From a virus: a stretch of DNA of 45,427 nucleotides. The DNA lies in IMG/VR virus record IMGVR_UViG_3300020141_000100, positions 1 through 45,427 of that record. One strand, 5' to 3'. This document shows positions 1 through 45,427 of this stretch, piece after piece. The position numbers were made by a program, and so were the translations under genes. Position 1 is the first letter of the stretch. Every line of letters begins with the position of its first letter. The notes beneath the pieces are model-generated. The model saw nothing but the letters and a program-made list of their open reading frames with translations. It did no database searches and was not told the DNA's origin.

Positions 1-99
1 AATTCCCCCCGGTACCCCCACCTTATATACAGGGGAGCACAGTAGTAATACCTGAGCACTGTTTGGTTCTTTCTCACCAGACGGAGCTATTGATAATAC
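1..99. repeat. Terminal direct repeat, left copy
   Basis: Bases 1-99 are identical to 45329-45427. T7-like phages are linear with direct terminal repeats, but an overlap of exactly 99 bases also looks like the k-mer closure of a circular assembly graph. The true physical repeat may therefore be longer or sited elsewhere nearby. The copy contains a CCCC/GGGG inverted repeat around 14-36 and a TAATAC element at 46-51. Confidence 0.95.
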
Positions 100-287
100 C
101 AGTGGCAAGGAGTGGCGATCAAGGACTCCCACGGCCCACGGTAATGGTATGTACTGCACTGCTTGTATGTTGGTGTGAGTGTTGGTGTATTTGCTGCAGT
201 GTAGCCCAGAACTAAGGCTATGACTAGCGGGTTAGAAGGATGGTATATCCGTTGAACTGGTGATAGTATACGCGGAGCGTTGCCTTA

Positions 288-315
288 TTGAGAACAGTTC
301 GCAATAGTGTATAAC
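288..315 (+). promoter_or_regulatory. Candidate host sigma-70 early promoter
   Basis: The -35 box TTGAGA (288-293) and -10 box TATAAC (310-315) each match the consensus at 5 of 6 positions and are 16 bp apart. Transcription would start near 322 and run towards the early genes. T7-like phages need host-read promoters here because their own RNA polymerase gene lies downstream. Called by eye only. Confidence 0.5.
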
Positions 316-612
316 TTAATCCCTACGTAGTTAGTGGGGTTAACCTAGGTAAATACCAATTTATCTGTATGCCCTCCCAGTTACCACAGCAGAGACACGC
401 TATATGCAGCTGAGAGGCACCTACAAGCGCCTACAGCACGGTTGTAACAGTTAATAGGTACAGAGACACCATTGACAGTATTGAGGCGGCTTACAGGCGA
501 TAGTTCATTCACACTCACGCCCAACCTCACACAGCAGCCCTACGGTTCGGATCGATAAGGAACGCTGATGGCATCAGATAGTGGCCTACACGGATCCACT
601 GGGTTCTGGGGT

Positions 613-642
613 TTGACACATCGGCCCTGGTCCTGGTATGTT
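613..642 (+). promoter_or_regulatory. Candidate host sigma-70 early promoter
   Basis: A perfect -35 box TTGACA (613-618) is followed after 18 bp by TATGTT (637-642), 4 of 6 for the -10 consensus. Predicted start near 649-650, about 265 nt upstream of the first early gene. A second TTGACA at 472-477 has no acceptable -10 box. This is the counterpart by position of the T7 A promoters. Confidence 0.55.
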
Positions 643-651
643 AGATGAGTC

Positions 652-812
652 GGTGGGGGGAGCGGCAGTCGCCACCACCAGCAGCACCTCGATAACTTAA
701 TATGTGGTTCGTCACAAGACGGAACTAGCGGTGCGAGCGATCCCGCGAAGTGCTATTGGTTGCAACCCGACCAGGCACTACGAACCAGTTATTAGTGTGC
801 GTTAGCACGCAC
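652..812 (+). other. Three stem-loops in the early leader
   Basis: Three inverted repeats follow the promoter at 613-642. GGTGG (652-656) pairs with CCACC (672-676). AGTGC (749-753) pairs with GCACT (775-779), with an inner TGGT/ACCA stem. GTGCGT (797-802) pairs with ACGCAC (807-812) around a TAGC loop. None has a T-run, so they are not obvious terminators. They would form a structured 5' leader on early mRNA; a role in stability, RNase III processing or regulation is only inference. Confidence 0.4.
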
Positions 813-914
813 TACTGCCGAGCCACAGGCATTGTTTGATCATGGCACACACTTCATTTTCTACAGCATACACAACACTGTGTGCTGTACTCTGTGATAC
901 TGTAACTAACAACG

Positions 915-1064
915 ATGGCTATTACCATTGACCGCAAGCTTGCTGTTGGCATGATTGGTCGTGCTAACACTGGCAATGAACTACTCAATGTCCTTGACAT
1001 GATTATTGAGAGCTTCACCAAGAGCACTAAACCCGAACCTACCACTGACACCATTAGCTTCTAA
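915..1064 (+). CDS. Small early protein, 49 aa
   Basis: ATG at 915 to TAA at 1062-1064. The sequence begins MAITIDRKLAVGMIGRANTG and continues as a short amphipathic helix (NELLNVLDMIIESF) before a Thr/Pro-rich tail. It is the first gene after the left-end promoters, and the next gene starts one base after its stop. I do not recognise the family. Position suggests an early protein acting on the host, by analogy with the small genes at the T7 left end. No domain, signal peptide or membrane segment is visible. Confidence 0.65.
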   Translation: MAITIDRKLAVGMIGRANTGNELLNVLDMIIESFTKSTKPEPTTDTISF

Positions 1065-1065
1065 T

Positions 1066-1308
1066 ATGAACATCACCCAAACACCGATTACTATGTATAC
1101 CTACGAGCAACTGCGTGATGCTGTGCAGGAATGCACCAGCTATGACCTTATTCAACGCTTCAATGATGATATAGAGGAGTATGAGTATGTCCTACTGGAT
1201 GGATGTGGAGATGTAGATGGAGAGCCCTTCTATGATCTCAGTGATGTAGAGAGCTTCATCCGTAATAGTGACCAAGTTGATCAATACCTTTACGATCTCG
1301 TTAACTGA
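1066..1308 (+). CDS. Small acidic early protein, 80 aa
   Basis: ATG at 1066, one base after the previous stop. An internal ATG at 1093 (MYTYEQLRDAV) would also serve. The protein is strongly acidic, with DDIEEYEY, DGCGDVDGEPFYD and SDVESF runs and few basic residues. It has no membrane segment. Acidic small proteins are common among early phage host-takeover proteins and DNA mimics, and the next gene has an anti-restriction-like domain, so a similar role is possible but unproven. Family not recognised. Confidence 0.65.
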   Translation: MNITQTPITMYTYEQLRDAVQECTSYDLIQRFNDDIEEYEYVLLDGCGDVDGEPFYDLSDVESFIRNSDQVDQYLYDLVN

Positions 1309-1333
1309 TTCACACTCACACGCTACTAACACT

Positions 1334-1912
1334 ATGACCACTACCACTGCACCTGTCTTTATGCTCACGGGTGACTCACTCGTTGCTTATGTCAATGAGA
1401 AGATGGAGCTTGTTAATCGCAACGAGCTAACACGCACCGATATGATCAAGGATGCAGGCTACGTCTACGATAGTGGCCTGGCTATGTACACACAGTTCTA
1501 CACCGAGCTACTCAATGCAAAGGGTATCCAACCTGCCACTACCACTGATATTGAGGACAAAGAGTATGACGAATTGAGTAATGATGACAAGGACCTGTAT
1601 GACAAGATCACTGACATGCTTGGCTCACCGTGGACACACGAAGAGACTATCGAGTTCATGGAGGAGCTGGATGACATCGGCATTACCACTGCCAGTGAGT
1701 TCGAGGATTGCTATGAATGGGAGCACGAGAGCTACTCATCCTACGCTGAGAGGGAGTTTGCTGAGTATTGGTGTGTCGAGGTAATGGATGCACGTATCCC
1801 CGACATTGTGCTGGCTGCTGTTGACTGGCAAGATGTGTGGGATCATAACCTGCGCTATGACTTCAGCAGCATCGAGACTGCTAACGGTACCTTTTTCTTT
1901 CGCAATAACTAA
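1334..1912 (+). CDS. AbrB-like / ArdA-like fusion protein
   Basis: 192 aa from ATG 1334; an upstream in-frame start at 1268 would overlap the previous gene, so 1334 is preferred. Residues about 9-66 match the pattern of the cyanobacterial AbrB-like family as I know it: LTG near 11-13, DMIKDAGYV at 36-44, and TQFYTELLNAKG at 53-64. Residues about 101-192 are very acidic and resemble the C-terminal half of ArdA, a DNA-mimicking inhibitor of type I restriction: the order is SEFEDCYEWE, then YAEREFAEYW, an aromatic/acidic VDWQDVW, and a final NGTFFFRN like ArdA's terminal VFR. The two domains are joined by an acidic linker. Inference: an early anti-defence or regulatory protein. The AbrB-like call is fairly firm; the ArdA-like call is moderate. 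Confidence 0.6.
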   Translation: MTTTTAPVFMLTGDSLVAYVNEKMELVNRNELTRTDMIKDAGYVYDSGLAMYTQFYTELLNAKGIQPATTTDIEDKEYDELSNDDKDLYDKITDMLGSPWTHEETIEFMEELDDIGITTASEFEDCYEWEHESYSSYAEREFAEYWCVEVMDARIPDIVLAAVDWQDVWDHNLRYDFSSIETANGTFFFRNN

Positions 1913-1914
1913 TT

Positions 1915-2100
1915 ATGACTGAGCACAACACTTCAGTACGGGTTGATGCCTACACTGACGAGTTCAGGCCCATTATGAAGGCACTCAAGTACGCACTATG
2001 TTGCGATAGTAAGGATGCACTCTTTACTAGGGAGGAGGCAGACATGCTAGAATCCTTCCTTGATAACTTTGTCGACATTGCACTTAACGAAGGCATATGA
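1915..2100 (+). CDS. Small acidic early protein, 61 aa
   Basis: ATG 1915, three bases after the previous stop. The sequence contains EFRPIMKALKYALCC and TREEADMLESFLDNFVDIAL, suggesting a compact helical acidic protein. It has no membrane segment or known motif. The stop overlaps the next start (ATGA at 2097-2100), so the two are probably translationally coupled. Function unknown; placement implies early expression. Confidence 0.6.
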   Translation: MTEHNTSVRVDAYTDEFRPIMKALKYALCCDSKDALFTREEADMLESFLDNFVDIALNEGI

Positions 2101-2264
2101 AGATCAATTACGTCCGACTAATTGAGCATTGCATTGAAGATGGCGTCAATGACGCTATGAACTGTCGCAAGGATGATTGGAGTGATAGCCGACTAAGAGA
2201 AGCTATCATGCAATACATCATGATAGGTATTAACTACTACTTCACTTTTGAGGACAATGACTGA
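2097..2264 (+). CDS. Small early protein, 55 aa
   Basis: ATG 2097 overlaps the upstream stop, and the stop TGA at 2262-2264 overlaps the next ATG. The protein starts MKINYVRLIEHCIEDG and ends in an aromatic, acidic stretch (YYFTFEDND). It looks like a small soluble helical protein. Not recognised. The overlap chain through 2097-2434 and the even spacing support it as a real gene although it is short. Confidence 0.55.
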   Translation: MKINYVRLIEHCIEDGVNDAMNCRKDDWSDSRLREAIMQYIMIGINYYFTFEDND

Positions 2265-2434
2265 TGGCTAAAGCACTTTCACCTGTTCAACGTAAGCTAC
2301 GCCTGGAGCTTGTTGACCTGGCTGCTCAAGGTGTTAGGACTCAAGCCACTGCGGGTTACTATGACGCTGCTCAAGTTGAGTACCTAACTGCTCAATTGGA
2401 GCGCATCTCTAAATTCCTTTGCATCAAGAACTGA
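2264..2434 (+). CDS. Small early protein, 56 aa, coiled-coil-like
   Basis: ATG 2264, overlapping the upstream TGA; stop at 2432-2434. The N-terminus MAKALSPVQRKLRLELVDL is basic and amphipathic, followed by a second helix (AAQVEYLTAQLERISKFL), so a helical hairpin is likely. Family not recognised. Tight coupling on both sides argues for translation. Confidence 0.55.
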   Translation: MAKALSPVQRKLRLELVDLAAQGVRTQATAGYYDAAQVEYLTAQLERISKFLCIKN

Positions 2435-2436
2435 TC

Positions 2437-2601
2437 ATGTACAGTACACACAAAAGCCTGCGCGAGTATGAAGTCACACTCACAAGCGGTGTGTGGTACA
2501 TCCTAGCCTATAATGTAGAGGCAGCTGCATATGCAGCGCTTGACCTCGCCAAACAGTCTATGGTAGAGCTGCTTAATGTCAAACAAACGGATGAGTGGTA
2601 A
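2437..2601 (+). CDS. Small early protein, 54 aa
   Basis: I chose ATG 2437 (MYSTHKSLREYEV); a TTG at 2419 would overlap the previous gene. A short beta-rich start (YEVTLTSGVWYILAYNVEA) is followed by an Ala-rich helix. The stop TAA at 2599-2601 overlaps the next ATG. The pattern, a short strand pair then a helix, recurs in small phage proteins, but I cannot assign a family. Confidence 0.6.
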   Translation: MYSTHKSLREYEVTLTSGVWYILAYNVEAAAYAALDLAKQSMVELLNVKQTDEW

Positions 2602-2918
2602 TGACTAAGAAACGTAAGCCTGACTTCCCCAACAACTGGCAAGAGTACAAGGACTGTGATGATGATGTCTTCATCCCTCATACCTACGAGGAGCTGATGT
2701 CGTGGAAGGTAGCTAACTGGGAACTCCCTGGTTCTATCTGCTGCATCATCCGCACCTCAGATCTTAACACCAAGCGTGTCAAGGAGTACGTCTACCAAAA
2801 GCGTAGTGCTGCACAAGCCAAGGTAGATCAACTCATCAACACACCTGACATTGAGTTCACGGTTGTTGATCACGAATCCATTCACTTCCTCACCCCATCT
2901 GATTACGGTAATGACTGA
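2601..2918 (+). CDS. Hypothetical early protein, 105 aa
   Basis: ATG 2601 overlaps the upstream stop (TAATG). The protein has a basic start (MTKKRKPDFPNNW), an acidic segment (DCDDDVF), and an alpha/beta core containing PGSICCIIRTSDLNTKRVKEYV and IEFTVVDHESIHFL. No catalytic motif is clear. It overlaps the next start by 8 bases. Likely a soluble early protein of unknown function. Confidence 0.65.
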   Translation: MTKKRKPDFPNNWQEYKDCDDDVFIPHTYEELMSWKVANWELPGSICCIIRTSDLNTKRVKEYVYQKRSAAQAKVDQLINTPDIEFTVVDHESIHFLTPSDYGND

Positions 2919-3048
2919 TTCCACCTTTTCTCGTCGTCTTGCTCAACTGATCCAACAAGTCAAGGATCATCCCAATCGTGATGAGATCCTGAAGCTTGCA
3001 CAGGAGCAGCTTATTGACGAAGCAGAATTCACAATCATCAGGAACTGA
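2911..3048 (+). CDS. Small helical protein before RNA polymerase, 45 aa
   Basis: ATG 2911 gives MTDSTFSRRLAQLIQQVKDH, a fully helical 45-residue protein rich in Gln, Leu and acidic residues. An upstream in-frame start at 2851 would dual-code about 60 bases of the previous gene and is less likely. It ends four bases before the RNA polymerase start, so it is probably co-transcribed with it. Function unknown. Confidence 0.55.
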   Translation: MTDSTFSRRLAQLIQQVKDHPNRDEILKLAQEQLIDEAEFTIIRN

Positions 3049-3051
3049 GTA

Positions 3052-5391
3052 TTGGCTACACCTGCACAGATCGATGAACAAGTAGCTTTAGAGCGAGAGC
3101 AGATCAGACAGGGCCTACAACGCCTTAGAGATAACACTCGTAAGCTACAGGAACAAAGCTATGCAAGTGCTACAGTGTATGGTGCAGCCTCTATTGATGC
3201 GCTACTACCAGAGCTGGTTAAGTACATCACAGAGACTACAGAGTATCGACTTAAGCGTGGATCTGGTCATCAGTTCGATGTAATCAAGAACTACGTCTCT
3301 AGGTTAGAGCCTCTAGCATCAGCATCGATTGCCCTTAAAATCACCTTTGATAAGGTATTTTCAACCAAGCAAGGTAGCGATCAGTTACAGGCAGTGTGTG
3401 ATAGCATCGGTCATGCTGTTGAGTCCGAATGTCAGATGCGTCACTATGAAACATCTGCACCAGGACTCTTGGCTGTACTCAAGAAGAACTACTTCCATAG
3501 GTCTATTGGTACACACCAGAAGTTGGTTGTTATCCGCACCCTAATGAACAGGTACGACATACCTACATGGGATAGCTGGGGTAGGGCTAATCGAATCAAG
3601 CTAGGAGCATGGCTGCTTGACTGCATCATGCACACTAGTGGATGGTTCGCTAAAGACCTACGTAGGATGGGTAAGGTAACGATGACGTTCGTAGTACCTA
3701 CACCTGAGTTCCTCGCTATCAAGGACAAGGTAATGTCCGATGCAGAGCTATTTGCTCCGCTTGCCTGGCCGATGCTTATCGAACCTAACGATTGGACGAA
3801 TGATCGTGCTGGTGGTTACCTTCTCAACGAGGTAATGCGAGGCAATGACCTAGTCCGTAGGGGAGACCCCACCCGTATACAGGGGGAGATACCACTGGCC
3901 TTTCTGAACAAGATTCAGAAGGTTGCATACCGTATCAACAGCTTCACATATGAAGTTGCTGAACAACTGAGTGAGTTAGAACGGTCAGTTGGTAAGTTCC
4001 TCCCAATTGTGCATCATACACTACCTACTAAACCTGCTGATATAGACACTAACTACGACAGTAGGAAGGACTATAGAAGAAGGGCAGCAGAGGTTAGGAA
4101 TGTACAAGCACAAGAGCCTAAGAAGTCATGTAGAACTCGCATGACTATGGAAGCAGCCAAGAGGTTTAGGGATAAGGATAGGTTCTTCTGTCCGTGGTCG
4201 TTTGACTACCGAGGGAGAGCTTACCCAATCCCTGCTTTTCTTACACCACAAGATACTGACTTCGGTAAGTCACTATTACTCTTTGCTGATGGGTCGTATA
4301 TGACTCCTGAAGCTGAGTCGTGGTTAGCATTCCATGTAGCAACCTGTTATGGGTTAGATAAAGCTACGATGTCTGATAGGTTAGAGTGGGTGCATAACAA
4401 CATCACACTCATCAGTCGAATCGCTACTGACCCCATTGATTGTTTACCTGAGTGGGAGGTCGCAGAGGAGCCTTGGCAATTCTTAGCAAGTTGCCATGAG
4501 TATTATCATTGTGTCGTCCTTGCTGATAAACAATTCACCTCGCTGCCTATTGCTGTCGACGCAACCTGTAGTGGCCTCCAAATCTTGGCAGGACTCGCAC
4601 GAGATAAGTCCACAGCTAAGCTAGTCAATGTCCTACCTGGTGATAAGCCACAGGATGCCTACAAGGTAGTCGCTGAGGTCGCTATGTCTTCAGTGCCTGA
4701 ACGCTTACGTCCTCACCTTGATAGGAAAAAGACTAAGCGATGTGTGATGACTATCCCATACAATGCTAAGCCCTACTCCAATAGGGGTTACATCAAGGAA
4801 GCATTCCTAGATGATGGCATTGAGCTTGATAAGGATGAGCTAAGCCAAGTCGTTAAGGCTATCCGCTCAGCTATGGATGTGGTCGTACCTGGCCCCATGG
4901 CTGTGATGAAATGGATTGAGACAGAGGTAGCAGCTGCTGTAAAGCGTGGTGTACGTCATCTAGAGTGGGAGACCCCATCTGGCTTTGTCGTGCACCAGAA
5001 GCTCAACAAGAAGCAGTTCCAATCAATGGAGCTACAGCTACTGGGTCGTTGTAAGATGAACGTTGCAGTGGGAGAGACCGATGAGGTTGACCTCAAGCAT
5101 CACAAGAATGCAACTGCACCCAACCTTATCCACAGCCTGGATGCTAGCCTGTTACACTTGAGTGCCCTACGTTTCGACGCACCTATTGCTCTCATTCACG
5201 ATTCTGTGCTTTGTCGTGCAACGGACATGTCTACCTTGTCCGCCATTGTACGAGAGACATACATGCATCTCTTTGCAGAGCATGACTACCTGCGAGACTT
5301 TGCCCGACAAATCGGTGCAGAGTCCGAACCACCGATCATTGGTGATCTAGAACCAGAGACCGTGATCGAATCCACCTACTTTTTCTGCTGA
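3052..5391 (+). CDS. T7-type single-subunit RNA polymerase
   Basis: 779 aa, against 883 for T7. It transcribes the replication and late phage genes from phage promoters. The start must be TTG 3052, because an in-frame TGA lies at 3046-3048; the resulting N-terminus ATPAQIDEQVALEREQIRQG is what I expect for cyanopodoviral enzymes. Visible motifs: DYRGR at 385-389, motif A Asp503 in DATCSGLQ, motif B with Lys562 and Tyr570 (KRCVMTIPY), and motif C His716-Asp717. These match T7 D537, K631, Y639 and H811-D812. The specificity loop differs: T7 N748 corresponds to Glu660, R756 to Lys668 and Q758 to Asn670, so a T7 promoter is unlikely to be its target. It closes the early block. Confidence 0.95.
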   Translation: MATPAQIDEQVALEREQIRQGLQRLRDNTRKLQEQSYASATVYGAASIDALLPELVKYITETTEYRLKRGSGHQFDVIKNYVSRLEPLASASIALKITFDKVFSTKQGSDQLQAVCDSIGHAVESECQMRHYETSAPGLLAVLKKNYFHRSIGTHQKLVVIRTLMNRYDIPTWDSWGRANRIKLGAWLLDCIMHTSGWFAKDLRRMGKVTMTFVVPTPEFLAIKDKVMSDAELFAPLAWPMLIEPNDWTNDRAGGYLLNEVMRGNDLVRRGDPTRIQGEIPLAFLNKIQKVAYRINSFTYEVAEQLSELERSVGKFLPIVHHTLPTKPADIDTNYDSRKDYRRRAAEVRNVQAQEPKKSCRTRMTMEAAKRFRDKDRFFCPWSFDYRGRAYPIPAFLTPQDTDFGKSLLLFADGSYMTPEAESWLAFHVATCYGLDKATMSDRLEWVHNNITLISRIATDPIDCLPEWEVAEEPWQFLASCHEYYHCVVLADKQFTSLPIAVDATCSGLQILAGLARDKSTAKLVNVLPGDKPQDAYKVVAEVAMSSVPERLRPHLDRKKTKRCVMTIPYNAKPYSNRGYIKEAFLDDGIELDKDELSQVVKAIRSAMDVVVPGPMAVMKWIETEVAAAVKRGVRHLEWETPSGFVVHQKLNKKQFQSMELQLLGRCKMNVAVGETDEVDLKHHKNATAPNLIHSLDASLLHLSALRFDAPIALIHDSVLCRATDMSTLSAIVRETYMHLFAEHDYLRDFARQIGAESEPPIIGDLEPETVIESTYFFC

Positions 5392-5392
5392 C

Positions 5393-5962
5393 ATGACACA
5401 ATCCATCCACGTTACCCAACAGCCCGTTATCCTTGAAGGTTACCAGGCAGTGCTTAAACCCTCCAAGTTTGGCTACTCCCTGTCTGCACTACTTGATACC
5501 ACACTCATCGAAGTGCTAGAGGATGACCGCAAAGAAACCCTTAAGTGGGCCGAGTCTAAACTGAAGAACCCCAAGCGTAGCGTTCTCAAGCCCGAGCCTT
5601 GGGAAGAGGTGTCGGACGGTAAGTACAAGACTAAGTTTTCTTGGAATGAAGAGAATCGTCCTCCTGTTGTTGACACTGAGGGCACACCTATTACTAACCT
5701 TGACCTGCCTGTGTATAGTGGCAGCAAGGTAAAGCTTGCCTTCAAGCAGAAGCCCTACATCCTCAAGGATGGGGTTACCTATGGCACTAGCCTTAAGCTT
5801 GTCGGTGTGCAAATCGTTGAGCTTGGCGGTGGTGCTGGTATTGATCGCACCGAACTGGGTGACACTGAGGTGGCTGCACTGTTTGGTCAGACTGATGGCT
5901 TCAAGGCATCCAGCACTGAAGCTGGTGTCGTTGATGATACCGTAGAGGACGACGACTTCTGA
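5393..5962 (+). CDS. gp2.5-like single-stranded DNA-binding protein
   Basis: 189 aa, starting two bases after the RNA polymerase stop. By position and form it matches T7 gp2.5, which coats single-stranded DNA and organises polymerase and primase-helicase at the fork. The body is an OB-fold-type mix of strands, including a KFSWNEENRPPVVDTEG segment and SGSKVKLAFKQKPYIL. It ends in an acidic tail with a terminal aromatic, DDTVEDDDF. That tail is diagnostic of gp2.5, where the last Phe and acidic residues contact partners. The stop overlaps the endonuclease ATG at 5962. Confidence 0.85.
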   Translation: MTQSIHVTQQPVILEGYQAVLKPSKFGYSLSALLDTTLIEVLEDDRKETLKWAESKLKNPKRSVLKPEPWEEVSDGKYKTKFSWNEENRPPVVDTEGTPITNLDLPVYSGSKVKLAFKQKPYILKDGVTYGTSLKLVGVQIVELGGGAGIDRTELGDTEVAALFGQTDGFKASSTEAGVVDDTVEDDDF

Positions 5963-6315
5963 TGGCTTTCCGCTCAGGACTTGAAGAGAAGGTCGCTGAT
6001 CTTCTCACCAACCTGGGTGTTAAGTACGAGTACGAGTCAACTAAGGTACCTTACGTCCTACACTGCAATTACACGCCAGACTTCCTCTTGCCAAACGGTA
6101 TCTATCTAGAAACTAAAGGGCAACTGACTGAGGAGGATCGTCGTAAGATGAAGGCCGTTAAGGCTTTGCATCCTGACCTTGATATTCGATTCGTATTCCA
6201 AGCACCCCATAATAAAATCTACAAGGGAAGCAAGACAACTTACGCCAAATGGTGTGAGAAGCATGGCTTCCTCTACTGTTCATTCCACTCCATCCCTATC
6301 TCATGGCTGACCTAA
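5962..6315 (+). CDS. T7 endonuclease I-like Holliday junction resolvase
   Basis: 117 aa, shorter than T7 gp3 (149), mostly by loss of the C-terminal tail. It cleaves branched DNA and in T7 also helps degrade host DNA. The family signature is clear: FRSGLEEKV with Glu8, then TPDFLLPNGIYLETKG with Asp40, Glu50 and Lys52 as the PD-(D/E)XK catalytic set. LDIRFVF and KTTYAKWCEKHG also match T7 gp3. It starts on the last base of the SSB stop codon, and the next gene starts within it at 6303. All catalytic positions are present, so it should be active. Confidence 0.93.
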   Translation: MAFRSGLEEKVADLLTNLGVKYEYESTKVPYVLHCNYTPDFLLPNGIYLETKGQLTEEDRRKMKAVKALHPDLDIRFVFQAPHNKIYKGSKTTYAKWCEKHGFLYCSFHSIPISWLT

Positions 6316-6443
6316 CAGAAATCCGAGTTGCAGTCAAGGCACTCATTGAGTCACTTGATAAGACTAGCTCCCCTAATGACATTATTGAAGCATTCGAGGA
6401 TGAACTCGATGCCTATGATGACCTTGTTCAATCTCGTTTCTGA
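6303..6443 (+). CDS. Small acidic protein, 46 aa
   Basis: ATG 6303 lies inside the end of the endonuclease gene (13-base overlap); stop TGA at 6441-6443. It starts MADLTEIRVAVKALIESLDK and has an acidic end (AFEDELDAYDDLVQ), giving a helical acidic protein. Its place between endonuclease and primase-helicase suggests a replication accessory role, but no family is recognised. Confidence 0.5.
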   Translation: MADLTEIRVAVKALIESLDKTSSPNDIIEAFEDELDAYDDLVQSRF

Positions 6444-6451
6444 TACTACTA

Positions 6452-6652
6452 ATGACTTACGGAACTGCTGAGTACTACGCTGATGCGTTTGCTGACTTCC
6501 TTGCTGATGTAGATGCTACTAATCCTGCTACTACTGATAACTTGATTAAAGGTTTCTATCTCGCCATCGATGAATGGTTTGAACATCACGATGCACAAGC
6601 CCGAGCATATGCAGCCATCCGACAGCGAGTTCGTAAGACACTTACCGTGTGA
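6452..6652 (+). CDS. Small acidic protein, 66 aa
   Basis: ATG 6452, eight bases after the upstream stop. The first half is acidic and Ala-rich (EYYADAFADFLADVDATNP), the second has a basic end (AIRQRVRKTLTV). It overlaps the primase-helicase start by at least 44 bases, whichever start that gene uses. The protein-like composition supports translation; function unknown. Confidence 0.5.
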   Translation: MTYGTAEYYADAFADFLADVDATNPATTDNLIKGFYLAIDEWFEHHDAQARAYAAIRQRVRKTLTV

Positions 6653-8183
6653 TACCTGTGGGTCATCTGATGCAGCTAGCTTGTACTCAGATGGCCACAC
6701 TTTTTGTTTCTCATGTAACGCCTACACCCATGGTGATGGCGATGTTCACACTCACAAAATGACCACCAATGTCCAACTCCGAGGTTCAGCCGAGCGGCTG
6801 CAAAAACGGAACATCTCAGAAAAGGTATGCCAGCAATACCGAATCTACAAAGACGGAGACGTTCTACGTTTCTATTATTTCGACGATGCTGGAGTCGTTA
6901 AAGGATGCAAGGTAAAGACCAAAAGCAAACTGTTCACCTATGAGGGAGACGTACCTGGAACACTCTTTGGACAACATTTGTTTCCCTCCACTGGAAAACG
7001 AGTCGTTATCACCGAGGGAGAACTCGATGCGGCTTCATGTAGTGAGGCTATGCCGGGGTGGCCGATGGTATCTCTACCTAGCGGTGCCGCTGCGGCAAGG
7101 AAGTCGGTACAACGGGCTCTCCAATGGCTGCAGGGTTACGAGGAGATTGTCCTGTTCTTCGACAATGACGACGCAGGCCGTAAGGCGGCGGAGGAAGCAG
7201 CAGGGGTCCTACCACCTGGCAAGACAAAGATCGCAAGACTTGAGGACTACAAGGATGCGTCAGACGCTCTACAGGTCAATGACTCTGAAGCAATTCGTCG
7301 AGCGATTTGGGATGCAAAACCGTATCGTCCAGATGGAATTGTAGACGGTAAGAGTCTACTTGAACTAGTAACCACACCTAACCCACCTTGTGATCATGAG
7401 TACCCATTCACTGGACTACAGCAGAAGCTACACGGGATTCGGGCTGGAGAGCTTGTCACGATTACTGCAGGCTCAGGTATTGGTAAATCCAGCTTCTGTC
7501 GTGAACTCGCAACTCACCTTCTTAACAACGGAGAACGAGTTGGGTACTTGGCACTTGAAGAAAGTAACCGTAGAACCGCCTTGGGACTGATGTCCGCTGC
7601 TGTTGGTAAGTCACTCCACCTTGGTAATCATGACCGAACTACCCTCTCCGAAGCTTATTCTCACAGTCTTGCTAAGTGGAACCTGTTTCTTTTTGATGGC
7701 TTCGGTTCTTTCGACCCGGATGTCATCTACAATAGAATTGAGTACCTTGCTTGCGGGCTAGATACTAAGGTCATCTTCCTTGATCACTTGTCAATCCTTA
7801 TGTCAGGGTTGGATGGTGATGAGCGACGGATGATCGATGTTACCATGACCAAGTTGCGTTCACTTGTTGAGCGTACTGGTATTGCTATGTTCCTTGTTTC
7901 ACACCTACGACGCACATCCAATGACACAAACCATGAAGAAGGCGCCCGAGTCACCCTTGGACAACTTCGAGGTTCGGCAGCTATTGCTCAATTGTCAGAT
8001 GGAGTTATTGCGCTTGAACGGAACCAGCAGGCGGATCGAGGAGGCTCTTCAACGACTGTGCGAGTCCTCAAAAACCGTTATAGTGGAGAAGTAGGTGTAG
8101 CTTGTCAACTGAGCTACGACCTTGATACCTGTAAATTTACTGAGACAGAAGCTAATGAGTTCGACGCAACAACCGACTTCTAA
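6609..8183 (+). CDS. Primase-helicase, gp4-like
   Basis: 524 aa from ATG 6609; in-frame ATGs at 6570 and 6591 are possible alternatives, but 6609 places the zinc ribbon near the N-terminus as in related proteins. Zinc-binding cysteines are C14, C17, C33 and C36. The Toprim primase follows, with Glu136 (ITEGELDA) and FFDNDDAG. The C-terminal half is a DnaB/gp4-type RecA helicase with Walker A GSGIGKS (Lys293) and a Walker B-like FLDHLS. In T7 the fused protein unwinds the fork as a ring and makes primers. It overlaps the small genes on both sides. Confidence 0.93.
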   Translation: MQPSDSEFVRHLPCDTCGSSDAASLYSDGHTFCFSCNAYTHGDGDVHTHKMTTNVQLRGSAERLQKRNISEKVCQQYRIYKDGDVLRFYYFDDAGVVKGCKVKTKSKLFTYEGDVPGTLFGQHLFPSTGKRVVITEGELDAASCSEAMPGWPMVSLPSGAAAARKSVQRALQWLQGYEEIVLFFDNDDAGRKAAEEAAGVLPPGKTKIARLEDYKDASDALQVNDSEAIRRAIWDAKPYRPDGIVDGKSLLELVTTPNPPCDHEYPFTGLQQKLHGIRAGELVTITAGSGIGKSSFCRELATHLLNNGERVGYLALEESNRRTALGLMSAAVGKSLHLGNHDRTTLSEAYSHSLAKWNLFLFDGFGSFDPDVIYNRIEYLACGLDTKVIFLDHLSILMSGLDGDERRMIDVTMTKLRSLVERTGIAMFLVSHLRRTSNDTNHEEGARVTLGQLRGSAAIAQLSDGVIALERNQQADRGGSSTTVRVLKNRYSGEVGVACQLSYDLDTCKFTETEANEFDATTDF

Positions 8184-8268
8184 ACCCAAGCCCCCCAATC
8201 CCCCGACAGCTGCTGCCATCAAACGTGCTCAGTTCGTTGACAAGACCTACAAGTGGGTTGGTAAGTGA
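8155..8268 (+). CDS. Small Pro/Lys-rich protein, 37 aa
   Basis: ATG 8155 inside the end of the primase-helicase gene; stop TGA 8266-8268 overlapping the next start. It reads MSSTQQPTSKPKPPNPPTAA then AIKRAQFVDKTYKWVGK. It has a proline-rich start and a basic aromatic end. A similar tiny basic gene follows the polymerase at 10027, and both end in Gly-Lys before a GTG-started replication gene. Real status is moderate; function unknown. Confidence 0.45.
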   Translation: MSSTQQPTSKPKPPNPPTAAAIKRAQFVDKTYKWVGK

Positions 8269-8783
8269 ACCTTGTCTTTGACCTAGAAACAAACGGTCTC
8301 TACGATGATGCTTCCAAGATCCACTGTATTGGCGTCTACGATCTTGACTCTAAGCAGACTCTTGTCTTCAACGATACAGGAAGTGCGGAGCCAATTACAA
8401 AAGGCATTCAACTTCTTGAGGATGCCTGTTGTCTTATTGGTCACAACATTATTGGGTACGACCTTCCTGTTGTCCGTAAGCTTTTTCCATGGTTCAGTCC
8501 CAGTGCTCTTACTGTGGATACTTTGGTGCTATCTCGTATTTATCACGCTGATATGCTGAAGACAGATCAGAAGCGTAAGTGGGATAATATGCCACTCAAG
8601 CTACAAGGTCGTCACTCACTGGAGTCATACGGCTACAGACTTGGCGTATACAAGGGTGAGTTTGGTAAGGATGCTGACTGGAAGGAGTGGTCACAAGAGA
8701 TGCAGGACTACTGTATCCAAGACGTACAAGTAACAATTAAATTATGGGATCACTTCCAAAGATACCTGACTTCATCCAACTAG
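8265..8783 (+). CDS. DNA polymerase 3'-5' exonuclease domain, separate gene
   Basis: 172 aa from GTG 8265. It corresponds to the N-terminal proofreading domain of T7 gp5 and carries a complete DEDDy set: Asp6 and Glu8 (FDLETNG), Asp66 in GHNIIGYD, and Tyr149/Asp153 (YCIQD). The polymerase domain is in a different frame starting at 8744, overlapping by 40 bases. An in-frame TAG ends this protein at 8781-8783. It could be a stand-alone proofreading subunit, the product before a frameshift, or half of a gene broken by a base change. Since all catalytic residues are kept, I favour a functional split subunit. Confidence 0.88.
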   Translation: MNLVFDLETNGLYDDASKIHCIGVYDLDSKQTLVFNDTGSAEPITKGIQLLEDACCLIGHNIIGYDLPVVRKLFPWFSPSALTVDTLVLSRIYHADMLKTDQKRKWDNMPLKLQGRHSLESYGYRLGVYKGEFGKDADWKEWSQEMQDYCIQDVQVTIKLWDHFQRYLTSSN

Positions 8784-10024
8784 AACTAGATGCCGCAACT
8801 ATCCTCTCCGAACAAGAACTACATGGATGGTACTTTAGCGAAGCTGCTGCACGGGAACTTGCACAAGCTCTCTATTCCGAGCTTGATGGTTTTAATCGTG
8901 TACTACAAAAGCGGTATCCTTACGTTGCAGGACGAGAATTTACTCCGAAGAGATCTAACAGAACCACAGGATATGTAGGTGGTGCTACAGTAACTAAGCT
9001 GAAGGAGTTCAGCCCTACCAGTCGTGATCACATAGCCTGGGTAATGCAGAACCTACACGGTTGGAAGCCTGACAAAGAGACAGCAAGTGGCAAGACTGCC
9101 ATTGATGAAACTGTTCTCAAAGACATAGGCACAGAGGAAGCATTACAGTTCTTCCGCTGCCTAGAGCTTACCAAACAACTGGGTATGTTATCTGAGGGTA
9201 AGAACGCTTGGCTTAAGCTAGTCAAGGGTAGCCGCATTCACCACCACTGTTCAGTGGCTACGAACACACACCGTTGTGCTCACCGTAATCCAAACCTGGC
9301 GCAAGTACCAAGTGATCTTAACTTTAGAAAGCTATTCATCGCTAGCCCTGGCCTTTGCATGGTTGGTGCTGATCTCGCAGGGATTGAGTTACGAATGCTT
9401 GCCCACTACTTGGCTCGATATGATGGAGGCAGGTACGGAGACGTTCTTCTCAACGGTGATATTCACCAAGAGAATGCAGACAAGATAGGCATATCACGCC
9501 GACTTGTCAAGACAGTTACATACGCCTTCCTCTATGGGGCAGGTGATCAAAAGATTGGACTTAGTTATGACCAAAGCCTTTCCCCGAACAAGGCAAAAGA
9601 AAAAGGGGCTGAGATACGATCTGCTTACGTTGCTGCCATTGACGGCTTGGGTGATCTTCTTACCGCTGTTCGTCAGGCGGGTGAGCGAGGCTCTATCAAG
9701 TCGATAGATGGACGTAAGATCGCAGTAGATAGTCCACACAAGGCACTTAACTACCTCCTCCAGTCAGGAGCTGGTGTTGTTGCTAAGCGGTGGATGGTCA
9801 TTGCGAATCAGAACTTCCCCACCATTGACAACGACTACCTTAGTCACACTCATCAACTTGCATTCATCCACGACGAACTACAGTGGGAATGCCTACCAGC
9901 CTATGCCGATGATCTCAAGAATCACCTTGAGTTCTGTGCTTCACTGGCTGGTGAATACTACAACCTCCGAATACCCATCGCTGCCGAGGGTAAGATCGGC
10001 TCCACCTGGGCAGATGTTCACTAA
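8744..10024 (+). CDS. Family A DNA polymerase, polymerase domain
   Basis: 426 aa from ATG 8744. The frame has a stop at 8738-8740, so it cannot extend further upstream. Motif A is GADLAGIELRMLAH with Asp210; motif B is RRLVKTVTYAFLYGAG with the Tyr that corresponds to T7 Y526; motif C is FIHDELQW with Asp377. These are the palm and finger residues of T7 gp5. The region before motif A (LDAATILSEQELHGWYF) corresponds to the T7 sequence just after the exonuclease domain, so no domain is lost between the two genes. There is no clear ribosome binding site, so translation is probably coupled to the upstream gene. Exonuclease plus polymerase is about 598 aa. Confidence 0.93.
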   Translation: MGSLPKIPDFIQLELDAATILSEQELHGWYFSEAAARELAQALYSELDGFNRVLQKRYPYVAGREFTPKRSNRTTGYVGGATVTKLKEFSPTSRDHIAWVMQNLHGWKPDKETASGKTAIDETVLKDIGTEEALQFFRCLELTKQLGMLSEGKNAWLKLVKGSRIHHHCSVATNTHRCAHRNPNLAQVPSDLNFRKLFIASPGLCMVGADLAGIELRMLAHYLARYDGGRYGDVLLNGDIHQENADKIGISRRLVKTVTYAFLYGAGDQKIGLSYDQSLSPNKAKEKGAEIRSAYVAAIDGLGDLLTAVRQAGERGSIKSIDGRKIAVDSPHKALNYLLQSGAGVVAKRWMVIANQNFPTIDNDYLSHTHQLAFIHDELQWECLPAYADDLKNHLEFCASLAGEYYNLRIPIAAEGKIGSTWADVH

Positions 10025-10026
10025 TT

Positions 10027-10164
10027 ATGGCTGTTAAATCAAAGACTGCACTGGGACGTGTTGAGTTCAAGTCCCGTGCCAAATACAAACATACTCACCA
10101 GGGTAATGGTACCCGCTCGCTACCAAAGGGAACTAAGAAGCTTCGACGGGGCCAAGGTAAGTGA
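10027..10164 (+). CDS. Small basic protein, 45 aa
   Basis: ATG 10027, two bases after the polymerase stop; TGA 10162-10164 overlaps the next GTG start. The sequence is highly basic: MAVKSKTALGRVEFKSRAKY then HTHQGNGTRSLPKGTKKLRR. It should bind nucleic acid. Small basic genes are usual next to DNA polymerase in T7-like cyanophages in my experience, but I cannot name the family. Confidence 0.6.
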   Translation: MAVKSKTALGRVEFKSRAKYKHTHQGNGTRSLPKGTKKLRRGQGK

Positions 10165-10928
10165 GCCTTTTAATCGATGCAGATTTTATTGTCTACAAAT
10201 GTTGTGCAGCAGTTGAAACCGAAGTTGACTTCGGAGACGACGTTATCCTCGTTACCTCCAAGTTCTCAGAAGCTTACGAGTACGTTGAACGGGAACTCTA
10301 TAACATCGCAAGCAACCTTGGATGCTTCGATGATAGCATTCTGTTCTTTAGTGATAGTACTAACTTTCGCAAATCTATTGATCCAGCGTATAAAGGACAT
10401 CGTAATCGAAAGAAACCGTGCGGCTACAAAAGGGTTATCAACAAACTCAAGGAAGAATACGACGTACTGATCGTGCCTACCCTAGAGGCTGACGATGCTA
10501 TTGGCATCTACGCTACCAAGGTTCCCGGCAACATCATCTGCTCCCCTGATAAGGATATGAGACAGATCCCTGGGGACCTGTGTGACCTGTCTACTGGAGT
10601 CGTAACCATCACACCTGAGGAAGGCCGTAGGTGGCACCTCATTCAAACGATGGCAGGTGACCAGACTGATGGTTACGCTGGTGTTCCTGGTATTGGTATC
10701 AAACGTGCCGTTGCTCTTTTTGAGAAAGATGGATACACTTGGGATACGGTAGTCAAAGCCTTTGCTGAGAAGGATCTTGGTGAGGATGTTGCACTGATGA
10801 ATGCCCGCCTTGCTAAAATCTTACAAGTAGAAGACTATGATTTCAACAATCAAGAACCAAGACTTTGGTCTCCCAGCCCCAGTGTTGGAGCTGACAATGG
10901 AGCAGCAGTTCAAACTCAAACAGATTGA
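10161..10928 (+). CDS. 5'-3' exonuclease, gp6-like
   Basis: 255 aa from GTG 10161, somewhat shorter than T7 gp6 (about 300). It belongs to the FEN/PIN-like 5' nucleases that remove RNA primers and degrade host DNA. Visible motifs: LLIDADFIVYKC at the N-terminus, PTLEADDAIG and SPDKDMRQIPG with the metal-binding acidic residues, and DQTDGYAGVPGIGIKRA, the helix-hairpin-helix that grips DNA. It directly follows the polymerase and small basic gene, as expected from T7 order. Its last 32 bases overlap the next gene. Confidence 0.9.
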   Translation: MSLLIDADFIVYKCCAAVETEVDFGDDVILVTSKFSEAYEYVERELYNIASNLGCFDDSILFFSDSTNFRKSIDPAYKGHRNRKKPCGYKRVINKLKEEYDVLIVPTLEADDAIGIYATKVPGNIICSPDKDMRQIPGDLCDLSTGVVTITPEEGRRWHLIQTMAGDQTDGYAGVPGIGIKRAVALFEKDGYTWDTVVKAFAEKDLGEDVALMNARLAKILQVEDYDFNNQEPRLWSPSPSVGADNGAAVQTQTD

Positions 10929-11124
10929 GGATGCTCTCCGCCACCCAGAGTCACCCAAGGAAGACATCATTACGATCTTCCTTGCTCTTCAACGCCAATG
11001 CTTTGTGCTTGGCAATTCAATGTCTAACCTAGTAAAGAAATGGCCCACTCCAGTTCCACAGGTCCAACCTACTACCAACGCGGAAACATCCAAGTCTGGG
11101 ATTTCATTCGAGACCAAGAGCTAA
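10897..11124 (+). CDS. Hypothetical small protein, 75 aa
   Basis: I take ATG 10897 (MEQQFKLKQIEDALRH); an earlier in-frame start at 10837 would overlap the exonuclease more. The protein is helical (DIITIFLALQRQCFVLG) with a Pro/Thr/Ser-rich tail. It overlaps the exonuclease by 32 bases and the DUF3310 gene by 85 bases. The well-conserved flanking genes are constrained in other frames, so this gene is the least certain of the nest. Function unknown. Confidence 0.5.
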   Translation: MEQQFKLKQIEDALRHPESPKEDIITIFLALQRQCFVLGNSMSNLVKKWPTPVPQVQPTTNAETSKSGISFETKS

Positions 11125-11333
11125 ACTTCCATCTCGGTAACGCTATTAAGTACATCTGCCGAGCAGGCTACAAGGCATCCAAAGAGGATGACCTACGCAA
11201 AGCTATCCACTACCTCACCAATGAACTCGACAACATCCCCCCAACAACAAGCAAAGGAGTTTCGGAAAAGTTTCCGGGTCAACAACAGTACGAGTCCAGC
11301 TTCACGGACTATGCAGCGGACTTTGATCGTTGA
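11040..11333 (+). CDS. DUF3310 family protein
   Basis: 97 aa from ATG 11040. The core YYQRGNIQVWDFI, LNFHLGNAIKYICRAG and DLRKAIHYLTNEL matches DUF3310, a small helical family common in phage nucleotide and replication modules; its biochemical role is not established. The first 85 bases overlap the preceding gene. The last 113 bases overlap the MazG-like gene, so the C-terminal third beyond the domain is dual-coded and probably not under strong functional constraint. Confidence 0.8.
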   Translation: MAHSSSTGPTYYQRGNIQVWDFIRDQELNFHLGNAIKYICRAGYKASKEDDLRKAIHYLTNELDNIPPTTSKGVSEKFPGQQQYESSFTDYAADFDR

Positions 11334-11604
11334 AGAGTTCAAAGAGTTCCTAGATGCTGATAACCAACTCGTTAAGGGCTTCGTAGTTAATGCTACCGAT
11401 ACCCTTAAAGAGTTAGCTGACCTTGTGTATGTCTGCTACCAATATGCAGAGAGCCTTGGGTGGGACCTTGATGAGGCACTACAACGTGTCCATAACTCTA
11501 ATATGTCCAAGCTTGACTCTGACGGTAATCCCATCTACCGTGAGGATGGGAAGGTTCTAAAGGGACCTAACTATCAACCACCTAACCTTACTGATCTTGT
11601 CTAG
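11221..11604 (+). CDS. MazG-like nucleotide pyrophosphohydrolase
   Basis: 127 aa from ATG 11221. The sequence has the all-alpha NTP-PPase pattern: REFxxF-type start (QQAKEFRKSFRV), RTLIVEEFKEFLDA with paired Glu, LKELADLVYVCYQYAESLG supplying the ELAD metal-site signature, then RVHNSNMSKLDSDGNP. Such proteins hydrolyse NTPs or dNTPs to monophosphates; in cyanophages they are proposed to alter nucleotide pools or (p)ppGpp. It lies just before ribonucleotide reductase, fitting a nucleotide role. The first 113 bases overlap DUF3310. Confidence 0.8.
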   Translation: MNSTTSPQQQAKEFRKSFRVNNSTSPASRTMQRTLIVEEFKEFLDADNQLVKGFVVNATDTLKELADLVYVCYQYAESLGWDLDEALQRVHNSNMSKLDSDGNPIYREDGKVLKGPNYQPPNLTDLV

Positions 11605-11605
11605 T

Positions 11606-13003
11606 ATGTCCACTGAACTTATTGCCCGTACTGGACGGGTTCAATCTTGGATCGATGATCCCAACTCTCGACTGCCGGTATCCTGTACCGTGTTTGTCGT
11701 TGAAGACCAAATGGAGGGACCCAATGGTATCGAAGCATCCTGGCGATTTGTATCACACGCTCTTAGATATGGAGCAGGCGTAGCAGTACACCTATCGAAG
11801 CTTCGCCCAAAGGGTGATGAAAACGGCAAGGGACTCGTGGCGTCTGGTCCCGTCTCGTTTGCCAAGATCTACTCGACGTTAAATGAAGTACTCCGACGCG
11901 GGGGTGTTTACAAGAACGGCGCTGTCGTTTGTCATCTTGACTTTAACCATCCTGATGTCCTGGAGTTTATTGAAGCTAATCGAGCTGATCTTCCTTGGGT
12001 GAAGCGGTGTGTCAACATCAATCCCCATTGGTGGACAGAAGCTTCTGCCGAAGTAAAGGCTGCCCTGATCAACGGCATCAAACGTGGTGACATCTGGCTC
12101 AACAAAACAAAGGTAGACCGTAATGGTAATCGAATCCGAGGAAATGTATGCCTGGAAGTCTATTTGCCCTCACGGGGAACCTGCCTACTTCAACATGTCA
12201 ACCTTGGGGGATGTGAACTCGATGACATTCAAGGTGCGTTTGTCAACGGAATGTCCGAGCTGTGCTCCCTCCACTCCAAGACAAATGTTGGAGAAAGTGG
12301 AGAGTACCTGCCTTCAACGACAGATCGCCAAGTCGGTCTCGGAATGCTGGGCCTTGCCAACCTACTCCGACGCTATGGAGTCACTTACGAAGAGTTCGGT
12401 GTAGCTCTTGAGCGGCTGACAAGCCAGCATGAAGCGATTAACAAGGGAGAAACGCTTCAAACCCCAGCGTACACCCTTGCTTCCTCGCTTAGGTCTGGTA
12501 TCGAACAAGCTGCACAGGTAGCACGGTTCAATAAGATGGACCGAGCTTTCGCTATTGCCCCTACTGCAAGCTGCAGCTATCGTTACAAGGATCCTGATGG
12601 GTACACCACCTGCCCTGAGATCGCACCTCCTATTGCCCGCCAAGTAGACCGTGACAGCGGTACGTTTGGTGTCCAGAGCTTTGACTACGGTCCTGTAGAG
12701 ATCGCATCAGAAGTTGGCTGGGATAACTACAAACGAGTGACAGACGGTATTGTACAACTGCTTGATAAGACGGGACTCCTCCATGGGTACTCGTTCAACA
12801 GTTGGAGCGATGTTGTCACATATGACGAAGCATTCGTTGAAGAGTGGCTTAACTCGCCACAAACGTCGCTGTATTACAGCCTCCAAGTCATGGGTGACGT
12901 ACAGGATAAGTCCAGTGCATATGCTGCACTAGATGAAGCCGAAGTTGACGACTATCTGGATTCTATTCTTAACTCAGCTCCTGATTGTAATTGCGGCGAA
13001 TGA
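11606..13003 (+). CDS. nrdA: Class I ribonucleotide reductase, alpha subunit
   Basis: 465 aa from ATG 11606, two bases after the upstream stop. It reduces ribonucleotides to deoxyribonucleotides. The active-site NxCxE is Asn180-Cys182-Glu184 (GNVCLEV); partner cysteines are PVSCTV near the N-terminus and LGGCELDD. Paired tyrosines Y423-Y424 (SLYYSLQ) match the class I radical-transfer pair Y730/Y731. The finger loop is APTASCSYRYKDPDGYTTCP, and the C-terminus has CNC as shuttle cysteines. It is much shorter than E. coli NrdA and lacks an ATP-cone. Cyanopodoviral enzymes of this type were once annotated as class II; the adjacent beta subunit and YY pair argue for class I. Confidence 0.92.
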   Translation: MSTELIARTGRVQSWIDDPNSRLPVSCTVFVVEDQMEGPNGIEASWRFVSHALRYGAGVAVHLSKLRPKGDENGKGLVASGPVSFAKIYSTLNEVLRRGGVYKNGAVVCHLDFNHPDVLEFIEANRADLPWVKRCVNINPHWWTEASAEVKAALINGIKRGDIWLNKTKVDRNGNRIRGNVCLEVYLPSRGTCLLQHVNLGGCELDDIQGAFVNGMSELCSLHSKTNVGESGEYLPSTTDRQVGLGMLGLANLLRRYGVTYEEFGVALERLTSQHEAINKGETLQTPAYTLASSLRSGIEQAAQVARFNKMDRAFAIAPTASCSYRYKDPDGYTTCPEIAPPIARQVDRDSGTFGVQSFDYGPVEIASEVGWDNYKRVTDGIVQLLDKTGLLHGYSFNSWSDVVTYDEAFVEEWLNSPQTSLYYSLQVMGDVQDKSSAYAALDEAEVDDYLDSILNSAPDCNCGE

Positions 13004-13713
13004 ACCCCTATCAGAAACTACAAAGTAGAAAGAGGAAGTGGACACCTGTACAAACCACTGCTGGACAACTTAAGGAAGGTGCTAATGAAGCGATCTACCG
13101 TGCCCTCGCTATGCGACACATGGAACTCCCCGTTGGTGATTTCATTCAAGATGCCTTGGGTGAAGTTCCAGTTCTATCGGCAGATCTGCTCCGATCTAAT
13201 GTTAAAGACGAAGAAAACCACGACCTGGCTCTCGGTTACATCGCCAATGCTTTGGGTGTTGACGAGAGTGCTGAAGCCGAAGCAAAGAGACTCCGAGATG
13301 CGTGGACGGCGCATCCTGATCACACAGTCCTTAAAGCACTGGTGGCCGAACGTGCAGTGTTCTTCGTACTACTACCATTCTTCCGCTTTAATGGTGACGC
13401 TGGTCTCAGAACGGTAAGTGCCGATATTAGTCGTGATGAACAGGTTCACGTTGCTACCAATAGCCTTGTTTGTCGTGAGTTGGGGCTTGATATCAGTCCT
13501 TCTCTTGATAAACTGCGTAAAGCAACTATCAACTGGGTGATGCAACCACTTAAGGTGTCTAACCCCGATAAATATCTAAGCAAAAAATTTTGGCTGGATG
13601 CAAGCGACCGTCTGATGTATGAAGGCAAAGCTCCAGAGCTTTCCGATACAAAGCGAGCCCGTATGCCAGCGTTCTTTGAACATGCCAACCCCAACCTTCC
13701 TCAATATGCTTGA
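13000..13713 (+). CDS. nrdB: Ribonucleotide reductase beta subunit
   Basis: 237 aa from ATG 13000, overlapping the alpha stop (ATGA). It is a reduced ferritin-like beta subunit that would hold a dimetal centre and start the radical. Metal-site motifs are E71-x-x-H74 (DEENHD), E117 in AERAVFF, and E147-x-x-H150 (DEQVH), with an upstream acidic ligand at E30 or E42. The position four residues after H74, Tyr122 in E. coli NrdB, is Leu78, so the usual radical tyrosine is missing. That fits the Mn/Fe or tyrosine-independent forms suggested for cyanoviral enzymes. Gene order and overlap support a working pair. Confidence 0.88.
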   Translation: MNPYQKLQSRKRKWTPVQTTAGQLKEGANEAIYRALAMRHMELPVGDFIQDALGEVPVLSADLLRSNVKDEENHDLALGYIANALGVDESAEAEAKRLRDAWTAHPDHTVLKALVAERAVFFVLLPFFRFNGDAGLRTVSADISRDEQVHVATNSLVCRELGLDISPSLDKLRKATINWVMQPLKVSNPDKYLSKKFWLDASDRLMYEGKAPELSDTKRARMPAFFEHANPNLPQYA

Positions 13714-13876
13714 GACCCAAGGTCTCCAGCTTAGTTCCCTCATCACTGAGTTGGAACAAAACTTTCCACCACTTAATCCCCACCCGGATGACTCACACTC
13801 ACAAATAATGTACCGCTCCGGTCAACGTTCAGTTGTGGAGTGGATTAACCATAAATTCACTGAAGACAATGCCTAA
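13706..13876 (+). CDS. Small conserved-looking protein, 56 aa
   Basis: ATG 13706 overlaps the nrdB end by eight bases; stop TAA 13874-13876 overlaps the next start. It begins MLETQGLQLSSLITELEQNF and has a well-formed second half, QIMYRSGQRSVVEWINHKF, which resembles short segments in small T7-like head-gene neighbours (MxYxAGxxxV). It sits at the boundary between nucleotide and head modules. Role unknown; possibly a minor virion or assembly protein. Confidence 0.6.
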   Translation: MLETQGLQLSSLITELEQNFPPLNPHPDDSHSQIMYRSGQRSVVEWINHKFTEDNA

Positions 13877-14792
13877 GAATAACAATTCTAATAAGAACGA
13901 TCGGAACAACAAAGGAAACCAAGGTAACCAAGGTAACAAAGGCAACCAAGGTAACAAAGGTAACAAGGGTAACCAAGGTGGACGAGGTGGTACGTCTGGA
14001 GGGAATACAATGCCCTCTAGCGGTGGAGGTACTAAGTACAATAACCCAGTACAGAAAGCAGTAGCTCAGTACTCTGGTGAAGATGGTTGGAACACTGGAG
14101 GCAAGCGATTTGGTGGTGGTGATATCAAAGCACTACAAGGTAAGGGGTATAGCCCAAACCAGATCATGAAGATCGCAGCTGGTGTTGGTAACATTGCTGG
14201 TGTATCTAATCGTGCTAATACCATGCTAACTGCTGGCTTCCCCAACGCTACTAAGTCGGGTAAGAACGGATTGAGTGCTTCTTACTTTGCTAACACTACT
14301 GATCCTCTTATGCAGGGTCTAGCACGGCAAAGCGGTTACTCGCCTAAGAAGCAGCTTACCTGGGGTGGCATTACTGCTGATGGTAAACCGCTTGCACTGA
14401 GTGGTAAGGATTACAGCAAGGGTCCCTACGGTAAGGGCCAGGCTTACACTTGGACTCCAGGTAAAGGGCTCAGTGAAAAGGCTCTTGATAAACTAGTAAA
14501 TCCTAGGGACCCTGGCCCTTATGATGACATGGAAATTAAACCATTTGATCCAAATGGCCCAGGTCCGTTAGCTCCTACAACTCCGTTAGCTCCTACAACT
14601 AATACTCCGGTGGAACCACTTCTACCCAAGGAAGAGGATCCGATGAAGATGCCTGGTGTTGGAGCTGACGTATCGTCCTTTGCCACTGGTTGGAAGTCAC
14701 GCCTCTCTAGCCGTAAGGGTAAAGGTGCTAGTGCCCAAGGTCTTGCATCACAACGTCTTGGCCCAGTCGGTACTTGGCAGTACAACGTATAA
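13869..14792 (+). CDS. Gly-rich virion-associated protein before the portal
   Basis: 307 aa from ATG 13869. An Asn/Gly/Lys/Gln repeat occupies about residues 14-40 (GNQGNKGN units), followed by a Gly/Ser-rich stretch, a structured middle with LQGKGYSPNQIMKIAAGVGN, and a Pro/Thr linker (PLAPTTPLAPTTNTP). The C-terminus VGADVSSFATGWKSRLSSRK then GPVGTWQYN looks like a binding tail. Cyanopodoviruses often have a Gly-rich protein directly before the portal, so a head-related structural role is likely. I cannot assign a specific function. Confidence 0.65.
   Translation: MPKNNNSNKNDRNNKGNQGNQGNKGNQGNKGNKGNQGGRGGTSGGNTMPSSGGGTKYNNPVQKAVAQYSGEDGWNTGGKRFGGGDIKALQGKGYSPNQIMKIAAGVGNIAGVSNRANTMLTAGFPNATKSGKNGLSASYFANTTDPLMQGLARQSGYSPKKQLTWGGITADGKPLALSGKDYSKGPYGKGQAYTWTPGKGLSEKALDKLVNPRDPGPYDDMEIKPFDPNGPGPLAPTTPLAPTTNTPVEPLLPKEEDPMKMPGVGADVSSFATGWKSRLSSRKGKGASAQGLASQRLGPVGTWQYNV
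13911..13979 (+). repeat. 9-bp tandem minisatellite inside a gene
   Basis: Seven to eight copies of a 9-base unit close to AAGGTAACC or AAGGTAACA lie in frame near the start of the preceding gene and encode the GNQ/GNK tripeptides. Such in-frame repeats change copy number by slippage without breaking the frame, and give a flexible charged linker. Confidence 0.85.
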
Positions 14793-14807
14793 CTAACAAC
14801 TAAGTAA

Positions 14808-16433
14808 ATGACAGCTAAATCAAGATACGATTATCTAAGTAAGTATCGTACCACGTTTTTAGACACAGCTGTACAGTGCTCTCAGTTGACACTTCCTACA
14901 TTGATCCAACAGGATGATGATGTGGGTAGATCAACTAATCTTCGGTTGATTACACCATGGCAAAGCGTTGGTGCTAAGGGGGTTGTTACGCTTGCATCTA
15001 AATTGATGCTTGCTCTCCTTCCTCCTCAGACCAGCTTCTTTAAGCTACAGATTGATGATTCAAAGATCGGTGTAGATCTTCCGCCAGAGGCACGATCAGA
15101 CCTAGACATCTCATTCGCTAAGATGGAAAGGTCGGTCATGGAAATCATAGCAGCATCTAGTGATCGCGTTACCGTACACCAAGCTCTTAAGCACTTGGTT
15201 GTTGGTGGCAATGCGCTCATCTACATGGGTCCCAAGGGGCTTAAGCTATATCCATTGAACAGGTATGTCGTAGACCGCGATGGTAACGGTGAGATCCTAG
15301 AGATCGTCACACGAGAACGCATCAGCCGTAAGCTTCTAGCACCTGTACTCAATGCAGGCTTCCCTGTTAACCCACCGGGTCAGGAAGGTTCTGAGAATGA
15401 TGAAGATGTAGATGTTTACACACATGTACGACGGGATAACAACCGTCTTGTCTGGCACCAGGAAGTATTCGATAAGATCATCCCTGGCTCTCAAGGTAAG
15501 GCACCACTGGATGCTAACCCTTGGCTAGTCCTTAGGTTCAACGTTGTTGACGGTGAATCATTCGGTCGTGGTAGAGTCGAGGAGTTCCTTGGTGACCTCC
15601 GCTCACTAGAGGCACTCATGCAAGCACTCGTAGAGGGCTCTGCAGTCGCTGCTAAGGTGGTCTTTACGGTCTCTCCGTCTAGTACTACCAAACCACAGAC
15701 ACTCTCTGCTGCGGGCAACGGAGCCATCATTCAGGGACGACCTGATGACATCTCTGTTGTACAAGTCGGTAAAACAGCTGACTTCAAAACAGCTATGGAT
15801 ATGGCTGGTGTCCTAGAGCGTCGCTTGAGTGAAGCATTCCTCATCCTGAATGTGAGGAACAGTGAGCGTACTACTGCTGAGGAAGTACGTATGACTCAGA
15901 TGGAACTGGAGCAACAACTCGGTGGGCTATTCAGCCTGTTGACTGTTGAGTTCCTGGTACCATACCTGAACCGTAAGCTCTCTGTACTGCAGAAGACACA
16001 AGAGATCCCACGTATTCCTAAGGATCTTGTTCGCCCCACCATTGTTGCTGGTATTAATGCACTAGGTAGGGGCCAGGACAGGGAATCACTGACTCAGTTC
16101 TTTACTGTTGTTGCTCAGACCCTTGGACCAGAGACACTTGGTACATACCTCAACGTAGATGAGGCAGTGAAGCGTCTTGCTGCTGCTCAAGGTATTGATG
16201 TACTGAACCTTGTTAAGTCAATGAGTCAGGTACAGGAAGAGCAAGGTCAGGCACAGCAACAAGCGCAGCAAATGGAGCTGCTCAAGCAAGCCCCTAACAT
16301 GGCAAAGGCTCCTATCATGGATCCCACCAAAAATCCACAGATGATGAATGAACTAAATGGACAAGCAAACACCAACGAAACCCCAGAGATCCAGCAAGAA
16401 AGCAACATCCCCGGAGGAAGTCCCTTCGGTTGA
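14808..16433 (+). CDS. Portal (head-tail connector), gp8-like
   Basis: 541 aa from ATG 14808, close to T7 gp8 (536). It forms the dodecameric ring through which DNA is packaged and ejected. Evidence: length, position before the scaffold gene, and typical stretches such as TPWQSVGAKGVVTLASKLML near the N-terminus, LVVGGNALIYMGP, GESFGRGRVEEFLGDLRSLE and RNSERTTAEEVRMTQMELEQ. The C-terminus is Gln-rich (QVQEEQGQAQQQAQQMELL), a likely coiled coil, then a disordered tail that overlaps the next small gene. Confidence 0.93.
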   Translation: MTAKSRYDYLSKYRTTFLDTAVQCSQLTLPTLIQQDDDVGRSTNLRLITPWQSVGAKGVVTLASKLMLALLPPQTSFFKLQIDDSKIGVDLPPEARSDLDISFAKMERSVMEIIAASSDRVTVHQALKHLVVGGNALIYMGPKGLKLYPLNRYVVDRDGNGEILEIVTRERISRKLLAPVLNAGFPVNPPGQEGSENDEDVDVYTHVRRDNNRLVWHQEVFDKIIPGSQGKAPLDANPWLVLRFNVVDGESFGRGRVEEFLGDLRSLEALMQALVEGSAVAAKVVFTVSPSSTTKPQTLSAAGNGAIIQGRPDDISVVQVGKTADFKTAMDMAGVLERRLSEAFLILNVRNSERTTAEEVRMTQMELEQQLGGLFSLLTVEFLVPYLNRKLSVLQKTQEIPRIPKDLVRPTIVAGINALGRGQDRESLTQFFTVVAQTLGPETLGTYLNVDEAVKRLAAAQGIDVLNLVKSMSQVQEEQGQAQQQAQQMELLKQAPNMAKAPIMDPTKNPQMMNELNGQANTNETPEIQQESNIPGGSPFG

Positions 16434-16590
16434 CCAAGTTGATGTAGCAACCAATCAAGATCCATCGCCTCACATGAAGCGTAGCAGGATTGGTGAACCC
16501 ACCATCGGTCGTTCCCCCGATTTCGTCAAGACAGTTGGTCTTGGCAATCTAACCGTTATTACAGCAAATGGCAAACGAAATTACGATTAA
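16357..16590 (+). CDS. Small gene between portal and scaffold, 77 aa
   Basis: ATG 16357 gives 77 aa, overlapping the portal by 77 bases and the scaffold by 23. A later ATG at 16474 (MKRSRIGEPTIGRSPDF) would give 38 aa and avoid the portal overlap. The C-terminal part (RSPDFVKTVGLGNLTVITAN) looks protein-like and fills the portal-scaffold gap. The N-terminal half is Lys/Ser/Pro-rich and low in character, so the shorter form is possible. Function unknown. Confidence 0.45.
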   Translation: MDKQTPTKPQRSSKKATSPEEVPSVDQVDVATNQDPSPHMKRSRIGEPTIGRSPDFVKTVGLGNLTVITANGKRNYD

Positions 16591-17326
16591 TCCATCCGAG
16601 TTGGCAGAGGGTGAACTTTCTGCTGAAGAGCTTGATTCTCTTGAAGTTGGTGAACGTCTAGCTGAGCAAGAAAACCAGCTGTTGGCTGGTAAGTACAAGT
16701 CAGCAGAAGAACTAGAGCGTGGCTACCTGGAGCTACAGAAGCGTCTGAGTGGTAAGGAGGCAGAGGCACCCGAAGCAACTACCGAAGAGCCACAGGAGAC
16801 GGAGCAGGAGCCAGAGGAGCTGGATCTCTATGACTCAATCATGGAGTCCTACCGCACCGGTGAATGGGATCCAGAACTTGTTGGTCACGTCGAACAGATG
16901 AATCCTGTTGATGTAGCTAACATGTTCCTACAGAAGCAACAGGAAGCTCCACAGGTAGAGCAAGCTACTTCCAGTGACATTGAGCAGATCCAAGAATCAG
17001 TTGGTGGTTCTGATGAATACCAAAGCATGATTCAATGGGCCAGCCAGAATCTTACTGAGCAAGAAGTTGCGATGTATGATAAGGTAATGGATCGTGGTGA
17101 CCCGCTTGCCATGTTCTTTGCAGTGCAAGCACTTAATGCTCGCTACCAAGACTCCATTGGTTATGACGGTGAGATGCTCACTGGTCAAGCACCTCGTAAT
17201 GCTAGCGATGGCTTCCGATCCCAAGCTGAACTCGTTGCTGCTATGAGTGACCCACGTTACGATAAGGATCCAGCCTATCGTGCTGATGTGGCTGATAAAC
17301 TGGAACGCTCTAACATTAACTTCTGA
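16568..17326 (+). CDS. Capsid scaffolding protein, gp9-like
   Basis: 252 aa from ATG 16568. It is acidic and rich in Glu and Gln, with a long middle run (EAPEATTEEPQETEQEPEEL) and helical segments (ENQLLAGKYKSAEELERGYL). It lies between portal and capsid genes as T7 gp9 does, and gp9 is similarly acidic and about 307 aa. Scaffold guides capsid assembly and exits before packaging. The C-terminal end (RSQAELVAAMSDPRYDKDPA) fits the conserved capsid-binding end. The stop overlaps the hli start. Confidence 0.85.
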   Translation: MANEITINPSELAEGELSAEELDSLEVGERLAEQENQLLAGKYKSAEELERGYLELQKRLSGKEAEAPEATTEEPQETEQEPEELDLYDSIMESYRTGEWDPELVGHVEQMNPVDVANMFLQKQQEAPQVEQATSSDIEQIQESVGGSDEYQSMIQWASQNLTEQEVAMYDKVMDRGDPLAMFFAVQALNARYQDSIGYDGEMLTGQAPRNASDGFRSQAELVAAMSDPRYDKDPAYRADVADKLERSNINF

Positions 17327-17499
17327 TGAACGACACTAACATCTTTGCTAAGGAACCACCCGTATACATGGACCCCTCTTATAACGTTATGCATAACGAA
17401 CGTGCTGAACTCATCAACGGTCGCCTTGCTATGCTTGGTGTTGTGGCTGCTCTTGGCGCTTACGCAGTAACTGGTCAACTTATTCCCGGTATCTTTTAA
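17326..17499 (+). CDS. hli: High-light-inducible protein
   Basis: 57 aa from ATG 17326, overlapping the scaffold stop. It has the single transmembrane chlorophyll-binding helix of Hli/CAB-like proteins: [20 protein letters not shown], with the ExxNGRxAMxG signature, then [11 protein letters not shown]. Host Hli proteins bind chlorophyll and protect photosystem II assembly under stress. Phage copies are thought to help maintain photosynthesis during infection, here near psbA. A 13-base segment of the gene (17356-17368) is also found in the RNA polymerase gene. Confidence 0.95.
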
Positions 17500-17639
17500 T
17501 GCCCCTAAAGAAAGGTTCCTCTAGCAAGACTGTGTCTGCTAACATTCGGAAGATGAAAGCAGAAGGCTATCCTCAGAAGCAAGCTGTTGCTGCTGCACTT
17601 AATAGTGCTGGTAAGTCCAAACCCAAAAAGAAAAAGTAG
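17499..17639 (+). CDS. Small basic protein, 46 aa
   Basis: ATG 17499 overlaps the hli stop (TAATG); stop TAG 17637-17639. It reads [20 protein letters not shown] then [20 protein letters not shown] with a Lys-rich end. The pattern, KTVSxNIxxMxxEGxPQKQAVAxAL, is one I know from small phage proteins near structural genes; their function is unknown to me. Basic, probably nucleic-acid or capsid associated. Confidence 0.75.
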
Positions 17640-17643
17640 AACA

Positions 17644-17763
17644 ATGCCTAAAGTTGGAAACAAAGAGTATCCCTATACTCCCGCTGGTAAAGCAGCAGCT
17701 AAGAAGGCAGCCGCTAAAACCGGCAAGCCTGTTAAGATGCCTTCTACTAAGAAGGGCTATTGA
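17644..17763 (+). CDS. Small basic protein, 39 aa
   Basis: ATG 17644, four bases after the previous stop; TGA 17761-17763. It is rich in Lys and Ala (TPAGKAAAKKAAAKTGKP) and ends PSTKKGY. Such Lys/Ala-rich mini-proteins occur in many tailed phages next to head genes and probably bind DNA. No family assigned. Confidence 0.65.
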   Translation: MPKVGNKEYPYTPAGKAAAKKAAAKTGKPVKMPSTKKGY

Positions 17764-17768
17764 TCGAT

Positions 17769-17809
17769 AGAGGTTCAGACCCTAGCGAGTAGTACTGAGC
17801 CTCTATAAT
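17769..17809 (+). promoter_or_regulatory. Hairpin overlapping a TATAAT box
   Basis: AGAGGTTCAG (17769-17778) pairs with CTGAGCCTCT (17795-17804), a ten-base stem with one G-U pair. Its last base is the first T of a perfect TATAAT (17804-17809). A matching -35 box is poor (CCTAGC at 17781-17786). It could be a host-type promoter with an operator-like repeat, a phage promoter, or an RNA processing site ahead of the RlpA-HNH-psbA block. Confidence 0.4.
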
Positions 17810-17811
17810 GT

Positions 17812-18144
17812 GTGGACGGAGATAAGAAAGTTCCTTGCTATCTTATTATGCTACCTCTTCTAACAACTCTGTCGGTGATTAGTTCTTGGTATGGGCCTGG
17901 CTTTGATGGCCGCCTTACCGCTAGCGGATCACGATACAATCAAAACGGCCTTACTGCAGCTCACAAGACACTCCCCTTTGGAACCAGACTTCGTGTTTGT
18001 TTCCATAGGTGTGCCGTAGTGGTGGTCACAGATAGAGGACCCTACATTCATGGTAGGGAAATCGATCTCAGTAAAGGTGCGGCTGATGCTATCGGTCTCA
18101 CTGCCTCTGGTGTTGGACGAGTCAAAGTTACACGACTCAACTAA
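17812..18144 (+). CDS. RlpA-like double-psi beta-barrel protein
   Basis: 110 aa from GTG 17812; ATG 17848 is the alternative and must be used if the TATAAT at 17804 is a real -10. The long form has a signal-like start (KK, then CYLIMLPLLTTLSVIS). The rest is a clear RlpA barrel: SSWYGPGFDGRLTASG, LTAAHKTLPFGTR, VTDRGPYIHGREIDLS. The Asp of DRGP, catalytic in Pseudomonas RlpA, is kept. The Glu usually found after ASG (E120 in that protein) is Ser here. It may trim peptidoglycan or only bind it; why it sits beside psbA is not known. Confidence 0.85.
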   Translation: MDGDKKVPCYLIMLPLLTTLSVISSWYGPGFDGRLTASGSRYNQNGLTAAHKTLPFGTRLRVCFHRCAVVVVTDRGPYIHGREIDLSKGAADAIGLTASGVGRVKVTRLN

Positions 18145-18153
18145 CTACATTAA

Positions 18154-18558
18154 ATGAAGACCTGCACCGACTGTGGTGTGGTCATTGATGAAAGAACTGA
18201 AGTAAGAAGCGGTCGGGGTGTTAAGTCTCGCTGCCGCACATGTCACAACATCTGGAGACGCACAACACGTGATCCTCAGGTAAGTCGTAATCAGGCGTAC
18301 AGGACTCGCTATGGCATCACTCTTGATGACTACGATGAGATGTATGCTGAGCAAGGTGGCGTGTGTGCTATATGTGGAACTGATACACCAGGAAGTCGCT
18401 TCAAACACTTCCACGTAGATCACGACCACGACACGGGCAAGATGCGTCAGTTGTTATGCGAGGCGTGTAACACTGGGCTCGGTAAATTCCGAGACAATCC
18501 TCTGCTACTTAGATTAGCGGCTTCTTACTTAGAAAAACATGACCGCAGTATTAACTAA
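18154..18558 (+). CDS. HNH / endonuclease VII-like nuclease
   Basis: 134 aa from ATG 18154. An N-terminal zinc site (CTDCG, CRTCHN) is followed by a recombination endonuclease VII-type HNH domain: [45 protein letters not shown], then [20 protein letters not shown]. It overlaps the psbA start by 20 bases. Free-standing homing endonucleases beside psbA are known in cyanophages, where they cut psbA of competing phages. This one could play that part; a junction-resolving role like T4 gp49 is the alternative. Confidence 0.87.
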
Positions 18559-19600
18559 GTCTAACCCATCCACTAACGTATGGAATGACTACTGCGATTG
18601 GATCACTTCAACGAACAATCGCATTTACATCGGATGGTTTGGCCATCTGATGATTCCCGCACTACTTACAGCCGCTACGGCTTTTATCATCGCCTTCATT
18701 GGTGCTCCCCCAGTTGACATTGACGGTATCCGTGAACCAGTTTCAGGCTCCCTCCTCTACGGAAACAACATTATCTCTGCCGCCATCGTTCCCAGTTCGA
18801 ACGCCATTGGGCTACATATGTACCCAGTGTGGGCTGCCGCTTCGCTGGACGAGTGGCTTTATAACGGCGGCATTTACCAGCTCGTCGTCTTCCACTTCCT
18901 TATCGGCATTACCTGTTATGCAGGCAGGGAGTGGGAGCTATCGTACCGACTGGGAATGAGACCCTGGATCTTTGTTGCATTCTCTGCACCAGTTGCCGCT
19001 GCCTTTGCAGTGTTCCTGGTGTATCCGATTGGACAGGGTTCCTTCTCTGATGGGATGCCCCTTGGTATCTCAGGGCAGTTTAACTACATGCTTGTCTTTC
19101 AAGCTGAACACAACATCCTGATGAACCCATTTCATATGCTTGGTGTCGCTGGTGTGTTCGGTGGCTCGCTGTTCAGTGCTATGCACGGTTCGCTTGTTAC
19201 CTCCTCGCTGGTACGTGAGACGACTGAAGAGGTGTCTCAGAACTATGGCTACAAGTTTGGGCAAGAGGAAGAGACATACAACATTGTAGCTGCTCATGGT
19301 TACTTCGGACGTTTGATCTTCCAATATGCATCTTTCAATAATAGCCGTAGCCTTCATTTCTTCCTTGCTGCTTGGCCTGTTGTTGGTATCTGGTTTGCTG
19401 CTCTGGGCGTTTCGACCATGGCTTTCAATCTTAATGGTTTCAACTTTAACCAAAGCTTGGTCAGCTCTGAAGGGAAGGTGATTAACACCTGGGCTGACAT
19501 TCTTAACCGAGCTGGTCTTGGTTTTGAAGTGATGCATGAACGTAATGCTCACAACTTCCCACTTGACCTTGCAGCACACACTGCTCCTATCATTGGTTAA
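18539..19600 (+). CDS. psbA: Photosystem II D1 protein
   Basis: 353 aa, full length and uninterrupted. D1 is the fast-turnover reaction-centre subunit; phage copies replace it while host synthesis falls. Key residues are present, one higher than usual numbering: Tyr162 (YZ), Asp171, Glu190, His191, His199, His333, Glu334, His338, Asp343 and Ala345. Position 131 is Glu (canonical 130), the high-light type. The histidine of the usual LMHPFHM is Asn196. The tail after Ala345 is only eight residues (AHTAPIIG), shorter than the 16 normally removed by CtpA. It sits between the HNH gene and a terminator. Confidence 0.97.
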
Positions 19601-19602
19601 TT

Positions 19603-19782
19603 ATGGCACGCGCTACTCCCTTTGATCCCAAGCTGTCCTCGGTGGCAGCTGTTCAATATGTAACTGCTACTGCAACTGCTCCTGCATTTGCTACGGCATA
19701 TGGTGAGGCTAATCAAACCCTCACTGAAATCAGCCCCAAGGGTGCTAAGGTACAAGCTGGTACGCTGGCCGCTTGGCCCTAA
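19603..19782 (+). CDS. Small Ala/Thr-rich protein, 59 aa
   Basis: ATG 19603, two bases after the psbA stop; TAA 19780-19782. It reads MARATPFDPKLSSVAAVQYV then TATATAPAFATAYGEANQTL. The composition resembles the small structural genes downstream of the capsid gene (21013, 21741) rather than a photosynthesis protein. It may be a minor virion protein. A terminator-like hairpin begins two bases after it. Confidence 0.6.
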   Translation: MARATPFDPKLSSVAAVQYVTATATAPAFATAYGEANQTLTEISPKGAKVQAGTLAAWP

Positions 19783-19784
19783 CC

Positions 19785-19850
19785 TTTAATAAGGAAATCT
19801 CTTATTAAAACTTGGACTGGAGGCACCTCAGAGTAGGACCTCCTTTTCTT
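19785..19850 (+). terminator. Double hairpin terminator after psbA cluster
   Basis: First hairpin: TTTAATAAG (19785-19793) pairs perfectly with CTTATTAAA (19801-19809) around a 7-base loop. Second: GGAGG (19819-19823) with CCTCC (19839-19843), an inner CCT/AGG stem, followed directly by TTTTCTTT (19844-19851). The second has the form of a rho-independent terminator. Together they separate the psbA block from the capsid gene. Confidence 0.8.
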
Positions 19851-19851
19851 T

Positions 19852-19977
19852 GGCTTAGGCCGTCTACGGACGACACCCTTTGCCATGGACGGTCTGGAGA
19901 GACAGACAACAAAAACGGACTACAAAAATTTTCTAAGCGCTTAGAGAGATCGTACACATTTTCTCTCTTTTCTTACT
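19852..19977 (+). promoter_or_regulatory. Capsid gene leader with palindrome
   Basis: About 125 bp between terminator and capsid start, without a gene. It has a perfect 14-base palindrome TCTAAGCGCTTAGA at 19932-19945, and AGAGAGA (19943-19949) able to pair with TCTCTCT (19962-19968). No classical ribosome binding site precedes the GTG. As the most strongly expressed late gene follows, a late phage promoter and translation-control element are expected here, but I could not identify a promoter consensus. Confidence 0.45.
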
Positions 19978-20994
19978 GTGGCTAACGTCAATCAAACCGT
20001 ACTGGGTACGCTTAACAAGGCAGTTTCTAACACTGCTGGTTCGCAAGCGTATGATACTAAGTACGCAACTTATCTGAAACTGTTTAGTGGCGAGATGTTC
20101 AAAGCCTATGAAGGCGCGACGATCGCTAAAGGTACTGTGCAAAGCCGTACCCTGACGAACGGCAAAGCTATGCAGTTCATTTTCACTGGCCGTATGCAAG
20201 CTGGCTACCATACTCCTGGTACAGCTATCCTCGGTTCTGGTGATCCCCCGGTGGCCGAGAAGACCATCGTGTGTGACGACCTTCTCATCTCTAGTGCATT
20301 CGTGTATGACCTGGATGAGACGCTTGCTCACTACAGCCTGCGTAGCGAGATCGCTAAGAAGATCGGTTATGCTCTGGCTGAAAGCTATGACAAAAAGATC
20401 TTCCGTCAGATCGCTAAAGCTGCTCGTGAAGCTCACCCCATCACTGCTGCCCCTGGCCCTGAGCCCGGCGGTTCGGTGATCCAACTGGGTGTGCAGAAGG
20501 AGTTTGATGCTCAAGCTCTTGTTGATGCATTCTTTGAAGCTGCTTCTATTCTCGATGAGAAGAACCTGCCCAAGATGGGTCGCACTGCTGTGCTGTCCCC
20601 GCGTCAATACTACGCACTTGTGTCGCAAGTCGATTCGAACATCCTGAACCGTGACTACGGTAACAACCAGGGTAACCTGAACTCCGGCGAAGGTCTCTAT
20701 GAGATCGCTGGTATCAGCATCAAGCGTTCCAACAACCTGCCCTTCCTGGCTGGTAACGTGGGTCGTGTGTCTGGTGAAAACAACGACTACAGCGGTGACT
20801 TCAGCAACCACTGTGGCCTGATCTACTACAAGGATGCTGCTGGTGTGGTGGAAGCTATTGCTCCCTCCGTGCAAACGACTTCCGGAGATGTCTCCGTGAT
20901 GTACCAAGGTGACCTCATCGTGGGACGCCTGGCTATGGGTGTGGGCACTCTGAACCCCGCTGCTGCTATCGAGCTGCAGTCGGCTCGTTCCTGA
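19978..20994 (+). CDS. Major capsid protein, gp10-like
   Basis: 338 aa from GTG 19978, like T7 gp10A (345). It forms the HK97-fold icosahedral shell. Typical stretches: SNTAGSQAYDTKYATYLKLF, FSGEMFKAYEGATI, QFIFTGRMQAGYHTPGT, DDLLISSAFVYDLDETLAHY and ILNRDYGNNQGNL, plus a late SVMYQGDLIVGRLAMGVGTL. It begins after a strong terminator and a structured leader. A long open frame on the opposite strand (19933-21672) is a codon-bias shadow. Confidence 0.95.
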   Translation: MANVNQTVLGTLNKAVSNTAGSQAYDTKYATYLKLFSGEMFKAYEGATIAKGTVQSRTLTNGKAMQFIFTGRMQAGYHTPGTAILGSGDPPVAEKTIVCDDLLISSAFVYDLDETLAHYSLRSEIAKKIGYALAESYDKKIFRQIAKAAREAHPITAAPGPEPGGSVIQLGVQKEFDAQALVDAFFEAASILDEKNLPKMGRTAVLSPRQYYALVSQVDSNILNRDYGNNQGNLNSGEGLYEIAGISIKRSNNLPFLAGNVGRVSGENNDYSGDFSNHCGLIYYKDAAGVVEAIAPSVQTTSGDVSVMYQGDLIVGRLAMGVGTLNPAAAIELQSARS

Positions 20995-21012
20995 TAAGTG
21001 AGGTACTGAGTA

Positions 21013-21234
21013 ATGTCTATTGCTCCCGGCTCCTCGCGTGTTGTAACCATGGGTGGTGCCTCTGCTGCACCTAATGCTCCCAATGGTAAAATCTTCGGTG
21101 CTAGCAAGTCCGTCAAATCCTTCACGATCAACCCCGGTACTCCTTTGGAGTATGGGCGAGCTATGACTGGTGCAGGCGAACTTGATCGCGCATCTTCTGC
21201 TAGCTCTATTGCTGGCAATACTGCTGCAACTTAA
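21013..21234 (+). CDS. Small structural-type protein, 73 aa
   Basis: ATG 21013, eighteen bases after the capsid stop. It reads MSIAPGSSRVVTMGGASAAP, then a Gly/Ser/Ala-rich body with FTINPGTPLEYGRAMTGAGE. It has no membrane segment. Its place just after the capsid gene and its codon use, similar to the capsid gene, suggest a small virion component. The bases GTACTGAGTAA at 21003-21013 run into its start and recur at 44285-44295. Confidence 0.65.
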   Translation: MSIAPGSSRVVTMGGASAAPNAPNGKIFGASKSVKSFTINPGTPLEYGRAMTGAGELDRASSASSIAGNTAAT

Positions 21235-21252
21235 TCTTTCAGGAACTAACAA

Positions 21253-21738
21253 ATGTCTATCACTCTTAATGGCAACTTCGGTGCCGTTTACCAACCCGAT
21301 GCTCTCGTGGCTGGTAACATCGTTGATGCTGATCAATCGGTAACCAGCAGCACGACTCTGGTCACTGTCCCTCAGCTCACCATTCCTCTTGGTGTTAACG
21401 AGCGCATCCTTCTTCGGTACACCATCCAGTTCTCTGCTGGTGCTACTGGTGACCTCAAGTACTTTGTGGATGCTCCGACTTCTCCCACCCTCTTCCGTCA
21501 GGCTGCTGTGTCTATTGACCCTGCTGGTGCTGTGGCTGGTGGTGCAATTCTGACTGCTGAAAGCAACACTGCTAGCGTGGTTTCGACCTCTGCTGGTGGC
21601 GGCCTTTTGCTTCTGAATCTGGTCATCGCTAACGGTACTACCGCTGGTAACGTGACCTTCCAGTTTGCTCAAAACTCTTCGGATGCTACCGCCACGATTA
21701 TCCGTGCTGGTTCTTTCCTTGAATATCGGAACTTCTGA
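21253..21738 (+). CDS. Probable capsid decoration-type protein
   Basis: 161 aa from ATG 21253. It is almost free of charged residues and strand-rich: SSTTLVTVPQLTIPLGVNER, ILLRYTIQFSAGATGDLKYF, GGGLLLLNLVIANGTTAGNV and TATIIRAGSFLEYR. That pattern fits a beta-sandwich or jelly roll. In T7-like cyanophages such as Syn5, extra head proteins (knobs, horn) are known, and position after the capsid gene makes a decoration role plausible. The family itself I cannot name. Confidence 0.65.
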   Translation: MSITLNGNFGAVYQPDALVAGNIVDADQSVTSSTTLVTVPQLTIPLGVNERILLRYTIQFSAGATGDLKYFVDAPTSPTLFRQAAVSIDPAGAVAGGAILTAESNTASVVSTSAGGGLLLLNLVIANGTTAGNVTFQFAQNSSDATATIIRAGSFLEYRNF

Positions 21739-21740
21739 TC

Positions 21741-22013
21741 ATGGCAAATCCTACTGTCAATGCTGGTGGTAACGGTGTGGCTGGCAACGTAAACTTTGCT
21801 ACCCGCACTGTCACTGGTGCTTATGCTTCTACTTACGCTGATAACGGTAACCTGGCTGTCTCTGACAACCATGCTGTTCGTCGCTCTGTGTCTCGTACAC
21901 ATGGCGGTGCTACCGCTTCTGGCGTATTCTCGGAGACTCAATGTCTTCGTACCTCTTACGTTGGTGTTGAGGCCGATTCTCCGGCACTTGACGCCAGCCG
22001 TACTGCTGCTTAA
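21741..22013 (+). CDS. Small structural-type protein, 90 aa
   Basis: ATG 21741, two bases after the previous stop. It reads MANPTVNAGGNGVAGNVNFA with a Ser/Arg/His-rich centre (SDNHAVRRSVSRTHGGATAS) and a Thr/Ala end. It shares the Gly/Ala/Thr-rich, low-charge style of the two genes before it. It is the last gene of the capsid cluster, ahead of a strong terminator. Likely a minor virion protein. Confidence 0.65.
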   Translation: MANPTVNAGGNGVAGNVNFATRTVTGAYASTYADNGNLAVSDNHAVRRSVSRTHGGATASGVFSETQCLRTSYVGVEADSPALDASRTAA

Positions 22014-22026
22014 TTAGTTCTACATG

Positions 22027-22074
22027 GGGATCCTTCGACGGCGACTAAGTCGTCACCGGGGGTCCCTTTTTTTT
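22027..22074 (+). terminator. Rho-independent terminator after capsid cluster
   Basis: GGGATCC (22027-22033) pairs with GGGTCCC (22060-22066) with one G-U pair. An inner CGAC/GTCG stem (22042-22052) extends the hairpin, and eight T residues follow at 22067-22074. It is placed like the T7 T-phi terminator just after the capsid gene and would reduce transcription into the tail genes. Confidence 0.88.
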
Positions 22075-22097
22075 AATCTTTTTATAACGTCATTGTT

Positions 22098-22757
22098 ATG
22101 CCGTATACCAATAACGCTCAGGCTGAGCTACAAGCTGTTAATGAAATTCTGGCGTCTATTGGTCAGGCGCCTGTTACCACCATCGAGGCACAGACCATCA
22201 CGTATGAGGATGGCTCTACTGTCGAAGCTGTAATCAACCCGGAAGTTGCAATTGCATATGAGACCCTAATGCAAGTCTCACGGGAGGTACAGGCAGAGGG
22301 ATGGACGTTTAACCGAGAGGTTAACTATCCATTTACTCCTGATACTAATGGCTATCTATCCATGACGGGTAGTATGCTGCAAATTGATCTTAGTGATACT
22401 GTTGCTAATAACGACTACGATACTGTTATTAGGAATGGTAGGTTGTATGATAAGATTGGACACACTGATATTTGGGATACTACCAAGACATATGAAGTAG
22501 ATGTAGTTTGGTACTACGACTTTACTGATGTACCTCAGGTATTCCGTGACTACATCACCTCACGAGCTGCCACACGTTGTGCCATTCGTCTTGTGGGTGA
22601 TGTGAACTTGACTCAAGCCCTTGCTTCATTTGAGACATGGCGTCGTGCTAACTGTCTTGAGTATGAGTGCAATGAGGGTGACTACACCATGTTTGGCTTC
22701 AAGCAAGGTGACGGCTTCTACAATAGCTACAAACCATTTAAGGCACTTGCACGATGA
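22098..22757 (+). CDS. Tail tubular protein A, gp11-like
   Basis: 219 aa from ATG 22098 (T7 gp11 is 196). It forms the adaptor ring below the portal. The N-terminus AQAELQAVNEILASIGQAPV and the later VLxEVQxEGWTFNREVNYPF-type stretch (REVQAEGWTFNREVNYPF) are typical. The end YITSRAATRCAIRLVGDVNL also matches. Its stop overlaps the gp12-like start at 22754 (ATGA), so the two tube proteins are coupled, as expected of subunits made together. Confidence 0.92.
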   Translation: MPYTNNAQAELQAVNEILASIGQAPVTTIEAQTITYEDGSTVEAVINPEVAIAYETLMQVSREVQAEGWTFNREVNYPFTPDTNGYLSMTGSMLQIDLSDTVANNDYDTVIRNGRLYDKIGHTDIWDTTKTYEVDVVWYYDFTDVPQVFRDYITSRAATRCAIRLVGDVNLTQALASFETWRRANCLEYECNEGDYTMFGFKQGDGFYNSYKPFKALAR

Positions 22758-25207
22758 CAGCAATCTCTCAGCGTATACCTAACTACATTGGCGGTGTATC
22801 ACAACAAGCTGATGAGAAGATGCTGTTGGGTCAAGTCAAAGATGCACTGAACTGCTACCCTGATATTACCCTTGGTATGCTAAAGCGGCCCGGTGGTAAG
22901 TTCCTGGGTAGGTTGGCTAGCTTGACTGCTAACACAGCTGACTCAGCTGCATGGTTCAGTGTGTTCAGGGATAACCAAGAGAAGTACATTGCTACTGTGT
23001 CTTCTGCTGGCGTCATTAAGGTGTGGAACCTATTGACTGGATTAGCTGGTACTGTGTCTTACCCAGCTGGTAAGCAAGCATCCATTGAGAGCTACCTGAC
23101 TGCTACTGACTACCGTAGTATTAAAACACTTACCATTAACGACTTCACGTATGTAGTCAACAGTGAGAAGACAGTAACTGCTAAGGCTGCACCTACGTGG
23201 AATGCTAAGCGGCAAGCTACTATTGTTGTTAATGGTGTTGAGCACGGTACTGACTATGTTGTTAAAATCAATGGCACTACTTTTACTTATAGCGCACCAT
23301 CTGCTGGTGGCAGTAGTCTAAAGATTGGAGACGTTACAGCTGGTATCTCTGCTGCTATCACTAGTGGTTTTGCTACTAAGACCATTATTGATAACACCGT
23401 CTACCTGACCTTTAGTACTGATACCAACGTATCGGCTTTTGCTGGTATCACGGGTAAGGATCTACGTGTCTTCCAAGACTCTGTAGATACGTTCGCTCGT
23501 CTACCTGAGCAAGCTAAGCATCATCAGATCGTTAAGATCAATAATACCAATGCTAGTCAAGATGACTTTTACCTATGGTTTATTGCTGATGATGGTATAA
23601 GTGGTAAGGGGTACTGGGAGGAGACCATTGCTCCTAATGTAAGTACAGGTATCAATGAGGCAACCATGCCCATTGCATTGATCCGTACCAGCACCAGCCC
23701 ACTTGCATTCACTGCTACCTTCCTGGATGGTTCAGTTACTGTCAACAGTCTACCACTACTGTGGGAGCCACGGCTTGTTGGGGACAATGACTCAAACAGT
23801 CACCCTACCTTTGTTAATAACACCATTCAAGATGTCTTCCTGTTTAACAATAGGCTTGGCTTCCTGACTGAAGATAACATCTCCATGTCCCAAGCTGGTG
23901 ACTACTATAACTTCTACCATAAGTCAGCTACAACACTGACTGCTGCTGATCCTATTGACCTGAGTTGTGCTAGTGTTAAACCTGCTATCATTCGTTCAGT
24001 GGTACCCATTACACAAGGTCTCCTGCTGTTCAGTGAGAGCCAACAGTTCCTGATGGAAGCAGAGAACGGTGCATGGACACCTTCCAACTGTAGCATCAGA
24101 ACACTTGCTAACTACGAATGTGATCGTTATCTCAAGCCTGTTGACCTTGGCTCTACTGTTCTCTATGTAAGTAGGAACCAGAGCTGGTCTAGAGCATTTG
24201 AGATCTTCACTCGTGGTCAACGTGAATCTCCCACGGTTACAGAGACCACTAAGATCGTACCTGAGTGGATGCCGCAAGGTATCACAGATACCGTAGGAAG
24301 CGCCCAGAATGGCCTGTGGGTGGCCTCTAGTAGGACAACCAAGTACTTGTACCTCCATAGGTATTACGAGCAGGGAGAGGAGCGTGCTATGGCCTCCTGG
24401 GTACGTTGGCTACTACCCTCCAATGTGATCCATACAGCCATCCAAAATGATGTTCTGTACATCCTGACTAGTGGTACTGAGGGTTACACAGTTACTCAGC
24501 ACAAGTTGGTATTAGCACCCAGTACTGGTGGTCTTATCAACAGTCTTGGTAACACAGTAGACCCCCACCTTGATTCATGGTGTGAGGTAACTGATGCAAC
24601 GATGGTGTCACCAACACCCCCAACTGCACCCAGTTACAGTAACACTACAAGTGTAACTAAAGTCTATCTACCTACCTATTTTAACACCACTAAGACCATT
24701 CGGTTTGTTGTCGGTCTATTGAAGGTTGGTAGCCCTGGTTCTGCTTCTGGTTATACCAACGTAGCTGTGCTAGCAACAGATGGTGGTGGTACCTACTTCA
24801 CCATTCCTGGTGATGTCTCTGGTAACTACATCTATGTTGGGTATGAGTACAACATGGAACTTACCCTCCCTAGGTACTACTATTCTATGGGTCAGCAGGG
24901 TGTTGACTTCACTGCTGTTACTATGACATCCCGCATGGAATTCTATACAGGTCTTGGTGGTGAGATCTATTTCAGCATTAGAGATCGTAGTCGACCTGAG
25001 TGGTTCAGTATTGGTGGTGCTAGAGTTGCTGACTTCTATATCTCGGATACTTCACCGTTCCGTGATTCCTACGTTTATAAAGTTCCCATTTATCAAAGGC
25101 CAGATAACTATACGATGAAAGTAACTTCAAATACTCCGTTCCCTGTTAGTCTTGTGTCTATGCAATGGGAAGGACAATACTCACCTGGCTTCTATAGGAG
25201 GGCTTGA
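22754..25207 (+). CDS. Tail tubular protein B, gp12-like
   Basis: 817 aa from ATG 22754 (T7 gp12 is 794). It makes the tail nozzle where fibres attach. The N-terminal ISQRIPNYIGGVSQQADEKM and LNCYPDITLGMLKRPGGKFL are hallmark sequences of this family. Further family-like segments are NNRLGFLTEDNISMSQAGDYYNF-type residues near 360-380 and LFSESQQFLMEAENG. The C-terminus ends in a beta-rich SMQWEGQYSPGFYRR. No insertion or break is seen. Confidence 0.95.
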   Translation: MTAISQRIPNYIGGVSQQADEKMLLGQVKDALNCYPDITLGMLKRPGGKFLGRLASLTANTADSAAWFSVFRDNQEKYIATVSSAGVIKVWNLLTGLAGTVSYPAGKQASIESYLTATDYRSIKTLTINDFTYVVNSEKTVTAKAAPTWNAKRQATIVVNGVEHGTDYVVKINGTTFTYSAPSAGGSSLKIGDVTAGISAAITSGFATKTIIDNTVYLTFSTDTNVSAFAGITGKDLRVFQDSVDTFARLPEQAKHHQIVKINNTNASQDDFYLWFIADDGISGKGYWEETIAPNVSTGINEATMPIALIRTSTSPLAFTATFLDGSVTVNSLPLLWEPRLVGDNDSNSHPTFVNNTIQDVFLFNNRLGFLTEDNISMSQAGDYYNFYHKSATTLTAADPIDLSCASVKPAIIRSVVPITQGLLLFSESQQFLMEAENGAWTPSNCSIRTLANYECDRYLKPVDLGSTVLYVSRNQSWSRAFEIFTRGQRESPTVTETTKIVPEWMPQGITDTVGSAQNGLWVASSRTTKYLYLHRYYEQGEERAMASWVRWLLPSNVIHTAIQNDVLYILTSGTEGYTVTQHKLVLAPSTGGLINSLGNTVDPHLDSWCEVTDATMVSPTPPTAPSYSNTTSVTKVYLPTYFNTTKTIRFVVGLLKVGSPGSASGYTNVAVLATDGGGTYFTIPGDVSGNYIYVGYEYNMELTLPRYYYSMGQQGVDFTAVTMTSRMEFYTGLGGEIYFSIRDRSRPEWFSIGGARVADFYISDTSPFRDSYVYKVPIYQRPDNYTMKVTSNTPFPVSLVSMQWEGQYSPGFYRRA

Positions 25208-25209
25208 TT

Positions 25210-26082
25210 ATGGCTTTTCCTATTGGTTTAGCTATTGCTGGTGTTAGCTCCATCCTTGGTGGATTGGGTGGCCAGGCAGAAGCAGATGCACAGAACAGAG
25301 CACAAGAGGCTCAATACGAACAAAACCTTCAATCCTGGCAGTATGGTAAGAAGCGTACTCGTGCTGATTATCAACAAAACAGAAAGCAGTGGCGTCTTAA
25401 TAAACGCAACGAGGAAACTCTAGCTGCTTGGAAGGATGATACCAACCTACAGGATTGGCAGTATAACCTAAGGATCCAAGACTTTGAGTATGCTTCTCAA
25501 ATTAAGCAGTATGCCAAGTCAGAGCAAATCTACGGTCAGCAGCTCACCTTTAACCAGATGGCACAAGCTGCCGCTAATGAAGCTGAGTATCGCAAGCTAG
25601 AAGACTCCATGAAAGAGCTGGCATTCCAGAACCAAGATCTTGTCCTTAAAGCCCTTCAAAGCGAAGGTGTTACTGCTGTCAAAGGTCAACAAGGTAGGAG
25701 TGCTAATAAGGCAGAGCAAGTTGAGTTTGCTTCACTTGGTCGTAACATAGCCATTCTGGCTGAGTCACTGTTGAGTGCCAAGGCAGATGCAGGAGCCGCT
25801 ATCCGCAAGATTGCAGCTGATAAGTTCGGAGCTGATCTAGCAGCCGAAGCAGCTCGTATGCTCAAACCTGAGCGTCTTCCCCAACCTCCCAAGCCTCTCA
25901 AGACACCAATTGCTAAGTTCCTCAAGCCACGTAAGCCTAAGGAGTTTGACTTCGGACCACGGCCAATTAAAGGTGTCATGGCATCTTCTACTGGTGCATG
26001 GTTGGGAGCTGGTGCTAACTTCCTTCAATCTCAAGGTGGAACAATTGCTACAGGTCTTTCCACGGGCGATTGGGGTGCATAA
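25210..26082 (+). CDS. Internal virion protein, gp14-like
   Basis: 290 aa from ATG 25210, two bases after the gp12-like stop. It starts with a hydrophobic Gly-rich segment (MAFPIGLAIAGVSSILGGLG), typical of T7 gp14 (196 aa), which inserts into the outer membrane on ejection. Then come long Gln-rich helices (QNRAQEAQYEQNLQSWQYG), and a basic Pro-rich end with KPLKTPIAKFLKPRKPKEFD. It heads a row of three large internal proteins. Confidence 0.8.
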   Translation: MAFPIGLAIAGVSSILGGLGGQAEADAQNRAQEAQYEQNLQSWQYGKKRTRADYQQNRKQWRLNKRNEETLAAWKDDTNLQDWQYNLRIQDFEYASQIKQYAKSEQIYGQQLTFNQMAQAAANEAEYRKLEDSMKELAFQNQDLVLKALQSEGVTAVKGQQGRSANKAEQVEFASLGRNIAILAESLLSAKADAGAAIRKIAADKFGADLAAEAARMLKPERLPQPPKPLKTPIAKFLKPRKPKEFDFGPRPIKGVMASSTGAWLGAGANFLQSQGGTIATGLSTGDWGA

Positions 26083-26104
26083 CATTAACAACATACTTGC
26101 ATAA

Positions 26105-29101
26105 ATGGATCAAGTTAATTACAGAGGGTACGCCCGCAGTATAGGTTTCGATCCTATTAAGGCACCAACGGAAGGTCTTGCTCGAATGCAGGAACGCGAC
26201 AACCGTATCATACGTGGTATGGAGGATAACCGTCGGGAAATTAAACAGGTACGAGACGAGTATGGTGCTGGACTTGAACGTAAGTTCGGCATGGAAGCAA
26301 GAGATCGTGAACAGAACTATGCGTGGGAAACCAAGCTTGCTGATACCCGTCAGAAAGCTATTGGTGTAAACGCACAGACCATTATTCAAAGTGAACTGCA
26401 ACGCGGTAAGAATGCAGCATCTACATTTGAAAGCCTGGCTAAATTCAGCACTACTATTTCTAATACTTTAACTGAGTACCAAAAGCAGAAAGATCAACAG
26501 GAAAAGGCAGCTGTTCTTACTGATGTAGCTATCAATGGTCTGCCAATGCAACGGCGGCAGGTACAGGACAACGCTAAAGCTTTGCTATCCCAAGCTGGAG
26601 AAGCTACTGATAAGATTGCTGAAGGAGTGCAGGCCAGGGGAGCTGATCCCTATCTTGTTACCAACCTGCTTACAGGTAACAAAAAGAGAGATATGTGGAA
26701 ACTCGAAGGACTTTCCATGCTTGCAGCGGCTGAGTTCCCTGGATGGGTACAAAGTGAGTTGGATAAGCGTAATTTGGTAACAGCTGAAGAGCGAGAAGCG
26801 TCCTTTAGTACACTGCTTACTGAATTTCTACAGATGAACGGTCTATTTGAAGTAAAGGCTGACTTCATGGTAGAAAGCTTGACGAAAATGAGGGGATCGT
26901 ACAATTCCTTTGTTAACGCTGCTCGCCGCTCGGATATTGTTAACAAGTCCTCCATGATGAGCGAGGATGCTTTTAGTAATATGTCTCGCCTTAAGACCGG
27001 GGAGAGCATTACAGAGGCATTCAGGGTACGTTCACGGAGTTATAGGGAAGATGGTGTAACTCCAGTTGGTAATGCTCAAGCCAAGGCTGAGATCTTCAAG
27101 GAACTTAGTGATACTACTCGCTTTCCTTCAAATGCTGATGTAGATCGTATGCTGGATGAGGCACAGACCGATCAAGGCAGTTGGAAAGTTAGGTTTGCTC
27201 GTGATTACGATGACCTTGTTACCAACCGTAAAAGGGATCAGGAAGCTGAGTTCCAACTGACTGATGCAGCCGAGCGTCGTAAGCTTAAAATTGCAGAGGA
27301 TCAACTGCTTGAGTGGGTTGGTAGTAAGTGGAATGGCGACGAGGAAACCCTCAAGGCTATCATTGATGAAGCTAAGACAAAAGGTATTCCTACTGATCGT
27401 CTCCAAGCCTATCAAGCCAAAAGTAATGAGCAACAGAATGCTGACTTCTGGAACCGTCAATTCAAGGAACAGTACGAACAAGGTACTCTCACTAGTGGTG
27501 AAGTAGATCAACCTGGTGTTCCTATTGAAGTACGTGAGACCTGGCGTCAACGTGCTGTACAACTTGAACAGCAACGCTCTAACTCTGGTATTAGCCAGGA
27601 GAGCATTAAGGGTGAACTCACCGATGCACTTAAGCAGAACCTGATTGGTGACAGTACTAACCGTAGTGCTCACTATAGTCTTCGTGGTGCATCTGATTAT
27701 GCACTCCGTCTCTATAACCAGAAGTTCCAGCAGTACGCTAAGACGATGGAACCTAGCACTGCTGCTGCTAAAGCACGGCTAGATGTCCTCACTGCTATTG
27801 AACAGAAGAAAGGTGCCTTCACTGTTATTGCATCCTCCCAAGCCAAGGTAGGTCAGACACAGGCATTCTACGGTGCATTCACGCCTGGCAAGCATCCTGG
27901 TGCTCCCAGCAACATCGACATCATCAGTACATCTGAAGTACTGAGGAAGGTACGTGCTAACAGCAATGTCATCAACACTGAAGTACTGGCTAGCCCAGCA
28001 CTACTACGGGACATTGATAACCGTATTGCTGCTGGTAAGCCAGTCTCTATCCCTCTTATTTACTCTGATCTGAGTCGAGCTGTACCTAGCATGACTCCTG
28101 TGCAGATCCTTAATGCACAACTTAGGGCAGCAGGTCTTAAGGGACAGATCAAGCCAGGTTTCCGTGAACAACTCAGTCAGATCAATGACCCCTCACTGCG
28201 TCGTATCTTAGATCAACCCCTCACACAGGATCGCCTTAATACTACCATCAACGGTAGTGGTAATGCACCTGCTACTGTACGCCAGGGTAATAACGGCTAC
28301 ACTGATGTGGTGTCGTTGGGCAGTGCATCTGGGTTTAAGTTCCCACAGGTGATGGCTGCTATGTGGGCATTAGAGAGTGGCTGGGGTAAGTATACCTCAG
28401 GTAAGAACAATGTCTTTAACATTAAAGCTCGCCCCGGTCAAGGTACACAAAAGAACGGTTCCTATTGGAGGGACTATGCGTCACCACTTGAGTCTGCTAA
28501 GGACTTCATGAATCTCATGACTGATCCACGGTACGCTCCTGGTATTGCTCAAGCTAAGACTCCACGGCAAGCTATTGAAGCTATTGCTGCTGGTGGCTAT
28601 GCTGGTGGTGAACAGGCTTACCCAAGTAAGATCATCCGTGTTATGCAACAGATGGGTGTGAACGTTGATCAACCATATACTGCTGCTCCCCCTGCACGTA
28701 ACCAAGCATTTATGCGTCCCACTGTTGCCTACGAAATTGGTGGGCAAGGGCCAAAGGGTCCGGATCAGTATGGACCCCATGCTCATGTAAGTATGCCCAA
28801 TCAAAAATACTTTGAGCGTACCGCTCTTGATAATTTTGTCAAGATTATGTTAAACGGGAAACTAGTTCCACTGTCAGCAGGAGCTACTGTTGAAGGTGGT
28901 GAATATGGTGCTTCTAGAGATGGAGGTACACGTAAACATACTGGTGTTGATTTTGCTGCTCCTAAAGGTACAAAACTATACCTCACTAACGGAGCTAGGC
29001 TGATCAGGGTTGAGAAAAAAACAGGATATGGTGATAAACTTACATTCATGGCACCTGATGGCCGCACATTTAGCATTATTCACGGTGAATCCAAATTATG
29101 A
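26105..29101 (+). CDS. Ejection protein with glucosaminidase and M23-like parts
   Basis: 998 aa from ATG 26105, in the place of T7 gp15. Residues 1-600 are mainly helical and charged. Residues about 744-855 form a glucosaminidase-type domain (MWALESGWGKYTSGKNN, with the catalytic-type Glu). The C-terminus resembles an M23 metallopeptidase with parts in swapped order: GPHAH (His892, His894) comes first, then YGASRDGGTRKHTGVDFAAP (His945, Asp949), then GYGDKL and a final His993 six residues from the end. Both activities would cut peptidoglycan during DNA entry. T7 keeps its lytic domain in gp16 instead. The stop overlaps the next ATG. Confidence 0.85.
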   Translation: MDQVNYRGYARSIGFDPIKAPTEGLARMQERDNRIIRGMEDNRREIKQVRDEYGAGLERKFGMEARDREQNYAWETKLADTRQKAIGVNAQTIIQSELQRGKNAASTFESLAKFSTTISNTLTEYQKQKDQQEKAAVLTDVAINGLPMQRRQVQDNAKALLSQAGEATDKIAEGVQARGADPYLVTNLLTGNKKRDMWKLEGLSMLAAAEFPGWVQSELDKRNLVTAEEREASFSTLLTEFLQMNGLFEVKADFMVESLTKMRGSYNSFVNAARRSDIVNKSSMMSEDAFSNMSRLKTGESITEAFRVRSRSYREDGVTPVGNAQAKAEIFKELSDTTRFPSNADVDRMLDEAQTDQGSWKVRFARDYDDLVTNRKRDQEAEFQLTDAAERRKLKIAEDQLLEWVGSKWNGDEETLKAIIDEAKTKGIPTDRLQAYQAKSNEQQNADFWNRQFKEQYEQGTLTSGEVDQPGVPIEVRETWRQRAVQLEQQRSNSGISQESIKGELTDALKQNLIGDSTNRSAHYSLRGASDYALRLYNQKFQQYAKTMEPSTAAAKARLDVLTAIEQKKGAFTVIASSQAKVGQTQAFYGAFTPGKHPGAPSNIDIISTSEVLRKVRANSNVINTEVLASPALLRDIDNRIAAGKPVSIPLIYSDLSRAVPSMTPVQILNAQLRAAGLKGQIKPGFREQLSQINDPSLRRILDQPLTQDRLNTTINGSGNAPATVRQGNNGYTDVVSLGSASGFKFPQVMAAMWALESGWGKYTSGKNNVFNIKARPGQGTQKNGSYWRDYASPLESAKDFMNLMTDPRYAPGIAQAKTPRQAIEAIAAGGYAGGEQAYPSKIIRVMQQMGVNVDQPYTAAPPARNQAFMRPTVAYEIGGQGPKGPDQYGPHAHVSMPNQKYFERTALDNFVKIMLNGKLVPLSAGATVEGGEYGASRDGGTRKHTGVDFAAPKGTKLYLTNGARLIRVEKKTGYGDKLTFMAPDGRTFSIIHGESKL

Positions 29102-32100
29102 CAATGACCCCCTACGTTGATGAAGAGGAACTGAAGCGCCAGGAGGCAGAGGCATTAGCTCAAGAGCAAGCCCTACAACAGGCTGCTCCAGAGTATAATC
29201 CTCAAACTAATGCTCCGAATACCATGTATAAGGAGGCTACACCAGCTGAGAATAAGGCTGCTGGTAATGTACAACCCGTAACCAGTCCTGCCGAACAGGG
29301 CATGAAGCAACTGTTGGGTGGTGACGGTAAGGAATATACGACTGGTGACCGTCTGCGGTACATGGCAGAACAGTCCCTGGCTGTACCTGCTGGTCTTATT
29401 GACTTTGGTCTGGATGCTATTGGGCGTATTCCTGGTGCTGAATGGATTGATGACTCCTGGGATGCTCAGACAAAGTTCAAGAACCCTGCCTTCCAGAAGG
29501 TACGCGAGGTATCCTCCATCCTGTTGCCTAGTATTGCTGTTGGTATTGCTTCCCGTAACCTGACTGCAGTAGGTAAGACTGCTGCTATCTCTGGTGGTGG
29601 TGGAGCACTTGCCCGTGGTCTTACTGCGCTTGGCATTAACCTGGCTGGTGATGTAGCTGTTAACGCCATCAGTGACCAGTCTGAGGAAGATAACCTTACG
29701 ACTATTGTTAAGGAAGCTGCACCGTGGCTACCTGTTCCTGATGCACTTGTCATTAAGGATACTGACTCTCCTGATATTCGTCGTCAGAAGAACATCTATG
29801 AGTCTGGTGCCATTAGTGTTATTGGTGACATCATCGGTTACTCAGCTGCTGCTGGGCGTGGTATCATGGATTGGTTCAAACCAAATGATACTACTGCCCA
29901 AGCGTATAAGTCATCGGAGGCGATGGTTAACGCTGACTCGGCTACCGCTATTCGTCTGTCTGAACTTGATACCCAACGCGCCACTCTACAAGACCAACTG
30001 AATCAAGTAGCTGCTACACCAGCTCTGGATCAGGAGACACTTATAGCACAGTTGGATATTATTGGTGATCTGCAGGCTCAAATTAAAACATTGGACGATG
30101 AATCTAGTACGCTTGGCAAGCAGTACACCGACACCGGAGCCTCAGATCTCACTGAGAGCCCCCTGGAATCGTTTGTAGAGCGTCAGCAGATCAGCCGTGA
30201 TAGTCAGATCGATGAGGTAGGTGTGCAACGCCTTAGAGACGATCCTGAAGGGGTTGGTGGTGTGGACGCAATGATCACACCTAACCTGTTCCCTGAAGGT
30301 TCTACTGCTGCGCTTAGTGTTCCTCCCGGTAATGTAGCCCGTAACATGGCTGACACTACTGCTATTAAAATGGGCACCTCTAGTGGTACTCCTGCACCCA
30401 TCCTGTCGGAACGTGCCTATCATGATTTGAGCAAGGGTGACACCATGTCTCGTAATATCATTGAAGACCTAGCTGAGGGTACACGAGAGGCTGGTAACTT
30501 CGATGCTATTGTCGATGGCTTTAGGTACACCAAAGCTCAGATGAGTGATGGTGCATGGAAGATCTATAACGACATCATTGGTACTGATAAGGTGTCAGAC
30601 CTTAAGAGTCTATTCCTTGAGAACCGTGATGTCAAGAACCTGTTGGATGGCCGTAAGATTAAGTATGTTAACGACGTACAAGCTGAGGCTATCGGTTATG
30701 CTATGCGTGACTTGACTGATAAGTACATCGGTCGTGTTGTTACTGAAACATCAGCTCGTGCTATGGATACAGTAGGACGGGAAGTAGCTGACATTGCTGA
30801 AGGGTATAAGGCATTCCCTGAGACTGCTGACTACCAACGTGTCACTGAGATGCTGGGTGATCGCCTTGCCTTCCTTATGGAAGAGTATGCACTGAATAAG
30901 TACATCGCAGGTTGGGCACTTAAGAACCAAGATCGTTGGCAACAGTTCCTCAAGCAATCACCCGATAAGGAGTCTGCTCTACGGCAGATCACCGAACAGT
31001 TTGACCTCAAGGTACAAGAGAAGCACGTACAAGCACAAGGGTATCGTGATATGATCGCTACCATTGCTCGTGATCGTCCTGATGCTGCACAGCCTCTGAT
31101 TGATGCCTTTGCATTGTCTAGGGGTGATGTGGATACCCTTGATAAGTTGATGAAGTGGTCAGCACAACAGCTCAGCCCCGCTGGTCTACTGAAGAGTGGT
31201 GATGAAGGTCTCAATGCCTTTGCACAAGGTGTGTGGGCAGTTCGTTATAACAACGTACTGTCTGGTATCTCTGCTCTCAAGGCTATTACTGGTAACACAG
31301 TTAACCTGACACTGCGTACTAACAACGCATTCCTCGGTACTGGTATCGGAGCCCTCATGGGTCGTAACAGTGTTGAAGAACTGCGTCGTGCTACCTATGT
31401 CTACGGTTCCTTCTGGCAGGTCAACAAGCGTGCCTTGAATGATTCCTGGGATACCTTTAAGCGTACCTGGAATAACGGTAAGTGGGGTAATGATGCTACG
31501 ATGGACCCACGTACTCTTGCTCGTGAAGACCTAGTAACTGACTACAACCCGAACCTTTGGGACACCCTGGCCGATATGGAACAGGTGTGGGAAAAGGATG
31601 GTGACTGGGGTCGTCTTGCTCAGTACCGCTTCTCTCGGTTCATGTATGACCTTGGTAACTGGCGTTGGTTTAAGTACGGCACTAATGCCATGATCAGTGC
31701 TGACTCCTTTGTACAGACTACTGTTGCTTCACAGATGGCTCGTGCTAGGGCTTGGGATGAGGTAGCTGGTATTGGTTACAAGGGTGATGAACTGGCTAAG
31801 CAACTTGCTCGTGCTGAGAAGCTTGCCTATGATGAGTCGTTTGACGCCATGGGTAACTTGACTGATGCTGCTGCTAAGAATGCATCAGGTGAACTGGCAC
31901 TTAACTTGGACGATGAGACTGCTACCTGGCTGACTCGTGGTATCAACAGGCTGCCTATCCTGAAGCCATTCTTCATGTTCCCTAAGACTGGTGTTAATGG
32001 TGTTAAAATGGCTATGTCCTACACACCTATTGCTACCTTGCCTGGTATGAACAAGTACTCTAAGGTACTGTGGGCTGGTGATAACCTTGACAAAATCAAG

Positions 32101-33267
32101 GAAGCACTGATGGAACACGGTATTGCCTATGATGGCGTAGCTAATGGTATGGCTATCTTCAAGGGTTTAGAGGCTGAGTATCGTGGTCGTGTTGCCTTTG
32201 GTGCGTTGACCTCCTCTGCTCTGCTTGGACATGCCCTTGCTGGTAACATTCGTGGCAATGGACCTGTCAATGCTGGTGAACGTAAGAAGCTTCGGGACAA
32301 CTTCGGTTGGCAACCCAAGACTATTAACGTTGCTGGTAAGTGGATTAGCTATGCTGGTTATGAACCGCTTGATACTATCTTGACTCTTGTTGGTGACCTG
32401 GCATACTACTCCAAGGACATCGGCTCTACCCTTACTGAGGATTGGACAGGTAAGCTTGCTTGGACCTTGGCTGCTACCTTCACCAATAAGACATGGACTG
32501 CTGGCCTAGAGCCTGTGGTTTCTGTTGCTAATGGTGATGAAACTGCTATCTCCCGCTTCCTTGCTAATGAGGTACGCTCTGCTATCCCTATGTCTGGTGC
32601 TCTTGGTGTCGTCTCTAACGCCATCACAAGCTCCCAGAAGGACATCTACAATGATCTCATTGGTTATGTAACCAACAAGGTCCCTGGCCTGTCCAGTCAG
32701 CTCCCAGAGCAGATTGACATTTATACAGGTAAGGCCCTCAACGACATCGATAACCCTGTGCTTCGTGCTATCAACGCTGTTAACCCAGTTAAGATCAGCG
32801 AGGGTACTGAACCTTGGAGGCAATGGCTTATTGATACCGGATGGGATGGTCTACAGATGATCCGTAAGGATAGTACTGGTAACCACGAGTACACACCACA
32901 GGAACGTGAAACCTTGTACAAGTACATTGGTGAGCAGCAGCTGTGGAAGGAGTTCGATAAACTCAGTAAGAACAAGAAGTACAACGACCAATTGGATCGT
33001 GTACGTGCAATGCGTGTTCAAGGTCGTCCGTCTGAAGAGATTGAAGCTGCTCAAACTGAAGTGTATTCTGTGATGAGTAAGATCATGTCAGAAGCACAGA
33101 AGGCAGCTGAGTTCCGTATGCAACGTGATAACGAACCAATGTGGCGTTCTATTCAGGAATCCATCCTTAATAAGAACTATATGCAGCAGGGTCGTATTGA
33201 TGACGCTGCACGGGCTGCTGATCGACGTAAGGTCGAGATTGAACGACTAACTCAAATGTACCGCTAA
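29098..33267 (+). CDS. Internal virion protein, gp16-like
   Basis: 1389 aa from ATG 29098 (T7 gp16 is 1318). In T7 this protein is ejected first and helps form the trans-envelope channel. Here the N-terminal lytic domain of T7 gp16 is not seen; the lytic activity seems to be moved to the gene before. A hydrophobic Gly-rich segment lies near residues 140-185 (FxSIAVGIASRNLTAVGKTA-like, then GGGGALARGLTALGINLAGD). A later membrane-like part includes AFGALTSSALLGHALAGNIR. The C-terminal 150 residues are charged and helical. Identity rests on position and size. Confidence 0.85.
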   Translation: MTMTPYVDEEELKRQEAEALAQEQALQQAAPEYNPQTNAPNTMYKEATPAENKAAGNVQPVTSPAEQGMKQLLGGDGKEYTTGDRLRYMAEQSLAVPAGLIDFGLDAIGRIPGAEWIDDSWDAQTKFKNPAFQKVREVSSILLPSIAVGIASRNLTAVGKTAAISGGGGALARGLTALGINLAGDVAVNAISDQSEEDNLTTIVKEAAPWLPVPDALVIKDTDSPDIRRQKNIYESGAISVIGDIIGYSAAAGRGIMDWFKPNDTTAQAYKSSEAMVNADSATAIRLSELDTQRATLQDQLNQVAATPALDQETLIAQLDIIGDLQAQIKTLDDESSTLGKQYTDTGASDLTESPLESFVERQQISRDSQIDEVGVQRLRDDPEGVGGVDAMITPNLFPEGSTAALSVPPGNVARNMADTTAIKMGTSSGTPAPILSERAYHDLSKGDTMSRNIIEDLAEGTREAGNFDAIVDGFRYTKAQMSDGAWKIYNDIIGTDKVSDLKSLFLENRDVKNLLDGRKIKYVNDVQAEAIGYAMRDLTDKYIGRVVTETSARAMDTVGREVADIAEGYKAFPETADYQRVTEMLGDRLAFLMEEYALNKYIAGWALKNQDRWQQFLKQSPDKESALRQITEQFDLKVQEKHVQAQGYRDMIATIARDRPDAAQPLIDAFALSRGDVDTLDKLMKWSAQQLSPAGLLKSGDEGLNAFAQGVWAVRYNNVLSGISALKAITGNTVNLTLRTNNAFLGTGIGALMGRNSVEELRRATYVYGSFWQVNKRALNDSWDTFKRTWNNGKWGNDATMDPRTLAREDLVTDYNPNLWDTLADMEQVWEKDGDWGRLAQYRFSRFMYDLGNWRWFKYGTNAMISADSFVQTTVASQMARARAWDEVAGIGYKGDELAKQLARAEKLAYDESFDAMGNLTDAAAKNASGELALNLDDETATWLTRGINRLPILKPFFMFPKTGVNGVKMAMSYTPIATLPGMNKYSKVLWAGDNLDKIKEALMEHGIAYDGVANGMAIFKGLEAEYRGRVAFGALTSSALLGHALAGNIRGNGPVNAGERKKLRDNFGWQPKTINVAGKWISYAGYEPLDTILTLVGDLAYYSKDIGSTLTEDWTGKLAWTLAATFTNKTWTAGLEPVVSVANGDETAISRFLANEVRSAIPMSGALGVVSNAITSSQKDIYNDLIGYVTNKVPGLSSQLPEQIDIYTGKALNDIDNPVLRAINAVNPVKISEGTEPWRQWLIDTGWDGLQMIRKDSTGNHEYTPQERETLYKYIGEQQLWKEFDKLSKNKKYNDQLDRVRAMRVQGRPSEEIEAAQTEVYSVMSKIMSEAQKAAEFRMQRDNEPMWRSIQESILNKNYMQQGRIDDAARAADRRKVEIERLTQMYR

Positions 33268-33275
33268 CCTTATAG

Positions 33276-35768
33276 ATGGCAATCACACAAAACACGTTCA
33301 ATGGTAATGGATCCAATTTGGGTCCATTTATCTTTACTTTCAAATGGATCCAAACTGCTGATATTAAGGTTACTGTTGGTGGTGTGCTGAAAACAGTTGG
33401 TACACATTACAACCTGCGGAACCTTAATTATACTACTAAAACAGGTGGAGAGATCCTGTTTACTGCTGGCAATGCACCGCCTGCTGGCACTAATAACGTT
33501 CGTATCTATCGAGATACTAGTAACGATACTCTGTCTGCTACGTTTAGCTCTGGATCAGCTATTAGGGCCTCTGACCTTAATACCAACTTTACTCAAACGC
33601 TACATGCTGTTCAGGAGATTGATAACAACGCTGTTAATGTTGACGGTTCCACCCCTATGGTTGGCCCACTCAATATGAATGGGCTCCAGATTATCAATCT
33701 GCCAGTACCTAATGGAGATAACACCGCTGCCACTAAAAAGTATGTTGATGATCGCTATGGTGTAACTGGCATTCCAGGCTATACTCGTTGGCGTAAAGTA
33801 GCTACTGCTAGTCAGACTACCTTCTCTGGTACTGGTGATTATGGTGGTGTTTTAGCTTACTCTGCAACACGAGAACAAGTCTACATCAATGGTGCTCTTC
33901 AACAACGTGTTGTAGATTATACCGCTGATAATGGTACTAGCGTTGTATTTAATGTTGGCCTTACTATTGGTGACATTGTTGACATCATTTGTGTAAACAA
34001 CATTGCCAATAGTTCTACCAGTAACGCTGGTAACATCACATATAACGGTCAGTTCACTGGTCAAACTTCCCGTACTGTATCTGCTAAGTTGTCTGACATC
34101 ATTAGTGTCAAAGATTTTGGCGCTACTGGTGACGGTACTACTGATGATACCAGCGCATTTCAAGCTTGTGCTACACACGCTACAACTCTTAGTAAAGGTC
34201 TAAATCGCCCTGTTGGTGTCTATGTCCCATCTGGTACATACCGCATTAATCAGCAGATTATCTTTGATGTAGCACCACAAAATGAAACTGTTCGCGGTAT
34301 TGTTTTGTTTGGTGATGGACGTGAAAGCAGCCGATTGGTAGCTACTAGTGGTAATACAACAGGTCTAATTAAATTTACTGGTAACGGTAATACTGAGATC
34401 TGGTCAATTAGTGATCTTTCATTCCTAAGCCCTCTTTCTACTAATGATGGTACCAATAACGGCATTGCTATCTATGTAGAGTCTACTGTTACTGAAGGTG
34501 ATCCTGGCTTCGGTAGTCACAGGTACCGCTCAGTTAGTGTTGAACGTGTTACCATTGGTGCCTTTGCTACCACTGTTCTTGGTAATAACGACGGTAGTGT
34601 TGGTCGTTGGTACCGTGGTATTGATGTAAGGAACAAATGGTTCCCTATCTTCAAGGATGTTCTATTCTATGGTGCAGGTACTAGCCCTGTAGCTAATATA
34701 AACACAGGTCTTTACTGCAAGTATTGCTATAGTCCTGAGATTATCAATTGCTATTTTAAGGGGTACATGCAGAATGGAGTGTGGCTTGATTGCAACACTC
34801 AAGAAGACTTTAGATTTGAATCTTGTTTCTTTGTGAATCAGGATAATGGTATTTACATCACCAGACCATCAACTTACGATAATATCCTATACGAACCTGG
34901 TGGCAGCATCACTAACAGTCACATGGCGTGTCGAGTAAACAACGTTTACATTGAACGTCATCGTCAAGTGAATATCATAGGTAATTACATGTACATGCCT
35001 ACTACTACAACAGGTCTTCCTAGTTGTATTAGGTTGCATCGTACTGCTGATATTCTCGTCGCTAATAATCAATTCCTTGAACCAGGTTTCTATACCAACG
35101 ACAGTAATGCTACCTGTGGTGTTAGAATGTCAGGCGCTGCACAAGGGGTGTTAATTCATGGTTGTCACTTTAACCATGGGGGTATCAGTGTCTATGTGGA
35201 TTCTGGCACTAATGGTGGTAACTTTGGTGACAATACTGTTCTTCTCACTAATTGTTCTAGTAAAGGTCAATCTATTTGGGGTGGTCCAACTAAACGTATT
35301 GTTGATAATACTGGTATTGTTAGCTGTAATGGTTGGTGGGATCCTAATGAAGGTACTACTAATTACACCTTGGACTTCTTCTATGGTGGTACAGGGTCAG
35401 GCGCTGCAGAGGAAGAAGTAAGTCTTTATAGCAGAGCTGACTACGCCTCTAATAGCACGGGTAAGCTCCTTGAAAAACGTATAAAGGGTCTTCTGTCTAA
35501 TGGTACAGAGGCTGAGATCACTCACCAATTTGCATTTACCAACAACTCTTCTAGTACTCCAACAATGAAGGAAGGTGTGTTCCATACAACTGTGAATGGA
35601 ACTACACAACTAGGTGGTTGGGAGTGGAGCAGTACTCAAGATACAACTCCATTACTTTTGATTCATAAGTTTGGACCAAACAATGGGGACTATATACTTA
35701 AACGGGTATTAGTTGGTGCTGCGGATAGTGCTGGTACTGGTTATAGAACACTAAGGGTTGCTAATTGA
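33276..35768 (+). CDS. Tail fibre with gp17-type N-terminus and beta-helix
   Basis: 830 aa from ATG 33276. The N-terminal 150 residues resemble the T7 gp17 tail-attachment domain (NGNGSNLGPFIFTFKWIQTA, FSSGSAIRASDLNTNFTQTL). A pectate-lyase-type beta-helix starts near residue 270: KLSDIISVKDFGATGDGTTD and GDGRESSRLV. This part would bind or degrade a host surface sugar. The helix continues with repeated Asn/Gly turns, and the end (HKFGPNNGDYILKRVLVG) is an ordinary fibre tip. Base composition is like the rest of the genome. Confidence 0.9.
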   Translation: MAITQNTFNGNGSNLGPFIFTFKWIQTADIKVTVGGVLKTVGTHYNLRNLNYTTKTGGEILFTAGNAPPAGTNNVRIYRDTSNDTLSATFSSGSAIRASDLNTNFTQTLHAVQEIDNNAVNVDGSTPMVGPLNMNGLQIINLPVPNGDNTAATKKYVDDRYGVTGIPGYTRWRKVATASQTTFSGTGDYGGVLAYSATREQVYINGALQQRVVDYTADNGTSVVFNVGLTIGDIVDIICVNNIANSSTSNAGNITYNGQFTGQTSRTVSAKLSDIISVKDFGATGDGTTDDTSAFQACATHATTLSKGLNRPVGVYVPSGTYRINQQIIFDVAPQNETVRGIVLFGDGRESSRLVATSGNTTGLIKFTGNGNTEIWSISDLSFLSPLSTNDGTNNGIAIYVESTVTEGDPGFGSHRYRSVSVERVTIGAFATTVLGNNDGSVGRWYRGIDVRNKWFPIFKDVLFYGAGTSPVANINTGLYCKYCYSPEIINCYFKGYMQNGVWLDCNTQEDFRFESCFFVNQDNGIYITRPSTYDNILYEPGGSITNSHMACRVNNVYIERHRQVNIIGNYMYMPTTTTGLPSCIRLHRTADILVANNQFLEPGFYTNDSNATCGVRMSGAAQGVLIHGCHFNHGGISVYVDSGTNGGNFGDNTVLLTNCSSKGQSIWGGPTKRIVDNTGIVSCNGWWDPNEGTTNYTLDFFYGGTGSGAAEEEVSLYSRADYASNSTGKLLEKRIKGLLSNGTEAEITHQFAFTNNSSSTPTMKEGVFHTTVNGTTQLGGWEWSSTQDTTPLLLIHKFGPNNGDYILKRVLVGAADSAGTGYRTLRVAN

Positions 35769-35788
35769 TTATGACAAAAACACGTGAC
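35768..35788. repeat. 21-bp direct repeat, copy 1
   Basis: Exact 21-base match to 37810-37830. This copy includes the ATG and first six codons (MTKTRD) of the second spike gene. The two copies bracket 2,021 bp containing that spike and a fibre C-terminal fragment. Such a repeat is what recombination at the start of a fibre gene would leave. Confidence 0.95.
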
Positions 35789-37465
35789 TTGGCCGACCTG
35801 GGTGGAGGTTTCATCCAGGCTGGTACTGGTGCTGTGCAGCGCACCGTTGAATCAAAGCTGCAAGATGTGGTGAGTGTTAAAGACTTTGGTGCGGTGGGCG
35901 ATGGGGTTGCGGATGATACGGCTGCGATTCAAGCGGCCATTGATAGCGGTACGGGTCTGCGCATCAGCCTTCCGAAAGGGAGTTACAAGACGACTGCTCC
36001 CATTAACCTAAAGAACGGGACCATGCTTGTTGGCGATGGGCGCGAATACACCAGAATCCACGCTAGCGGAAACTATCCAATCCTCCAGCACGTTGGGTCT
36101 TCCGGCAACACTGTTGGTGATGTGACGATCCGCTCTATTCAAATTCGTGGGCAAGCCAATACTAACAACAAGCAGTTTGGAGTGTTCTGTGACTGGGGTG
36201 GAGCGTGGGTCATTGAGGACTGCTCATTTAGACTGTGCAAGATCGGCTACTACCAGGGCACGTCACGGAACAACGTCCTATCCAACTGTGACTTCACGGC
36301 CTGCGATACAGCGTTGTGGTTTGGGCCGATTGACCAGTCCGCTGGTGGCACTCCCGACAACACGGTGTTCATGGACACGATCGACGCAGTCAATACAGTC
36401 AGTGTCGGACTGCGGGTGGAGGGCCTTACCGGTTGCAAGGCCATCAACTGTTCGTTTGTGGAAGGGAAGAAAGGCATCCACATCGGCAACTACGTTCAAG
36501 CAACGACACCGCGAGCAGTGCTAGATGGGGGCACGGCAAACGTCCCCGCCGAGGGTGCCGCCAGGCAGATTCGCTGGTTACACCTCACCGGCATTTATAC
36601 GGATAGCGTTAGCGAAGAAGGCTGGCTAGTGGATCAGGTAGCTACCAACAAGCCAACGACACAGGCCAGACTTGTCAACTGCTGGGCTGGCAACCATAAC
36701 GCAGCGAGTGGCATGTCCTTCTCTAATTGCGTAGATGTTCAAGTCATTGGCGCCACGATCCTGAATAGCGTGCAGCGGGGTGCGTATTTCGAGAAGTGCA
36801 TCGGGGTGCAGTTGGTTAACCTTGTGTCTAACGATTTCGATAGGTCCGAGGTGGGAGCGCCTGCGGTTGAACTTAAGGATACAAACAACATTGTCATCTC
36901 CAGCCTTACTGGAGAAGCAACCGGGTCAACTCGGCGGGCCAGCCTCTACCTTGTCAGGCTTGTAGGTTGCGCCGACGCTATTGTCTCGAATCTTGCCGTT
37001 GATGGAAGCCGGTTAGTCGAAGTCGTCAATTCCGTTCGCACCCTAGTCAGCAGCAGCAGCACAAATGCTCCTGGGGTGCCTGGAGTCGTTGAGTCTGGCA
37101 CCAGCAATGGAACAGTCGTTTCCTCGGTTGTAAGCAACCTCAATCCCACGCTTGTGGGTGCAAGCAGCTACTCGAACTTCTCCGGCAAGTCAACTGCGTT
37201 GCGTACCGCAATCGTTGGCGGGTCGGCAGCACAGCCCGCGATCTACCTGGGGGGCTCCACAGACACCGGCTTTTATAGAGCGAACACTGGCGCGCTTGGC
37301 GTAGCTGCTGGTGGTGTTCGACGCATGGAGGTATCGTCCGCTCGCTTCCTGTTAGACCACACCGTGCTGCCTGATGCGGTCGATGACCATACTGCCGGGA
37401 CCGCTGGCGTCGCTGTTGGGCAGCTGTACCGGACAGGTTCCGTCATCAAGGTGCGGGTGGCATGA
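35771..37465 (+). CDS. Second tailspike, pectate-lyase-type beta-helix
   Basis: 564 aa from ATG 35771; the first fibre's stop is two bases upstream. A short head-binding start (MTKTRDLADLGGGFIQAGTG) leads at once into the beta-helix (KLQDVVSVKDFGAVGDGVAD, LPKGSYKTTAPINLKNGTML, GDGREYTRI). It ends with GGSTDTGFYRANTGALGVAA and GQLYRTGSVIKVRVA, a common spike tip. It is clearly richer in G and C, with codons such as GCG, CGG and GGG that neighbours avoid, so it was probably acquired from another phage. It likely works with or instead of the first fibre as a host-range determinant. Confidence 0.85.
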   Translation: MTKTRDLADLGGGFIQAGTGAVQRTVESKLQDVVSVKDFGAVGDGVADDTAAIQAAIDSGTGLRISLPKGSYKTTAPINLKNGTMLVGDGREYTRIHASGNYPILQHVGSSGNTVGDVTIRSIQIRGQANTNNKQFGVFCDWGGAWVIEDCSFRLCKIGYYQGTSRNNVLSNCDFTACDTALWFGPIDQSAGGTPDNTVFMDTIDAVNTVSVGLRVEGLTGCKAINCSFVEGKKGIHIGNYVQATTPRAVLDGGTANVPAEGAARQIRWLHLTGIYTDSVSEEGWLVDQVATNKPTTQARLVNCWAGNHNAASGMSFSNCVDVQVIGATILNSVQRGAYFEKCIGVQLVNLVSNDFDRSEVGAPAVELKDTNNIVISSLTGEATGSTRRASLYLVRLVGCADAIVSNLAVDGSRLVEVVNSVRTLVSSSSTNAPGVPGVVESGTSNGTVVSSVVSNLNPTLVGASSYSNFSGKSTALRTAIVGGSAAQPAIYLGGSTDTGFYRANTGALGVAAGGVRRMEVSSARFLLDHTVLPDAVDDHTAGTAGVAVGQLYRTGSVIKVRVA

Positions 37466-37519
37466 CCCTCATACGGGTGTTGCATCCCCAGGCATTCCCG
37501 AATCTCCCATTCGGTCCTG

Positions 37520-37801
37520 GTGTGCAGCACCCTCTTCTATATTTACTCCACGGGTACCGTAGGTCCTGGCGCTGGTAGCGCTCAAGACTTAGGATTGTCC
37601 ACATCTCGATGGAAGGATGTTTACCTTGACTCTATTTATATTGGATCCGGAAGTGTGCGTGTGCTGTCTGGAACCGGAACCCCAGAGGGTGCTATTACCG
37701 CAGTAGTTGGGTCGATCTTTCTGAGAACTGACGGTGGGGTTAGCACAACCTTGTATGTCAAGCAATCAGGAACTGGAAACACCGGTTGGGTAGCTAAGTA
37801 A
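37520..37801 (+). pseudogene. Detached tail-fibre C-terminal module
   Basis: The frame reads FYIYSTGTVGPGAGSAQDLG, LSTSRWKDVYLDSIYIGSGS, then a GxIFLRTDGG-like stretch (VGSIFLRTDGGVSTTLYVKQ) ending TGNTGWVAK. This is the usual C-terminal part of cyanophage fibres, here without an N-terminus. It is in the same frame as the spike, separated by the spike's TGA and about 18 codons without protein character. I read it as the tail end of a fibre cut off by cassette insertion. A GTG at 37520 could in theory express it as a separate small protein. Confidence 0.65.
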
Positions 37802-37809
37802 GTATTACT

Positions 37810-37830
37810 ATTATGACAAAAACACGTGAC
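37810..37830. repeat. 21-bp direct repeat, copy 2
   Basis: Second copy of the repeat at 35768-35788. After it the sequences diverge at once. The copy carries a fibre-type start codon that now leads into a stop. Confidence 0.95.
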
Positions 37831-37839
37831 CTAATCTGA
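37813..37839 (+). pseudogene. Truncated fibre gene start
   Basis: ATG 37813 encodes MTKTRDLI and then a TGA at 37837-37839. The first six codons equal the start of the second spike gene. An eight-residue gene makes no sense on its own, so it looks like the leftover 5' end of a fibre or spike gene removed by recombination. Confidence 0.7.
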
Positions 37840-37841
37840 TC

Positions 37842-38048
37842 ATGATCACCATCCTCGGCATCAAAGTGTCCTACGAGACGCTTGCCTTTTTTACCCTTTT
37901 CATCGCTTCTGAGTACCTCGGTATGACTAAGAAGCGTCGCTCTAATAGCGTTACTCAAGCCATCTCTATGGCTGCTGCTTACTTCAGTAAGACTCGTACA
38001 GAGGACGACACAGTGCGTCGTTTTCGTCGTACCTTTCGAGGTAAGTAA
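37842..38048 (+). CDS. Small membrane protein, possible holin
   Basis: 68 aa from ATG 37842. One N-terminal transmembrane helix (SYETLAFFTLFIASEYLG) follows a short start, and the rest is strongly basic (MTKKRRSNS, RRFRRTFRGK), so the tail should face the cytoplasm. It is immediately upstream of the lysin. A single-span basic-tail protein in this place may act as a holin-type protein like T7 gp17.5, which also precedes lysis and packaging genes. No sequence proof of pore formation. Confidence 0.6.
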   Translation: MITILGIKVSYETLAFFTLFIASEYLGMTKKRRSNSVTQAISMAAAYFSKTRTEDDTVRRFRRTFRGK

Positions 38049-38050
38049 AA

Positions 38051-39031
38051 ATGGTGCTGCTTCCAGTTAAGCAGTACTACCCACAGACAGACAGTGCAAC
38101 AAGTCACGGAGATCGAATGTGCTTTAGCTCCACGTGTGCTATGGCCATCAAGTATCTCCGTCCTGATGCACTGCGTGGTAGTAACGCTGATGATGACTAC
38201 CTCCGTACAGTCCTGAAGTACGGAGATACAACTGAATACACAGCCCACCTTAAAGCCTGCAAAGACTACGGTGTTACTGCCACCTTCTACAAGAACGGCA
38301 CCAAGCAAGGGCTAATCAACGAACTGAAGAACGGCTTCCCCGTTGCTACTGGCATTCTCCACCGTGGTCACGCCTCTGGTCCCCGTGGTGGTGGGCACTG
38401 GATGCTTCTCATCGGCGATGAAGGTGGCAAGGGCGTCTTCCACGATCCATACGGTGAGATGGATAACGTTAACGGTGGCTATGTCTCCGTTGGCTCTGGT
38501 GGCCAAGGGGTGAAGTATTCCTGGGTTAACTGGCTAAAGCGTTGGGAAGTCGAGGGACCACGGACTGGTTGGTTTATGACCTTCCGTCCCACTAATACCT
38601 CTAAGCCCATTACCGCTGTCACCAATACGTGGGATGGCGTTGTAGCCGCTGCCAAAGCTGCTGGAGCTAAGTTCCCCAATGTAGTAGCAGCACAGTGGGC
38701 ACTTGAAAGTGGCTACGGTAAGCATACCAGTGGTAAGAACAATTACTTCGGTATTAAGTCCGAACGTGATGGCATTGGTTCTCTTGTCTCCACTACTGAG
38801 TTTGTCGGTGGTATGGAGATCAAAGTAGATGCATGGTTCAAAGACTTTCAAGATATCAGCTCCTGTGTAAGTTATATTGTAGATCGTTGGTATAAAGATT
38901 ATAAGGGGTACAGTGGTGTAAACCGTGCAGGTACACCTGATGAATGTGCCCAGTTATTGGTGAAAGAGGGATATGCAACTGATCCACTATATGCCACCAA
39001 GTTACAACGTCTACTTAAGGAACATGATTGA
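38051..39031 (+). CDS. Endolysin: C39-like peptidase plus glucosaminidase
   Basis: 326 aa from ATG 38051. The N-terminal part is a papain-fold C39-type domain with Cys24 (RMCFSSTCAMA), His116 (GGHWMLLIG) and Asp132 (FHDPYG). After a Thr/Pro linker, the C-terminal domain is a glucosaminidase (AAQWALESGYGKHTSGKNNY, FGIKSE). Two activities would cut peptide and glycan parts of peptidoglycan. No signal peptide, so it needs a holin. The glucosaminidase closely resembles the one in the 26105-29101 ejection protein. Confidence 0.88.
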   Translation: MVLLPVKQYYPQTDSATSHGDRMCFSSTCAMAIKYLRPDALRGSNADDDYLRTVLKYGDTTEYTAHLKACKDYGVTATFYKNGTKQGLINELKNGFPVATGILHRGHASGPRGGGHWMLLIGDEGGKGVFHDPYGEMDNVNGGYVSVGSGGQGVKYSWVNWLKRWEVEGPRTGWFMTFRPTNTSKPITAVTNTWDGVVAAAKAAGAKFPNVVAAQWALESGYGKHTSGKNNYFGIKSERDGIGSLVSTTEFVGGMEIKVDAWFKDFQDISSCVSYIVDRWYKDYKGYSGVNRAGTPDECAQLLVKEGYATDPLYATKLQRLLKEHD

Positions 39032-39269
39032 AGCAATCATTACAGGAGTTGCATCCCTTATTATTGGCATTGGTGGTGGTATCGCTACTATCAACAGCAG
39101 GTCTAATTCACGCATGGACAGTATCGACAAACGTATTGACGGCATTGAATTGCGATTTGCTGAGAAGTATGTACCACGACAAGAACTAGCCAACGCCCTA
39201 CAAAAGATGGAGGATCACATGATTCGCATCGAAAACAAACTAGATCAAATTGTACTAAGAAATGGCTAA
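39024..39269 (+). CDS. Membrane-anchored coiled-coil protein, spanin- or holin-like
   Basis: 81 aa from ATG 39024, overlapping the lysin stop. An N-terminal transmembrane helix (IEAIITGVASLIIGIGGGIA) is followed by a long charged coiled coil (SIDKRIDGIELRFAEKYVPR, then LQKMEDHMIRIENKLDQIVL). This layout fits an inner-membrane spanin or a holin partner. With the upstream membrane protein and lysin it forms a lysis cassette. No lipoprotein partner was seen. Confidence 0.65.
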   Translation: MIEAIITGVASLIIGIGGGIATINSRSNSRMDSIDKRIDGIELRFAEKYVPRQELANALQKMEDHMIRIENKLDQIVLRNG

Positions 39270-39516
39270 CAAAAAGAAGGCCACGGAAGATATGTTCAAC
39301 GAGTTGCATAACATTGTAACTCAGGAACTTCTCAGTCGTATTAAGTCCGGTGAGGCTACCACGCAAGACATAAAGGCAGCTTGTGATTGGCTGTCTAAGA
39401 ATGACATCAGTGGTGTTGCTTATGATGGTAATCCGCTTGATAAATTAGCCACCATCATGCCGAAGGTGGATCCCGAACTTATCCAGAAGAGGTTGTATGG
39501 CAAGTCGCACGTCTAA
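39262..39516 (+). CDS. Probable small terminase (gp18-like)
   Basis: 84 aa from ATG 39262, similar in size to T7 gp18 (89). The sequence MFNELHNIVTQELLSRIKSG, then TTQDIKAACDWLSKNDISGV and ATIMPKVDPELIQKRLYG, has the acidic-helical and turn pattern of small terminases in T7-like marine phages. It lies upstream of the large terminase, though separated by seven genes. Small terminase recognises the concatemer and stimulates cutting. Likely, but sequence signatures are weak. Confidence 0.6.
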   Translation: MANKKKATEDMFNELHNIVTQELLSRIKSGEATTQDIKAACDWLSKNDISGVAYDGNPLDKLATIMPKVDPELIQKRLYGKSHV

Positions 39517-39751
39517 ATACTACAAAGCCAACCCTGAAGCTAAGGCAAAGCGTCTTAAGCAACAGGCCGAATACAATAAGACAAAGGAAGGTCTCAAGAT
39601 CCGTACCGAAGCCAATCAACTTAATCGCAAGCTTGGTACCTATGGTAATGGTGACGGTAAGGATGCCAGCCATACAGGTCCCAATAAAGGTAAGTTAGAA
39701 TCACCGAAGGCTAATCGTACTCGACCTCGCCGGGGTAAGAAGTATGGCTGA
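39497..39751 (+). CDS. Small basic protein, 84 aa
   Basis: ATG 39497, overlapping the previous gene by 20 bases. It is very basic: SRTSKYYKANPEAKAKRLKQ, QAEYNKTKEGLKIRTEANQL, and a conserved-looking GTYGNGDGKDASHTGPNKGK, ending RTRPRRGKKYG. The GxGDGKDxSHT motif occurs in small proteins of many tailed phages near structural or packaging genes. It should bind nucleic acid. Precise role not known. Confidence 0.7.
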   Translation: MASRTSKYYKANPEAKAKRLKQQAEYNKTKEGLKIRTEANQLNRKLGTYGNGDGKDASHTGPNKGKLESPKANRTRPRRGKKYG

Positions 39752-40331
39752 AGCATTGAAGATTAAGCCATCCCCACAGATTGCACGTACCCTTAAGTTG
39801 TTGACTGACGGTACGATGTCTAAGTGGAGTAATGGTCGTATCCCCAAACTAACTAGAGACCAAGCCATTGGGTTCACGGCTAACCTTATCCAAGAGACTG
39901 GCTCTGCTGACCTTAGTAACCTTGATGTCGTCGAGGGTGGCAGTGGGGCAGGTCGTGGTGCTGGGCAATTCACTGGTGCTAGACGTACTGCTTATGACCA
40001 GTGGGCCAGTAGCTATCCAAACAGGAATAACCCTGATGCTCAACTGCAGTACATGGCTAAGGAGTACCGTGGTGATTACGATCCCAATGGTAACTCATTA
40101 GTCGGGTACACGCAGTCCTTTGAACGTGCTCCTACAAAAGGTACACCACAGGAGCAAGCAGTGTACTTCAGTAGGAATTACTTCAGGCCAGGTACGCCAC
40201 ACGAAGATCGCCGTGCTAACTACGCACAACAGATAAATGAAGCGTATCCAATTGCTGCTCCCATGTCAATTAAACCCAAACCAAAGGTCAACCAACCAAT
40301 GAAGATCTTTGGTATGACTCTTCCCTTTTAA
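39744..40331 (+). CDS. Phage tail lysozyme-like protein
   Basis: 195 aa from ATG 39744. The core AIGFTANLIQETGSADLSNL with Glu51, then GGSGAGRGAGQFTGARRTAY and NPDAQLQYMAKEY, matches the phage tail lysozyme type (Phage_lysozyme2) in which Glu is catalytic and a GxxxGQFTxxR-type segment follows. The C-terminus is Lys/Pro-rich. It is the third muralytic gene of the genome. It may be packaged in the virion or help lysis. Confidence 0.75.
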   Translation: MAEALKIKPSPQIARTLKLLTDGTMSKWSNGRIPKLTRDQAIGFTANLIQETGSADLSNLDVVEGGSGAGRGAGQFTGARRTAYDQWASSYPNRNNPDAQLQYMAKEYRGDYDPNGNSLVGYTQSFERAPTKGTPQEQAVYFSRNYFRPGTPHEDRRANYAQQINEAYPIAAPMSIKPKPKVNQPMKIFGMTLPF

Positions 40332-40390
40332 TCAGTAATGTGACTCCCCTGTTCCCAAGTCCTGATCACTACCTCCATAACCTAATAACG

Positions 40391-40666
40391 ATGACAAGCT
40401 CTGAAGCAAAGAGGCTACACCGTCGTGCAATTAAAGAATACTTCAATTGTCAATGTGTTTATTGCGGAGAAACTTATGAACTACATGAACTTACACTTGA
40501 TCACGTTCGCCCTAAGTGTTTTGGTGGCGAAGACCTTACATCAAATTTGGTCCCCAGTTGTAGGAAATGTAATCAGGCTAAGGGCAGTAGAAATTGGTTA
40601 CAATGGATGAGGGACACATTCGGTACGACACATAGAGAAACACTTATTCTATCACACATTAACTAA
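40391..40666 (+). CDS. HNH endonuclease
   Basis: 91 aa from ATG 40391; an upstream in-frame start at 40340 is possible. Zinc cysteines CVYC, the HNH centre LTLDHVRPKCFGGEDLTSNL and CRKCNQAKG are clear. Free-standing HNH genes are frequent in phages, as homing endonucleases or packaging aids. Being in the small terminase-large terminase interval, it could help DNA packaging, but a mobile homing gene is equally likely. Its A+T content is higher than that of the genes before it. Confidence 0.85.
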   Translation: MTSSEAKRLHRRAIKEYFNCQCVYCGETYELHELTLDHVRPKCFGGEDLTSNLVPSCRKCNQAKGSRNWLQWMRDTFGTTHRETLILSHIN

Positions 40667-40667
40667 C

Positions 40668-40880
40668 ATGGACAAGAAAAAGCAAAGTATTGCTGAGATG
40701 CGTAAAGAACTTCAGGAAATGGCTAATGCATCTAAAGCCAGACAGGAAGCACCTCAAAAGACTTCTAAGCGTTCTCAAGTAAAGCGGCGTCCTACTGGTA
40801 GGGAAGAGATGGTTGCTGAGCGTTACATGAATCAAGAAAAGAAAAAGAAGGAAGGCGGGTCTGCTGTTGTAGGGGGATGA
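40668..40880 (+). CDS. Small Lys-rich protein, 70 aa
   Basis: ATG 40668, one base after the HNH stop. It is charged and probably helical then disordered (MDKKKQSIAEMRKELQEMAN, KTSKRSQVKRRPTGREEMVA), with KKKKEGG near the end. No membrane segment or motif. It precedes a larger protein by three bases. Function unknown. Confidence 0.6.
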   Translation: MDKKKQSIAEMRKELQEMANASKARQEAPQKTSKRSQVKRRPTGREEMVAERYMNQEKKKKEGGSAVVGG

Positions 40881-40883
40881 GTA

Positions 40884-41996
40884 ATGGCTCCACAAAAACG
40901 CTTATCATGGGAAGAGTGGCAACGGAGAGCTAACGCTGATTACGTCAAAGGGGAGTTTGGTGTACAGCAAATGATTGCTAGCTGGGGGTACCCAGAAGGT
41001 ATGTCCGCTGAAACACATAAACTTGAATTTGATAAAGGTAAGGCTAAGCGTAAAGATCGGGCTGGTAGGCGTGAACAACGGGCAAAGGCTACAGTTAAAC
41101 GGCAAGAGGCAACTGCTACTCAAACTGTAGGTAAGGACGTATACGGTAAGGGTGTAGTTACTCAAAAAGGATCAGGGCTGCAAGAGCATCACAAACGCAT
41201 CGTTAATGTTTATGCACCATTTTTTGAAGGTCTGAATCCAAAAGAAACAAAAGAACTTGCTCAATGGTTTGTTGATGAAGGATTTCCTCTTGGTAATGTC
41301 AAAGAAAACCTAGAAGCAGCTAAAGAAATTGAGCATGAGGCTATTCACACGTGGGCTAGAGACAATCTTATTGAACCTAGAACAGGTAAACCTCTTCTTA
41401 ATTTTAAAGACTATACTCTCAACGAAAGACTTGTACCAGCATTAACTTTTCTTGAGCAAGTTCAACCAGCTGTTGATGAGAAGTTAAGTGAAATTAAAAA
41501 AACTGCTGTAAAGCCTAAAGCTAGCCTAATGCCAAACAGAGCAGCACTAACAGCTATGGCTGCCGGTGGTATTGCAGCTTTAGGTCCACTTGGTACTGCT
41601 GCTAGTGCTGCTGAAACTGCTGGTAGGACACAAATTGCTCAACAAACAAAGGACCCTGCTGATATCGCACAAGCTGCAATTGCTGGTATCTCTTCTTTGG
41701 GGGATGTAGCAACGTACAACCCTGTAACTGCAATACCTGGTGAAGTGGTTTCAACAGCTGCTGATGTCGCTAATATCGTCATTGATAAAGCCAGAGCACC
41801 TAAAGCAAAGCCAGTTCAAATAGATCAAATTATACCTAAGCCAAAAGCTGTAATGGCAAACACCCCTACTGGTGTAGCACAACTAAAAGCAATGCCAAAA
41901 TCAAAGAACATTGACTTAGTTAATGAGGCTAAGTACTTTATTCTTAACCCTATTGGAAGTGCATTTAGTCGCGTCTTCGGTAACCGTGACATTTAA
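40884..41996 (+). CDS. HNH/AHH-like nuclease domain with hydrophobic C-half
   Basis: 370 aa from ATG 40884. The N-terminus is basic. Residues about 100-160 have a pattern known in small HNH-superfamily toxins: His102-His103 (LQEHHKRIV), FPLGNVKENL with Asn138/Asn142, and His151...His155 (EHEAIHTWARD). Residues about 220-300 are a long Ala/Gly-rich hydrophobic stretch (ALTAMAAGGIAALGPLGTAA), and the C-terminus is Lys/Pro-rich. It might be a virion or packaging protein with a nuclease-like module. The nuclease reading is tentative. Confidence 0.5.
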   Translation: MAPQKRLSWEEWQRRANADYVKGEFGVQQMIASWGYPEGMSAETHKLEFDKGKAKRKDRAGRREQRAKATVKRQEATATQTVGKDVYGKGVVTQKGSGLQEHHKRIVNVYAPFFEGLNPKETKELAQWFVDEGFPLGNVKENLEAAKEIEHEAIHTWARDNLIEPRTGKPLLNFKDYTLNERLVPALTFLEQVQPAVDEKLSEIKKTAVKPKASLMPNRAALTAMAAGGIAALGPLGTAASAAETAGRTQIAQQTKDPADIAQAAIAGISSLGDVATYNPVTAIPGEVVSTAADVANIVIDKARAPKAKPVQIDQIIPKPKAVMANTPTGVAQLKAMPKSKNIDLVNEAKYFILNPIGSAFSRVFGNRDI

Positions 41997-42015
41997 CTAA
42001 TCCTCCACCAATAAA

Positions 42016-42333
42016 ATGAACTCTACACATCATACGGGCGCAGCCGGTGAATTACTGGTTTGCGCCTATTTTCTTTCACATGGACTTGAAGTTTTTAGAA
42101 ATGTATCTCCATCAGGTCCAACTGATATCGTTCTACAAAATGGAACTAAATTTCTAGCTGTTGATGTTAAATCACTTAGATCACCTTATACTCGAACTGA
42201 CGGTACCATAAACCTAGGTAACAAATGCTGTCTTAGAGATGATGGGGTTTGGGTTGTCACTTACATTCACGGAGAGGCCGCTCCAAGGCTTCCTGAGGGG
42301 TTTTGGGCGGCCTTGGACATGGAAGCATCCTAA
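42016..42333 (+). CDS. PD-(D/E)XK nuclease-like protein
   Basis: 105 aa from ATG 42016. The arrangement is that of a minimal PD-(D/E)XK nuclease: Glu12 in GAAGELLVCAYFLSHGLEVF, then PTDIVL with Asp37 and AVDVKS with Asp50 and Lys52. It resembles Holliday-junction-resolvase-like and restriction-like small nucleases. Its stop overlaps the large terminase start (TAATG at 42331-42335), which suggests joint expression and possibly a role in concatemer processing. Confidence 0.7.
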   Translation: MNSTHHTGAAGELLVCAYFLSHGLEVFRNVSPSGPTDIVLQNGTKFLAVDVKSLRSPYTRTDGTINLGNKCCLRDDGVWVVTYIHGEAAPRLPEGFWAALDMEAS

Positions 42334-44099
42334 TGACCGTAAAACGCCGTACAGACGATTCTGAGAGGAGTGCGTTAGATCTCCTCAAATCAGATTTTAA
42401 ATACTTTCTCCAAGCAATATGGGCACAATTAGATCTACCTTCTCCAACTCGCGCTCAATACGCGATCGCCGATTACCTTCAATACGGGCCAAAACGATTA
42501 ATGGTACAGGCATTTCGTGGTGTTGGGAAATCGTGGATTACTGCAGCTTTTGTGCTATGGACCCTATTTAAAGATAGCGATAAAAAGGTAATGGTAATAA
42601 GTGCTAGCAAAGAACGTGCTGACAATTTTAGCATATTTTGCCAAAAACTTATTATTGAAACTCCATGGTTGCGGCATATGCAGCCTAAATCAGACACTTC
42701 TAGATGGTCACGTATTAGCTTTGATGTCAATTGTGCTCCACACCAAGCACCATCCGTTAAGAGTGTAGGTATCACTGGTCAGCTTACTGGTAGCCGCGCT
42801 GATTTAATGATCCTTGACGACGTAGAGGTACCGTCGAATAGTTTAACCGAGATGATGCGCGAGAAGCTATTGCAACTCTGTACGGAAGCTGAGTCAATCC
42901 TTACACCAAAGAAGGACAGTCGTATTATGTACCTCGGTACACCACAGACTACCTTCACCATCTACCGTAAGCTGGCTGAACGTAACTACCGTCCCTTTGT
43001 GTGGCCCGCTCGTTACCCCCGCTCCCTGTCTAACTACGAGGGACTGTTGGCACCACAGCTACAGGAAGACATCGATATGGGTGCCGAAGCTTGGGAAGTG
43101 ACTGACCCGGATCGATTCTCTAGTGATGACTTGGTAGAACGTGAAGCTGCTATGGGTCGTAGTAACTTCATGCTTCAGTTCATGTTGGACACCACCCTCA
43201 GTGACGCTGAGAAGTTCCCACTTAAGTTTAGTGACCTCATCATTACTGCAGTTAATCCGACACAAGCTCCAGACTCTGTGGTGTGGTGCAGTGATCCACG
43301 TAACGTACTCAAGGACCTACCAACGGTGGGCCTACCGGGTGACTACTTCTACAGCCCTATGCACCTACAGGGTGAGTGGGGATCATACAGTGAGACCATT
43401 TGCTCTGTGGACCCAAGTGGTAGGGGTAGTGACGAAACAGCTGCAACGTACATCTCACAAAGGAATGGCTTTCTCTACGTTCACGAGGTACGAGCATACA
43501 GGGATGGCTACAGTGATTCCACATTACTAGATATCCTGCGTGGGTGTAAGCGGTACAATGTTACTAAACTTCTCATTGAAACAAACTTCGGTGATGGTAT
43601 CGTCGCCGAACTCTTTAAGAAACACCTGCAGCAAACCAAGCAAGCAATAGATGTAGAGGAAGTACGGGCCAATGTACGTAAGGAAGATCGGATTATCGAT
43701 GCTTTAGAACCCGTTATGAACCAGCACCGCCTTATTGTTGATCGTAAGGTAGTGGAGTGGGACTACAGTTCTAATAAAGATGCGGCACCCGAGGAACGAC
43801 TCCTGTATATGCTGTTCTACCAGATGAGTCGTATGTGTCGTGAGAAGGGTGCCGTTAAACACGACGACCGACTTGACTCCCTAGCACAAGCTGTTAAGTA
43901 CTTCACAGATGCCATGGGTATCAGTGCATATGAAGCAGTCAAGATGCGTAAGCAAGAGGAGTGGAATGACATCTTAGAGACATTCATTGATGACCCACAG
44001 GCAGCTACCAATCACCTCGTAATGGGGTTCAATTTAGACCAGCGTAGACAAGCACGGGGTAAAACAACCAAACGAGTCGTACCAACGTGGGTCAGCTAA
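42333..44099 (+). CDS. Large terminase, gp19-like
   Basis: 588 aa from ATG 42333, near the 586 of T7 gp19; an upstream TTG frame from 42303 would overlap the nuclease. It drives DNA into the capsid and cuts concatemers. Walker A is FRGVGKSW (Lys66), Walker B MILDDVE (Asp162/163), followed by the coupling-type LYLGTP-like YLGTPQT. The RNase H-fold nuclease has Asp360 (SVDPSGRGSD) and a late HDDRLDSLAQA. It is followed by two hairpins and a strong terminator. Confidence 0.95.
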   Translation: MTVKRRTDDSERSALDLLKSDFKYFLQAIWAQLDLPSPTRAQYAIADYLQYGPKRLMVQAFRGVGKSWITAAFVLWTLFKDSDKKVMVISASKERADNFSIFCQKLIIETPWLRHMQPKSDTSRWSRISFDVNCAPHQAPSVKSVGITGQLTGSRADLMILDDVEVPSNSLTEMMREKLLQLCTEAESILTPKKDSRIMYLGTPQTTFTIYRKLAERNYRPFVWPARYPRSLSNYEGLLAPQLQEDIDMGAEAWEVTDPDRFSSDDLVEREAAMGRSNFMLQFMLDTTLSDAEKFPLKFSDLIITAVNPTQAPDSVVWCSDPRNVLKDLPTVGLPGDYFYSPMHLQGEWGSYSETICSVDPSGRGSDETAATYISQRNGFLYVHEVRAYRDGYSDSTLLDILRGCKRYNVTKLLIETNFGDGIVAELFKKHLQQTKQAIDVEEVRANVRKEDRIIDALEPVMNQHRLIVDRKVVEWDYSSNKDAAPEERLLYMLFYQMSRMCREKGAVKHDDRLDSLAQAVKYFTDAMGISAYEAVKMRKQEEWNDILETFIDDPQAATNHLVMGFNLDQRRQARGKTTKRVVPTWVS

Positions 44100-44100
44100 A

Positions 44101-44120
44101 AATGTTCGGCAGTGAACATT
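44101..44120 (+). other. Hairpin after the large terminase
   Basis: AATGTTC (44101-44107) pairs with GAACATT (44114-44120) around GGCAGT. A related hairpin, AATGTCC/GGACATT, lies at 44257-44278. Only CTTTG follows, so it is a weak terminator at best. It might be an RNA processing or regulatory site. Confidence 0.5.
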
Positions 44121-44206
44121 CTTTGTAATCCCTTCCAGCAGAACGGAAGATGAGATCCCACCCGTAAAGGCAGATGCGGAGGGTGGACCGTATTTGCCGA
44201 CAAAGG

Positions 44207-44253
44207 AAGAAGTAGACCTGTCTCTAACAAGACACATCTACTTCTTTCTCTTT
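44207..44253 (+). terminator. Rho-independent terminator
   Basis: AAGAAGTAGA (44207-44216) pairs perfectly with TCTACTTCTT (44237-44246), with an inner TGTCT/AGACA stem around CTAACA, followed by a pyrimidine tract TCTCTTT. This is the strongest hairpin I found at the right end and should stop late transcripts after the terminase. Confidence 0.85.
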
Positions 44254-44337
44254 ACTAATGTCCCTGGGGAAGGACATTCAGTAAGTACTGAGTAACTCCC
44301 AACGACACAAACTCCCACAACCTCACTATTACTAAGT

Positions 44338-44360
44338 TAATACTGTGAGTACTGTGAGGG
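44338..44360 (+). promoter_or_regulatory. Candidate phage promoter, TAATAC type
   Basis: TAATAC (44338-44343), TGAG (44346-44349), ACTGT (44351-44355) and GGG (44358-44360) line up with bases 46-66 (TAATAC, TGAG, ACTGT, GG). CCTCAC at 44321-44326 and GTGAGG at 44354-44359 form an inverted repeat around it. Position resembles the T7 promoters near genome ends. The polymerase's specificity loop is not T7-like, so this rests on the repeated element only. Confidence 0.3.
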
Positions 44361-44428
44361 ATTAGGAGCGAAGCTCCTCCCACTACTGTCTCTACTGTTA
44401 TTAACTCTCCAATTACCTCCGTTAAGTA

Positions 44429-44623
44429 ATGAGTAGAACATATCGTAAGACACCACTACGTCATCAGTTCCGTTATCCACGTACCTTTAATGAGTTAAAG
44501 CAAGTACGAGTAAGTAACGATTACTTGGATTCTGAATATACGGTAAGTAAAAGGAATCGTTATATCCCTACAGCATACGACGACATTACTGCTACCTCCA
44601 TCCGACAAAACGATCACCACTAA
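44429..44623 (+). CDS. Small basic protein, 64 aa
   Basis: ATG 44429; stop TAA 44621-44623 overlaps the thyX ATG (TAATG). It begins MSRTYRKTPLRHQFRYPRTF and includes VSKRNRYIPTAYDDI. The RxxRxxxHQFRxPxTxNExK and RNRxIPxAxDD pattern is familiar from small proteins of marine podoviruses, function unknown to me. It is translationally coupled to thyX. Confidence 0.7.
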   Translation: MSRTYRKTPLRHQFRYPRTFNELKQVRVSNDYLDSEYTVSKRNRYIPTAYDDITATSIRQNDHH

Positions 44624-45255
44624 TGCACACTGTTAAACTTGTCCACATCACGAATGATGCTGAAAACATAATCTCATACTGTGCTAGGGTCTCTAACCCA
44701 GCTAATCAAGAGAACTACGATACTGCTCCTAAACTCCTCAAGTACTGTGTAGAGCATGGTCACTGGAGTGTCTTTGAGATGGTGAACATGTGTGTATCAA
44801 TTGAGACAACAAGGAGTATTGCTGCACAAATACTTAGGCACCGCAGCTTCTCCTTCCAGGAGTTCAGTCAACGGTACGCAGCAGTCACTGAACCTGCAAT
44901 CGTACCAGAACTGCGTAGACAGGATACTAAGAACCGACAGAATAGTATCGATGACCTGCCACTGGGAGTACTGGCGGAATGTGATAAGTTGGTAGGTGAA
45001 GCACTGGTTACTAGTTACCGTACCTATGACCGACTGCTTGAACTTGGTGTAGCCAAGGAGTGTGCCCGTGAAGTACTGCCACTAGCTACACCCACTCACC
45101 TGTACATGAACGGTACCCTGCGTAGCTGGATACACTACTGTAACCTTAGGTGTGGGAATGGTACACAACTGGAACATAAGCGTATTGCAGACGCCTGTAA
45201 GGCTCTCATACAGCAGTCGTTCCCCAACACGTATGCCGCGGTGTTTACTGTGTAA
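44623..45255 (+). CDS. thyX: FAD-dependent thymidylate synthase ThyX
   Basis: 210 aa from ATG 44623, the usual length. It makes dTMP from dUMP using methylene-tetrahydrofolate and FAD. The RHRX7S signature is Arg72-His73-Arg74 to Ser82 (RHRSFSFQEFSQRY). Other family features are LKYCVEHGHWSVFEM near the start and NGTLRSWIHYCNLRC. It completes the dNTP supply with the ribonucleotide reductase at 11606-13713. It lies outside the replication block, behind its own terminator/promoter region, so it may be controlled separately. Confidence 0.95.
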   Translation: MHTVKLVHITNDAENIISYCARVSNPANQENYDTAPKLLKYCVEHGHWSVFEMVNMCVSIETTRSIAAQILRHRSFSFQEFSQRYAAVTEPAIVPELRRQDTKNRQNSIDDLPLGVLAECDKLVGEALVTSYRTYDRLLELGVAKECAREVLPLATPTHLYMNGTLRSWIHYCNLRCGNGTQLEHKRIADACKALIQQSFPNTYAAVFTV

Positions 45256-45328
45256 TACTGCATGTTAACGGGGGGTCGTAAAAAAATAACATAAATTTAA
45301 CAAGCCTTATATCGCCAGGGGGCCTCGT
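45256..45328. other. Right-end non-coding stretch
   Basis: It has no gene. It contains a G6 run at 45270-45275, an A7 run nearby, and GGGGG (45318-45322) able to pair with CCCCC at 45333-45337 in the terminal repeat. TAATAC at 45253-45258, overlapping the thyX stop, is followed after 11 bases by GGGGGG, the spacing of a T7 promoter to its start site. This may be near a true genome end. Confidence 0.4.
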
Positions 45329-45427
45329 AATTCCCCCCGGTACCCCCACCTTATATACAGGGGAGCACAGTAGTAATACCTGAGCACTGTTTGGTTCTTT
45401 CTCACCAGACGGAGCTATTGATAATAC
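45329..45427. repeat. Terminal direct repeat, right copy
   Basis: Identical to bases 1-99. One copy should be removed to close the sequence as a circle or to place the physical ends properly. Confidence 0.95.

Follow-up and report, generated by a model that had tools for sequence, protein, structure and literature searches.

Peptidases of the M23 family represent one of the main wall-peptidase folds. The C-terminus of an internal virion protein encoded in the window, meaning the whole 45,427 nt stretch analyzed here (IMG/VR virus record IMGVR_UViG_3300020141_000100, positions 1 to 45,427), carries the motifs of this family in reversed order, which raises the question of whether the back half of an M23 domain has been moved in front of its front half, as the first-pass annotation had read it.

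Motif order in the ejection protein

The window represents a T7-like cyanophage genome that encodes tail tube and tail fibre-like proteins, three internal proteins, and the D1 protein of photosystem II. The gene for the latter, psbA, is found at 18539–19600 on the plus strand (phrog_182, E 4e-183) and is a photosynthesis gene carried by the cyanophage. The three internal-protein genes sit between the tail tube and tail fibre genes, which places their products among the T7-like internal (ejection) proteins, and the same arrangement is found in S-CBP1, P60, and DSL-LC07. The second of the three encodes the protein under study, with the following features:

26105–29101, plus strand: open reading frame of 998 amino acids, second of three internal (ejection) protein genes, in the position of T7 gp15 (translation; phrog_24152 over residues 1–991)
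28343–28654, plus strand: glucosaminidase domain (PF01832), residues 747–850 (Pfam, E 3.2e-16)
28706–29098, plus strand: circularly permuted M23-like domain, residues 868–998 (relatives, profile searches, AlphaFold2 model)
28772–28786, plus strand: GPHAH, residues 890–894 (His892/His894), the M23 back-half HxH motif in front position (translation, alignment)
28787–28930, plus strand: linker joining the two M23 pieces, residues 895–942, with ALDNFV conserved in cyanophage kin (alignment of relatives)
28934–29059, plus strand: region matching the Pfam M23 front half, residues 944–985, profile positions 2–43/44 of 96 (Pfam)
28937–28951, plus strand: HTGVD, residues 945–949 (His945/Asp949), the HxxxD zinc-ligand motif (translation, alignment)
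29081–29083, plus strand: His993 of IIHGE, the equivalent of LytM His260 (translation, alignment)

Translation of the open reading frame gives GPHAH, HTGVD, GYGDKL, and IIHGE in that order, followed by the stop codon at 29099–29101, so the coordinates and residues first assigned to these motifs were right, and the Pfam match bears out the adjoining glucosaminidase. In M23 enzymes, zinc is held by H(x)nD and the second histidine of HxH, while the first HxH histidine and a further histidine (LytM His260) are placed for water activation (PMC9662197). The window domain has each of these elements, with HAH at 892–894 as the HxH motif (though in front), HTGVD at 945–949 as H(x)nD, and His993 as the second catalytic histidine. 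The family order, H(x)nD before HxH, is reversed in the window and in its relatives.

Scores from the window sequence give a less decided picture. Pfam M23 (PF01551) aligns the front half only, at 14.9–19.4 bits, below the gathering cut-off of 28.7, and the upstream piece alone (residues 851–932) has no Pfam match. The domain reaches 36.0 bits against a canonical M23 front-half profile and 34.2 bits against a profile with exchanged halves, so that, within the window alone, nothing is gained in score from GPHAH; this is weak evidence, and the window sequence by itself would leave the permutation undecided. The upstream piece does score 20.6 bits against a profile of close kin, compared to 6.8 for the best shuffle, beating all shuffles reported by HMMER, and 11.6 bits against a profile of tape-measure-type kin only, compared to 5.4 for the best shuffle reported.

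Relatives and profile evidence for a permutation

Using tblastn and a viral-contig scan, S-CBP1, P60, DSL-LC07, and 67 viral contigs were found as relatives. The sequences long enough to judge keep the swapped order and stop a few residues past LHG. Most relatives show an unequivocal STGPHLD in the upstream piece, where the motif of most close kin is GPTSTGPHLDVKQ, similar to NTGRSTGPHLHYEV, the consensus of canonical M23. It is therefore the relatives that settle the permutation, since the window alone is undecided whereas its kin share the order, the stop point, and the STGPHLD-like upstream motif. A Pfam alignment to the front half, after which the protein stops, is also what could be seen if a normal M23 domain had been truncated by mutation or frameshift in this phage, with GPHAH being coincidental. 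However, relatives stop at the same point with (ST)GPHLD-like motifs upstream, and the next gene starts at 29098, overlapping the stop codon, as is also the case in S-CBP1 and DSL-LC07. We give this explanation almost no weight and reject a truncated normal domain as contradicted by the relatives. The first-pass annotation had named homologues with a normal downstream HxH, lost here, as the observation that would count against it; the relatives contradict that scenario, and none of the 226 open reading frames with the module has a second canonical M23 half outside it. On the latter count tandem remnants are rejected as well.

The module is not confined to cyanophage ejection proteins. Matches of the same tblastn search with E values near 1 led to tape-measure proteins of Acinetobacter siphophages, one of which (1437 residues) carries GTGPHLDVR, then FHKGIDF, then LLHQ in mid-protein. 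The permuted order was also found in Moraxella phage Mcat23 and cyanophage S-EIVl, and normal-order M23 domains in cyanomyoviruses ACG-2014f and S-PM2, Leptolyngbya phage LPP-1, one Vibrio phage, and one Staphylococcus phage. Degenerate DNA patterns were used for wider scans, as alignment-based scans failed for want of conserved stretches, and the pattern for TG[PA]HLDxR added many metagenomic phages. With GPH, HxGxD lies downstream in 89 and upstream in 5 open reading frames of viral contigs, compared to 0 and 104, respectively, in bacterial genomes; with GAH, the viral set has it downstream in 38 and upstream in 0. Since these loci were picked on the back-half motif, independent evidence comes only from where the front half lies and how strong it is. 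The original suggestion of a unique design goes beyond the evidence, given how widespread the module is in tape-measure and ejection proteins.

Open reading frames retrieved with the window-like GPHAHV were mostly unrelated; one of them, L502 (contig IMGVR_UViG_3300037634_001303), was clearly permuted. Apart from that of the window, it is the one permuted domain with a complete set (HAH, HFGVD, and VLHG), and it too lies at the C-terminus of its protein. A group of permuted tape-measure domains (L255, L228, and L417) keep HLD and FLHG and have lost the HxxxD histidine (SGGGAIDIAV-like); L228 has no relative in the phage collection at E 1e-3. In another protein (L448), a lytic-transglycosylase-like stretch (AAKQYGLDPLLFAALIKKE) was seen by eye after the permuted domain, and such pairing with a glycan cutter may be recurrent.

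Both orders were scored with unaltered phage sequences: 30 normal-order M23 sequences gave the canonical profile, and a second one was obtained by exchanging the halves of this profile. The Moraxella, Acinetobacter, and other tape-measure-type domains match the exchanged profile as one domain (best E about 1e-14 to 1e-18, Z=1000) and the normal-order profile as two out-of-order pieces; in L403, for example, profile positions 81–110 come first and 2–90 second. Profile positions overlap slightly there between the two pieces, which we infer to be the expected trace of permutation through tandem duplication. Of 7247 open reading frames scored, 198 viral and 0 bacterial ones preferred the exchanged profile by more than 5 bits, and the normal-order profile was preferred in 151 bacterial and 27 viral ones. 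When the PDB was searched with a profile of 60 permuted phage domains, solved M23 enzymes were matched in two adjoining swapped pieces, as in 3slu_A (profile 64–142 on residues 226–303, then 11–47 on residues 304–338; E 7e-16); ShyA, LytM, and lysostaphin were also matched. PDB entries 9k2v and 9m7n were considered as solved permuted structures and rejected, both being of normal order. Pfam recognizes the module only in part: of the 60 permuted members, 47 match M23 with E values of 0.1 or lower, and the family cut-off was passed in none of ten contigs that carry the module. The core of the first-pass reading, an M23 back half moved before the front half, is thus supported at the profile level and across a diverse family.

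The tree built on both halves groups 50 of the 51 permuted domains, including that of the window, in one clade without canonical members (support 0.88). A tree of the front half only places 45 of 46 in a clade of 47 together with two normal-order phage domains, those of LPP-1 and ACG-2014f (support 0.81). These trees, with modest support and a short alignment, suggest that the permuted M23 domains likely have a single origin. L502 lies outside the permuted clade in both trees and is possibly a separate permutation or a fast-evolving member.

AlphaFold2 predicts the window domain with a mean pLDDT of 84.6 and a pTM of 0.78, and the Moraxella-type domain with a mean pLDDT of 81.5 (core blocks 91–97) and a pTM of 0.77. 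Foldseek searches of the window model in BFVD found P60 (TM 0.73) and a Caudovirales tape-measure protein (TM 0.69); in the PDB, no M23 enzyme was among its 50 best matches. With the Moraxella-type model, the PDB ranks were 1 for ShyA, 3 for Csd3, 8 for LytU, 25 for StM23, and 28 for 2gu1 (62 columns at 3.0 Å), with no M23 match significant at E <0.1. Foldseek follows the chain order in its alignments and can therefore match a permuted domain over no more than one half at a time. These matches lend weak support to an M23 fold in the family but none to the window model.

The two pieces might also be unrelated leftovers of two different M23 domains, GPHAH of a first, broken one and the front half of a second, with no joint domain. 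The lack of any score gained from GPHAH in the window alone fits this explanation, but the motif pair travels together through unrelated proteins, no extra canonical half accompanies it in the 226 open reading frames, residues on both pieces are invariant together, and AlphaFold2 predicts one domain (pTM 0.77–0.78). We regard unrelated leftovers as highly improbable.

Active-site residues and a proposed role at infection

Among 60 aligned permuted domains, with a mean column identity of 31%, the positions of His892, Asp949, and His993 are invariant (60/60). Position 894 is Asp in 58 of them and His in only two, the window and L502, while position 945 is His in 43 and another residue in 17. Both catalytic histidines and one ligand are fixed and the other ligands drift, as 892, 949, and 993 are invariant and 894 and 945 variable. 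Most close cyanophage kin of the window have SHGID, where the histidine is shifted by one residue, and P60 has SFGVD; the window, like L502, carries the full canonical M23 residue set. Permuted domains are not alone in having HxD in place of HxH, as bacterial normal-order M23s found by the same pattern also have it. These include bacterial contigs L283–L402, where GPHLDxR is found in M23 proteins of normal order from Bacteroidales, Pelagibacterales, and others.

It is very probable, in our view, that the ejection-protein C-terminus is a circularly permuted M23/LytM-like metallopeptidase domain, most likely working with the adjoining glucosaminidase, its activity being argued from homology and the invariant residues. 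The GPHxH strand, normally last, would come first, followed by the linker and then the normal front half with HxxxD and the strand bearing the second catalytic histidine, and the chain would end where a canonical M23 enzyme continues to GPHxH. His892, His894, His945, Asp949, and His993 may converge on one zinc site, a part of the first-pass reading that reaches beyond the evidence. The protein would be stored in the head and ejected with its partners at infection, because of its gene position, its family, and what is established for T7-like phages. The glucosaminidase would then cut glycan strands and the permuted domain stem or cross-link peptides, presumably at this stage of infection, opening the peptidoglycan locally for the ejection channel.

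An alternative is that the fold is M23-like and permuted but catalytically dead or without a zinc site, serving as a peptidoglycan-binding, structural, or channel element. Degenerate LytM factors in bacteria are a non-catalytic parallel. The replacement of the second HxH histidine by Asp in 58 of 60 domains, the 17 without the HxxxD histidine, and the SFGVD of P60 all favour such a role, but the window and L502 keep the full canonical set, and both catalytic histidines and the Asp ligand remain invariant at this mean column identity. We see a dead fold as a serious possibility, though not the expected one. We consider it somewhat probable that the window domain is peptidase-active, and activity is less likely in the HLD and SHGID relatives; activity may not be conserved, with the closest cyanophage kin having the HxxxD histidine shifted or lost and HxD for HxH. 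More tentatively, the phage entry peptidases of the permuted clade could all go back to a single old permutation and share a remodelled metal site (HxxxD and HxD, giving H-D-D ligands) with its own metal chemistry, having spread through the tape-measure and ejection proteins of unrelated phages; we think this possible but would not assume it.

Comparison with known systems

The module is a permuted relative of M23 and not a standard member, because the motif order and the Pfam cut-off were tested and neither agrees with the family. For many "hypothetical" ejection and tape-measure proteins, in which Pfam overlooks the module or sees it in part, it points to a likely role of the C-terminal or central region. 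The permuted clade also lets nature show which M23 residues are important. Our search of the open-access literature turned up no description of a permuted M23, and the only mentions of permutation in the jumbo-phage and wall-hydrolase papers concern methylases and NlpC/P60. As a clade, the circularly permuted M23/LytM-like entry proteins of phages are apparently undescribed so far.

Compared to M23 enzymes such as LytM, lysostaphin, ShyA, and NMB0315 (PF01551), both halves of the window domain are homologous and HxxxD, HxH, and the extra catalytic histidine are present, but the halves are swapped, the match is below the Pfam cut-off, and most permuted relatives have HxD rather than HxH. The LPP-1 endopeptidase, the 9k2v internal protein, 9m7n Gp16, and cyanomyovirus S-PM2p208 also have a wall peptidase as part of a large virion protein, in some cases together with a glycan-cutting domain, but with HxxxD before HxH. 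The permuted NlpC/P60 wall peptidases of the YaeF/LRAT type are a precedent for a circularly permuted wall-peptidase fold (PMC6403190), though theirs is a cysteine peptidase fold unrelated to M23. The internal virion proteins of S-CBP1, P60, and DSL-LC07 (phrog_24152) are orthologues that share both the position of the gene and the permuted module at the C-terminus; they differ in having HLD with SHGID or SFGVD where the window has HAH with HTGVD, and the domain is absent from their annotation.
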